Below, piece by piece: positions 1 through 36,185 of a stretch of DNA of 36,185 nt. The position numbers were made by a program, and so were the translations under genes. Numbering within the stretch: the first letter of the stretch is position 1; every line of letters starts with the position of its first letter. Origin of the DNA: a virus; the IMG/VR virus record IMGVR_UViG_3300044638_004783, positions 1 through 36,185 of that record. The stretch is one strand, 5' to 3'. Below the pieces are notes generated by a model, which had not been told where the DNA came from, did not search any database, and worked only from the letters and a program-made list of their open reading frames with translations.

Positions 1-99
1 GTCACTTGAAGCTAAAGCGGACAGTGGTACAAGGGCAATAAAAGCAGTAACAAAAGTAGTTACAGCGCTTCTTACTAGCTTGTTTAAATTAGTCATCAT
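1..99 (-). CDS. Small membrane or secreted protein, 3' part off window (holin-like?)
   Basis: Thirty-three codons are visible and the frame is open to the window edge, so the C-terminus is missing. The start is ATG at 99 (or the adjacent ATG at 96), with an AAGGA ribosome site just upstream and 10 bases after the stop of the fibre gene. The N-terminus has Lys and Arg, then a hydrophobic stretch (TTFVTAFIALVPLSALA) that could be a signal peptide or first membrane span. Its place after the tail fibre genes would fit a holin or other lysis gene, but this is inference from position and hydrophobicity only. Confidence 0.6.
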   Translation of the reverse strand, partial: MMTNLNKLVRSAVTTFVTAFIALVPLSALASSD

Positions 100-109
100 A
101 TTCCTTATC

Positions 110-763
110 TTAGGTGGCTGCGGGCCATGTTCCTATACTTGATTGCAATGTGGGCCATGCTAGCACATTTAAAGTCTGACGATATACACTACCAGTGGCA
201 GTGTAGTACCCAGCTAGAGATGAGTTTGTTTCTAATTTGATAGATACACCAGTACTAGCAGGAATTATATCTGTAGCCATTAATGACGCATTATTGTTAA
301 GATCTCCCGTTCCATTGGTCATAGACGCACCAGAAGGAAGTTGTTGGTAGTTATACGTTCTATATGAGGAATCAGAGCCATAGGCCATAGTTGCTAAAGT
401 AAACGTTACAGAACCCGTAATCACAAAGTCGCAGTTCCAGGTAGCTTGTATGATCCATTTACCAGTAAGAAATGGGGCTGTGAAGTCATAACGCCATCTT
501 TTAACGTTAGTGGCTGTGGTCCATGAGAACGCTGCTGGGTTTACTCTGAACGCTACAGGTCGTTGATTAGCGTCTACATATGCTTTAGTAGCTGCATGGT
601 TTGATGTAGTAGGAGTAGGCACGCTTATAGCACCCGTTGCTGTTCCACCAGTCTTTAGCAGAGCGTAAGAGTTAACGTCGTCAGCTAAATTTTTAATATC
701 TCTGGGTATATCAGGTGTGTCAGTTCCTACAGGGTATCTAAACCCGCCTGCATTACTAGCCAT
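110..763 (-). CDS. Tail fibre / minor structural protein with HAATKAYVD motif
   Basis: A 217-residue protein. Residues about 38-66 contain GGTATGAISVP followed by HAATKAYVD, the short signature common in phage tail fibres just before a trimeric receptor-binding part. The rest (about 70-217) is Ser/Thr/Tyr-rich beta-type sequence with no catalytic motif that I recognise. A strong AGGAGG ribosome site precedes the ATG. It is the last fibre gene of the cluster before the membrane protein. The fibre role is well supported by motif and context; the receptor is unknown. Confidence 0.7.
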   Translation of the reverse strand: MASNAGGFRYPVGTDTPDIPRDIKNLADDVNSYALLKTGGTATGAISVPTPTTSNHAATKAYVDANQRPVAFRVNPAAFSWTTATNVKRWRYDFTAPFLTGKWIIQATWNCDFVITGSVTFTLATMAYGSDSSYRTYNYQQLPSGASMTNGTGDLNNNASLMATDIIPASTGVSIKLETNSSLAGYYTATGSVYRQTLNVLAWPTLQSSIGTWPAAT

Positions 764-928
764 TGTTCCTCCTGTGGTTATACCCTACCATAACATGCTT
801 GATAAGTATCTTGTATGTATTAATATTACTCGCCTTATACTACTATTAGGGTTTAGTTAAATTTACACTTACATATACCTTATTGGAATTCATATGTGCA
901 AGCGCGTCTGTTACATCAAAGGTTGCCA

Positions 929-1909
929 TCAGGCGACCATGTGGAGAGAGAACGAAGTGTACGCCTCTCCCGTGCTAGTGGTCAAAGATCCACCGCTGTT
1001 TTGCAAAACAAAAACCTCAACATAATCACCAGCAGTCAGGTAAGCATCACGACTATACATAACAGTTGTTGTTACACCGGAAGTAGTTACGGTGGGGATG
1101 TGGATTGTACCAATAAGTGTTCCACCCGATGCTGAACCGGCTGCATTCTTACGTATTTGAATTCTTCGGATACCAGTTGCATTAAACGGGAAAGTAACGG
1201 ATGCGTTAATTGAATACAAACCCGTTTGACCAGTTTGAGCACCTAAGCGGGACTTGTTAGCATCCCAGTTATAAGCCATAATGGTTGCTGTGCTACTAAA
1301 ATTAACCTGAGTACTAAACGTCATAAGAGTCCATGTGGTATCTGCACAAGCAACACCAGTACCGGAATAAACAAGACCATAAGGTGCAGTTACCGCTCCT
1401 ACGGGAATGCTACATGTGTTATCAAGACTTTTATTGGTAAGGTTTTGGGTTGCGGTTGTCCCGACCACACTGCCACCACTTGTAAGTGTTGGTGTGGTAA
1501 GGACTGGGCTAGTAAGGGTCTTATTGGTTAACGTCTGAGTATTCGTGGTACCCACAACAGCACCCGTAGCACCGTGAACCTCAGTAGCAGCAATGTGCGT
1601 GTCCACGCCAGTGACAGAAGCAGTAGATAAAGTCCCGCCTTTATTCGTGGCAGAGTGATCATGCTGGGCATAATAAAAGCCAGTTGAAGAAATAACGGGT
1701 AATGTTAGCTGTGGTGTTTCAAAAGTTCCACTAGCAACAATAGGAGCTATAATAGTAGGTGTCGTAAGAGTTTTATTAGTTAATGTCTCTGTCCCAGTTT
1801 GGGTGACAGCCCCATCAAATGGCTGTGAGGGCTGCGTTACAGGTTTTTGGCTTACTCGTAGATGATATTCCCCAATTGGAATATCAGGGTCTACAGTACT
1901 TCCCGCCAT
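929..1909 (-). CDS. Tail fibre with NKT repeats and C-terminal C1q-like domain
   Basis: A 326-residue protein. The N-terminal half has repeated TQTLTNKTLTTP-type units (about residues 35-50, 120-135 and 150-165), typical of phage fibre shafts. The C-terminal part, about 195-326, resembles a C1q/TNF-like jelly roll: a conserved Trp-Thr, an aromatic YSINASVTFPF strand, IRRIQIRKN and a final YLTAGDYVEVFVLQNSGG strand. Such domains usually trimerise and bind receptors. The start ATG follows TAGGAGATAAA. It lies between two other fibre genes on the same strand. An unassigned 165-base gap follows it. Confidence 0.75.
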   Translation of the reverse strand: MAGSTVDPDIPIGEYHLRVSQKPVTQPSQPFDGAVTQTGTETLTNKTLTTPTIIAPIVASGTFETPQLTLPVISSTGFYYAQHDHSATNKGGTLSTASVTGVDTHIAATEVHGATGAVVGTTNTQTLTNKTLTSPVLTTPTLTSGGSVVGTTATQNLTNKSLDNTCSIPVGAVTAPYGLVYSGTGVACADTTWTLMTFSTQVNFSSTATIMAYNWDANKSRLGAQTGQTGLYSINASVTFPFNATGIRRIQIRKNAAGSASGGTLIGTIHIPTVTTSGVTTTVMYSRDAYLTAGDYVEVFVLQNSGGSLTTSTGEAYTSFSLHMVA

Positions 1910-1917
1910 TTTATCTC

Positions 1918-2925
1918 CTAAGAGGTGGTCTTAAGACTTGTGTAAGAAGGATAACCATAGTATGCAGTTACTGTAACACCGGCACCTGAAGCAGGTGTGG
2001 TAATGGTAGTGCCAGCAACTGAAGTGTATGTAAACGACGTTGTAGTGGGGACTGTAAGAATATAAGCAGACTCATTGTTTCCTGAAGGTGTAGTAATACC
2101 ACTCAAGGAAATAGCCATACCCACAGATAATCCATGAGCAGCAGCAAAGTTAGCTGTTTTAGTAGTAGTACCAGTAATTGAAGTAGTTGTTCTAGTTATA
2201 GTTGCGCCAGATGCTCCAGTGGCTCCAATAGTTCCAGTGGCTCCAGTTGCACCTTTTAAGTTTCCTCTAGAAGTCCAAGTGGTTGAACCAGTTTTTTCAT
2301 AATAATCGCCATTTGTATTATTTACATAATAATTACCAACAGACCCAGTACCACTAGATGGAGCGCCTGATCCATTAAGCCAAACTGCATCTCCCTTTGG
2401 CCCACTACCTATTTTAGATGCTCTAACTTCAATACCAGTTATTGTTCCACTACCTTGAGAGTTTAGATAAAAAAACGTTAAAACATCGCCAGCGGTTAAA
2501 TAAAATAACCCTGCAACGTTTTGATAAGTAGAAACAGTGTCCACTGAAGCATTTTTGTACCAAGATCGCTCAAGGGTTCCGTTCTTTTTCATTGTTAATA
2601 TTCTATATCCCGAACCTGAAGCGGTTGGGTTCCATATAGCTTTTAAAGTAATTAGATAAGACCCAGTAGATGCTACGGTCAAAGAACCAGTTCCAGTCCA
2701 AACTAATTCGTTAGTACTATTAGTTAGCGTGATGGCCTGTTCTGTTGCAGCAGATACTGTAACTGTGGAGGCAGTCCAAACGTTTTTATAGTCGCTGATA
2801 GAACCAGCAGGACCCGCAATTCCTTGGTTTCCTTGAACTCCTTGTGGCCCTTGGCTACCTTGAACTCCTGCTGGACCTGCTGGTCCTAATCCAGTTAAAG
2901 ATCTAGATCTAATAATTATCGCCAT
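1918..2925 (-). CDS. Collagen-like tail fibre protein
   Basis: A 335-residue protein. Residues about 13-42 form a Gly-X-Y collagen-like run (GPAGPAGVQGSQGPQG and on). A C1q-like beta domain follows at about 50-170, with strands such as GSYLITLKAIWNP and FYLTAGDVLTFFYLNSQGSG. A linker with a NYYVNNTNGDYYEKTG unit and a short second collagen stretch (GATGATGTIGATGASGAT, about 225-242) come next. The C-terminal module (about 245-325) contains HGLSVGMAISLSG and TSFTYTS; a related pattern occurs inside the tail-hub protein at 27306-30626. An AAGGAT ribosome site precedes the ATG. Confidence 0.75.
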   Translation of the reverse strand: MAIIIRSRSLTGLGPAGPAGVQGSQGPQGVQGNQGIAGPAGSISDYKNVWTASTVTVSAATEQAITLTNSTNELVWTGTGSLTVASTGSYLITLKAIWNPTASGSGYRILTMKKNGTLERSWYKNASVDTVSTYQNVAGLFYLTAGDVLTFFYLNSQGSGTITGIEVRASKIGSGPKGDAVWLNGSGAPSSGTGSVGNYYVNNTNGDYYEKTGSTTWTSRGNLKGATGATGTIGATGASGATITRTTTSITGTTTKTANFAAAHGLSVGMAISLSGITTPSGNNESAYILTVPTTTSFTYTSVAGTTITTPASGAGVTVTAYYGYPSYTSLKTTS

Positions 2926-2934
2926 AATTTATCC

Positions 2935-3669
2935 TTAATGAACAGTTGAGTAACCATATACTGTATCGTATGAAGCTCTTCCGAGAACTGATGCGCCAGT
3001 AGGTCCTGTTGCACCTTGACTACCCGTACTACCAGTTGGAAATGTTGGTAAACCTGGATCATCACCAGAAACTCCAGAAGCTCCCATAACCATCACACTA
3101 ACGCTACAATTTAAATTTTCAATTCCTATATAGGCATAAGTTGCATCTGTAAGAGTAGATGTTATTTCAAAAGTTGAGTCAACAGTTGGAGTGTAATGAA
3201 AATTAACATCAGCATGTGCTGCAACATCAGGTGCTAAATATTCTGCTGTTGAAGACCAGCTTTCATTGGTAGTTATATTGTTTATAGAATAATACTGGTC
3301 CCCATCAGAAAAACCTATAAAATAAGAATTAATGAAATATGTATATCCCTTTTTTAAGGTAAACTGAGTACTATTTTTATATATACCTAAAAAATCTATT
3401 TCTGCACCAAGTTCTAGTGTTTTTACAGCTTCGGTTCCAATGTTTTGTCCAGTATTTGAAACTCTAAGCGTAGACATGGCTCCACTTGCCCAAGCTGTAG
3501 GCAAATAACCAGTAGGACCAGTAGGACCAGTGCTTCCTGTGGTTCCAATGTCTCCACGTAATCCTTTTGGGCCAGTAACGCCAGTTAATCCAGCTGATGT
3601 GGCTAACCCTTCAAAAAATAGGATTGAACCACCATCATCTAAACGATATTTAACTTCTATGGAACTCAT
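2935..3669 (-). CDS. Collagen-like fibre / appendage protein
   Basis: A 244-residue protein with two Gly-X-Y stretches, about residues 29-54 (GVTGPKGLRGDIGTTG and on) and about 211-228 (GSTGSQGATGPTGAS). They bracket a beta-rich domain of about 140 residues that contains the strand LNCSVSVMVMGASG. This layout resembles the neighbouring 335-residue gene and suggests a homologous or cooperating fibre subunit. The ATG overlaps the stop of the upstream 134-residue gene by four bases, so the two are probably translationally coupled. The exact place in the virion is unknown. Confidence 0.65.
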   Translation of the reverse strand: MSSIEVKYRLDDGGSILFFEGLATSAGLTGVTGPKGLRGDIGTTGSTGPTGPTGYLPTAWASGAMSTLRVSNTGQNIGTEAVKTLELGAEIDFLGIYKNSTQFTLKKGYTYFINSYFIGFSDGDQYYSINNITTNESWSSTAEYLAPDVAAHADVNFHYTPTVDSTFEITSTLTDATYAYIGIENLNCSVSVMVMGASGVSGDDPGLPTFPTGSTGSQGATGPTGASVLGRASYDTVYGYSTVH

Positions 3670-4070
3670 GGTACAACCGTTACGCTATCATTTACTATAA
3701 ATTTACCTTGAATAACTTTAGTTATTTTAACGCTATTTACTGTTCCATTTGAGTTTAGATAATTGTACGATACAAACAAATCGTATACATAACTACCAGC
3801 AGTTAAAGCCAAAGTTTGGGCTGCTGTTAAAGTTATTTGTATAAAACCAGTAGTTCCGCTAACTTGAATACCTGTATCAATCCAAGTAGATAATACACCT
3901 GTCGTTTTTAATTTTAGAGTTGTTGTTCCGCTACCAATGGAAGGTTTCACCATCATATAGGCAGGATTAACCACAGGAAATGGATTGTCACTAGAATCTA
4001 ACCAATAAAACTGGGAGACATAATCTTCGCCTTTTTGTATTGTTAGATCTATATTAGCTGGGACGCTCAT
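3666..4070 (-). CDS. Probable small virion structural protein
   Basis: A 134-residue protein beginning MSVPANIDLTIQKGEDYV. It then shows beta-strand-like sequence with LTAAQTLALTAGSYVYDLFVSY, a pattern seen in small structural proteins that precede fibre genes in siphoviruses (similar to baseplate upper-protein N-domains). This is recognition by overall pattern, not by a diagnostic motif. The start is fixed by AGGAG five bases upstream. It is the first gene after the strong hairpin at 4086-4125, and its stop overlaps the next fibre gene by four bases. Confidence 0.5.
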   Translation of the reverse strand: MSVPANIDLTIQKGEDYVSQFYWLDSSDNPFPVVNPAYMMVKPSIGSGTTTLKLKTTGVLSTWIDTGIQVSGTTGFIQITLTAAQTLALTAGSYVYDLFVSYNYLNSNGTVNSVKITKVIQGKFIVNDSVTVVP

Positions 4071-4085
4071 CTAAACTCCTGTCTT

Positions 4086-4125
4086 GGGACCAGGGGACTT
4101 ATGCCCACCTAGGTCCCCTGGTCTC
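4086..4125. terminator. Strong GC-rich hairpin between small terminase and fibre genes
   Basis: Positions 4086-4100 pair with 4111-4125 around a 10-base loop. The core, GACCAGGGGAC with GTCCCCTGGTC, is a perfect 11-bp match, extended by GU and AU pairs. Read on the minus strand it lies between the small-terminase-like stop (4146) and the next ATG (4070). No U-tract follows on that strand, so it could be a partial terminator, an mRNA-processing site or a stability element. Confidence 0.6.
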
Positions 4126-4145
4126 TATTATTATCTCTTATATGT

Positions 4146-4577
4146 CTACGCTTCTAATTCTTCTGTAACGACCTGTTTCAAAGACTTAACGTACTCTTCA
4201 GTGTCGCCCATTACTATCAATGTGCGCATTCCATCATTGGTATCTGTGGGCACATCAAGTTGCAATAGCTTGGCTCTGTGTCCCATAATTTTTAATACAG
4301 TATCAACTGCTCTTAGATCACCAGCCATTGCTTGGTCCCACGCTATGACATTCAACGAATCTAATCTGTCTAACTCAAGTTGTAACGCTTCTCTACGCCA
4401 CTCTTCACTTTGTGATAACGCTGAGCGTTGTAAATAAGTATTCACTGCAGTCATCGCACTATCAGCAGAAGAATATCCATTGTCTTCTGCTATTTGTTCC
4501 CATGAGGCTCCAGATTGCCTTTGTTTGTAAGCATGGTAAGCATTTGATCCTTCTGGAATAACTTCTATTTCTTTCAT
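4146..4577 (-). CDS. Terminase small subunit-like DNA-binding protein
   Basis: A 143-residue protein. The N-terminus has a helix-turn-helix-like segment (GASWEQIAEDNGYSSADSAM, about residues 23-42). A conserved-looking helical segment follows (REALQLELDRLDSLNVIAWD, then GDLRAVDTVLKIMGHRAKLLQLD, about 62-107). The pattern LELDRLD..AxxGDxRAVDTVLxIMxxRAxLLxLD is typical of small terminase subunits or packaging-associated HTH proteins of actinobacterial phages. It would bind the packaging site and load the large subunit, which is not visible here. The start overlaps the WhiB gene stop by four bases. Confidence 0.6.
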   Translation of the reverse strand: MKEIEVIPEGSNAYHAYKQRQSGASWEQIAEDNGYSSADSAMTAVNTYLQRSALSQSEEWRREALQLELDRLDSLNVIAWDQAMAGDLRAVDTVLKIMGHRAKLLQLDVPTDTNDGMRTLIVMGDTEEYVKSLKQVVTEELEA

Positions 4578-5095
4578 TTTGCACCGTACTTATAAGATAA
4601 TCCGTGTATGTAGTCTTCTGCTATTTTTTCTGGCTTGGTTCCGTTATCTATAAAGTTAAAAAGATTAATTCTTTCATTTGCAGTTATTCCTCCCCAAATT
4701 CCATATTCTTCTCTGAAATTCAAAGAGGCCACTATACAATCTTTTCTTACTACGCACAGTCTGCATATTTCTTTTGCTTGTCTTATACGAGAGGGAGTCA
4801 TAGATGGATTTTCAGGAGTTCCATCTCCGCCAAAAAATATATCGTCATTCATATCTAAACAAGAAGCATTTATGTGCCAGCTAGGAAATAAACTAGCAAA
4901 AATATTATGTTGTACTTCTTCTGTCTCTTCTATCTCAGGATCTTCAATATCTGACCAAGACCATATGTGATCGTCTACATTAACCCAACTCTGCTCATTA
5001 TAAACAAACCAAACATTATCGGCTATATGCTCTTCATATATTGGTTTATTCTTATCAGGATATGAGTTTCCCGTATAAGGCGATACATGTGGCAT
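4574..5095 (-). CDS. WhiB-family Fe-S transcription regulator (long form)
   Basis: A 173-residue protein. The WhiB signature is complete: a first Cys in INASCLDMNDD, then CRLCVVRKDC (C-x2-C-x5-C), then EEYGIWGGITANER (the G-[IV]-W-G-G turn). WhiB proteins bind a [4Fe-4S] cluster through these four Cys and act with the host sigma factor. It carries about 75 extra acidic and aromatic residues at the N-terminus, making it longer than usual. The ATG at 5095 overlaps the end of the resolvase gene by 41 bases. WhiB families are restricted to actinobacteria and their phages, so this is the best host marker in the window. Confidence 0.88.
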   Translation of the reverse strand: MPHVSPYTGNSYPDKNKPIYEEHIADNVWFVYNEQSWVNVDDHIWSWSDIEDPEIEETEEVQHNIFASLFPSWHINASCLDMNDDIFFGGDGTPENPSMTPSRIRQAKEICRLCVVRKDCIVASLNFREEYGIWGGITANERINLFNFIDNGTKPEKIAEDYIHGLSYKYGAK

Positions 5096-5504
5096 CTATA
5101 TGATCCTGTCTTTGGCATTTATTATAAAAGTCAGGATAGTACTTTTCTAACCAATTAGCAACCTCTTCTTTAGAGGCATTTCCTTTCCCAACTATTTCTT
5201 TCTTCCAACTAGCCACAGCTACTGTGACAGCAGTATGCGGAGTACAACTTGTTAGAAGTACTCCGCATACCTGAGACATAGATATTAGAACTTGTAAGTT
5301 TCTAGGACCTGCCAATACTGGGGATTCTATTACTACAATATCTATATTAGATAAAAACTGTTCTACTTTAGACCTTATATATATAAGCTCGTCTTGCCGA
5401 CTATCTAATTTATCTGTAGAAATAGTGTGTACTGTTAGATCTTTGTCATTAATTATTGCAATATGAGCAGATCTAACGCCGTAGTCTATCCCTACGTATT
5501 TCAT
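5055..5504 (-). CDS. RuvC-like Holliday junction resolvase
   Basis: A 149-residue protein with an RNase H-like fold signature: an N-terminal MKYVGIDYGVRSAHIAI strand with the first Asp, VVIESPVLAG with the second acidic residue, and a C-terminal QDHIDATCIAL helix with closing Asp residues. The family cleaves branched DNA, needed before packaging of replicated phage DNA. I chose ATG at 5504 rather than an upstream start because it forms a TAATG overlap with the previous gene and begins exactly at the family N-terminus. It lies in the replication operon just upstream of WhiB and the small terminase. Confidence 0.7.
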   Translation of the reverse strand: MKYVGIDYGVRSAHIAIINDKDLTVHTISTDKLDSRQDELIYIRSKVEQFLSNIDIVVIESPVLAGPRNLQVLISMSQVCGVLLTSCTPHTAVTVAVASWKKEIVGKGNASKEEVANWLEKYYPDFYNKCQRQDHIDATCIALYGKLIS

Positions 5505-5833
5505 TACTGAGCTATTACCGCATAAGTTAAACCAGTAGTAGTTGGGGTGCTTATGGTGCAAAGACCAGTAGTTGGTGAAGCATTGTTAGCAGGAGTCAAG
5601 TAAAAAGCTCTAGTCGTGCTGTTAACTGCTGTGTAAGTTAGGTCTGGTACAGCAGAACCCCATTCAGTGGTATCTGGGAAACAAGAAACAGTGATTACTT
5701 GGCCCGATCCAGTTGCAGTCGTAACGAGCAAAATAACATCTCTAGACAAATCAATAGTGTCCGAGGTAGAGGCAGAAGTAAAAGTAACAGCTGCTCCAGC
5801 CTTTGTAAGTGTTTGCTTGGTCAAAAGTGCCAT
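5504..5833 (-). CDS. Small beta-rich virion-type protein
   Basis: A 109-residue protein beginning MALLTKQTLTKAGAAVTFTSAS. This opening, followed by DTIDLSRDVILLVTTATGSG and an Ala/Thr-rich beta sequence, is the pattern of small structural proteins usually encoded near capsid genes of siphoviruses. Here it sits inside a replication operon. The ATG follows AAGGAATTAAT. Its stop overlaps the resolvase start by one base. A near-palindrome around GTAGCGCTAC (about 5853-5862) lies in the 52-base gap upstream and could be a regulatory site. The virion role is inference. Confidence 0.5.
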   Translation of the reverse strand: MALLTKQTLTKAGAAVTFTSASTSDTIDLSRDVILLVTTATGSGQVITVSCFPDTTEWGSAVPDLTYTAVNSTTRAFYLTPANNASPTTGLCTISTPTTTGLTYAVIAQ

Positions 5834-5885
5834 ATTAATTCCTTAAAATAGTAGTAGCGCTACATTATTAGTATATTTCAGTTGT

Positions 5886-6089
5886 CTACATATCTTCTTT
5901 GTATCCAACACCGAAAAAACTGTCGGATATATCAGTAAAAGATTCTTGGGATTGCTGCGTGCTTAGCTCTCCCCATTCAGTTTCAATGGAATCAATCATA
6001 GTAAGCATCCTGAAAGCATCGAATATGGCATCAATTTGATCCTCTGAAAGCTTTACCGTATATATTTTTGGGTGATCAACTTCCTTCAT
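5886..6089 (-). CDS. Hypothetical acidic protein
   Basis: A 67-residue protein of unknown function. It is acidic, with a helical segment around SEDQIDAIFDAFRMLTMIDSIE. I prefer ATG at 6089 over the GTG one codon upstream because a GGAAG element lies at suitable spacing. It overlaps the preceding gene by 14 bases, consistent with the compact operon. No domain was recognised. Confidence 0.6.
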   Translation of the reverse strand: MKEVDHPKIYTVKLSEDQIDAIFDAFRMLTMIDSIETEWGELSTQQSQESFTDISDSFFGVGYKEDM

Positions 6090-6450
6090 CACTGCTTTCT
6101 TCCGTATCAGTAGTCATTTGTCCAGCTTCAGCAACAATTGAATCTGGATTAAGGGTTTCAGTACTAACCCATAATAGCATCCTAGATTTAGAGTCTTCTC
6201 TAATAGCATGGATTTGAGTAGGTATACTCATCATTTCTTCATCAGAAATAATAGCTTTGCCACCAGCATATTTCCAAGCCAATGTAGCTAAACAACGTTG
6301 CATACCAGCTAATTCCTGTTTTAGGAAATCAATTTCAGTAGCTTGGCTCATAATTCTTTGCATCTCTGGATTACTAGCCAACATTTGAGCCTGAGTTGGA
6401 TTTGAATTGATATTCAAATTTCCACTACCTGGCAAAATAATACCGCTCAT
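6076..6450 (-). CDS. Hypothetical protein
   Basis: A 124-residue protein, unrecognised. The N-terminus is Asn/Gly/Pro-rich, the middle has a helical stretch (EIDFLKQELAGMQRCLATLAWKYAGG) and the tail is acidic (TTDTEESSDEGS). It lies between two other unknown small genes in the replication operon and overlaps the following one. Gene length, coupling and ribosome spacing support it as real; nothing in it points to a function. Confidence 0.6.
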   Translation of the reverse strand: MSGIILPGSGNLNINSNPTQAQMLASNPEMQRIMSQATEIDFLKQELAGMQRCLATLAWKYAGGKAIISDEEMMSIPTQIHAIREDSKSRMLLWVSTETLNPDSIVAEAGQMTTDTEESSDEGS

Positions 6451-6486
6451 TTTAATATTCCAAATCTAGCTCAAGCTGCTCATCCA

Positions 6487-6891
6487 TTAAGATTCCAGCT
6501 TTTGCTGTTGTAGTAGTGTTTCTTGAGTAAGCCTGCGACTACCCAATTCTGCGCATTTTTTAGTTAGTTCTAGAAAAGCTCTTAGCTCTCCAGTTCTAAA
6601 TTTGTAATAAGGAGAGCTTTTTAGAATTGAGCTACTACGCTCTCCTCTGTGTATGATCATGTCTATTTCTTGACCGCGTGCGTGATAAGCAGTAGCAACT
6701 TCCATCATAGACAAATAAGGGCTAGATATTGGAGAAGGTTCTCTTCCCAATAAAATATCAACATATCCATCTATCTCGTGTTCTAATTCTTCTAAAGAAG
6801 GAAGTCCATACTCTGTTTGTACTTCAGTTAAAGTTTTACTGAACTGCATGTCTTTCTGCATTGGTTTTCTAATACTGACTGCAGGACTCAT
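6487..6891 (-). CDS. Hypothetical protein, coupled to the Cas4-like nuclease
   Basis: A 134-residue, mostly helical protein. It contains EVATAYHARGQEIDMIIHRGER and a C-terminal LELTKKCAELGSRRLTQETLL segment that could be a coiled helix. The ATG overlaps the stop of the nuclease gene by four bases (ATGA), so the two are likely co-translated and may work together. No catalytic motif was recognised. Confidence 0.6.
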   Translation of the reverse strand: MSPAVSIRKPMQKDMQFSKTLTEVQTEYGLPSLEELEHEIDGYVDILLGREPSPISSPYLSMMEVATAYHARGQEIDMIIHRGERSSSILKSSPYYKFRTGELRAFLELTKKCAELGSRRLTQETLLQQQKLES

Positions 6892-7646
6892 TTAGGCCAC
6901 CCTTCGTAAGTAAAACATACGTCTTTAAAATCACAGTAATTGTAAGCCATGCCTTCTTTATTGATACACTTAGGCAACAAAGGTGGCAATACTTCGTTGC
7001 TTATGGACTCAGCTAAACCTAGCAAAGTGTCAGTTATTTCTTTAATAATACTATCATTTCTATAAACTCTAAATTCGCGCCATTCTTGTGTGTTTTTGTC
7101 TTCATAAATAGCTGAATACTTTTCTAGATCACCCATTAACATGTATGCGTGCATTTGATAAATGTGCTCTTCTTTTGGTCCATAGGCCAATACTTGTGAG
7201 TAGCCTCTAGAATTGATACTTTTAAATTCAAAGCCAGTATCATCGTATAAAATACCGTCTGCAGTGCCTTCCAGCAATAATTCTGGAGCAGACATAGGTA
7301 CTTCGGCAGCTTTTAACCAGCCCTCAGTTATTCCAGCCATTTGCCATTTCAAGTGCAAGAAGTTACCTGTGTGGAATATATTTGCTTGCTTTTCAGAAAC
7401 TCTTTGCTCATATGGAATTTTTAGATATTTGAATATTCGCTTTCTATCACAACTTCCAGTATCTGATCCTCTAAAAGCTAGTCTTCTAGCCCTATTGCCA
7501 CCAACTGAAGAGGACAATGCTTCCCCAGCAAATTTGATAGCTTCTTCGCTATAAATGGCGTTTGAATGGTTTTCCAACCAATCTGCGTGCCTCATAGTAA
7601 CTGCTAGTTCTTCTTCAATTGTCTTAGCTAGCGTTGATAACTTCAT
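6888..7646 (-). CDS. Cas4/RecB-like PD-(D/E)XK exonuclease with Fe-S cysteines
   Basis: A 252-residue protein. Motifs in order: an N-terminal SCDRKR Cys (about residue 69), EGTADGILYD with the first catalytic Asp (about 129), FEFKS with the E-x-K pair (about 138-140), QMHAYM (the QxxxY-type motif), then three C-terminal Cys in PKC-x11-C-x5-C. One Cys before the nuclease core and three after it is the layout of Cas4 and AddB-type [4Fe-4S] nucleases. A role in recombination or DNA-end processing during replication is likely. No CRISPR array is present. TAATG coupling links it to the upstream gene. Confidence 0.72.
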   Translation of the reverse strand: MKLSTLAKTIEEELAVTMRHADWLENHSNAIYSEEAIKFAGEALSSSVGGNRARRLAFRGSDTGSCDRKRIFKYLKIPYEQRVSEKQANIFHTGNFLHLKWQMAGITEGWLKAAEVPMSAPELLLEGTADGILYDDTGFEFKSINSRGYSQVLAYGPKEEHIYQMHAYMLMGDLEKYSAIYEDKNTQEWREFRVYRNDSIIKEITDTLLGLAESISNEVLPPLLPKCINKEGMAYNYCDFKDVCFTYEGWPK

Positions 7647-7861
7647 TATAAACCCAATCCAGCTCTAATTATTGCTCTTAAACTGTTCTCTATTCCAAGA
7701 ACAAAGTTTCTTGATTCGTTGTCGTCATCCATCTGATCTAACTCTAACGCAGTTTCTATAGAAGCTATAGCCATTCTATCTAAAGCGTCGCAGACAAGTA
7801 GCAAAGTCTCTCTTACCGAATCATCTGGCGCAGAAATAATCGTATATCTAACTTTGTCCAT
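7646..7861 (-). CDS. Hypothetical small protein
   Basis: A 71-residue protein, unrecognised. It begins with a beta-like MDKVRYTIISAPDDSVRETLLLV stretch (two short parts) and continues with acidic helix (LELDQMDDDNES). It overlaps the HNH gene by 14 bases and the nuclease gene by one base, placing it firmly in the operon. Confidence 0.6.
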   Translation of the reverse strand: MDKVRYTIISAPDDSVRETLLLVCDALDRMAIASIETALELDQMDDDNESRNFVLGIENSLRAIIRAGLGL

Positions 7862-8171
7862 AATGTCTTCTCAAGTAGTGGTTAGTTCCTTGGTATACGA
7901 CTTTTCCATTTTCTTTAGTTACATATCCATCTATCAGAAGACCAGCTTCATATGCTTGTCCTCCATCGCTCCATGCATGGTGCTCTCTGCATAGATTAAT
8001 CTTGTGGTAGGTCTCACCAACCTCATCTAAAATTGCACCACCACGAGCCCTAGTAAGCATGTGATGGGATTCAGTAGGTTGTTTCCAACATCTGCACCAC
8101 ACTTCATTAACCCACAGCATTGCTTCGCATCCATCACTCATCTGATAACCCTTCAAATGCCCTATTTTCAT
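7848..8171 (-). CDS. HNH endonuclease-like protein
   Basis: A 107-residue protein. The core ESHHMLTRARGG, followed by about 15 residues and NLCREHHAWSDGG, gives the HNH pattern of a His pair, Asn and a C-x2-HH element; WCRCW upstream may supply Zn-binding Cys. I chose ATG at 8171, with GGGAAG six bases upstream, over the in-frame TTG at 8183. It overlaps the polymerase gene by about 38 bases. Roles range from homing-type endonuclease to a replication or packaging nuclease. Its lone position inside an operon argues for a normal gene rather than an invading homing element. Confidence 0.65.
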   Translation of the reverse strand: MKIGHLKGYQMSDGCEAMLWVNEVWCRCWKQPTESHHMLTRARGGAILDEVGETYHKINLCREHHAWSDGGQAYEAGLLIDGYVTKENGKVVYQGTNHYLRRHYGQS

Positions 8172-10764
8172 AGAGCTTCCCAAAAGTTCCTACTTCCATA
8201 TCTCCAGTCTCTAAATATGGTTTAGTACCAGATACTTTGGTAAGTCTGGCAAACTGCTTGGTGCTTTCATAACCATCTTCTGGTCTAGCAGCAACAATCT
8301 TTTTTGCCGAAGCAGGGCCAAGACCCTTGATAGATCTCAAACCTTTTCTTATGTACTTACCGTTTTTAGAGATGGTGTAGCTTTCATTAGATTCGTTTAC
8401 ATGAGCTATTTTGATCTTGATATTACGTGCTCTAGTAGCAGATACGTAGTTATCTTCTTTTGGAGAGCCAGATGAAACATCAAGCAAAGCAGTGTGAAAT
8501 TCAACTGGGTAGTGAACCATTAGATATGCGCATCTGTAAGCGGTCACTCCGTAAGCCATTGAGTGGGCTTTGTTGAAACCATAAGCAGCAAATCCTGTAG
8601 CAGATTCCCATATGAACTCGTAATCATCAGAATTGAATCCATAGTCATCACATAGTTGCTTGATCTGTCGCTCAAATCCCTGAATAACATCTCCAGCTCC
8701 ACCAATATTAGAGTTTGAAGCCTTAACTGCCTTCAGAAACTTAGTTAAATCAACTGCCTCTAGCCCTATCTCTCTAAGTACGGAGATAACTTGCTCCTGG
8801 AACAAGAAGATTCCTTGAGTATCATTGGTCGTAGCCATAAGGAACTCATGTCTCTGAGGTATTTTTGTCTTCTTGGCTCTTCTAGACAAATACGTTTCCG
8901 TAGCGCCAGAGTTCATGGTTGCTGGTCTAAATAAAGCCATAGCGTCCACAACATCGCGTAGTTTAGTGGGCTTCAGCTTAGATATTTCACGCTTGGTAGT
9001 CCAGCCCTCTAATTGGAAAACACCGTCAGTATCACCTTTAGATATAGCCGTAAACGTTTTACTATCATTTAGTGGAATCCAATCTAAACCTTCACTAAAA
9101 TCTCTTCCTAGCATCTTAATAGTCTTGTTAATCACAGTTAAGGTTTTAGATCCTAAAACATCAAGCTTAACCATTCCAAAGTCTTCAATATCGTCCATTG
9201 GATACTGAGTAACCATTGTTTCGCTGCTTGCTACCCACATAGTTGGAATCAACTTGTCAAATTCCGATTTAGTAGTAGTCACCACTAAGCCAGCAGCATG
9301 AGTTCCATAAGAAGAAATTGCGTTGTTATCGGCAAGCTTAAATAACGCGTTCTTTTCTTCAGAAGGTATTTGATTCCATTCCTGCAGAACAGCACCCTGT
9401 CTACGCTTAGACGCGTAATACCTGACTCTAATAGATCCCTTGCCACTTTCATCATCCCCTGTTAAAGAATGGGTAAGCCAGGTGCCAATTTGAGTGACAG
9501 CAAATCTTTCTGATAGCCAAGCAATTAACTTATCACGCTGTTCGTGTTCTACGTCTAGGTCCACATCTGGTGGTTTAGTTCTGTCTTTAGAGATAAATCT
9601 TTCAAAGGATAAGCCATACTTAATTGGATCTACTTGAGTGATCTTCAACAACCAGCACACTAACGAACCAGAAGCAGATCCACGAGTAGTAGTGTAAACA
9701 GTGTTGTTAGCACACCAGTCAGTAACTTCAGCAACTAGATTTAGATAGCCAGCCATTCTAGTGTGCTCAATTACTTCCAATTCTTCTTGTAAACGCTGTT
9801 GATAAGCAGGCTTAAGAAGATCTCTTTTTTCCAATTCTAGGTAGCAACGGTCGCTAATTTCCTTTAGAGGATCTTCCACAGTGAAAGGAATATTGTAAGA
9901 GTACGAATCCAGCTCTTTAATTTGCAGCGTGTGAGAATCAAGCAAATCAGATAAACCTTCAGTTCCTGCTAAAAGTCTTCTTTCGTTGTGGTGATCAACA
10001 AACCATTCGGTGTCTGCTAGATGGAACCCATCTCCTGGGAACACAGCATCTTCTGAGTCGCTACCATAAGCAACTAATCGTTTTAACGTCTCATGGACAA
10101 CTTTGTCGTGCTGGTCGCAGTAGTGGCTATCTTGAGTCAGAATAGTTGGAATGCCCAATTCGGTGGCTAAATCTAATAAAATATCTGCTACAGAATCGTC
10201 AGTTAGTCCGTTACCATGATCAATATTGTGGTTCTGTAGCTCAACGTAAAACTTATCTCCAAACCATTTAGCGTAGGAGCACAGGATGCTCTTAGCACGA
10301 TCCATGTCTCCGGCTGCTATAGCTTGGACTACAAAGCCGAAATAACAGCCTGAAGTGCCTGCTATGCCCTTTAAAAGACCTTGTGAGCTTAGTTCTGCTA
10401 AGTCGTGCATATCCAACAAAGGCTTATTGTAGAAATTGACGTTAGACATACTACTTAGATTACAAAGATTGTTATAGCCCTCAGTGCTGTAAGCAACCAC
10501 ACACATATGGTGTCTTTTGGCCTTTTTATCATCTCTGTTATTAACTATATAAAGTTCTGAGCCAGGAAAGGGCAAAATACCTGCTTGCTTGCAGGCTTTA
10601 TACAACTGAGCAGATCCAGCCATGTTCCCGTGGTCTGTTAGACCAAGAGCAGGCTGACCATAACCAACGACTGTGTTTACCATGTCTTGAACACGTGGCA
10701 AAGCGTCATTTGCGCTGAACTGACTGTGGGAATGAAGATTCCAGATCTTCTTTTTGATAATCAC
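8134..10764 (-). CDS. dnaE: DNA polymerase III alpha subunit (replicative, PHP-type)
   Basis: An 876-residue C-family polymerase. An N-terminal PHP domain has intact-looking metal motifs: NLHSHSQFS, GLTDHGNMAG, a GSELY Glu and LTQDSHY. The palm has PPDVDLDVE (two catalytic Asp, about residue 410) and GMVKLDVLGSKTL (third Asp). YGFNKAHSMAYG is the conserved finger motif. A helix-hairpin-helix GLRSIKGLGPASAKKI lies near the end. It lacks the OB and tau-binding C-terminus of the roughly 1160-residue cellular DnaE. An intact PHP site suggests built-in proofreading, as in actinobacterial DnaE1. The start must be GTG at 10764: an in-frame TAG lies four codons upstream, and the PHP motif begins at residue 8. 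No Shine-Dalgarno is present; a tRNA-like element ends one base upstream. Confidence 0.93.
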   Translation of the reverse strand: MIIKKKIWNLHSHSQFSANDALPRVQDMVNTVVGYGQPALGLTDHGNMAGSAQLYKACKQAGILPFPGSELYIVNNRDDKKAKRHHMCVVAYSTEGYNNLCNLSSMSNVNFYNKPLLDMHDLAELSSQGLLKGIAGTSGCYFGFVVQAIAAGDMDRAKSILCSYAKWFGDKFYVELQNHNIDHGNGLTDDSVADILLDLATELGIPTILTQDSHYCDQHDKVVHETLKRLVAYGSDSEDAVFPGDGFHLADTEWFVDHHNERRLLAGTEGLSDLLDSHTLQIKELDSYSYNIPFTVEDPLKEISDRCYLELEKRDLLKPAYQQRLQEELEVIEHTRMAGYLNLVAEVTDWCANNTVYTTTRGSASGSLVCWLLKITQVDPIKYGLSFERFISKDRTKPPDVDLDVEHEQRDKLIAWLSERFAVTQIGTWLTHSLTGDDESGKGSIRVRYYASKRRQGAVLQEWNQIPSEEKNALFKLADNNAISSYGTHAAGLVVTTTKSEFDKLIPTMWVASSETMVTQYPMDDIEDFGMVKLDVLGSKTLTVINKTIKMLGRDFSEGLDWIPLNDSKTFTAISKGDTDGVFQLEGWTTKREISKLKPTKLRDVVDAMALFRPATMNSGATETYLSRRAKKTKIPQRHEFLMATTNDTQGIFLFQEQVISVLREIGLEAVDLTKFLKAVKASNSNIGGAGDVIQGFERQIKQLCDDYGFNSDDYEFIWESATGFAAYGFNKAHSMAYGVTAYRCAYLMVHYPVEFHTALLDVSSGSPKEDNYVSATRARNIKIKIAHVNESNESYTISKNGKYIRKGLRSIKGLGPASAKKIVAARPEDGYESTKQFARLTKVSGTKPYLETGDMEVGTFGKLYENRAFEGLSDE

Positions 10765-10765
10765 G

Positions 10766-10847
10766 TGCCAGAGCTAGGAATCGAACCTAGACAGGTGGAC
10801 AACTGTTCCTGATAGAAATGCTGGGACGGAGCTTTCTATCCTCTGGC
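10766..10847 (-). ncRNA. tRNA-like element without a canonical anticodon arm
   Basis: An 82-base element. The acceptor stem GCCAGAG/CTCTGGC is a perfect 7 bp. The T-arm is CTAGG/CCTAG around TTCGATT (canonical T-loop), with discriminator A and no encoded CCA. Where D and anticodon arms belong, element bases 8-37 form an 11-bp hairpin with one bulged A (GATAGAAA+GCT, loop CCGTCCC). Bases 42-57 may form ACAG/CTGT with an 8-base loop TTGTCCAC. No 5-bp stem with a 7-base anticodon loop can be drawn. It starts 7 bases after the ssb stop and ends 1 base before the dnaE GTG. The acceptor/T-arm minihelix is the part read by RNase P and RNase Z. Confidence 0.62.
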
Positions 10848-10854
10848 TGCTTCG

Positions 10855-11571
10855 TTAAGAAGCGTTCAGAATCAAGCTAATGAGCTTAGACTTCGTGGAA
10901 GCCTCTTTAATGCTCTTTGGCTCAATTTCTAATTCAATAGCAACATTATGTAAAGCCGGAATCGTCATCTTAAACAGATCTGATTCATCAATGATTTTAG
11001 TGTCATTGCTGACACTTTGATCAAAAGGGACAACATCATCCTCTACAACTGCTTCAGTGTTCTCAGTAATTGTGATGCCACCAAACTTGGCTTCCCAAAC
11101 AGAACTAAGAATTTTATCCACGTCAAGCAAAGTATAGTCAGCGACATCAACTTCGTACTTCTCGCCCTGCTCAACATCATATTCGGTGTCTAACCCAGCT
11201 CCCGAACGGATAATAACATAGTCACGGTTCAACAACGTGTCGTCATTACGCTGAGCACGCGTTACCAAACGGTTGTACAGGCTGACTGGGATCTTGTAAG
11301 CCTTAACAACTCCGGTGGAACGCTCAATAGCATTTACGCCGAACTTACGTGAAGCTGAACGTACTTTTTCGTCATTGCTTTGGCAACAAGGGCAAGTGCT
11401 TTTATCACGGGTGCAAGGAACAGAACCTCCATCGTACCAGTGCTCCCAGTACTCTCGGAAGTCTCCAGTCTCTTGAAGAAAACGGATCTTAGTGTCTCCA
11501 GTCTTGAACGTAGCAAGCCAATCGCTCTTTGCTGACGTTTTTTCAGAAGCTGCAGTAGTGAATCTAGCCAT
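10855..11571 (-). CDS. Single-stranded DNA-binding protein (gp32-like, zinc)
   Basis: A 238-residue protein. The N-terminal half has FLQETGDFREYWEHWYDGG followed by VPCTRDKSTCPCC: a His and three or four Cys that look like a structural zinc site, as in T4 gp32-type proteins. YKIPVSLYNRLVTRAQ and RDYVIIRSGAGLDTEY complete the core seen in actinophage ssDNA-binding proteins. The C-terminal third is acidic, as usual for partner binding. An AAGGA site lies 8 bases before the ATG. It directly precedes the tRNA-like element and the polymerase, as expected of a replisome gene. Confidence 0.75.
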   Translation of the reverse strand: MARFTTAASEKTSAKSDWLATFKTGDTKIRFLQETGDFREYWEHWYDGGSVPCTRDKSTCPCCQSNDEKVRSASRKFGVNAIERSTGVVKAYKIPVSLYNRLVTRAQRNDDTLLNRDYVIIRSGAGLDTEYDVEQGEKYEVDVADYTLLDVDKILSSVWEAKFGGITITENTEAVVEDDVVPFDQSVSNDTKIIDESDLFKMTIPALHNVAIELEIEPKSIKEASTKSKLISLILNAS

Positions 11572-11794
11572 TTGAATTTTCCTTAATCTTAGTATTGACT
11601 TCTTCTATTTTTGCTACGGTTTCAGTAATCACATCAATAACGTACTGGTTAACCTGAGCACTTATTCTTTGTGTCGCTTGTTCATTTGTTTCATTGGCAT
11701 CAACGTCACTAGCCATTTCGTACTTGACCCATGAAGGTTCACGGTCAATGTATATCATATGGGAAACGCTAATCTTGATTCGATCCGGTGTCAT
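11564..11794 (-). CDS. Hypothetical small protein upstream of ssb
   Basis: A 76-residue, unrecognised protein with a C-terminal helix rich in Val, Ile and Glu (VIDVITETVAKIEEVNTKIKE) that may form a coiled coil. Two ATGs lie in tandem (11797 and 11794); AAGGA is better spaced for the second. The stop overlaps the ssb start by 8 bases, suggesting coupled translation. Confidence 0.6.
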   Translation of the reverse strand: MTPDRIKISVSHMIYIDREPSWVKYEMASDVDANETNEQATQRISAQVNQYVIDVITETVAKIEEVNTKIKENSNG

Positions 11795-12239
11795 CATGAG
11801 TCCTTAAGTAAGTGTCAATCTTGTAAGCTTGTTTGAAGGCTTCTGAAGATTCTTCATCTCTTCCTTCAGATCTAAGTTTGTGAGCGCGTTTTGTGTAATA
11901 GTAACGCTGGGCATAAAGTCGCTTTCTATGCGCAGCTTCTTCTTTAGAGAATTTACTCGGTCTGCCTGAAGGCTTTCCCATTCTTTCGCCATTGAAATCA
12001 ACTACCTTTCTTCTTTCATTTAATTCGTTCTGTATTTTTTGGATATCTTCCATAGTGTAAAGATAAATACGCACTTTTCCGAAGTTAGCGCATTTGGTAG
12101 GTGATAGATTTGGATCGGATACATACTGTCTTAAAGTATGAGGTGAAACCCCAATCATTTTTGCAGCTTCGCTCACCATGTAGTATTCACCAGGTAATGA
12201 CCTGACGAACCTTACTGTTGGGCTGTATCCTTTAGGCAT
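11769..12239 (-). CDS. MerR/excisionase-like helix-turn-helix DNA-binding protein
   Basis: A 156-residue protein. Residues about 18-48 (YYMVSEAAKMIGVSPHTLRQ, then YVSDPNLSPTK and GKVRIYLYTMEDIQKI) form a MerR-type winged helix. The rest is strongly basic and helical (GKPSGRPSKFSKEEAAHRKR, YYYTKRAHKLRSEGRDEE). ATG at 12239 has GAGGG upstream at good spacing. In actinophage replication operons such proteins may be replication-origin or transcription regulators; the target is unknown. It overlaps both neighbours by a few bases. Confidence 0.65.
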   Translation of the reverse strand: MPKGYSPTVRFVRSLPGEYYMVSEAAKMIGVSPHTLRQYVSDPNLSPTKCANFGKVRIYLYTMEDIQKIQNELNERRKVVDFNGERMGKPSGRPSKFSKEEAAHRKRLYAQRYYYTKRAHKLRSEGRDEESSEAFKQAYKIDTYLRTHDDTGSNQD

Positions 12240-12639
12240 CTTCAACCCTCGTTATTTTGGCGTATGCTCCATTTTTCTTTGTACTCAAGAATGGGGCAAC
12301 TTCATCTTTTTGAAGATTCCCGCTCAAAATAGCTTTCATGAGTTTATCTTGATCTAAAGTCAAAGTAGCTACAGAAGAGAATCTAGTTCCAAGAGAATTC
12401 TTGAGCCCTGATTCGTCAACAATAGTTTTCTCGCCCTGTACGCGAGTTACTTTGTAAGTACCGTGGTCTGTTTTAACATCAGTTGTCTTGATCTCGTTGC
12501 TTTCTAATAAAGCAATGATCTGACTTTTAATGGAGTCTAAGTTTTGCTTTGATTCAACGTAGACTTTGTTAGCAACTTCGTATTCGTCCAGCAAATCTGC
12601 TAGATCGTTAATTACCTTTGGGTCTGTATCTGTCAACAT
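12232..12639 (-). CDS. Coiled-coil hypothetical protein
   Basis: A 135-residue protein. The N-terminal half is a long helix (NDLADLLDEYEVANKVYVES, then KQNLDSIKSQIIALLE); a beta segment follows (DHGTYKVTRVQGEKTIVDES). The order, an N-terminal coiled coil followed by a basic beta hairpin, recalls phage Gp157-type proteins, but that is a loose resemblance. I prefer ATG at 12639 to TTG at 12645. It sits downstream of the operator-like motif at 12691-12707. Confidence 0.55.
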   Translation of the reverse strand: MLTDTDPKVINDLADLLDEYEVANKVYVESKQNLDSIKSQIIALLESNEIKTTDVKTDHGTYKVTRVQGEKTIVDESGLKNSLGTRFSSVATLTLDQDKLMKAILSGNLQKDEVAPFLSTKKNGAYAKITRVEDA

Positions 12640-12690
12640 ATTCAATAACCTAACTGATGGTTTGCGGTTTGTCTAGTTTGAATTGGTTTC

Positions 12691-12707
12691 GTTACCAAAA
12701 CGTTATC
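12691..12707. promoter_or_regulatory. Operator-like motif, copy 1 (GTTACCAAAACGTTATC)
   Basis: It shares GTTACCAAAACGTTA with the copy upstream of dnaB (15214-15230). The motif has two GTTA half-sites and an inner CGTT/AACG symmetry. This copy overlaps the end of the primase gene, including its stop codon, about 52 bases upstream of the next gene's start. An AATTGG lies beside both copies. Confidence 0.4.
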
Positions 12708-13516
12708 ATCTCAGCGTCGTCTAAAATCTGCTGCCTAGCCTCTAGGGATAGATCTCCCATGTCTTTACCCAGCTTTGGGTGCCATTCCGCTGCATAGATA
12801 TGCATCAAAGACAAAAGGTTCTGCAAAGAATATATAGCTTGCTCTTTAGCATTTTGTCCTGCCGTGTCCATATCAAACGCAAGAATTACCTTTGACACAC
12901 CAAGCCTGTTAATCATCTGGATTTGTGACTGATGTAATTGAGCTCCATACACTCCAACAGCGTCGTATCCGGCTTCATAGCAAGCTACTACGTCCATTGC
13001 CCCTTCAACGATCACCAAAGTATCTGATGTGATTTTTTCATGGTTAAACAAGCAATTCTTAATTGAAACACCTTTTGGATATTTATATTTAGGTCTGTTA
13101 GTAGTTAAATTTCTACGGACAACTCCTAATACCTCTCCAGAAGAGTTTCTAATTGGATACGTGGGAGTCTCGTTTTCATAGTCATATCCAAGCCGAAAGT
13201 ACTTACACGCTTCTGGCGTGAATCTACTCAACCAGTACTCGTGTATTGGCCCAGAATCAAACACATCTAACCATGATTCAGGGTAAATGCGCATTTCATT
13301 GTCGAAATTAAGACTGGCTAGAAAATCATTTTCTTCGTTTTCAGTCGCTTGTGGTACATCATCAATTTTTCCTTTTGCACCACAGGTATAGCAATACCAA
13401 ACACCTTTAGCAATATTTACTGAAGCTGAAGGATTAGTGTCCGCATGTACTGGGCAAGTAAATGGGCGCTCTACTCCTTTACCTCTAGCTAACGCATCTT
13501 GCAGTGTGATAATCAC
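12692..13516 (-). CDS. dnaG: DnaG-like primase (CHC2 zinc finger plus Toprim)
   Basis: A 274-residue protein. The zinc finger is CPVHADTNPSASV followed by WYCYTCGAKG (C-x2-H and C-x2-C, about residues 21-46). The catalytic Toprim part has VIVEGAMDVVACYEAGYDAV (acidic motif) and VILAFDMDTAG (DxD), about residues 160-215. It is far shorter than cellular DnaG (about 600) and lacks the C-terminal helicase-binding domain, as is common in phages. It makes RNA primers for the polymerase encoded downstream. The GTG start forms a GTGA overlap with the small upstream gene at 13513-13668. Confidence 0.85.
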   Translation of the reverse strand: MIITLQDALARGKGVERPFTCPVHADTNPSASVNIAKGVWYCYTCGAKGKIDDVPQATENEENDFLASLNFDNEMRIYPESWLDVFDSGPIHEYWLSRFTPEACKYFRLGYDYENETPTYPIRNSSGEVLGVVRRNLTTNRPKYKYPKGVSIKNCLFNHEKITSDTLVIVEGAMDVVACYEAGYDAVGVYGAQLHQSQIQMINRLGVSKVILAFDMDTAGQNAKEQAIYSLQNLLSLMHIYAAEWHPKLGKDMGDLSLEARQQILDDAEMITFW

Positions 13517-13668
13517 AAATCGTCCCTTTCAAATAATGAGAACAGACAAGCTTTTGAACAATAAACGAGCAGTCTGGGGTATCTAAAGACCCTAAACCAA
13601 GTTAAAGATTCTTCAGAATCTACGGTGCGAGTGTCACAATTGTTGTTGCAACACCTGACTATCATCAT
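13513..13668 (-). CDS. Small Cys-rich (zinc-ribbon-like) protein between helicase and primase genes
   Basis: A 51-residue protein that fills an otherwise empty gap. Its start forms an ATGA overlap with the upstream stop and its stop forms a GTGA overlap with the primase start, so both ends fit translational coupling. Cys residues lie at 6, 7 and 11 (RCCNNNCDTR) and at 37 and 41 (YCSKAC), a possible zinc ribbon. The aromatic/basic middle (TWFRVFRYPRLLVY) could contact nucleic acid. The function is unknown. Confidence 0.7.
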   Translation of the reverse strand: MMIVRCCNNNCDTRTVDSEESLTWFRVFRYPRLLVYCSKACLFSLFERDDL

Positions 13669-13931
13669 TTCGCTAAATACTCTAAAATTGCGGTTCTGAA
13701 GAACGCAGTTGGGGAAAGAGATTGCTCAGAGCAAAACGACATAATCTCTTCGTATTCAGCAGTAGAAACTGGCACTGCTAAATAAACAATTTCTTCATAG
13801 TCATCATTAATTGCATATTTGTCGTATTCTCCGTTGATTGTTTGAGCAGCCGATGAAGCTTCTTCTTCTTTTTGGTAAATACCTGCAATTTTATTGTCGT
13901 CGCTAAATACGACAAATACCGAATTACTCAT
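13665..13931 (-). CDS. Hypothetical protein, possible ribbon-helix-helix C-terminus
   Basis: An 88-residue protein. The first half has alternating beta/helix features (SVFVVFSDDNKIAGIYQKEE). The C-terminus (SPTAFFRTAILEYL) resembles the second helix of ribbon-helix-helix regulators. ATG at 13931 has AGAGG nine bases upstream and is preferred to ATG at 13940. It overlaps the helicase stop by 8 bases. Confidence 0.6.
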   Translation of the reverse strand: MSNSVFVVFSDDNKIAGIYQKEEEASSAAQTINGEYDKYAINDDYEEIVYLAVPVSTAEYEEIMSFCSEQSLSPTAFFRTAILEYLAK

Positions 13932-15162
13932 AATCCACATCCTCTGTGTCTCTAATGTCCGCAGCGGTTTCTGCAGTTACTTCTTCAAAGTTTCCAACAT
14001 CTGGTAGGAACTTGGTGAAAAATGGAATCTTGCTTGGGCCGTGGCGGTTCTTACTGATGCTATACGCCATGAGAGACGTAGTTTGCAAAGTGTGGGTAAT
14101 AACTACATCCGCGTCCTGTCCAAGTGAGTCTGCACGAGCGATATTAACAACGTCCGGTGGTTTTCTTCCTCCGTGGTCTCCTGTTCGGTTTATCTGGGCA
14201 GCAGCAATGATAGGGACTTCATTGACCAAAGCTATTTGCTTAAGCTGATTAGAAATCATTCCAAGCATTTGCCAGTCTACAGACATTGACTTGCCTGGGA
14301 CTGTCATCAAACCAATGTAGTCAATGATTACCAAATCCATTCCTACGGATTGCTGTCTAACTGTTTCAGCTGTGATATTGCCTGAACCAGAGTCAATAAC
14401 AAACAGTTCGCCAGGTATCCTAGTTGAGATATCATCAAGAACTGTCTTGTATTGATCAACTGGAAGTGTTCGTGTTTCTAGTTCTGAGTGGGTAATTTTG
14501 TGTCCTAAGTGATTACCCAACAAAACGTTCATACGAGCCATAATTTGATTCGTTGGCATTTCCAAGGAGTAATACAAGACCTTTTTGCCGTCAATCAAAG
14601 CTTCTTTTGCGAAATTCTGTAATGTCCAAGACTTTCCTTGCCCTAATCTGGCAGCAATGATCCAGAACTCACCTGGGGCATAACCACCGTGAGTGGCAAA
14701 ATTAATAGTTTTGTACGGGGTTTTAATCTTGATTGGTGGTTCTGAGTAATCATCTAAGAACGAATGGTCCTTTAATGCGTCAAACATCTTTTTACGCATG
14801 ATTGGAACTTCAAAGTCAGCCATTGTGATAACGGCTGATTGAACATCGTCAGCTTGCAGTTGGTGCGTTACCTCTCTCATTGTTGAAATAAGCAACGATT
14901 TAGCGTGTTTTTCCAGAATTTCCTCAACGTAGTATTCAGTTTCAACTACTTCTGAAGCAGGAAAATCAGAGAATTTCTCTATAAATGTTTGCGTTGAAGG
15001 GGTTTTTCTGTGTGTTTTGATGTACTTACAGAGCCATTCGTATTCAGCCCTGTAAGCTTTAAACATGTCAGGCGTGACCCCTAATCCGGCAGCTTCATTG
15101 CCTGCTCGGTTGTTCAGGAGTGACGAGATCAATTGGGTCTCTGGGGAGTGGTTTTTCAACAT
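13924..15162 (-). CDS. dnaB: Replicative DNA helicase, DnaB family
   Basis: A 412-residue protein. An N-terminal helical domain (about residues 1-130) is followed by a RecA-like ATPase: Walker A ARLGQGKS (about 172-179), YYSLEMP (H1a Glu), Walker B LVIIDYIGLM, and IIAAAQINR with downstream HGPSKIPFF as sensor and L2/arginine-finger regions. This is the first gene of the minus-strand replication operon, with AAAGG upstream of the ATG. An operator-like motif lies about 50-70 bases upstream in the divergent region. Confidence 0.9.
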   Translation of the reverse strand: MLKNHSPETQLISSLLNNRAGNEAAGLGVTPDMFKAYRAEYEWLCKYIKTHRKTPSTQTFIEKFSDFPASEVVETEYYVEEILEKHAKSLLISTMREVTHQLQADDVQSAVITMADFEVPIMRKKMFDALKDHSFLDDYSEPPIKIKTPYKTINFATHGGYAPGEFWIIAARLGQGKSWTLQNFAKEALIDGKKVLYYSLEMPTNQIMARMNVLLGNHLGHKITHSELETRTLPVDQYKTVLDDISTRIPGELFVIDSGSGNITAETVRQQSVGMDLVIIDYIGLMTVPGKSMSVDWQMLGMISNQLKQIALVNEVPIIAAAQINRTGDHGGRKPPDVVNIARADSLGQDADVVITHTLQTTSLMAYSISKNRHGPSKIPFFTKFLPDVGNFEEVTAETAADIRDTEDVDYE

Positions 15163-15213
15163 GTGAGCCTTTCTACTATTACTTATAGGGTAAAAGCAAG
15201 TTCAGGCGTGTTC

Positions 15214-15230
15214 CGTTACCAAAACGTTAC
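15214..15230. promoter_or_regulatory. Operator-like motif, copy 2 (CGTTACCAAAACGTTAC)
   Basis: It shares CGTTACCAAAACGTTA with the motif at 12690-12707 and is followed by AATTGG. It lies in the divergent region, about 50-70 bases upstream of dnaB and 13 bases upstream of the -35 of a plus-strand promoter, so a protein bound here could affect both directions. No matching recognition protein is proven; the MerR-like protein at 11769 is one candidate. Confidence 0.45.
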
Positions 15231-15242
15231 AATTGGAGAGAC

Positions 15243-15272
15243 TTGACTATTATAGTTAAATAGTGCATTATA
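15243..15272 (+). promoter_or_regulatory. Candidate promoter for leaderless small gene
   Basis: TTGACT at 15243-15248 is followed after 17 bases by CATTAT at 15266-15271 (or by ATTATA one base further). The expected start site falls at or next to the ATG at 15278. The -35 is good and the -10 weak. Confidence 0.45.
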
Positions 15273-15277
15273 TATAT

Positions 15278-15406
15278 ATGATAACTATTAGTGAAGATAT
15301 AGACATATGTGAAGAGTGTAATCAAGTAATACTAGTAGGGGAAATAATAATATGCACCCTATTAGGTAATAAGTTGTGTTCTGAACACATATATAAAGTT
15401 AGCTAA
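15278..15406 (+). CDS. Small Cys/His protein, probably leaderless
   Basis: A 42-residue protein with CEEC near the N-terminus and LCSEH near the C-terminus, a possible small zinc ribbon like several others in this phage. No Shine-Dalgarno is present (the ATG follows TATATATAT), but a promoter-like pair upstream would place the transcript start at the ATG. Its stop is 5 bases before the next strong promoter. Short length makes the call uncertain; Cys placement and context favour it. Confidence 0.5.
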   Translation: MITISEDIDICEECNQVILVGEIIICTLLGNKLCSEHIYKVS

Positions 15407-15410
15407 AAAC

Positions 15411-15439
15411 TTGACATTCTAATCAATATGCGGTATAAT
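15411..15439 (+). promoter_or_regulatory. Strong sigma-70-type promoter, head of the early region
   Basis: TTGACA at 15411-15416 and TATAAT at 15434-15439 are both perfect consensus with a 17-base spacer. Transcription would start near 15446 and give a leader of about 230 bases before the first larger early gene. A terminator lies about 60-90 bases into that leader. Confidence 0.85.
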
Positions 15440-15491
15440 ATAAGCAATAGGGAAAGTTATGTCGAAAATACATAGCAATCTACTATAAAAC

Positions 15492-15539
15492 ACGCAAAAT
15501 ACAAGCGCTTACGGTTTAATTCGTAGGCGCTTTTTGCGT
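15492..15539 (+). terminator. Leader terminator / attenuator after the early promoter
   Basis: The core stem 15504-15513 pairs with 15522-15531 (AGCGCTTACG with CGTAGGCGCT, one GU) around an 8-base loop, followed by TTTTT. The flanking ACGCAAAA (15492-15499) can also pair with TTTTGCGT. It lies within 100 bases of a perfect promoter and upstream of the genes it should serve, as an attenuator or the end of a short RNA. Confidence 0.75.
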
Positions 15540-15543
15540 TAGG

Positions 15544-15622
15544 TTTCCTTACTCACCCCCCGAGGTAAGGAAAAAACGCTAAATAATCTGCGATTCCCCC
15601 CCGTGTCAAAGGTTATTTAGCG
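15544..15622 (+). other. Two further leader hairpins with C-tracts
   Basis: TTTCCTTAC (15544-15552) pairs with GTAAGGAAA (15565-15573) around a C-rich loop. CGCTAAATAA (15577-15586) pairs perfectly with TTATTTAGCG (15613-15622) around a 26-base loop that carries a run of seven Cs. The second stem ends exactly where the pseudoknot at 15623 begins, so the three could stack. Function unknown. Confidence 0.55.
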
Positions 15623-15650
15623 CCTCCTGAGCATGAGGTTAAAAGGCTCA
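15623..15650 (+). promoter_or_regulatory. H-type pseudoknot, copy 1
   Basis: Stem 1 pairs CCTC (15623-15626) with GAGG (15635-15638). The loop of stem 1 holds TGAGC (15628-15632), which pairs with GCTCA (15646-15650). The intervening third loop is TTAAAAG (7 bases). It lies 28 bases upstream of the ATG at 15679 and 17 bases before its AAGGAG ribosome site. The same architecture recurs at 15839 and 18707. Confidence 0.6.
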
Positions 15651-15678
15651 CTTCCACAATAACCGTCAAGGAGAACAA

Positions 15679-15822
15679 ATGGAGATCTACATCCAGACGT
15701 GCGGGTGGTGCGAAAAATACCTACCAATTTACGATAACGACATGTGCGTAGATTGCTACGAAGAAGGCGTTGAAGAAGATGACGCTGATCCTGTTGCTAC
15801 TGACGACGAAGGCTATTCCTAA
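15679..15822 (+). CDS. Small zinc-ribbon-like acidic protein
   Basis: A 47-residue protein with two Cys pairs (TCGWC and MCVDC, 11 residues apart), probably one zinc site, followed by a very acidic tail (YEEGVEEDDADP). AAGGAG lies 6 bases before the ATG. It is the first gene after the strong early promoter and the structured leader, so it should be among the first phage proteins made. A regulator of host functions is possible, but that is inference. Confidence 0.7.
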   Translation: MEIYIQTCGWCEKYLPIYDNDMCVDCYEEGVEEDDADPVATDDEGYS

Positions 15823-15838
15823 GTTGTAGTAAATTTCA

Positions 15839-15866
15839 CCTCCTGAGTACGAGGCTAAAAAGCTCA
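15839..15866 (+). promoter_or_regulatory. H-type pseudoknot, copy 2
   Basis: CCTC (15839-15842) pairs with GAGG (15851-15854). TGAGT (15844-15848) pairs with GCTCA (15862-15866), the last pair being a T-G wobble where copy 1 has C-G. The third loop CTAAAAA is again 7 bases. It lies in the 85-base gap before the gene at 15908. Confidence 0.6.
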
Positions 15867-15907
15867 CACAAGGTAAATTCAACCAACCAAAAGAAAGAGG
15901 AAATATT

Positions 15908-16357
15908 ATGATCAGCAAGAATGCACTCAAGTCAGGTGGAGTGACTGTTCTTTCAAGTCTTGTCACGTACATCTTGGTTCGTGGCGCAATTGAGATTTGC
16001 GAGCTTTCGTTCACGCTAGGCAAGACTGTTTACAAAAACCGCAAGAAGACAAGTTTTCCAAGAAAAGAAGAAAAAGTTTTCGATAATCTTGAAAAACTGT
16101 CAGCAGAAGAACAATCGGAATTGCTCTCCCAATTCAACGCTGGCACTACTCCAGAAGAAATAAAGACTTTTGAAAAGTTTTCTGAAAAACTTTTAGAAGC
16201 GTATGGTTATGACGCAAAAACCGTTAATCCTGATGAAACAAATCAGGTAAGCAAGCTAGACCAAAACTTCGCTAAAAGTTTCCTGGTCAAAATCAATTCT
16301 AAGGCTACTGGCCTTGGTGCTAGTGCCGCTAGCATTGCAAAGAAGATTCACTTCTAA
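15908..16357 (+). CDS. Hypothetical early protein with N-terminal hydrophobic segment
   Basis: A 149-residue protein. Residues about 11-28 (GVTVLSSLVTYILVRGAI) could be a membrane span. The rest is Lys/Glu-rich and helical (EKVFDNLEKLSAEEQSELLS and on), with a KATGLGASAASIAKKIHF tail. It has AGAGG before the ATG and a strong intrinsic terminator right after the stop. Its own pseudoknot lies upstream. Position and leader suggest high early expression. The function is unknown. Confidence 0.7.
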   Translation: MISKNALKSGGVTVLSSLVTYILVRGAIEICELSFTLGKTVYKNRKKTSFPRKEEKVFDNLEKLSAEEQSELLSQFNAGTTPEEIKTFEKFSEKLLEAYGYDAKTVNPDETNQVSKLDQNFAKSFLVKINSKATGLGASAASIAKKIHF

Positions 16358-16360
16358 CAC

Positions 16361-16407
16361 AAATAGTAGGGGTTGCAGGTAATACTGCAGCCCCTACTAT
16401 TTTTTTG
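16361..16407 (+). terminator. Strong intrinsic terminator
   Basis: Bases 16361-16377 pair with 16385-16401 (17 bp, one GU) around a 7-base loop, followed by an unbroken T-run to 16407. It starts 3 bases after the stop at 16357. No promoter is visible before the next gene at 16433, so later genes need readthrough or antitermination. Confidence 0.9.
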
Positions 16408-16432
16408 CCTAAAACAAGCGAAGGAGGAAAAA

Positions 16433-16606
16433 ATGCTTTGGATGGACCCAGTTACCAAAACATGGGGTGAAGGAGATCATCTTTACACCATTGATCCAAT
16501 TCACTACGTTCATGCTATACAAGCTGAAATTGAAGAAGCCATAGAAGAGGGCGATGAAGAAAAGCTACTTTCTTTGATGATGCGATACGGAAGGAAAGTA
16601 AAATGA
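16433..16606 (+). CDS. Hypothetical small protein
   Basis: A 57-residue protein starting MLWMDPVTKTWGEGDHLY, with an acidic helix (AIQAEIEEAIEEGDEEKLLS). AAGGAGG lies 7 bases before the ATG and sets the start. The stop overlaps the next ATG (ATGA), so the two are coupled. Unrecognised. Confidence 0.7.
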   Translation: MLWMDPVTKTWGEGDHLYTIDPIHYVHAIQAEIEEAIEEGDEEKLLSLMMRYGRKVK

Positions 16607-16740
16607 CCCACGTAGCAAATCATATGAGTGGTTGGTGCATGACTAACAACCACACAAACTGCGCTGGCATTTTTGAGTCCAGTATGGAAAGCAAAACACC
16701 CGCCCAATGGAAATGTCCATGTTCTTGTCATAAGGAGTAA
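16603..16740 (+). CDS. Small Cys/His protein
   Basis: A 45-residue protein. GWCMTNNHTNC near the start and WKCPCSCHKE at the end give C-x7-C and C-x-C-x-CH groups, a likely zinc site. This layout is familiar from tiny actinophage proteins of unknown role. The start overlaps the previous stop (ATGA). The stop is 2 bases before the next ATG, and the ribosome site of that gene lies inside its last codons. Confidence 0.7.
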   Translation: MTHVANHMSGWCMTNNHTNCAGIFESSMESKTPAQWKCPCSCHKE

Positions 16741-16742
16741 AA

Positions 16743-17177
16743 ATGCCTGTACCTACATCGGATAAAGTAGATCGCTTTTTTAGTTGGGAAGTACACGAAT
16801 CAGAAGATAAACTAGAACAAATGAAATCAATTGCTTCGTTACACGATTTGTTATGTAGAGATGTATTATTAGCTAAACTAGTTATGCTAGAAGATGATGA
16901 TCCAAATTACAAAACGGCGATAAGATATTTACACGGGTTATTAGAAGTATGCCCAGACGATTTATCGTGTGGTGTATACGTTGTTTTAAGTATTGATGCG
17001 TATACTAAAGATCAAGAAGACTACGCTCAAAGTTTACTTAATCTGTGCATGGAAAGTAATCCAAGACACAAACTTGGTTTATTAGCTAAAAAAATGTATA
17101 GCAAGTACACTCCAAGCGCAGTTAAACAAGTTATTTCAACAGCAATGGAATTAATAGAAATTGAAGAAGATAAGTAA
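16743..17177 (+). CDS. Hypothetical helical protein (TPR-like?)
   Basis: A 144-residue protein predicted almost all helical: SIASLHDLLCRDVLLAKLVM, YKTAIRYLHGLLEVCPDDLS, DAYTKDQEDYAQSLLNLC and NPRHKLGLLAKKMYSKYTP. Paired helices of about 35 residues with these spacings recall tetratricopeptide repeats. This is shape recognition, not a motif match. AAGGAG precedes the ATG. It is the last gene before an internal promoter. Confidence 0.65.
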   Translation: MPVPTSDKVDRFFSWEVHESEDKLEQMKSIASLHDLLCRDVLLAKLVMLEDDDPNYKTAIRYLHGLLEVCPDDLSCGVYVVLSIDAYTKDQEDYAQSLLNLCMESNPRHKLGLLAKKMYSKYTPSAVKQVISTAMELIEIEEDK

Positions 17178-17199
17178 ATTAGGTAATTTGTTTTATATA

Positions 17200-17208
17200 T
17201 GGTATAAT
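17200..17208 (+). promoter_or_regulatory. Extended -10 promoter
   Basis: TGGTATAAT at 17200-17208 is a consensus extended -10 (TGnTATAAT). No convincing -35 lies upstream, as expected for extended -10 promoters. Transcription would start near 17215. The transcript begins with GGGGAAAACTATA, similar to the GGGAAAGTTATG found after the 15411 promoter. Confidence 0.7.
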
Positions 17209-17237
17209 TAATGTGTTGGGGAAAACTATACCCAATT

Positions 17238-17263
17238 ACCGTCTCAAATTGAGGCGGTTTTTT
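17238..17263 (+). terminator. Leader terminator / attenuator before the 17285 gene
   Basis: ACCGTCTC (17238-17245) pairs with GAGGCGGT (17251-17258) around AAATT, followed by TTTTTT. It lies about 25 bases after the expected start of transcription and just upstream of the gene at 17285. A short TTGGG/CCCAA hairpin precedes it. Confidence 0.8.
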
Positions 17264-17284
17264 ATTGTTTAAAGAGAGGAAGAT

Positions 17285-17647
17285 ATGAGCACTTTAGCCT
17301 ACAATATAATTTGGATATTTATCGTAGTTGTCTCGTCTGCTATCGCATTTAAAGCAGGTTTTAACAAGTACAAAAGAGAATCCATTATTGAGCGTTTTAC
17401 AGAAACGTTGCGTTTAATCCAAAATGAACGCGCGATACAAGAAACTCAAATTACATTTACAAAACTATGGTGCGAGAAAATTAACTTCATAAATTCGGAT
17501 GAAGAATTTCCTCAATATCTACAATCTATTTCTAGTACTATGGTAAAAGAAATGATTAGTTCTGTAAATATCATGCAAGAAATGGTAGATAGTTCTAAGC
17601 GTTTTGAATCTGTAATCAAAGAAGAACTTAAAACATTAACCAAATAG
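17285..17647 (+). CDS. Small membrane-anchored helical protein
   Basis: A 120-residue protein. Residues about 6-24 (NIIWIFIVVVSSAIAFKAG) are one membrane span with a short outside N-terminus. The remainder is helical and charged (YKRESIIERFTETLRLIQNE and on) and could form a coiled coil in the cytoplasm. AGAGGA precedes the ATG. An attenuator lies directly upstream. Unknown function; a membrane role in superinfection exclusion or host modification is possible but unproven. Confidence 0.7.
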   Translation: MSTLAYNIIWIFIVVVSSAIAFKAGFNKYKRESIIERFTETLRLIQNERAIQETQITFTKLWCEKINFINSDEEFPQYLQSISSTMVKEMISSVNIMQEMVDSSKRFESVIKEELKTLTK

Positions 17648-17657
17648 GAGAACAGCT

Positions 17658-17945
17658 GTGAGTGAACTTCAGTACAATTTCATCACTACAATGAGCGAAG
17701 AAGGGCTTTGTGCTAACGAAGATCCTGGTTTGTTTGTTAGTGATATTGAAGAAGAGAAGTCATACCGTTTAGCTAAAGAAATATGCAAAAATTGCCCGAT
17801 TAAAGTTCCGTGCTTTGATTATGCAATGGAAGTTTCCCCATATGGAGTATGGGGAGGTACAACTGAATATGAACGTACCCGCATGAAGGGTAAAAAGCAT
17901 TTCATGGGTCTGAGTGTTTATTCAGACAGAGCTTTATCAATCTAA
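17658..17945 (+). CDS. WhiB-family Fe-S transcription regulator
   Basis: A 95-residue protein of normal WhiB size. It has a first Cys in EGLCANEDPGLF, CKNCPIKVPC (C-x2-C-x5-C) and SPYGVWGGTTEYER. All four cluster ligands and the GVWGG turn are present. The start is GTG at 17658 with AGGAG upstream. A second WhiB-like protein (4574-5095) lies on the other strand; this one belongs to the early region and may alter host sigma-factor activity, as known for mycobacteriophage TM4 WhiB. Confidence 0.9.
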   Translation: MSELQYNFITTMSEEGLCANEDPGLFVSDIEEEKSYRLAKEICKNCPIKVPCFDYAMEVSPYGVWGGTTEYERTRMKGKKHFMGLSVYSDRALSI

Positions 17946-17965
17946 TTAAACTATAAGGAGTAATA

Positions 17966-18376
17966 ATGAGTACAGAAAATGGTTATGAGTTTGTTGAAGA
18001 TATTCCAGTTTCTAACGAAGAAAATAGATATGTCGCTAAATATCTAGACCTTTCAGAAGTGCTACGCAATAATCCAGGTCAGATTATTAAGCTGACTGAA
18101 CGGAAGAGCGCTTCATTTATTTCTTCAATTAACCAAGGAGTTTTAAAAGCCTTTAAGCCAAAGGGTGAGTTTAAAGCCGTTGGTAGAATGCAAGGCAAAG
18201 ATGGCTTACAAGATTGCTACATTCAATTTGTAGGAACACCATCTCACACGTCTGAGGACACTAACTACCTTAAAGTAGTATCCGAGGCTATTGCTGCTAC
18301 TAATTTAGTAGACCCAGAATACGCAGAAGACGAATCTTGGGAATACGAGTACCAGTCTCCAGAAATTGTAAAATAA
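17966..18376 (+). CDS. Hypothetical protein
   Basis: A 136-residue protein, unrecognised. It has an acidic start, a middle that looks alpha/beta (SEVLRNNPGQIIKLTERKSA, KPKGEFKAVGRMQGKDGLQD and CYIQFVGTP) and an acidic tail. ATAAGGAG precedes the ATG. The stop overlaps the next start (TAATG). Confidence 0.65.
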   Translation: MSTENGYEFVEDIPVSNEENRYVAKYLDLSEVLRNNPGQIIKLTERKSASFISSINQGVLKAFKPKGEFKAVGRMQGKDGLQDCYIQFVGTPSHTSEDTNYLKVVSEAIAATNLVDPEYAEDESWEYEYQSPEIVK

Positions 18377-18660
18377 TGCTAGAGCCTGATGAATTTGACG
18401 AAGCAACAAAGCTAATCATGGAAGCTTTTGATGCTAAATTTATTGGCTATTTAGTGTGTAGATTTTGTAACTCTAAGCTTAGTCAAGAAAGATCTAATAT
18501 CTATGACCACTGTTCAAGTAGTGATTGCGTCTTAACTTGGCGACGAGAGCGTCTTGAACAGTTTCGGCTAGATTTAGTTCCTAAGCAAGGATTTGCAATT
18601 TCGTTCAAGAGTGACGAGCACGTTCGTTCTATTGGTCGCTCATCTGGAAGATCAATTTAA
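18376..18660 (+). CDS. Zinc-ribbon-like protein
   Basis: A 94-residue protein. Residues about 23-47 hold CRFCNSKL, then DHCSSSDC: C-x2-C followed by C-x4-C, a probable zinc site. A basic stretch comes next (WRRERLEQFRLDLVPKQ). The ATG overlaps the previous stop in TAATG, which decides this start over longer forms. A DNA- or RNA-binding role is plausible. Confidence 0.7.
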   Translation: MLEPDEFDEATKLIMEAFDAKFIGYLVCRFCNSKLSQERSNIYDHCSSSDCVLTWRRERLEQFRLDLVPKQGFAISFKSDEHVRSIGRSSGRSI

Positions 18661-18706
18661 GCAGACAAAACAAAACAGAGACTCACTTCCCTGATTCTTT
18701 GTTTAC

Positions 18707-18734
18707 ACACCTGAGCAAGTGTTTAAACTGCTCA
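18707..18734 (+). promoter_or_regulatory. H-type pseudoknot, copy 3
   Basis: ACAC (18707-18710) pairs with GTGT (18719-18722): all four stem-1 pairs differ or are rearranged relative to copies 1 and 2 (CCTC/GAGG), yet pairing is kept. TGAGC (18712-18716) pairs with GCTCA (18730-18734). The third loop TTAAACT is 7 bases. The ribosome site AAGGAG of the gene at 18756 follows 13 bases later. Confidence 0.6.
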
Positions 18735-18755
18735 ACAAAACTAATAAGGAGAGCA

Positions 18756-19025
18756 ATGAAAATTTTAAAGAAACAGCAATGTTATGCGGTGGTTATAAAC
18801 GACAGCGATGTGTACGAGGAGCTTTGTGGGCAAGAAGAAATAGATCAAGTTCCAATTTTATGCGGTACTCGTGAGCTCGCTGAGTATTTTGCTAAAGAAG
18901 CCAATATTGAATGGAATCAAGACAACGATGGAACTTGTTACTGTGGTGATTGTGGTACAAGTTCTCCTATGTGTTATGACCGAGTAGTATTCAGTGTTCG
19001 AGAAGTTCAGATATATTGGAATTAA
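18756..19025 (+). CDS. Hypothetical Cys-rich protein
   Basis: An 89-residue protein. It starts MKILKKQQCYAVVINDSDVY and later has CYCGDCGTSSPMC, a cluster that could bind metal. TRELAEYFAKEAN is a probable helix. AAGGAG is well spaced before this ATG. It is preceded by the third pseudoknot and followed by a tRNA-Leu gene. Confidence 0.65.
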   Translation: MKILKKQQCYAVVINDSDVYEELCGQEEIDQVPILCGTRELAEYFAKEANIEWNQDNDGTCYCGDCGTSSPMCYDRVVFSVREVQIYWN

Positions 19026-19036
19026 TAATCCTCTAA

Positions 19037-19109
19037 GCCCGAATAGCCCAACGGCAGAGGCGGAGGACTTAAAATCCTTTCAGTGTGGGTTCGAATCCCA
19101 CTTCGGGCA
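19037..19109 (+). tRNA. tRNA-Leu(UAA) with short variable loop
   Basis: A 73-base cloverleaf. Acceptor GCCCGAA/TTCGGGC; D-arm starting GCCC with GG in the loop; anticodon stem GAGGA/TCCTT around CTTAAAA (anticodon TAA); variable loop of only five bases TCAGT; T-arm GTGGG/CCCAC around TTCGAAT; discriminator A; no encoded CCA. Bacterial tRNA-Leu normally has a long variable arm, so this is atypical, although the anticodon and A73 fit leucine. Confidence 0.88.
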
Positions 19110-19141
19110 CGAAAACAAATTATTAAACAAGGAGATAAGTA

Positions 19142-19339
19142 ATGTACAACGACAACGCTGCATATCAAATAGATCAAGCTTTGTGTATTTGTGGTTGCAA
19201 AGTGCTTTGGCATAACATAGTTGAACATCCAGATGGTTCAGTAGATATCGGTAAATGTGAAAACAGCTACGAAACAAGTATTTTTCCAACTTGTGGTTGC
19301 ACAGAATTTCATTTCGCATACACAGACGGTGCAATTTGA
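19142..19339 (+). CDS. Small Cys-rich protein
   Basis: A 65-residue protein with CICGC at residues 15-19, later GKCENSY, and PTCGCTEFHF near the end. The two C-x-C elements plus CENS suggest a metal site. AAGGAG precedes the ATG. Its stop overlaps the next gene's TTG start. Unrecognised family, but typical of small actinophage zinc proteins. Confidence 0.65.
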   Translation: MYNDNAAYQIDQALCICGCKVLWHNIVEHPDGSVDIGKCENSYETSIFPTCGCTEFHFAYTDGAI

Positions 19340-19500
19340 ATACGCTAAAGCTCACTAAAGAACAAGTGAGACTTCTAATTTCAGCTTTGCAGCAGTCAAT
19401 TGATAGCGTAAACACTGAGGAACCAACATTGTTGGATATGAATCAAAATGCCGTTTACGTCAATAGAAGCCGAGTGTTTTATCAACCAATCAAGGGATAA
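19336..19500 (+). CDS. Hypothetical small protein (TTG start)
   Basis: A 54-residue protein, NTLKLTKEQVRLLISALQQS at the start, largely helical. The TTG overlaps the previous stop (TTGA), which supports coupling and fixes the start. Unrecognised. Confidence 0.6.
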   Translation: MNTLKLTKEQVRLLISALQQSIDSVNTEEPTLLDMNQNAVYVNRSRVFYQPIKG

Positions 19501-19504
19501 AATA

Positions 19505-20041
19505 ATGACAAAATCAACTAAAAAAGCAGTAAGAAATAAAAGTATTGATTTAGTTCGTTGCGAATTATCTAAACTTTCAAAAATTTCAAATAAGGAATTT
19601 TCTAGAAAGCTAACTTTGGGTAATCCACCAGCCTCAGTCATTGTAAAGGGAAAGCTAGAGCAAGATCCACTAGGTCGTTTTATTATTTCCGAGCTCACCA
19701 TCATTGGAAATTCAGTGTCATCGGACATTCTTCGCCACATTCCAATTCAATCAATTGAAGACGAAGCCAATTGGGAAGTTGCCAAAAATTTGGACGCTCT
19801 TTTTTTAGAACTTCCTCCACTTGATCGTAACAATTTTGATAATCCAGCATCATTTTCCGAAGCTGTCTCCGTTTACATAAGAGCAGCAGCGCTTATTTCT
19901 AGCAAACCTGTCTTGCAAATTTGTGAGATGTTTGACCTTCCAGGGCCACGCGTACACGCATGGGTACGTGAAGCTAGACTTCGTGGAGACCTACCTACAA
20001 CAACAAGGAGAAAGCAATGGGATACGCACCGAATGAAGTAA
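19505..20041 (+). CDS. Helix-turn-helix protein
   Basis: A 178-residue protein. Basic N-terminus (TKSTKKAVRNKS), a middle of unknown fold, and a C-terminal segment (about 138-165: KPVLQICEMFDLPGPRVHAW, then VREARLRGDLP) that reads as a helix-turn-helix. ATG at 19505 was chosen because it follows the previous stop closely. It could regulate phage genes. The next gene starts inside its last codons. Confidence 0.6.
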   Translation: MTKSTKKAVRNKSIDLVRCELSKLSKISNKEFSRKLTLGNPPASVIVKGKLEQDPLGRFIISELTIIGNSVSSDILRHIPIQSIEDEANWEVAKNLDALFLELPPLDRNNFDNPASFSEAVSVYIRAAALISSKPVLQICEMFDLPGPRVHAWVREARLRGDLPTTTRRKQWDTHRMK

Positions 20042-20238
20042 GAACAGTTGAAGAAATGATCAAAGTTCTTCAAACAGAATATGAGATCGTCTCAAAAATA
20101 GATCAGGCTGAAGCCGAATCTGGTGCTATTGAAGACGAAGAGATCCAATTCAACAATGGTTGGGCTAGTGGTATGGTTCGTGCCATACAACTATTAAAGG
20201 GAGAAAATTGGGATTGGGATGGGTTCCACCAAACTTAA
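20017..20238 (+). CDS. Hypothetical acidic protein
   Basis: A 73-residue protein with an N-terminal acidic helix (VEEMIKVLQTEYEIVSKIDQ) and a Trp-rich end (GWASGMVRAI, ENWDWDGFHQT). AAGGAG lies within the previous gene, which it overlaps by 25 bases. The tRNA cluster follows. Confidence 0.65.
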   Translation: MGYAPNEVRTVEEMIKVLQTEYEIVSKIDQAEAESGAIEDEEIQFNNGWASGMVRAIQLLKGENWDWDGFHQT

Positions 20239-20247
20239 TCTAATATC

Positions 20248-20321
20248 GGGGCGGTAGCTCAGCTGGTCAGAGCAGCGGACTCATAATCCGTCGGTCCTGG
20301 GTTCAAGTCCCAGTCGCCCCA
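20248..20321 (+). tRNA. tRNA with CAU anticodon (Met, or Ile2)
   Basis: A 74-base cloverleaf. Acceptor GGGGCGG/TCGCCCC; D-arm GCTCAGCTGGTCAGAGC; anticodon stem GCGGA/TCCGT with loop CTCATAA (CAT); T-arm CTGGG/CCCAG around TTCAAGT; discriminator A; no CCA. The CAU anticodon could be elongator Met or, if modified to lysidine, Ile for AUA codons. An initiator is unlikely because the acceptor end is fully paired. Confidence 0.92.
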
Positions 20322-20322
20322 C

Positions 20323-20395
20323 ACGCCTGTAGCTCAGGGGATAGAGCAACAGACTTCTAATCTGTTGGTCGTTGGTTCGAATCCAACCAGGCGTA
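20323..20395 (+). tRNA. tRNA-Arg(UCU)
   Basis: A 73-base cloverleaf. Acceptor ACGCCTG/CAGGCGT; anticodon stem ACAGA/TCTGT with loop CTTCTAA (TCT); T-arm GTTGG/CCAAC around TTCGAAT; discriminator A; no CCA. It reads AGA codons, frequent in this AT-rich phage. It starts one base after the preceding tRNA. Confidence 0.95.
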
Positions 20396-20398
20396 CTG

Positions 20399-20442
20399 AA
20401 AGGGTATGTATTGAAGTGGGGAAGCTGATTTGCATACCCTTT
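20399..20442 (+). other. Hairpin between tRNA-Arg and tRNA-Lys
   Basis: AAAGGGTATG (20399-20408) pairs perfectly with CATACCCTTT (20433-20442) around a 24-base loop. It may be a processing or spacing structure of the tRNA transcript. It has no proper U-tract. Confidence 0.5.
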
Positions 20443-20446
20443 CTTA

Positions 20447-20519
<73 letters not shown>

Positions 20520-20521
20520 CG

Positions 20522-20642
20522 TATCTGGTCGTTTAACGCGTAGTGGTATACCCCAACCATCCGCCTACGCAAGACACCTGACAAGCGTTTTACTTCTCTT
20601 TCCGCTTGTTGGGAGATGTGGGTTTGACTCCCACCCAGATAT
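20522..20642 (+). ncRNA. tRNA-like element with enlarged anticodon loop
   Basis: Acceptor TATCTGG/CCAGATA (7 bp) and T-arm GTGGG/CCCAC around TTTGACT are clear at the ends. Inside, CCAAC (20553-20557) pairs with GTTGG (20608-20612), leaving a canonical 5-base variable loop GAGAT. This gives an anticodon-type stem at the right place, but the loop is 50 bases instead of 7. A D-arm GTTT..TATAC with GG in its loop is possible. An alternative fold has GCGTAG/CTACGC (20538/20565) and ACAAGCG/CGCTTGT (20581/20603). It starts 3 bases after tRNA-Lys. It may be a degenerate tRNA, a tRNA with an insertion, or a tRNA mimic. Confidence 0.55.
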
Positions 20643-20683
20643 ATGCTTATTATATGTTTACACAAATAGAAAGGACTGTCCAC

Positions 20684-20920
20684 ATGATGGGTGAAATGGT
20701 ACAGATCATACCAAGTAAGAAACAACGAGAGTCAACTTCTAAGTTCTCTCCGTCAGTTAAAAAAGCAAGATTGTTGGAGCAAACTAGAAGAGCAGCGTTA
20801 GCTCGTCAACGTGCGCTTACTTTGTTGAGCAAGCGTTATCCAGACGAGTTCAATGAGATCCGTGCATCAGAGCGCGAGATTATCAATCAAACTTCAGGAA
20901 GTCTTCCTGGGGACGAATAA
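20684..20920 (+). CDS. Hypothetical basic protein
   Basis: A 78-residue basic helical protein (SKKQRESTSKFSPSVKKARL, then QTRRAALARQRALTLLSKRY). AAGGA lies 8 bases before the ATG, which rules out longer forms running into the tRNA-like element. It may bind nucleic acid; unrecognised. A large hairpin follows its stop. Confidence 0.65.
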   Translation: MMGEMVQIIPSKKQRESTSKFSPSVKKARLLEQTRRAALARQRALTLLSKRYPDEFNEIRASEREIINQTSGSLPGDE

Positions 20921-20927
20921 ATAAGCC

Positions 20928-20968
20928 CAGTAGGGAGTCATTGGAGTTTATCCAGTGGCTCCCTACTG
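20928..20968 (+). terminator. Terminator-like hairpin
   Basis: CAGTAGGGAGTCATTGG (20928-20944) pairs with 20952-20968 over 17 bp (two GU) around a 7-base loop. Only a short T-stretch follows, so it may be a weak terminator or a 3' stability element. It lies between the genes at 20684 and 20993. Confidence 0.6.
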
Positions 20969-20992
20969 CCATTTAATGAAGGTGGTGGTACA

Positions 20993-21232
20993 ATGAATGA
21001 AGAAGAAAACACAACTGAACACAGTGAGTCTGACGTATTAATTACTACTCCCACATGTTCCGTATGTGGAATCCCCAGCACCTTATACGTTGATAAAGAC
21101 TTACTTTCCTTATTCTTACAAGGAGCTCACGTGCAACATGTTTGGCCTGATTGGTCAAACGCAGAACGTGAATTAATGCTCACTGGAATTCATGGTGAGT
21201 GCTGGGACCGAATATTCCCTACAGAAGAGTAA
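20993..21232 (+). CDS. Small CxxC protein of a common actinophage type
   Basis: A 79-residue protein. It has TCSVCGIPSTLYV near residue 22, WPDWSNAERELMLTGIH, and GECWDRIFPTEE at the end. The C-terminal ELMLTGIHGECWD pattern recurs in small actinobacterial phage and plasmid proteins of unknown function. CxxC plus a distal His/Cys could bind zinc. The next ATG is 5 bases after its stop. Confidence 0.7.
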   Translation: MNEEENTTEHSESDVLITTPTCSVCGIPSTLYVDKDLLSLFLQGAHVQHVWPDWSNAERELMLTGIHGECWDRIFPTEE

Positions 21233-21236
21233 AAAT

Positions 21237-21746
21237 ATGATACGCAAAGTTGCTGTTATTATAGCTATATTTTTGGCTACTTTAACTATTGTTGCTACAA
21301 ACAACGAGCAGCCAAAATCTACAACTAGTAAAAGCAAAGTAACGTCTCATGTCCACGCTAAAGCGATTAACACCCCAAAGCCTAGGAAGACACACACTTC
21401 TAGGCATAAAGCTCTTAGAAAGCCACACAAGGCTTCTAAGCAGGTAAAGAAGCAGACAGTCCACAGAACCAAGAATCTAGACCTTAGAAACATGGATCTG
21501 TGGATTTTGATACATAAATGTGAAGGAAGCTGGACCGATAACAGTAGATACGAGGGTGGTCTACAGTTCCTCCACTCCACATGGGTAAGCGCTGGCGGTA
21601 GAGCATTTGCTGAACATGCCTACCAAGCAACCCCAGAAGAACAAATAACAGTAGCTAATTGGTATTCGCATGGAGGATCTTGGTTAGCTCCCTGGCCTAC
21701 TTGCGGTAAAAGAGCTGCTGCTAAATTAGGGATGAAATTCCCGTAA
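21237..21746 (+). CDS. Rpf-like transglycosylase / cell-wall hydrolase
   Basis: A 169-residue protein. Residues about 5-21 form a signal or anchor segment (VAVIIAIFLATLTIVAT), followed by a Lys/His/Thr-rich linker (about 25-85). The Rpf-type lysozyme-like domain is at about 90-169: WILIHKCEGSW with the catalytic Glu, YEGGLQFLHSTW, ATPEEQITVANW, and APWPTCGKRAAAKLG. The two Cys match the conserved Rpf disulfide. It would cut peptidoglycan glycan strands outside the membrane. It sits among early genes rather than with the lysis genes. Start ATG 21237 was chosen because it begins at the signal segment. Confidence 0.82.
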   Translation: MIRKVAVIIAIFLATLTIVATNNEQPKSTTSKSKVTSHVHAKAINTPKPRKTHTSRHKALRKPHKASKQVKKQTVHRTKNLDLRNMDLWILIHKCEGSWTDNSRYEGGLQFLHSTWVSAGGRAFAEHAYQATPEEQITVANWYSHGGSWLAPWPTCGKRAAAKLGMKFP

Positions 21747-21765
21747 ACACAACAAAGGAGATAAA

Positions 21766-22125
21766 ATGTACGACAAAAATGATAGGCATGTTAGAAATAC
21801 AACTCCACAAGATTTGTGGAATAACGATCACGACGAGCCAATTAGCTACTCTACGCACATGTTGCCAGGTTCTATGCTCACATGTTTAGATATTGGACGT
21901 GAGATGACTATCATCGTTAGCGGAGATGATGCTGAAGAAGCAACTGGGTTCTTAACCCGCGTTTCATTTAACCAGAGTTCTTTTGGTGAAAAATTAATTT
22001 ATATGAGTGTTGGACTAGAAAGAGGTAACTGGAGCTGGGAATGCTCAGTTGTAGACGTTACTGATGTTAGATTTAAGATGGCAGAGAAAGAATCTGTTGA
22101 TGAATCTAGCTATAAGCCTATTTGA
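21766..22125 (+). CDS. Hypothetical protein
   Basis: A 119-residue protein, unrecognised. Possible beta-rich domain (MLTCLDIGREMTIIVSGDDA, TGFLTRVSFNQSSFGEKLIY). AAAGGAG precedes the ATG. Its stop codon lies within the -35 box of the next promoter. Confidence 0.65.
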   Translation: MYDKNDRHVRNTTPQDLWNNDHDEPISYSTHMLPGSMLTCLDIGREMTIIVSGDDAEEATGFLTRVSFNQSSFGEKLIYMSVGLERGNWSWECSVVDVTDVRFKMAEKESVDESSYKPI

Positions 22126-22150
22126 CATTTAGGCAGATATAAGGTATAAT
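22122..22150 (+). promoter_or_regulatory. Strong sigma-70-type promoter for a structured RNA
   Basis: TTGACA at 22122-22127 and TATAAT at 22145-22150, both perfect with a 17-base spacer. The -35 includes the stop codon of the previous gene. Transcription would start near 22157 and run straight into a structured segment with a terminator. Confidence 0.85.
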
Positions 22151-22156
22151 AAAGCT

Positions 22157-22287
22157 ATAAGGTATTCATTATGCCTTAAAATAATTGATTCAGTACCACC
22201 TCGGTTCATTTAAGAAGGCCCAAGGGGAGATACTTCCGAGACGTACTGAATACGCTAAATACCCGTACAAATTGTGCGGGTATTTTT
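22157..22287 (+). ncRNA. Structured short RNA or attenuator leader
   Basis: About 130 bases with their own perfect promoter and terminator. A TAAGG/CCTTA hairpin lies near the 5' end. ATTCAGTAC (22188-22196) pairs perfectly with GTACTGAAT (22243-22251); inside it CTCGG (22200-22204) pairs with CCGAG (22236-22240), closing a 31-base loop. The terminator stem follows: 12 bp, 22257-22268 with 22274-22285, loop AAATT, T-run to 22287. No convincing reading frame covers it. It could be a trans-acting RNA, a ligand-sensing leader or an antiterminated attenuator for the genes at 22305 onward. Confidence 0.65.
22257..22287 (+). terminator. Intrinsic terminator of the structured RNA
   Basis: AAATACCCGTAC pairs with GTGCGGGTATTT (one GU) around AAATT, followed by a T-run. 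It ends 18 bases before the ATG at 22305, so downstream genes depend on readthrough or another promoter. Confidence 0.85.
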
Positions 22288-22304
22288 CTATGTCTGGAGA
22301 AATA

Positions 22305-22466
22305 ATGAAACTACTGTTTAGTTTAGGTTGTTTGTTATTCTTCTTTTTAGGAGCTCCATTACTAGTCTTTCTAGTTTTTAGCTTCTTTTCTCCATTAATA
22401 GCAGTGTTATTTTGGCCCTTTTTCTTATTAGGTGCCATATACGTAATAACGAAGGGGTTTGATTGA
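22305..22466 (+). CDS. Very hydrophobic small membrane protein
   Basis: A 53-residue protein that is nearly all hydrophobic: KLLFSLGCLLFFFLGAPLLV, then VFSFFSPLIAVLFWPFFLLG, with a KGFD end. Two membrane spans with a central Ser-Pro turn are likely. GGAGA precedes the ATG; another in-frame ATG lies five codons upstream (22290). The size fits a holin or superinfection-exclusion protein, unproven. The stop overlaps the next ATG. Confidence 0.65.
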   Translation: MKLLFSLGCLLFFFLGAPLLVFLVFSFFSPLIAVLFWPFFLLGAIYVITKGFD

Positions 22467-23155
22467 TGGATAACGAAAAAGATGAAGACCGTCTTTGGCA
22501 AAATAAAATTGTAGATTATAGCGAAGACGATATTGATCAAGACTTCATTAAAGCAACATTTAAAAATGAATTTGAGTCTTCTTGGCGGGTAGCAGATTGT
22601 GCTATTCGCATTTTGTTTGCAATTGTTTTTTCGCCTAAAGACGATTTAGGCGAAAATGGTGATCACTTTGCTTTGCAATTTGATCATCCTTTCTTTTCAG
22701 GTTACATCTTAGGTCTTGGAGAAATGTTCTGTTTCTTCAATAGCGATGGTGTATTCGGGGCAGAAACAGCTATTCCAGCAATGGCTAACTTTTCTGCAAA
22801 AGACAGACTGGAATCAACAATGAAATTCAAAGAAGGATTTGGTTGTGATCCTGATGGTTCCACAGATTTACTTGGGTGGCATGGTGTCAGACAAGCCTTG
22901 TCTCTATTAAATCGTCTAGAGTTTCCGTTTCCTGAGACTCTAGATCTTCACGAGAATGACGAGAGACGTTGGAAGTTTCTCCATGATTCAAGTGAATGGT
23001 ACGAGCAATACAAAGTTATAAGATCTATAGCCTTAGAAATGGGTATAGATCTGGTACAACATCTTCAGGCAATTCACGAAATAGCAGTAGAAGACGCTAT
23101 TGGTGAAAACTTTGATGATGAACTTGAAAAACTATTGAAAGGAGATAAGCATTAA
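22466..23155 (+). CDS. Hypothetical protein
   Basis: A 229-residue acidic protein, unrecognised. It has an N-terminal charged helix, a central segment DHFALQFDHPFFSGYILGLG, and C-terminal helices (IRSIALEMGIDLVQHLQAIH). It is not clearly membrane or enzymatic. ATG overlaps the previous stop (TGATG). Confidence 0.65.
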   Translation: MDNEKDEDRLWQNKIVDYSEDDIDQDFIKATFKNEFESSWRVADCAIRILFAIVFSPKDDLGENGDHFALQFDHPFFSGYILGLGEMFCFFNSDGVFGAETAIPAMANFSAKDRLESTMKFKEGFGCDPDGSTDLLGWHGVRQALSLLNRLEFPFPETLDLHENDERRWKFLHDSSEWYEQYKVIRSIALEMGIDLVQHLQAIHEIAVEDAIGENFDDELEKLLKGDKH

Positions 23156-23381
23156 TACGTTTACGAGATTAAACTCTCCTCAATCAGCATTGTCCGTTTA
23201 TTTATCTGAAGACGGACAATACTTAATCACTCCAGCTGTTCAAGGAAAGATTTCACCCTTGAAAGGTTGGAGAGTAATGAATAACGAAACCGGCGAAGTG
23301 TCGGAGATATTTAGCTCAATTAACGAAGCACGTATTTGGGCTACTACACAATCAAGTCAACTCAACCATGTTGGAAAGTAG
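23151..23381 (+). CDS. Hypothetical protein, possible non-standard ATT start
   Basis: A 76-residue product if translation starts at ATT 23151, which lies 6 bases after a perfect AAAGGAG and overlaps the previous stop by three bases. The next in-frame standard-type start is TTG at 23190, with no ribosome site. The sequence contains SVYLSEDGQYLITP and GWRVMNNETGEVSEIFSSIN, a small beta-rich fold ending in a helix. Unrecognised. The start choice is inference. Confidence 0.55.
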   Translation: MNTFTRLNSPQSALSVYLSEDGQYLITPAVQGKISPLKGWRVMNNETGEVSEIFSSINEARIWATTQSSQLNHVGK

Positions 23382-23386
23382 GAGAA

Positions 23387-23635
23387 ATGCCAGATCGGAT
23401 TACAATTGACCTTAACAAGGTTTCAGATCCTAATATCGCTGATCCTGAAATCATGAAAGAAATATTCAACGACATTTCAACATATGTCAAAGGTGTTATA
23501 CAAGCAAAATTAGACCAGCCTTTATTAGAGCCTACTATCTCTATGCATGTACATCACTCTACATCTCGCAGTAATTGCGACGAATGTTTTCGTCTAGCTA
23601 TGGACGAAATTTCCAACGAACAAAACAACAACTAA
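23387..23635 (+). CDS. Hypothetical protein
   Basis: An 82-residue protein. It has PDRITIDLNKVSDPNIADPE at the start, a helix, and HVHHSTSRSNCDECFRLAMD, where HxHH and CxxC could form a metal site. TAGGAG precedes the ATG. It lies directly upstream of the AAA+ ATPase. Confidence 0.65.
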   Translation: MPDRITIDLNKVSDPNIADPEIMKEIFNDISTYVKGVIQAKLDQPLLEPTISMHVHHSTSRSNCDECFRLAMDEISNEQNNN

Positions 23636-23656
23636 CAAAACAAGGAGAAGTAAACT

Positions 23657-25261
23657 ATGAGTCACCAAATTATCTCAAGCAACAAGGCAAACCAAGCAAA
23701 GATCTTGGAATTGCTTGCACAACTAGACAAGGAAGTGTCGGAATACACTTCAGTCTCTAGCGGTATTCAGGATCACCCTGAAAAGTTCTACGCTAAGCCA
23801 GCAGGTAGCGAGTACGCACTTGGAGCAGAAATCTTCTCTAAGGCTGCTGCTGAGGAAAGAGAAAAGGCAGTTATTTCTAGGGAGTACAAGTACCGTCCGT
23901 GGGATGGTGCTAATGCAGTTGCTACTGTGCTCCAGCAAACGTTCGGATACCCTGGTTTTGGTAAGGGTGTTGATCTCCCATTTGGTGGCAAGATTCCGCC
24001 TCAGAAAATCACTATCAACGTTGGTGTTGATGAGACCATTGAGGTTCCTTGGGGCGAGTTAGAGGTCCCAGACATGCAAGCGGTATTCACTTTGAGTCAA
24101 AGCCGTGATGCTGAATTTGGTGCGTTGTTTGCACTACACATCGAGTTGCCTAAGAAGCATGAAAAAGCAGCTCGTGGTTTGATGAACCAGATTGAAGCTT
24201 ACTTGCGTGAGTACTCAATCTACAAGGGTAAGGCTATTACTGGTGCAGATATGCCAGAGTTCATTGACCTTAGCCGAATCAACCGTGAGCAGTACGTTTA
24301 CAAGCGCGATGTAGACATTGCTCTGGAAGCTGAAATCTGGAACCCACTTCGCTACCCATCGCTGTATGAAGAAGATGGACAGCCGTTGCGTTGGATTTCA
24401 CTTCTTGCTGGTGGCTACGGTACTGGTAAGACTTCGGCAGCAATGTTGACCGCTAAGGTTGCTGTTGAGAATGGCTGGACGTTCATTCAGGCACGACCTG
24501 GTAAGGACAACCTGCAGGAAGTTATGAGTCTGGCTCATATCTACTCTCCTGCTGTCGTGTTCTACGAGGATCTAGATGTTATTGCTAATACCCCAGATCA
24601 GCAAGTAGTTTCCAATCTGCTTGAGGCATTTGACGGTATGCGTTCAAAGGGTCACCCAGTATCAGTCATGATGACTACTAACCACCCTGAGAACATCCAC
24701 CCAGGATTGATTCGTGCTGGTCGTCTGCACACGTATCTGGTCTTTGGTGATCTGGATCAAGAAGCATTGACCCACTTAATTCAAGTTAAGGTAGGCAAGG
24801 CTCAGCTTAAGGCTGACATTGACTACAGCGAAGTGTTTACAAACTGTGAGCACTACAGCCCAAGCTTTATGGCTTTGGTTATTGATCTAGCTAAGCGATA
24901 TGCGTTCTTTGATTGGACGGACGAAGTTCGTCTTGACTTCTTAGGATCTAATCCAAATGCTACTACGCAAGCAGTTAACGATTTTGTTACTGCAAGAATC
25001 AAGGCTGAATCAGAAGCTGATTTTAGCTATGTTCTTACAACTAAGAACCTAGTTGATGCTGCTTCTCGTTTGCGTGAGCAATGGCAGTTGACTGTGGATA
25101 ACGCAGATAACCGTCCAGAGCCAGCCGTGTTGGACAACTTGATTCGCAAGTATGTCCGTGAAGAGACGGTTAACGTTACCGAAGCTACATTCAACAATGG
25201 TGACGAAGAGTACTTGAACGTCAGTGCCGATGTTCTTCGGCGCTTGACTTCAGAAAAGTAA
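23657..25261 (+). CDS. AAA+ ATPase
   Basis: A 534-residue protein. The N-terminal 200 residues are of unknown fold. The AAA+ core follows: Walker A GGYGTGKTS (about 251-259), Walker B VVFYEDLDV (about 299-307), sensor 1 MTTNHPE, and IRAGRLHTYLVF with the arginine finger. The C-terminal 130 residues are helical. Similar stand-alone AAA+ proteins occur in actinophages; the substrate is unknown. AAGGAG precedes the ATG. Codon choice differs from the neighbours (many AAG, GTT and CGT), which may mean high expression or separate ancestry. Confidence 0.85.
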   Translation: MSHQIISSNKANQAKILELLAQLDKEVSEYTSVSSGIQDHPEKFYAKPAGSEYALGAEIFSKAAAEEREKAVISREYKYRPWDGANAVATVLQQTFGYPGFGKGVDLPFGGKIPPQKITINVGVDETIEVPWGELEVPDMQAVFTLSQSRDAEFGALFALHIELPKKHEKAARGLMNQIEAYLREYSIYKGKAITGADMPEFIDLSRINREQYVYKRDVDIALEAEIWNPLRYPSLYEEDGQPLRWISLLAGGYGTGKTSAAMLTAKVAVENGWTFIQARPGKDNLQEVMSLAHIYSPAVVFYEDLDVIANTPDQQVVSNLLEAFDGMRSKGHPVSVMMTTNHPENIHPGLIRAGRLHTYLVFGDLDQEALTHLIQVKVGKAQLKADIDYSEVFTNCEHYSPSFMALVIDLAKRYAFFDWTDEVRLDFLGSNPNATTQAVNDFVTARIKAESEADFSYVLTTKNLVDAASRLREQWQLTVDNADNRPEPAVLDNLIRKYVREETVNVTEATFNNGDEEYLNVSADVLRRLTSEK

Positions 25262-25293
25262 TCGTTTTTCAACTACACTAAACTGGAGCAAAA

Positions 25294-25722
25294 ATGGAAG
25301 ACCAAGATATGTTGTACAAGGCATTTATGGATGCTGAATCAGTTAGTGAAGAAAATCTTCTGGATATTATTTCCGAAGAATCTGTTGATGATTTCGACAA
25401 TCTCATTGACCAGTCAGTAGGTGGTGTATTTGAATACATCGGTTCTATTGATGACGAAGATGAAGAAGCAGAGATCAAAATTGCATCATATGTTGGAAGT
25501 TTAATCGCTCGCAGCTTTATTGCTGGGTTCTATTATTCTTCTCTTCATGCAGTAGAAACATCTCAACCAAACTACGATGAAGGTTCCAATTACACACCCA
25601 ATTTCAATACAGAGGGTCCTTCAGAAGAGTCTATTCTAATCAACCTAACGGAGACGGAGAAAATTCGTCTCATTAAAGCGTTGGCTGGTGAAGAAGGTAT
25701 TAGTCTGAGGTTCCTCGGATAG
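25294..25722 (+). CDS. Acidic hypothetical protein
   Basis: A 142-residue protein. The first 65 residues are strongly acidic (SEENLLDIISEESVDDFDNL). Residues about 68-90 (YVGSLIARSFIAGFYYSSLH) are hydrophobic, possibly amphipathic or membrane-bound. Unrecognised. CTGGAG precedes the ATG. Confidence 0.65.
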   Translation: MEDQDMLYKAFMDAESVSEENLLDIISEESVDDFDNLIDQSVGGVFEYIGSIDDEDEEAEIKIASYVGSLIARSFIAGFYYSSLHAVETSQPNYDEGSNYTPNFNTEGPSEESILINLTETEKIRLIKALAGEEGISLRFLG

Positions 25723-25729
25723 GTAATAA

Positions 25730-26053
25730 ATGATTCGTTTAAATTCAGATCAAGTTGCTGCTATTTCCAAATCAACAATTGGATTGTTGCATAATGCAGC
25801 TTCTAATTTACTAAACGAAAAACAAATTACCGTAACCAAACATACAATAGCGAAAGGGTCGGGAGACATTATAGTATCTGCATTGATATCTTTAAGTCTC
25901 TCGGCTCTTTCTCTTGTTTTGAACAGTAAAAAACAAAACATAACGGAGACTAGAAACCAAGACGCAGTTTATTCTCATCTAGAAAATCTTGCGTTAGAAG
26001 TTTCTTTGAAAGTATGGAGGAACATTAATTGGGAACCGAACACGAAAATATAG
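25730..26053 (+). CDS. Hypothetical protein with possible membrane segment
   Basis: A 107-residue protein. Residues about 45-64 (DIIVSALISLSLSALSLVLN) could span the membrane. The start follows TAGGTAATAA closely after the previous stop. The next gene begins inside its end. Unrecognised. Confidence 0.6.
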   Translation: MIRLNSDQVAAISKSTIGLLHNAASNLLNEKQITVTKHTIAKGSGDIIVSALISLSLSALSLVLNSKKQNITETRNQDAVYSHLENLALEVSLKVWRNINWEPNTKI

Positions 26054-26520
26054 ATGACAATGAATTAAAAGATATGCTTTTTAGTCTTTTAAATCAAATC
26101 AAAAATACTCAAGAAGATCCTGTGGTAAAAGATCTACTAAGGATCTCAGAGAGTCTAAACGACTCCATTGCTTCTAATATGAATAAGCGTGGGTATAACA
26201 AGCCTAATAACGTTGAAGAAGCTATGGGTCAGTTTCGCCACAACAACATGGAATGGGATGGGGATTTAGATAGTCTAGTAGATTTAAAGAGTCTAGACTA
26301 TATGGCTGCTCATCGTTTTGCTGAGTTAGAAGCTCCAGCGCTTGTAGAGACAATAGCTGAAACTCTTCGCGCTTCCGTTAATAAATCTGATTTAGATTTA
26401 GAAGAAGGACAAAGTGTGGACGATATTTTGCACGCGTTATTGCTTAAATCAAGCGTTGAATCAGCCATATTCTATGGTGTTCTTGTCGGGTACTTATACG
26501 GCAAAGAAGGCAAATCGTGA
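26029..26520 (+). CDS. Hypothetical protein (TTG start)
   Basis: A 163-residue protein, acidic and helical, with LLNQIKNTQEDPVVKDLLRI and a hydrophobic end (VESAIFYGVLVGYLYGKEG). TTG at 26029 has GGAGG nine bases upstream and overlaps the previous gene by 25 bases. The stop overlaps the next GTG by four bases. Unrecognised. Confidence 0.65.
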   Translation: MGTEHENIDDNELKDMLFSLLNQIKNTQEDPVVKDLLRISESLNDSIASNMNKRGYNKPNNVEEAMGQFRHNNMEWDGDLDSLVDLKSLDYMAAHRFAELEAPALVETIAETLRASVNKSDLDLEEGQSVDDILHALLLKSSVESAIFYGVLVGYLYGKEGKS

Positions 26521-26879
26521 AAGGCTATCCTGCTCAAAATGAACTCACTGTTCTATGCGAAAACTGCGAAGAATGGTATCCAGTTACTCGTTGGATATTT
26601 AATCATTTATTTGCTTTACAAGATATGTATTACAGTGATTTTTTAGATAGAGAAGTAAGCCAAGATAATGAATTGCAAGAGTTTTGGCTTATGGAATGCC
26701 CTCGTTGTGATCGTAATTACGTATACGAAGGCGACTGGGCTAGGGATGGCAGTAACGACGATATCATTCTCTCGTTATCTCATAGCGATGATGTAGAGTT
26801 CTCTACATCAATATGGCATTGCAGCAAATGTGAGAGTACTTATAGAGATAAAGAGCAAGCTGACGATTGTTGTTCATAA
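26517..26879 (+). CDS. Zinc-ribbon protein with three CxxC pairs
   Basis: A 120-residue protein with LCENCEEWYP (about residue 14), MECPRCDRNYVYEG (about 61) and WHCSKCESTYRD (about 102), ending in DDCCS. Three CxxC pairs suggest one or two zinc ribbons. The GTG start overlaps the previous stop (GTGA). It is the last early gene before the terminator. Confidence 0.7.
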   Translation: MKGYPAQNELTVLCENCEEWYPVTRWIFNHLFALQDMYYSDFLDREVSQDNELQEFWLMECPRCDRNYVYEGDWARDGSNDDIILSLSHSDDVEFSTSIWHCSKCESTYRDKEQADDCCS

Positions 26880-26888
26880 AAATAAATT

Positions 26889-26919
26889 GGGCAGCCCCTT
26901 CGGGGGCTGTCCTTTTTTT
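26889..26919 (+). terminator. UUCG-tetraloop terminator ending the early region
   Basis: GGGCAGCCCC (26889-26898) pairs with GGGGCTGTCC (26903-26912, one GU) around a stable TTCG tetraloop, followed by seven Ts. It separates the plus-strand early genes from the convergent minus-strand tail operon. Confidence 0.95.
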
Positions 26920-26928
26920 ATGCCATTT

Positions 26929-27303
26929 TCAGGAAATAGTGATAGCAATCGCGCTAATTGGCAAAGTAAAGCTTTTTCCAGTGTCCACTTTGATGATTCT
27001 ACCGTTAGGATCTAATGGAGCTGGGCAAGACCATATTAAATCACCAGATTCATCGTCTTCCCAAGCTCCTATAAAAGCTATTTCGCTGGCTGGTAATCCA
27101 CTCCAAGTAACTCGGTTAGAGTTCCAGATGGTTCTACTAGAACTAGCTCCAAAAGAGGCGTTCTGTCGGTTATACGAACCCCCAAATACCTCGTTATACA
27201 CACCACTAGTCTCACTTGGGTCATCATAATGCAAACTTAGCCATACATTAGATATATCGCTAAACCAGTTGTTTACTTGCTTGTCGCTAAATGTTGCAGA
27301 CAT
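26929..27303 (-). CDS. Tail-fibre-like small virion protein
   Basis: A 124-residue protein, SATFSDKQVNNWFSDI at the start, then VWLSLHYDDPSETSG, GGSYNRQNASFG, SSSRTIWNSNRVTWSGLPA and IAFIGAWEDDESGDLIWSC. This order of short motifs (SLHxxDP, GGSYxRQ, NSNxVxWxxLP, IGxWD) marks a family of small phage tail/fibre proteins found next to hub genes. The 136-residue gene at 31570 looks like a paralogue. It is the last gene of the tail operon. Confidence 0.65.
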   Translation of the reverse strand: MSATFSDKQVNNWFSDISNVWLSLHYDDPSETSGVYNEVFGGSYNRQNASFGASSSRTIWNSNRVTWSGLPASEIAFIGAWEDDESGDLIWSCPAPLDPNGRIIKVDTGKSFTLPISAIAITIS

Positions 27304-27305
27304 TT

Positions 27306-30300
27306 TTAACCACCTGTAGTTTGTTTCTTGAATAATCTACCTAGAAAATATACGTCTTCGTCTATTGTATGATCGTCGCAATATATATAAATATAGTGCA
27401 TAGCTGGAGAGTCATTAATACCATTACCAACTTTAGTTGGGTCCAGGAATTCAGTAGTATCAAACGCCCAGTCTTCTTCATCTACCAATTTGCCTGTTTT
27501 AGGCGATCCAGAGGTCATTAGACCAGGGTAATAGCCAGATCGTTGGTAGTAGTTGCCCCATCCGATTACAAGGCTGTCTGGGGCCGTAGAAAGCGTTTCG
27601 CTCTTTTGAGTACCGTCTTCGTTAATGCTTTCAAAAGCACCTGGGTAGAATGGGTATGGTTGCGTAATATCCAAACGAATTATTGGAGCTGGCATAGCCG
27701 TACTTCCATAGTCTTGGAATAAATTTTGCCCATTGGTATAAAAATCTACCAGCTTGCAATTAACAAAAGTAGTGCTTGTTTTACTTGTATAAGCTACAAC
27801 AAGTATACCGTCAACATTTGTGTTTTTATTATAGTCTAAATAAAAATGTCCTTTATCAGGAAAACCAGCAGTGCTATCTACAGTATAAGTTTTACCTGTA
27901 GTAGTTTTATTACTAAACGCAACATTTGGAAAAGTTGAACCAGCAACAGGTGTAGCAGTTAATTGTCGTGGGCGATAAGGAATAGCCTTATTATGCACTG
28001 TAGATCCAAAAGAGTGAGCTCTTGCAGTAGTACTATTTTGTCCTCTAACTACATTAAATCTAACGCCATCCGAGTTATAAGAAGACATGCTACTAACAGT
28101 AATTTCTTCAGGATTTGTGCTGTCTGGGTTTATAACCGCATTAAATGGATAAACTCTAGGCCAGTTATTAGCGTTTCCAGTTACTAAAATATTAGTGTCT
28201 GTAGATCCAATTCCAGAAGTAGGTTTAATATCCCAAGGATATAACGCGGTTCCAGAACCTACAACTGATGTAACGTTAACGGTAATAGAAGTATTTGCTA
28301 CTAAACTAGTTATCGTTCCGGTTAGTGTTTTAGATGAAGTAAGATAAACATTTCCTGTAGCCGAAGTAGATTCTTCAACCAATTCATCAGTTCCCGAGTA
28401 AGTAATTGTATTTGCTGTAGTACCAGTAATGGTGAAAGAGCCATCGTAGCTAGAATTATATGGCTCCAACTGAACGGTAATAGTTTCGCCCGTATTAAAT
28501 TTGTGGCTACTAATAGTTATAGTTCTAGTGGTCCCAGTAGAAGATCTAAGTGTTGGAACTCCAATAATAGATCCTGCAAAAGTAACTAAAACAGATTGAC
28601 CCGCTGAAGCATAACTAGTATCAGAAGTAAGAAATGTTTTACTACCAGTAGTAATATTATGTGAAGAAGTTGACGCTAATGTTTTTGCCCACAACTGTAC
28701 TATTGGTATTTTTGGTAGAGCTTGAGGAGATAGTTGTTTTACTTTATAAATACTAGCGTGGAAACTGACAGGTTTAACATTACCGTCTTTATCGTATGCA
28801 GCTATTTGGGTTAGATCAACAGTTCCTTTAGCTGCCAGTAAAATTGGAGCAGCAGTTACAAGGCTATCTCCATCCGCAGTTTCATTTGTATTGTAATCTC
28901 CTCCCCAATTATAGGATGAGTCAACAACATTTTTTTTACCAACTTTTATGTAATATTCTGGTTTATCTTTAGGTGGATATTGTTTAGTAAACTCTGTCCA
29001 CGGAAATCTAGACGAATTAGGTATTTTGTCAAACAAAGGCTTTGCGTAATATGGGATTAAACCAGAACCCTGGTTATAGTCCCAAGGTTTTAAATAATCA
29101 TCAAAAGGAAGTCTTAATCTATTATTTTTTAAGAACCGTCTTATTTCAAGAGCGTCTCTTCCTCGTTCCCTGACCTCTTCAATAGTAAGAAGATCTCTAT
29201 ATTTTGTATCAACAGTTAAACTGACCGTAGCGCTATCTACGTTAATAGAAACATCCGCTATGTGAAACATAATAGTTTTTCCGCTACCATTAAAGTTTTT
29301 GAGTACTATACGCATACCTGGTTGTATAAGAAAACGAGCAAAAATTTTATTTGTGTCCAGTACGGGATCAATTTTTAAGGTGATGTTACCAACCCATCCA
29401 GGTTCACTAAAACGAGTTAAATACTGACGGGCTACTTCGGTAGCCTCTACATAAGTTAGACCATCCTGAAATGTCTGATGCACTTCTTTTCTTATTGAAC
29501 TAGGATCGTATTTTAAATTATCTGAAGAAGCTGGATATACCTTTGGGATGGCTATAAATGGGTCGTAAGCCACAGTTTCTGAAGATTTCATAGTGTTTTC
29601 ACCATTAGACGGCACTATGCCTATAGCGTTAGAAAACTCACTTCCTGCGTAGTCTTTTCCTTGTCCATATACAACGTTAGCTACCTGCGAAAAATCTTGG
29701 CTTAAGCTAGCTGTAACTCCTGGTGAAATAACATCAACAAACAAAGTTTCAGAGTCGGGGTTATTAATCCGCTCACGAACAAATAAATGTGGCTCTCTAC
29801 CGTTCTTGTTAGTTATAGTCCATTGGCTACCAGTGCCAGTGTACATTACAGATAACAGGTTTTGAACATACCCAGTTAATAATGGGCTCCAGTCACCAGT
29901 TGATCTAGTAGCCAACCCAGACCATTTATCACCTGGGTTAACTTCTAACGGCGCTAGATAGTTTAACTCTGGTGCATACGTGGGGGCCGTAGTGGTCCAA
30001 TTGCTTGGAAACGTAGTGGTTAGTTCTTTTGTTTTTAAGTCTGGTTTATCTGATCTACTAAACGCGTCTTTTATAATTATTTCATAAGGCACTGGTCTTA
30101 CTGGGTTAGTTGGTTGTGATACGTAATTATCCAGTTGATATAAAGCACCTTTACATTCAATCTTTAAAGACGAACTAGACTCACTGCTTTCTCTAGCAAA
30201 AGAAGCTATAAAACCAGCCCATACCAAAGTTCTATTAAAATCATATCCTGCTGGGTATTGGCCTTCGCTGATCAGTTGTTGAGCGTACAATAAAGTGTCT

Positions 30301-30626
30301 TCGCTATCTGGAGCGTATCCGTCATCTTCTAACTTATCCACCCACGCCTGCAGCAAAGCTTCATCGTCTTTTGGTATCCAATACAAGTTAATATCCGACC
30401 AAGGCTTACACCACCACAAATCACCAATACCAAGAGTATCAAGCGAAGAAATTTGTGGAAGATTAAATTGCAAACTTTTATCACCAAATGGATCTGATTT
30501 ACTGTAGTCAGAAATTTGGGTAGCTATTTCTCTAAACAAAGTAATGTCTTCAGATTGCCCATCTGTAGTAACTACAAGAGAAAATCTACCCAGGGAGTAG
30601 TACTCCTCTATGTTTAGCATTACCAT
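27306..30626 (-). CDS. Large tail hub / minor tail protein
   Basis: A 1106-residue protein. The N-terminal half (about 1-500) is a hub-like region: LWWCKPWSDINLYWIPKDDE, then TLVWAGFIASFARE, and a repeated substrate-like TVDTKYRDLLTIEEVRERGR end. The C-terminal half holds beta modules, one of which (SSHKFNTGETITVQLEPYN, then GSFTITGTTANTITYSG) resembles the HGLSVG module of the fibre at 1918. The position after the tape measure and distal tail genes fits a Tal-type tail tip protein. I see no peptidase or lysozyme motif. The start is ATG at 30626 (or ATG two codons later). Confidence 0.65.
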   Translation of the reverse strand: MVMLNIEEYYSLGRFSLVVTTDGQSEDITLFREIATQISDYSKSDPFGDKSLQFNLPQISSLDTLGIGDLWWCKPWSDINLYWIPKDDEALLQAWVDKLEDDGYAPDSEDTLLYAQQLISEGQYPAGYDFNRTLVWAGFIASFARESSESSSSLKIECKGALYQLDNYVSQPTNPVRPVPYEIIIKDAFSRSDKPDLKTKELTTTFPSNWTTTAPTYAPELNYLAPLEVNPGDKWSGLATRSTGDWSPLLTGYVQNLLSVMYTGTGSQWTITNKNGREPHLFVRERINNPDSETLFVDVISPGVTASLSQDFSQVANVVYGQGKDYAGSEFSNAIGIVPSNGENTMKSSETVAYDPFIAIPKVYPASSDNLKYDPSSIRKEVHQTFQDGLTYVEATEVARQYLTRFSEPGWVGNITLKIDPVLDTNKIFARFLIQPGMRIVLKNFNGSGKTIMFHIADVSINVDSATVSLTVDTKYRDLLTIEEVRERGRDALEIRRFLKNNRLRLPFDDYLKPWDYNQGSGLIPYYAKPLFDKIPNSSRFPWTEFTKQYPPKDKPEYYIKVGKKNVVDSSYNWGGDYNTNETADGDSLVTAAPILLAAKGTVDLTQIAAYDKDGNVKPVSFHASIYKVKQLSPQALPKIPIVQLWAKTLASTSSHNITTGSKTFLTSDTSYASAGQSVLVTFAGSIIGVPTLRSSTGTTRTITISSHKFNTGETITVQLEPYNSSYDGSFTITGTTANTITYSGTDELVEESTSATGNVYLTSSKTLTGTITSLVANTSITVNVTSVVGSGTALYPWDIKPTSGIGSTDTNILVTGNANNWPRVYPFNAVINPDSTNPEEITVSSMSSYNSDGVRFNVVRGQNSTTARAHSFGSTVHNKAIPYRPRQLTATPVAGSTFPNVAFSNKTTTGKTYTVDSTAGFPDKGHFYLDYNKNTNVDGILVVAYTSKTSTTFVNCKLVDFYTNGQNLFQDYGSTAMPAPIIRLDITQPYPFYPGAFESINEDGTQKSETLSTAPDSLVIGWGNYYQRSGYYPGLMTSGSPKTGKLVDEEDWAFDTTEFLDPTKVGNGINDSPAMHYIYIYCDDHTIDEDVYFLGRLFKKQTTGG

Positions 30627-31570
30627 TATGCAACTCCGTAAGCTTGCTCAATTTTTTTAATCAAATAAGATGTGCTGAAGTTAAAGGATGTAGAGTTATA
30701 AAAATTTATTTCGTGTATGACTAAATCTGCGTAATCAGTCAAATCGTTTACGTCAGATCCTATCAAAAAACTTAAAGGCTGTTCATTAGAATAGCTTACT
30801 TTAATACTACTAGTAGTGTAACCTTGGGTCTTAGATAAAAAATGTAATTTAATATATTCTTTCTGTACTAAAATAACACATATCTGTGGTGTACTTTGCC
30901 TAAAACAGTTTGGGTTCTTAACCGTTGTAGAATTAGATAAGTCTGATGGATTTTCGCTTGACGTTAAAATAACCCGTTCCGCTATCAGTTTTACTAACCA
31001 AGGATTAGACGAACCGTTAGTGCTAATTAAAGTACAAGACGTGTTACCACTTGTTGGTCTAGCGTGGTAAACGATAGAAATAGCATAATCTGTTTGACTT
31101 CCCATAATACTAAAGTCTGAGGTTAGTAATTCTGAGTTGTTACTATCAAGCCGTAATCCGGTTCTAGTAATTTCCTCTTTGCCCGAATTCCAAGTTAAAT
31201 CAACACTTTCAGGAGCTTTCAAAGAAGTGTAGGTAAACTTGATATTAGATGCTTCCTCAGATTTCCATTCGGTGCTAGAAACATTAGTACCAGGTAGGAA
31301 TCTATAATCCGATGCTGTGTCTACTTCTACAGGTAGAGGTCTATCAGAGTTTATATATTCCCCAGTAGCGCTAATTAATACCTGAGCATTTACCTCTGAA
31401 TATGGAGCATCTTTAGCTACTCCCTGTTCTATTCTATAATCCGTAGTGCTGAAACGAACTGCTTTTATAGGTTCTATTTCTAAAGGAACATATTCTATTA
31501 TTTTTTCTGCGTTACAATGAACCGACATAGATAGGGATACAGTAGTAGCTTTTGTATTTTTGTTAGTCAT
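30626..31570 (-). CDS. Minor tail protein with LamG/concanavalin-like region
   Basis: A 314-residue protein. The middle to C-terminal part (about 145-300) has jelly-roll-like strands: DYAISIVYHARPTSGNTSC, WLVKLIAERVILTSS, IKLHFLSKTQGYTT, and LVIHEINFYNSTSF. That pattern resembles concanavalin-type glycan-binding domains common in tail tips. The N-terminus is unassigned. The start overlaps the previous stop (TAATG), and its stop overlaps the hub gene start. Confidence 0.55.
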   Translation of the reverse strand: MTNKNTKATTVSLSMSVHCNAEKIIEYVPLEIEPIKAVRFSTTDYRIEQGVAKDAPYSEVNAQVLISATGEYINSDRPLPVEVDTASDYRFLPGTNVSSTEWKSEEASNIKFTYTSLKAPESVDLTWNSGKEEITRTGLRLDSNNSELLTSDFSIMGSQTDYAISIVYHARPTSGNTSCTLISTNGSSNPWLVKLIAERVILTSSENPSDLSNSTTVKNPNCFRQSTPQICVILVQKEYIKLHFLSKTQGYTTSSIKVSYSNEQPLSFLIGSDVNDLTDYADLVIHEINFYNSTSFNFSTSYLIKKIEQAYGVA

Positions 31571-31980
31571 TAGCTATTTACCGAGATAGTTATTCCATAA
31601 GAATCAATAATTAAATTATCCCCGTTAGCTATAAACAATTTAGTAGTTAACGTACCAAATATAAACAAATTACCGCCAGAAAAAGAGTCACATAATGCGT
31701 AATGAGTTATCAAGCCCCAATCTTGAGTAGCTACGTTAAATTTGATTTTGTTAGTATTAGTTATTGAACCCGATCCTGATGCAGACCAGTTTGCAGAAGT
31801 GTTAGCGTAAGCTATCCGAGCATAAGAAACAGCGGTTGGCTCATTCAAGGTAGACCCAGTGCTAGCCGAGTTTGGCGAGCTTTTAAGAGCTGCGATAAAG
31901 TAAGTACCGTTTGGATTTAAAGATCTGCCAAACAAGGTTTTGGTTATGTAACCTCTACCATAATTAGAAATGCTACTCAT
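31570..31980 (-). CDS. Tail-fibre-like small virion protein, paralogue of the 26929 gene
   Basis: A 136-residue protein: GRGYITKTLFGRSLNPNGTY, ALKSSPNSASTG, VSYARIAYANTSANWSAS, NTNKIKFNVATQDWGLITHY and GGNLFIFGTLT. It shares motif order with the 124-residue protein at 26929 (short beta start, YARxxY, Asn-rich W region, final Gly-rich strand). These small proteins often coat the tail tip or capsid. Role by family pattern and position only. Confidence 0.6.
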   Translation of the reverse strand: MSSISNYGRGYITKTLFGRSLNPNGTYFIAALKSSPNSASTGSTLNEPTAVSYARIAYANTSANWSASGSGSITNTNKIKFNVATQDWGLITHYALCDSFSGGNLFIFGTLTTKLFIANGDNLIIDSYGITISVNS

Positions 31981-32446
31981 AAGTTCTCTCCGACACTACA
32001 ATTCCAGGTAATCTTGGGACAGATAGACTAACAGGTACATATCTGTTGTGTACGTACACCCTACCAGACTGTACTTCGTATTCCGCTGTCCAACAAGTCC
32101 AAGTCTCTCTGTTAGTCTCAATATCTCTTCGAACAAGATATTTATTCTGAGTAAAAGCTTCTATTAGGCGGTAGATATTGTTTTGGCAATCTTGCCAAGT
32201 ATCGCCCCCAACATAGACTACAATTCTTTCAGTAGCATTTTCAGGTCTAGCGCTAATTTGGTAAGTACCATCTACGTATGGTGAAGATACTGTTTGCTTT
32301 CTAAACTGCTGAGACGAAGACTGAAAACTATCCCCGCCGATAGTGTACGAAGAATGGTCATTTAAGCTCAACCAGTTACCGTCTGCCTCTTCTATAGCTA
32401 CATCAAAGACATTGAGACCTATTGGGTCAACTTGTTTGCTAGCCAT
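31973..32446 (-). CDS. Distal tail / minor tail protein
   Basis: A 157-residue protein immediately after the tape measure gene, where siphoviruses usually encode the distal tail protein. It contains VYVGGDTWQDCQNNIYRLIE and TWTCWTAEYEVQSGRVYVHN, resembling small distal-tail N-domains. AAGGAAATAAA precedes the ATG. It is much shorter than full Dit proteins, so it may be only the belt domain. Confidence 0.55.
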   Translation of the reverse strand: MASKQVDPIGLNVFDVAIEEADGNWLSLNDHSSYTIGGDSFQSSSQQFRKQTVSSPYVDGTYQISARPENATERIVVYVGGDTWQDCQNNIYRLIEAFTQNKYLVRRDIETNRETWTCWTAEYEVQSGRVYVHNRYVPVSLSVPRLPGIVVSERTYE

Positions 32447-32447
32447 T

Positions 32448-35400
32448 TTATTTCCTTGAAGTTAGTCGGTTATAACGAGCCTTAGCAGCTATCTTATTAG
32501 CCATATCATTAGGATCATTGCTAACAACTGTTATAGGACCATTAACCTGCGTAGAGTTGTCATTGTACACATTGCCCTGTCCCTTAAATTCTACTGGGGA
32601 GCCATAGCTTCCAACCATCATCTGCTTAATCGCATCTTTAGAAACAGATTGAGTAATATATGACTTCAGGAAGTTAATACCTTGCTGGTTTAAAGGTATA
32701 GCTAGCTCAGGACCATCTTCAGCAAAATCAACCCGTTGCCTATTAGTCATAATGCCACCCTTAGCCATACCTCTACCGTTATCGTCTAAAGGATTTCCAT
32801 TTCGGTCTCTATTTAATCTTCCTCCAGAATAACCTGGCGGATAATACCAAGAACCCCCCTTAGTACCACCTCCTGGACCTGGCAACCAAACTACTTTCTG
32901 TCCAAAAGCAGCGTTTTTTGGATCTGAGTTCCAGGTATTAACATCTTGAAAAGCTTGTACTTGTTGTATAGCTTTTTGAGTATTTTTAACCATAGCATCA
33001 TTATTGGCTATAACTGCATTTTTAGTATTAGTATTAGAAGCTTTAATTGCTCTACCTGATCTTGCAGCTAACGTTTCAAGAGAACCAAATATTTCTTCAT
33101 TAGCAGCATCAAATTCAGTTTTATTTCTAGCTAAAGCAGTTAAGTAATCTGTCCTTTGTTGGGCCAACGCTAAACGCTGATCTGTAATTGCTCTTTCTCT
33201 ATTTTTAGCAAAGTCGGCATCAGAACGCTCTCTAGCTTTATTGAACGCTCTAGATCCTCTTTCTAGTCCTCTATTAAAATCGCTGTCTTGTCTTGTGAGA
33301 GCTAACGAGTAATCTGCCTGTTGGCGCTCCATAGCTTTTTTAAAGTCTGATGCAGAATCTGCTAACGATTGATTAAAGTCGTCTCGCATACGCCGGTAAG
33401 TTTTATTGGAATCATTAATTAATAATTCCTGAGCCGATGCTTGCTTAGAACCAGCTGCCTGATTTAGACCAGCAGCTAATGTTGGATCAGCTCCAACTTG
33501 GCTAGCTAAAGAAGCAGTTTGCTGAGCGTTTGAAGCATCCGCTAAGCCTAATTGGTCAATAGCTTGTTGACTTAATCCAGCTTGCTTGAGCTTTTCAATA
33601 TTAGCTACTTGTTCTCTAATTTTTCTTGCTTGCTCTTGCATATTAGCTATTAAATTGCGACCATCCCAAGTTACTCTAGCGGTAATTCTTTGATAAGGGT
33701 CGTACATGCTAGAAGCAGAATCTTCAACCATTCTAGCTAGCTGCTTATTATAATCTCGCATTGAACGCATACGAGACTTGTTGAAATCTTCTATAGCTCT
33801 AGCTTGTCCTTTTTGAAAATCTTCTTCAGCCCTTGCGCGAGCACGATTATAGTCTTCTATAGAATATTTACGCTGTAAATTGTAATCCTCTTCTTGACGA
33901 TCTTTAGAAAGTTGATAATCTTCGTCTTGTCTATCTAAGGATAGATTAAAACTTTTTTTAGCTCTGGTAACACCTTTTTGAAAATCTGCTTCTGAATTAG
34001 CTCTTGCCCTATTATAAGCTTCGTATTGCTTAATTTGATTAATAAACATGAGTCGTAAGTTTGCAGCTTCTTGTTCTGCATTAGTTTGAAAAGTAAGAAA
34101 AGCGTTAGGATCGTTTTGGTTATAAGCAGCTTGCGTGAAGTTATTTAAACGAGCGCCTTGTTGTGTAGATGAGCTAGAGGTACCAGTTAGTCTTAAACTA
34201 GCTATTTGTACAACTGCATCTCTAAGAGCTAAAGCAAATTTATAAGTTGCATTAGTAGTATCGTTAATTCCGTTAGCAAGCTCTATTAAAGAAGATTGTA
34301 TTTTAGTTGTATCATTAGTGTTTTGATTAAAACCACCGGCAGTTAAAATCGCGCTGGAAAGATTTCTAATATTTTCTGGGTTTAAAGAAGCTTCTTGGTA
34401 CGCAGATAAAGCCGCATTTTTATTATCATATTGGCCTGTTTGTATATTTTTATCGCCTAATAAAGTTTTGCCTATTGAGGTTTTAGCTAAAGTACTATCA
34501 AAACTTCCTACATCACTACCTAATAAAGCTTTCTGAAGATTTTTTTGTAAATCCGCGCCAGTTGTTACAGTTACTTTTCCTTGAGCATCAACCGTTCCTA
34601 AACCTGCAGCGACAAGTTTGGCAGTTACTTCTGCGTTGTCTTTATTAGCTTCAAGAAGAGTACGAGCTAGTTCTTCAGGGGTTTTAGCATCAGTAGCGAA
34701 TAAACTACCGCCCTCTCCTCCAATACGATCAGTTTTTAATTCTCCAGATTTAAGACCGATACTACTAGCAAATTGTGTTAACGCAGCGTCTGTTACAGTA
34801 GATTTACCATCAGAAGCATTATTCCAGCCTGCTGTACTTTGGTTAGCCGTTATAGCACCGAAAGCGTCCCTATAAGATTGCTGTCTATAAGCTGTAGCTG
34901 CTTGGGCTCCAAATTGGTTTTCAATAGCAGTAGCGCCCGTATCTATTCCACCAAAACCAGCATCAATAGAAGTACGCGCGTCTCCACTTAAGAAACCACG
35001 TTTGAAGACATTTCGCTCCCCTTGAGCGGTATAAGCAGCGTTTAAATTTTTACCAACAGAAATATTTTTGACATAATCATTAAAAGTTTTACTAGGAGAA
35101 TAACTTGATAATATAGACTCAACGCCTTTTGCGCCACCTAGATCTTTATTCTTAAGAAGATCCAATTTAATTAAAGCTAATTCTTCAGGAGTAATATTTC
35201 CTAAAGAACTCAAAAAAGCTTTTGCTTGATCTGCAGATTTTAACTCTTTTACTTGCGCGTTTGTATAGTCTTTTTGTTTATTGGAAGAAACTACATCAAG
35301 ATTAGTAACTGTTTTAGATTCTTGATATTTTTGTTCTGTTCCCTTAACACTTTCAAGACTTGCCTTAGCTTTATCTAGAGTATCTGTAAACGAAAAAACT

Positions 35401-36185
35401 GATTTAGAAGAGATACCAAGAGCTTGGTCATATTTTGTTAGACCAAATAGCTTTTCTGGATCAGTAGTAGCGTCTTTTGTTTTTTCCATATTTTTATAAG
35501 TTTGAAAACCAGCAAATGCTACTGCTGCTCCAACTAGATATGGGTTATTTAAGCCAAAAGCGCCAAGAGTAGATCCAAGAGTAGCAACATTTTTACCTGC
35601 ACCAGCAAGTTGAGCTCCTGCTGCTTTAGTAGCTGCTCCTGCCAATCTTAATAAAGCAGCGTTAACTTCGGTGGTTGTAGCAGTTATTCTAAGCTGATCT
35701 TTAGCTAATTCTGCGGTAAATCCTGTAGCGGCTTTTGTTTTTTGTAAATCTGCAGTTGCAGCAGATGCAGCAGCTTTAGCTTTTAATAAATCTGCTTCAG
35801 TTGCCAAAGCGCTAGCTGTTTTTTCTACACCTGCTGCGGCATTTTTTGCTATACCTGTATATGTGTTCGCAGCTGTAGCAGCGTTTTTTGATACGCTTCC
35901 AGCTGTATTCGCAACTCTAGAAGCAGTAGAAACAACACTGGTAGTTGTTCCATCAGTAGCGCTAGATATAAAACTTCCAGCATTACTTCTAGCAACATTT
36001 AAACCATTTTGTAAACCAGTTCTAAACGATAGAGGATCTCTTTGTATTTTATCCCCACCAAATAAAGTTCCATTTCTATTAATACCATCATTTGCAGAAT
36101 CATTATAAAAACGAGTTCCAAAAGTATTAACTGCTGCAGTACCTAAATTAGCGGTTCCTACTAGAGCTCTTCTTGCTAGACCACC
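32448..36185 (-). CDS. Tape measure protein, 5' part off window
   Basis: The reading frame stays open to the right edge of the window, so at least 1245 residues are encoded and the true start lies beyond 36185. The visible N-terminal part is Ala/Thr/Ser-rich. A hydrophobic span (about 35490-35560; NPYLVGAAVAFAGF) and long helical regions follow, with two blocks of 11-residue repeats. The C-terminus has GGIMTNRQRVDFAEDGPELA, the end signature of many tape measures. This protein sets tail length and forms the channel during ejection. It is the largest gene here and the best proof of a long-tailed phage. Confidence 0.88.
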   Translation of the reverse strand, partial: GGLARRALVGTANLGTAAVNTFGTRFYNDSANDGINRNGTLFGGDKIQRDPLSFRTGLQNGLNVARSNAGSFISSATDGTTTSVVSTASRVANTAGSVSKNAATAANTYTGIAKNAAAGVEKTASALATEADLLKAKAAASAATADLQKTKAATGFTAELAKDQLRITATTTEVNAALLRLAGAATKAAGAQLAGAGKNVATLGSTLGAFGLNNPYLVGAAVAFAGFQTYKNMEKTKDATTDPEKLFGLTKYDQALGISSKSVFSFTDTLDKAKASLESVKGTEQKYQESKTVTNLDVVSSNKQKDYTNAQVKELKSADQAKAFLSSLGNITPEELALIKLDLLKNKDLGGAKGVESILSSYSPSKTFNDYVKNISVGKNLNAAYTAQGERNVFKRGFLSGDARTSIDAGFGGIDTGATAIENQFGAQAATAYRQQSYRDAFGAITANQSTAGWNNASDGKSTVTDAALTQFASSIGLKSGELKTDRIGGEGGSLFATDAKTPEELARTLLEANKDNAEVTAKLVAAGLGTVDAQGKVTVTTGADLQKNLQKALLGSDVGSFDSTLAKTSIGKTLLGDKNIQTGQYDNKNAALSAYQEASLNPENIRNLSSAILTAGGFNQNTNDTTKIQSSLIELANGINDTTNATYKFALALRDAVVQIASLRLTGTSSSSTQQGARLNNFTQAAYNQNDPNAFLTFQTNAEQEAANLRLMFINQIKQYEAYNRARANSEADFQKGVTRAKKSFNLSLDRQDEDYQLSKDRQEEDYNLQRKYSIEDYNRARARAEEDFQKGQARAIEDFNKSRMRSMRDYNKQLARMVEDSASSMYDPYQRITARVTWDGRNLIANMQEQARKIREQVANIEKLKQAGLSQQAIDQLGLADASNAQQTASLASQVGADPTLAAGLNQAAGSKQASAQELLINDSNKTYRRMRDDFNQSLADSASDFKKAMERQQADYSLALTRQDSDFNRGLERGSRAFNKARERSDADFAKNRERAITDQRLALAQQRTDYLTALARNKTEFDAANEEIFGSLETLAARSGRAIKASNTNTKNAVIANNDAMVKNTQKAIQQVQAFQDVNTWNSDPKNAAFGQKVVWLPGPGGGTKGGSWYYPPGYSGGRLNRDRNGNPLDDNGRGMAKGGIMTNRQRVDFAEDGPELAIPLNQQGINFLKSYITQSVSKDAIKQMMVGSYGSPVEFKGQGNVYNDNSTQVNGPITVVSNDPNDMANKIAAKARYNRLTSRK
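33117..33380 (-). repeat. Tape measure hendecad block 2
   Basis: Eight tandem 11-residue units, most beginning [D/A]-[F/Y] with basic and Glu/Gln positions (for example DFKKAMERQQA and DFNRGLERGSR). They form a continuous right-handed coiled coil. The block is separated from the first by about 110 residues. Confidence 0.75.
33723..33986 (-). repeat. Tape measure hendecad block 1
   Basis: Eight tandem 11-residue units with consensus D-[YF]-[NQ]-x(4)-R-x(3) (for example DYNRARARAEE and DFQKGQARAIE). The regular 33-base period is clear in the translation, not in the DNA, so this is protein-level repetition. Confidence 0.8.

What the first reader, a model, noticed from the sequence alone, without database searches (positions are those of the whole stretch)
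10766..10847. tRNA-like element placed one base upstream of the dnaE start codon
Seen directly: a perfect 7-bp acceptor stem and a canonical T-arm, but an 11-bp hairpin where the D-arm belongs and no 5-bp anticodon stem with a 7-base loop. The element lies 7 bases after the ssb stop and ends one base before the dnaE GTG. An in-frame TAG inside the T-stem means the polymerase cannot start earlier, and there is no Shine-Dalgarno. Known: acceptor plus T-arm minihelices are minimal substrates of RNase P and RNase Z, and actinobacteria translate leaderless mRNAs well. Inference: host tRNA enzymes cut the ssb-dnaE transcript here, separating ssb from a nearly leaderless dnaE mRNA and so uncoupling their levels.
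Basis: partly seen in the sequence, partly recalled or inferred. Interest (0 to 1): 0.8.

Follow-up and report, generated by a model that had tools for sequence, protein, structure and literature searches.

The report
Dummy tRNA abutting phage polymerase gene
A family of uncultured bacterial viruses keeps a tRNA-shaped but non-decoding RNA packed against the start of its DNA-polymerase gene, probably so that the cell's tRNA-cutting enzymes release a polymerase message that begins directly at its start codon.

Summary
On the minus strand, 10847-10766 folds as a 7-bp acceptor stem, an internal hairpin, a canonical T-arm and discriminator A. One C follows, then the dnaE GTG; there is no Shine-Dalgarno and no -10 box. 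Divergent relatives (dnaE 53-61% identical) carry the same element with entirely different stem sequences that still pair. It is found in at least 13 lineages of one dnaE clade, and in two relatives a genuine tRNA (Leu, Gln) occupies the slot. In seven lineages a GTG/ATG starts exactly after R73-C74. A fixed-offset test of 29,162 candidate starts gave ten hits; eight are dnaE. Where a small gene intervenes, the element stays upstream of it and an SD follows directly after C74. The phage's true tRNA genes also end at C74. In Propionibacterium and Streptomyces, encoded CCA ends are cut between the two Cs, so such a cut here would give an exactly leaderless 5'-GUG mRNA. Best reading: a phage t-element, a dummy tRNA used as mRNA punctuation. 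Conservation is shown; cleavage and leaderless translation are inferred. It matches no Rfam family above threshold. Known kind (organellar and archaeal t-elements), new variant.

The parts
10766..10847 (-). tRNA-like element (dummy tRNA), nucleotides 1 to 73 by tRNA analogy, 82 nt
   Evidence: sequence and fold; homologous elements in relatives
10841..10847 (-). acceptor stem, 5' strand GCCAGAG
   Evidence: perfect 7-bp complement of 10767-10773; covaries in relatives
10811..10840 (-). internal hairpin, 11 bp with one bulged A, where the D and anticodon arms would be
   Evidence: MFE fold; not conserved in size or sequence in relatives
10791..10806 (-). weak 4-bp hairpin ACAG/CTGT
   Evidence: in the MFE but not in the centroid structure
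10774..10790 (-). T-arm CTAGG-TTCGATT-CCTAG; carries the in-frame TAG (10776-10774)
   Evidence: invariant G53-C61, T54 and A58 across 13 elements
10767..10773 (-). acceptor stem, 3' strand CTCTGGC
10765..10766 (-). discriminator A73 and encoded C74; inferred cut after 10765
   Evidence: R73-C74 in all dnaE-adjacent lineages; the window's four true tRNAs also end A-C; C74 in 387 of 399 CCA-less tRNA genes in scanned viral contigs
8134..10764 (-). dnaE (DNA polymerase III alpha, PHP domain), GTG start directly after C74, no SD
   Evidence: N-terminus homologous in relatives
10855..11571 (-). upstream gene, single-strand DNA-binding protein
   Evidence: weak PHROG ssb matches; homologues upstream of dnaE in most relatives

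Best explanation
The element is a phage t-element: a tRNA-shaped, non-decoding RNA cut out of the replication-operon transcript by the host's tRNA-maturation enzymes. RNase P would cut before nucleotide 1, leaving the ssb mRNA ending 7 nt after its stop codon. The host's tRNA 3' endonuclease would cut after C74. The downstream product would be a dnaE mRNA whose first codon is at its 5' end, translated by the leaderless route common in actinobacteria. Shown: a conserved, covarying acceptor plus T-arm; exact spacing R73-C74-start codon in seven lineages; interchangeability with real tRNAs; no SD and no -10 box. Inferred: cleavage, the enzymes, the exact cut, leaderless translation, an actinobacterial host, and any effect on gene dosage.
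For: (1) Fixed-offset test, acceptor pairing not used: of 29,162 candidate starts only ten have a T-arm at the right distance plus C before the start codon; eight are dnaE (7 lineages), and their acceptors then pair 5/6 to 7/7. (2) 13 elements: 98.6% of cells paired (shuffled 59.7%), 10 of 11 pairs with double changes, slid controls 31-48%. (3) A true tRNA sits in the slot in L026 (tRNA-Leu, same A-C-GTG) and L029 (tRNA-Gln, then an SD); what tRNA and dummy share is being matured like a tRNA. (4) When a small gene is inserted (L012, L014-L016, L093), the element stays upstream of it and its SD starts right after C74. (5) C74 is the normal end of CCA-less tRNA genes here: all four in the window, 387/399 in scanned viral loci; P. 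acnes and S. coelicolor cut encoded CCA ends between the Cs. (6) All seven adjacent start codons are GTG or ATG, the only codons that work leaderless in mycobacteria. (7) No SD, no TANNNT -10 box in any lineage, no terminator.
Against: No RNA data. The host is unknown; 'actinobacterial' rests on Gordonia and Brevibacterium phages as nearest cultured relatives (35-37% identity). The cut between the Cs was mapped on tRNAs with encoded CCA; for CCA-less S. coelicolor tRNAs sites were 'within a few nucleotides downstream'. If the cut falls after N73 the mRNA would start C-GUG, not strictly leaderless. The element has R73-C74-G75, only part of the RCC that pairs with bacterial RNase P RNA. In L011 and L096 dnaE starts 29 and about 40 nt downstream; L094 has ordinary hairpins only. 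Some T-loops are off consensus (L095 TTTGAGA, L092 TCCAAGC, L011 TGCAAGC).
Confidence: 0.7

Rival explanations
1. An uncut cis-regulatory structure: the tRNA-like fold stays in the mRNA and controls dnaE translation, like a tRNA-mimicking operator or an internal ribosome entry structure.
For: Abuts the start codon with no SD; conserved structure.
Against: Acceptor sequence fully variable and middle arms not conserved, so no synthetase identity or ligand pocket; the slot can hold a normal tRNA; in five relatives the element precedes a gene with its own SD.
Confidence: 0.12
2. The excised tRNA-like RNA is itself the product, for example a decoy for host tRNA-acting enzymes; dnaE placement is secondary.
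For: The same kind of element occurs at other loci not next to dnaE (L403/L406, L410, L411).
Against: The interior shrinks to a 4-bp hairpin in L092 (45-nt element) and is not conserved; the start codon lies exactly after C74 in seven lineages.
Confidence: 0.09
3. Decaying tRNA gene: a former functional tRNA before dnaE drifting neutrally.
For: Real tRNAs occupy the slot in two relatives; the middle arms are degenerate.
Against: Eleven pairs kept with compensatory changes across dnaEs only 53-61% identical to the window's; exact spacing kept; present in nearly every member of the clade.
Confidence: 0.05
4. An unconventional decoding tRNA, D-armless or with odd loops.
For: L011 and L096 fold into four-arm cloverleaf-like shapes.
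Against: No common 5-bp/7-nt anticodon arm or anticodon; 45 to 90 nt long; not called by ARAGORN, no Rfam tRNA match.
Confidence: 0.02
5. A chance hairpin, or a dnaE mRNA made leaderless by a promoter at the start codon.
For: Actinobacteria make many leaderless mRNAs by transcription initiation.
Against: No TANNNT within 25 nt of any of the starts; fold z -4.6; cross-lineage conservation.
Confidence: 0.02

Closest known systems
t-elements of plant mitochondria
   Same: tRNA-like sequences at mRNA ends, cut by RNase P and RNase Z to define mRNA termini, not aminoacylated (PMC11658184)
   Different: Those are described as homologous to tRNA genes and retaining typical tRNA-like structure; here a dsDNA phage element, reduced to acceptor plus T-arm, with its 3' end at the start codon. 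Cleavage not shown here
Haloferax volcanii t-element upstream of 5S rRNA
   Same: tRNA-like structure directly upstream of another RNA, whose 5' end tRNase Z makes (PMC4326828)
   Different: Archaeal and rRNA; here phage and mRNA, with the start codon at the predicted cut
tRNA punctuation of animal mitochondrial transcripts
   Same: tRNA excision frees mRNAs with little or no 5' leader (general knowledge)
   Different: Real tRNAs there; here mostly non-decoding dummies, and other genes of the same phage use SDs
Acceptor-T-arm model substrates of bacterial RNase P (pATSer series)
   Same: Acceptor plus T-arm is enough for cleavage (general knowledge; pATSer used as control substrate in PMC12710915)
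   Different: Laboratory constructs with a full RCCA 3' end; the phage elements have R-C-G
Rfam RF00005 tRNA
   Same: T-arm, acceptor, discriminator
   Different: 21.7 bits, below the gathering score of 29; no match for the relatives' elements

Membership tests
t-element (tRNA-like mRNA/rRNA processing signal) | tRNA-like acceptor plus T-arm fold under selection | tested here: met
t-element (tRNA-like mRNA/rRNA processing signal) | Lies exactly at the end of another functional RNA | tested here: met
   start codon directly after C74 in 7 lineages; SD directly after C74 in 5 more
t-element (tRNA-like mRNA/rRNA processing signal) | Cleaved by RNase P and the tRNA 3' endonuclease | not testable with these tools
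   needs RNA or enzyme assays
t-element (tRNA-like mRNA/rRNA processing signal) | Not aminoacylated / no decoding role | tested here: inconclusive
   no anticodon arm in most elements; charging not testable
tRNA (RF00005) | Cloverleaf with anticodon arm recognised by tRNA models | tested here: not met
   (true tRNAs only in L026 and L029)
Leaderless mRNA | RTG start codon at the exact mRNA 5' end | not testable with these tools
   sequence compatible: GTG/ATG only, no SD, no -10 box
tRNA-mimicking translational operator | Conserved identity elements of a synthetase or ligand pocket | tested here: not met
   acceptor and middle arms variable

The most novel reading that the evidence does not exclude
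A lineage of probably actinobacterial phages has turned a tRNA gene into a dummy tRNA whose only job is punctuation: host tRNA maturation, not transcription initiation, creates an exactly leaderless mRNA for the replicative polymerase, so polymerase synthesis depends on tRNA-processing activity. The element is modular (also at L403/L406, L410 and L411) and represents an undescribed class of phage RNA.
Probability: 0.5. Interest if true: 0.86.

Novelty: new variant of a known kind. Interest (0 to 1): 0.77.

Why it matters
If true, leaderless mRNAs can be made in bacteria by tRNA-type processing, not only by transcription starting at the codon or by toxin nucleases. It would also show a virus keeping tRNA mimics as operon punctuation, as organelles and archaea do. 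Natural series from true tRNA to a 45-nt minimal element would let one ask what the tRNA-maturation enzymes really need, and the system is testable with simple reporters in laboratory actinobacteria.

Tried and rejected
Rfam scans: no family; the window's sub-threshold tRNA score only. Weak Plastid-ycf2 and mir-725 matches on the opposite strand, below cut-off, rejected. Nucleotide search in isolated phages: no match with the window region; short chance matches and tRNA-Trp T-arms with the L015 element. Genome contigs: only about 25-30% identical dnaEs. Cultured phages with the nearest dnaE: no tRNA annotated in the regions fetched; the scanner found no element upstream of dnaE in L008-L010. 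Covariance model: MAFFT misaligned the 5' acceptor strand because the interior is so variable, so no model was built; a fixed-offset statistic was used instead. The A5 covariation alignment holds elements picked by pairing with the interior removed, so it is partly circular; one search is the non-circular test. Promoter/terminator scan: nothing above chance. Papers on phage tRNA-like leaders or dnaE: none found in the held library; most subscription journals are not held.

Full report
OBSERVATION. The window is an uncultured virus record of 36,185 bases. Minus-strand 10847-10766 reads GCCAGAG-GATAGAAAGCTCCGTCCCAGCATTTCTATC-AGGAACAGTTGTCCACCTGT-CTAGG-TTCGATT-CCTAG-CTCTGGC-A, then C, then the dnaE GTG at 10764. 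It folds as described, MFE -30.2 kcal/mol, z -4.6. ARAGORN finds four true tRNAs elsewhere in the window but not this one. The Rfam tRNA model gives 21.7 bits against a cut-off of 29. ssb ends 7 nt upstream; the in-frame TAG in the T-stem leaves GTG as the only start. Most window genes have a recognisable SD; dnaE has none. ssb matches SSB families only weakly; dnaE is clear.

RELATIVES. Two near-identical copies (L001, L002/L090) give no independent test. A profile search gave relatives with dnaE 36-61% identical. Upstream of dnaE they show the same architecture with different letters: L013 GGTTGC...GCAACC, L017 ACATTG...CAATGT, L020 CCCTT...AAGGG, L092/L104 CCCTGT...GCAGGG, L095 CCCCGC...GCGGGG, L096 CGGCTC...GAGTCG, L011 CCCGGTG...CATCGGG. 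Each is closed by a 5-bp T-arm with a 7-nt loop. The interior ranges from a single 4-bp hairpin (L092, 45 nt) to two arms (L011, L096). In L026 a normal tRNA-Leu(CAA), and in L029 a tRNA-Gln(CTG), sit in the slot; L026 has the same A-C-GTG junction, L029 an SD and then GTG.

WHERE THE ELEMENT SEEMED TO BE MISSING. In L012, L014, L015/L091, L016 and L093 a gene of about 100-170 aa lies between ssb and dnaE. The element is there too, right after ssb and upstream of that gene (L016 has a longer gap after the region matching ssb), followed by R73-C-GGAGG and an ATG. L035 has it with a 6-nt T-loop (read by eye). In L011, L020, L092/L104 and L026 other coding sequence lies between ssb and the element. 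So the element marks a gene boundary and is not tied to ssb. On the dnaE tree the elements, and the tRNA-Gln of L029, fall in one well-supported clade of 17 rows; L026 branches outside it. Within the clade only L094 lacks it; L019's contig starts 67 nt before the dnaE match and cannot tell. Outside the clade dnaE has ordinary leaders (L022-L024, L027, L028, L105).

STATISTICS. Motif background: 98 hits in 1.32 Mb of + strand, 0.019 per 250 nt. On the 13 elements, 98.6% of cells pair against 59.7% shuffled; 10 of 11 pairs have double changes; slid partners pair 31-48%. Those elements were chosen for pairing and their interiors were removed, so a non-circular test was made: for every ATG/GTG/TTG in the 5' part of ORFs of at least 100 aa, ask only for C at -1 and a T-arm (5 bp, G53-C61, T54, A58) at the fixed distance set by a 6- or 7-nt acceptor strand. 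Of 29,162 distinct starts ten pass. Eight are dnaE (window lineage, L013, L017, L020, L026, L092, L104, L095); the other two (L045, L264) are chance-like. The acceptor of the eight then pairs 7/7, 6/7, 6/6, 5/6, 7/7, 6/6, 6/6, 6/6 in the order L001, L013, L017, L020, L026, L092, L104, L095.

WHY ONE C. The window's four tRNA genes encode no CCA but all end A73-C74, and the C74 of tRNA-Met is followed at once by nucleotide 1 of tRNA-Arg. In the viral contigs of the pattern scan 387 of 399 CCA-less tRNA genes encode C74 (one tRNA per contig was selected by the pattern, the rest were not). Transcript maps show that P. acnes cuts encoded CCA ends 'always between the Cs' (PMC3848588) and that most CCA-encoding tRNAs of S. 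coelicolor are cut there too (PMC4681348). A cut after C74 here leaves 5'-GUG. [quoted passage not shown] CTG and TTG fail (PMC4633059). All seven lineages with the junction use GTG or ATG. P. acnes has no obvious tRNase Z homologue, so the 3' endonuclease need not be RNase Z.

ALTERNATIVES. A promoter at the start codon is unlikely: no TANNNT within 25 nt upstream of any of 15 starts, no promoter or terminator signal above chance. Neutral decay does not keep eleven covarying pairs and a fixed junction. A synthetase-type operator would need identity nucleotides in the acceptor, which varies throughout. A decoding tRNA would need an anticodon arm. A trans-acting small RNA cannot be excluded, because the same kind of element also occurs away from dnaE.

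MECHANISM. Shown: a conserved tRNA-like RNA, its exact junction, its replacement by real tRNAs. Inferred: RNase P cut before 10847, tRNA 3' endonuclease cut after 10765, leaderless translation of dnaE, actinobacterial host. Why the phage does this is open. A plausible reason is that dnaE has no SD and so would be poorly translated until the cut.

KNOWN KINDS. t-elements of plant mitochondria (PMC11658184) and of Haloferax (PMC4326828) work this way. No Rfam family matches above threshold and no paper in the held library describes it in phages. I file it as a new variant of a known kind; the defining biochemical feature, cleavage, is untested.

Noticed in passing
L403/L406, L410, L411: Elements with the same T-arm GCCCG-TTCGAGT-CGGGC, a 6-bp acceptor and R-C-G at the 3' end lie at loci with no detected similarity to window proteins or dnaE, mostly upstream of genes with their own SD. 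The element seems modular.
   Followed up: partly
L287, L294, L329, L288, L366: True tRNAs in other viral contigs are directly followed by an ORF starting at A-C-GTG; L287 and L294 share a related protein there (VNSFWWAGPIAFRN..), so tRNA-made leaderless mRNAs may be wider spread.
   Followed up: partly
window 20248-20396 and viral contigs: CCA-less tRNA genes almost always encode C74 (387/399); tRNA-Met and tRNA-Arg of the window abut with no spacer.
   Followed up: partly
L012, L014, L015, L016, L093 between ssb and dnaE: A gene of about 100-170 aa sits between element and dnaE in these relatives, with differing N-termini, as if this boundary accepts cargo genes.
   Followed up: no
L414 (Microbacterium phage Rie18): dnaE is annotated as two adjacent ORFs.
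   Followed up: no
window 6888-7646: Cas4-like exonuclease family match (PHROG 1706, 1990).
   Followed up: no

Follow-up and report, generated by a model that had tools for sequence, protein, structure and literature searches.

Between cistrons, RNA structures can shield the upstream message once the transcript has been processed; examples are the 3' hairpins that RNase III processes in phage T7 and the REP elements of E. coli. The pseudoknots of BWYV-type frameshifting and of MLV readthrough, about 28 nt long, have a short C-containing loop 1 and an A-rich loop 3 and sit 5-8 nt behind the decoding site. In viruses of eukaryotes, exoribonuclease-resistant RNAs (xrRNAs) are compact pseudoknots shown to withstand host nucleases, with a ring fold that stops 5'-3' enzymes. 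Class I preQ1 riboswitches are small mRNA pseudoknots of the H-type whose A-rich third loop lies over stem 1 (PMC11625349); they have a loop 1 of several nucleotides helping to form the ligand pocket and a short stem 2, and are associated with queuosine genes and an expression platform made of a Shine-Dalgarno or a terminator. In phages T4 and T2, an H-type pseudoknot in the gene 32 leader serves as an operator; it occurs in front of no gene but that of the SSB and has been described as perhaps the only case of viral autoregulation (PMC3014915). Here we compare with these systems a 28-nt pseudoknot, the knot, of a 36,185-base virus record, the whole of which is called the window.

Three copies of one pseudoknot

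An earlier note on this DNA had claimed pseudoknots at 15623, 15839 and 18707, and all three were found at these places on the + strand (Table 1). Each has a 4-bp stem 1, a loop 1 of one C, a 5-bp stem 2, and loops 2 and 3 of 2 and 7 nt; the record holds exact matches at these three places only. The bare geometry (4/1/5/2/4/7/5) was rejected as evidence, since chance yields equal numbers (17 in the window versus 6-20 in shuffles). In 20 dinucleotide shuffles of the window, TGAG...GCTCA, the sequence common to the copies, occurred 0 times. Stem 1 does keep its pairing between copies, as had been claimed, but it was an overstatement that it changes "completely". It is identical in copies 1 and 2, and between CCTC/GAGG and ACAC/GTGT the first and third pairs alone differ; the second and fourth are C-G throughout. 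The reported change of the fifth stem-2 pair from C-G to U-G was correct, whereas the ribosome sites lie about 17, 30 and 10 nt from the respective copies and not at the 13-35 nt given.

Because a terminator-like hairpin separates it from a perfect promoter, copy 1 stands in a leader and has no gene upstream of it. No DNA relatives of the window were found in the phage collection.

Table 1. Positions of the knots and of neighbouring features in the window.
Feature	Position	Strand	Details
Sigma-70-type promoter	15411-15439	+	perfect TTGACA-17-TATAAT; upstream of copy 1
Terminator-like hairpin	15503-15532	+	between promoter and copy 1
Hairpin	15577-15622	+	CGCTAAATAATCT...GGTTATTTAGCG; folding z -2.4; ends exactly at first base of copy 1
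Pseudoknot copy 1	15623-15650	+	stem 1 15623-15626/15635-15638 CCTC/GAGG; loop 1 C15627; stem 2 15628-15632/15646-15650 TGAGC/GCTCA; loop 2 AT; loop 3 TTAAAAG 15639-15645
Small gene, 47 aa	15679-15822	+	no Pfam or PHROG match; start 28 nt after copy 1; stop 16 nt before copy 2
Pseudoknot copy 2	15839-15866	+	stem 1 15839-15842/15851-15854 CCTC/GAGG; loop 1 C; stem 2 15844-15848/15862-15866 TGAGT/GCTCA; loop 2 AC; loop 3 CTAAAAA
Gene, 149 aa	15908-16357	+	no match; start 41 nt after copy 2
Gene before copy 3	18376-18660		stop 46 nt before copy 3
Predicted hairpin	18673-18704	+	weak, z -1.6; ends 2 nt before copy 3
Pseudoknot copy 3	18707-18734	+	stem 1 18707-18710/18719-18722 ACAC/GTGT; loop 1 C; stem 2 18712-18716/18730-18734 TGAGC/GCTCA; loop 2 AA; loop 3 TTAAACT
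Gene, 89 aa	18756-19025	+	no match; start 21 nt after copy 3

Covariation across a family

Homologues were found without a covariance model, which cannot hold both helices, and several variants gave at least 120 loci each. Stem 1 was left out of the search pattern and was nevertheless paired at 4/4 positions in 101 of 127 viral matches, compared with 0 of 49 in the control. The stem-2 double mutant TGGAC/GTCCA was present at no fewer than 120 loci and the two half mutants at 0 and 0. Among 60 selected diverse sequences, 98.9% of cells were paired and 148 double changes were counted, slid controls reaching at most 34%. The aligned copies all have a 1-nt loop 1 and a 5-bp stem 2, and the family consensus is NNNC-C-URRRY-AN-GNNN-YUAAA(CU/AG)-RYYYA, about 28 nt, with C, A, UAAA and the loop-3 dinucleotide CU/AG as invariant loop bases.

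The earlier note had named a lack of covarying homologues in related phages as grounds for refutation; the search returned hundreds, and this covariation is strong support for a compact pseudoknot of the H-type whose conservation rests on compensatory change. The three knots are members of a large structured-RNA family, which has in common with the xrRNAs that it is a compact viral pseudoknot conserved by covariation. The family is absent from Rfam 15, which gave no match at the knot in the window or the scanned loci, and the searchable open-access literature yielded no paper on the motif, on its letters or on the role proposed for it. That a structured RNA so common in phages is missing from Rfam would leave phage annotation with a large gap, the probable reason being that covariance-model searches miss a pseudoknot of 28 nt.

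Distribution and comparison with regulatory pseudoknots

The knot is present in phages of Staphylococcus, Lactobacillus, Arthrobacter, Mycobacterium, Bacillus, Ruegeria and Synechococcus, in a crAss-like phage and in Saccharibacteria genomes. On the evidence of these matches, it is an element of phages and mobile elements from very different bacteria of many phyla; E. coli chromosomes gave no real match to the one variant searched. Typically it is intergenic, between cistrons, and of the copies between co-directional long ORFs, 162 are on the coding strand and 5 on the other. Its placement is gene-independent, with up to six knots per contig and unrelated genes downstream (scaffold, kinases, endolysin, DnaB helicase, ArdA).

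These unrelated genes argue against a metabolite-sensing riboswitch of the preQ1-like size class, a reading suggested by the size, the H-type fold and the A-rich third loop, which resemble class I preQ1 aptamers. The earlier note, which had guessed at a ligand-sensing element, had itself seen no match to the preQ1-I consensus; indeed, the Rfam preQ1 model found nothing in the window at gathering level, nor at E up to 10 in 15400-18800. With its 1-nt loop 1 and 5-bp stem 2, the knot does not belong to preQ1 class I. Moreover, it lacks queuosine genes and a shared expression platform, the Shine-Dalgarno sequence lying 10-30 nt outside the fold, and the same element recurs within a contig and before tRNAs, a tRNA or self-cleaving ribozyme standing directly behind some copies. 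We rejected a metabolite riboswitch on this gene context and consider it extremely improbable.

Like the gene 32 operator, the knot is an H-type pseudoknot found in phage leaders, but it lies before unrelated genes and behind stops in many phages. In Arthrobacter phage Amigo, the order is SSB gene, knot, tRNA-Gly, so that the knot comes after and not before SSB, and the SSB-like gene of the window (10855-11571) is on the other strand with no knot nearby. This placement does not fit an autoregulatory operator of this type. A protein operator in the broader sense, likewise guessed at in the earlier note, found no support but may yet apply; it would have to rely on a factor that phages of many bacterial phyla share.

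The same objection, a partner shared by hosts of many phyla, applies if the knot binds a conserved protein or machine acting on the transcript, be it RNA polymerase (put/nut-like antitermination), ribosomal protein S1 or a phage RNA-binding protein. The strong loop conservation could be read as the mark of a bound partner, and the multi-copy, gene-independent placement and the position of the window copies upstream of terminator-like sites in an early operon speak for it; yet a stable H-type knot would be expected to have just these invariant bases for its triples, and adjacency to RNase P and hammerhead cleavage sites has no natural role in antitermination. We hold such a binding site to be distinctly unlikely.

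Spacing to stops and starts

A stop ends exactly 5 nt upstream of the knot in 88 of 330 copies and 6 nt upstream in 46 of 330, the background being about 19. With long upstream ORFs, it lies 0-3 nt before the knot in 0 of 202 cases and 4-8 nt before it in 32%, versus 2.7% in the null. BWYV and MLV pseudoknots resemble the knot in size, loops and spacing; the knot, in contrast, has no shared reading frame or slippery site. A frameshift or readthrough stimulator was rejected, since distances run from 4 to >100 nt in no common frame; with a spacing to the stop that varies, no recoding is expected.

Sharp spacing at 5-6 nt with none at 0-3 nt would also arise if the knot stood at the mRNA entry of a ribosome terminating on the upstream stop, and the known spacing of frameshift and readthrough pseudoknots is close to this value. 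We regard such a ribosome insulator as unlikely, and equally its detailed form, in which post-termination sliding or readthrough would be blocked, cistrons uncoupled and ribosomes kept off the tRNA, ribozyme or next start. Structured RNAs do adjoin the knot, but copy 1 of the window, without an upstream gene, offers no obvious ribosome to stop, some copies lie 20-60 nt behind a stop with a hairpin in between, and others have only a terminator behind them.

Many copies, including those of the window, are followed by a start codon, commonly 17-30 nt later, with ATG peaks at 20, 22 and 28 nt; in staphylococcal and lactobacillar phages, scaffold and major capsid genes come after the knot. Directly 5' of the knot, hairpins are common and enriched family-wide and could be RNase III sites. 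All this would suit a 5' leader structure that stabilises a cleaved downstream message or tunes its translation. We think this very unlikely, as RNase P or hammerhead cuts 3' of the knot would sever it from the downstream gene and some copies have only a tRNA or terminator behind. The 60 nt before the knot are more structured than random, while the 60 nt after it fold like random DNA, and structured RNA downstream was rejected as a rule.

Cleavage sites behind the knot and possible protection of 3' ends

In 10 copies a tRNA 5' end lies 2-13 nt downstream, versus 0.5 expected within 30 nt; nothing comparable was seen for tRNA genes just upstream. Knot-to-tRNA spacings of 8-24 occurred at 120 loci or more, compared with 3 at spacings of 40-56, most tRNA cases being one tRNA-Asp lineage. 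Furthermore, nine knots are paired with a hammerhead ribozyme 3' of the knot, and in four of the pairs a reading of the hammerhead core places the cleavage 5, 5, 7 and 7 nt after it. After cleavage there by RNase P or the ribozyme, the upstream message would have the knot at its 3' end. In bacterial small genes and a Saccharibacteria copy, a terminator follows the knot. Terminators are found within 130 nt downstream in only 18 of 337 copies, which led us to reject a direct intrinsic attenuator.

These arrangements suggest that the knot may be an intercistronic barrier protecting mRNA 3' ends from exonucleases, a reading we favour tentatively, at somewhat short of even chances. It would be a cis-acting module of phage and mobile-element messages, tiny and mechanically stiff, typically sealing the upstream message 5-6 nt behind its stop. 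The transcript would be cut just behind it, by RNase P at a tRNA, by a hammerhead, and presumably by RNase E, Y or III elsewhere, or would end at a terminator. PNPase, RNase R or RNase II would then find too short a tail to begin on. We infer that the knot resists unwinding and hence exonucleases, through a proposed C+.G-C triple from loop 1 and A-minor contacts from the UAAA of loop 3. Short tail and resistant knot together would stabilise the preceding gene's message, prolonging its half-life independently of what comes after.

The order stop, knot, processing or termination site, as with REP or T7 hairpins, is found in a large part of the family; those structures are plain hairpins, whereas the knot is a sequence-conserved pseudoknot in phages of many phyla. 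The pseudoknot evopreQ1, which prevents loss of the 3' extension when placed on the 3' end of a pegRNA (PMC9456398), is a precedent that we count in favour of 3'-end protection. Against the barrier, the window copies follow the order only loosely and are less clear-cut, copy 1 having no upstream gene, copy 2 lying 16 nt and copy 3 46 nt after a stop. Family-wide, about every second copy has no stop within 15 nt, many stand close before a start, the tRNA cases come mostly from a single lineage, and one desulfobacterial group of small genes has its stop within the knot itself.

Possibly, though we put it below an even chance, the family is an undescribed class of exonuclease-resistant pseudoknots in DNA phages and mobile elements of many phyla, capping 3' ends at ribozyme, tRNA and other processing sites. 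It would be the phage counterpart of the eukaryotic-virus xrRNAs, differing in being 28 nt long and placed to stop 3'-5' decay. If the knot protects message ends, it would explain the different levels of individual genes on long phage transcripts, give the hammerhead ribozymes and tRNA genes of phage operons a clear function, that of cut sites, and provide RNA engineering with a very short natural 3' cap.

Identity with the DUF2800 RNA (RF02960) was rejected, as the knot lies outside its model and mostly occurs without it; in two contigs (L163 and L183), matches to this RNA begin at the nucleotide directly after the knot.

Covariation of the knot family

The window holds three copies of the knot, an H-type pseudoknot of about 28 nt, as the earlier note described them, and they are the sole exact matches in the 36,185-base record. 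That note had stem 1 changing completely between copies with pairing kept; stem 1 does change, but in two of its four pairs. Geometry alone is worthless as evidence, since 17 fits in the window compare with 6-20 after shuffling; the letters shared by the copies occurred in none of the shuffled windows.

Viral contigs were searched with a pattern in which the loops and stem 2 were fixed and stem 1 was left free. This gave at least 120 matches, a lower bound that, like the other counts given here as 'at least', hides the true number. All four stem-1 pairs, though absent from the pattern, were present in 101 of the 127 matches listed, while across the whole collection the reversed pattern matched 49 times, never with four stem-1 pairs (0/49). 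Counted without redundancy, the retrieved loci yielded 337 copies and their reversed sequences 4; the loci also contained other stem-2 sequences (TAAGC/GCTTA, TGGAC/GTCCA, TAGGC/GCCTG and more). At the level of sequence, the decisive covariation test was a scan of the whole viral collection, in which the compensated stem 2 TGGAC/GTCCA occurred in at least 120 loci and either half mutant (TGGAC/GCTCA or TGAGC/GTCCA) in none. Covarying homologues of the window knots, as expected for the structured element that the earlier note proposed, are thus found in viral contigs.

Among 60 diverse sequences, 98.9% of cells were paired, with double changes in 148, compared with at most 34% paired in slid-structure controls, the high figure being partly by construction because the 60 were drawn from copies already past the pairing filter. 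By mutual information the stem-1 pairs ranked highest, followed by a coupled loop-3 dinucleotide, CU/AG, and after it the stem-2 pairs. In Arthrobacter phage Amigo a longer stem 1 (5 bp) is accompanied by a longer loop 3 (8 nt), as a loop 3 spanning stem 1 would predict. We conclude that the knot family is a real, widespread structured RNA. Judged by Rfam 15 and open-licence full-text papers, it is new as far as our tools show; Rfam 15 has no entry at knot positions in the window and the scanned loci. The coupled dinucleotide forms the last two bases of loop 3 (alignment positions 22-23; 128 CT and 43 AG of 188). It lies outside any helix and may contact the junction; a binding partner that recognises the knot is possible.

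Position relative to genes and cleavage sites

Between co-directional long ORFs, the knot lay on the coding strand in 162 copies and on the opposite strand in 5. Of 330 copies, 88 had a stop codon ending exactly 5 nt upstream and 46 had one ending 6 nt upstream (background about 19). When the preceding ORF had 100 codons or more, by simple ORF calls in the retrieved contigs, the stop was 4-8 nt away in 65 of 202 copies (32%; null 2.7%) and 0-3 nt away in none. Where it was farther off, the intervening stretch was often a hairpin (32% with z < -2, versus 8.5% of random 60-mers), and one lies just 5' of window copy 1. A leader role across the family is possible; no common function of the downstream genes was found across phages carrying the knot, and scaffold proteins recur downstream in firmicute phages.

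In a sample unselected for tRNA, ten copies had a tRNA gene (Asp, Gly, Asn, Leu or Ser) starting 2-13 nt downstream, with 0.5 expected within 30 nt; no comparable enrichment was seen upstream. In the whole collection, a knot to D-arm spacing of 8-24 occurred in at least 120 loci and one of 40-56 in 3. Among the knot-tRNA loci listed, nearly all tRNA-Asp and of one lineage, 109 of 117 knots passed the strict test; eight did not, most of which fold with small differences in length. A hammerhead ribozyme lay downstream of nine copies on eight contigs; in four, with the core read by eye, 5, 5, 7 and 7 nt separated the knot from the cleaved phosphate behind it. Judging from these arrangements, a tRNA or hammerhead cut would sever the knot from the downstream RNA, and the upstream RNA would then have the knot at its 3' end. 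The paired units of L128 (Table) could release the RNA lying between them.

A possible 3'-end seal

A tail of a few nucleotides is generally considered shorter than processive 3' exonucleases require. The simplest reading is that the knot seals the 3' end of the upstream message: after cleavage, the tail behind it would be a few nucleotides, too short for such enzymes. The knot also bears the marks of a stiff H-type fold, namely a single C in loop 1, an A-rich loop 3 and avoidance of G (11 of 330 copies) in the position right behind stem 2, where it would base-pair with the C of loop 1. Lying 5 nt behind the stop, the knot would sit directly ahead of a terminating ribosome, and a role as ribosome insulator is possible. 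Synthetic pegRNAs are stabilised by pseudoknots and xrRNAs attached to their 3' end (PMC9456398), which makes the physics of a 3'-end seal plausible; we infer that phages may use one. A barrier at the 3' end of processed mRNA is the best supported of several readings, put forward tentatively at slightly under an even chance. The window copies fit this arrangement loosely.

Distribution and neighbouring features

Two promoter/terminator-like pairs in the early operon of the window suggest attenuation or antitermination, and its WhiB-type gene points to an actinobacterial host.

Coordinates of knots and neighbouring features in the window and in retrieved contigs carrying family members (L-numbers)
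Sequence	Position	Feature	Remark
Window	15623-15650 (+)	Knot copy 1	Leader between terminator-like hairpin and 47-aa gene
Window	15839-15866 (+)	Knot copy 2	16 nt downstream of a stop
Window	18707-18734 (+)	Knot copy 3	46 nt downstream of a stop
Window	15411-15439	Promoter-like site
Window	15503-15532	Terminator-like hairpin	Within ~70 nt of promoter-like site
Window	~17190-17258	Promoter-like site, then terminator-like hairpin	Within ~70 nt
Window	17658-17945	WhiB-type transcription factor gene	Early operon
L163	1691-1849 (-)	Rfam DUF2800 RNA	Begins at nucleotide right after knot
L183	1346-1502 (-)	Rfam DUF2800 RNA	Begins at nucleotide right after knot
L193, L195	near 2499-2527	Knot with reduced stem 2	Between head-morphogenesis and scaffold genes
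L128	380-760 (-)	Two knot-hammerhead units	~270 nt apart, same direction
L162	213-240	Cyanobacterial CRISPR spacer	Opens with knot sequence
L085	2835-3134 (-)	tmRNA gene	Viral contig
L292	706-1028	tmRNA gene	Viral contig
L031	301-464 (-)	manA RNA	Flanked by tRNA genes, viral contig

Named phages in which the knot region was read include StauST398-3, B166, phig1e, crAss-like cr7_1, Amigo, Labelle, DSS3phi2, Page and S-EIVl; Escherichia phage flopper has a weaker candidate. In StauST398-3 and B166 stem 2 is reduced and the annotation places a predicted promoter at this site; in the staphylococcal phages L193 and L195 stem 2 is down to about 3 pairs (CGACCTTAGCATGTCGTTAAACTGCTTT). The CRISPR spacer in L162 indicates that hosts sample knot-carrying phages.

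A stricter pattern found 69 loci in bacterial and archaeal genomes, and in 46 of these stem 1 pairs at all four positions. Several of the 69 adjoin phage genes, such as those for scaffold proteins, and some sit instead in a small-gene context (Desulfobacterota, a Patescibacterium). In a Saccharibacteria family, 13 of 151 genomes carry the knot, one of them five times; the reversed pattern was absent from these 151.

Hairpins like the DUF2800 RNA stand behind the knot in L127, L141, L143-L145, L155, L161, L170 and L171, and the published DUF2800 RNA model may lack its 5' knot. A conserved gene for a peptide of about 20 residues has its UGA stop inside the knot in L132, L142, L191, L192, L154, L134, L124 and L179, from Desulfobacterota and a Patescibacterium; five encode MRWMFPHATHCSTCGS...S and others MKRY...AHC. 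Most of these loci have a terminator 20-50 nt behind the knot.
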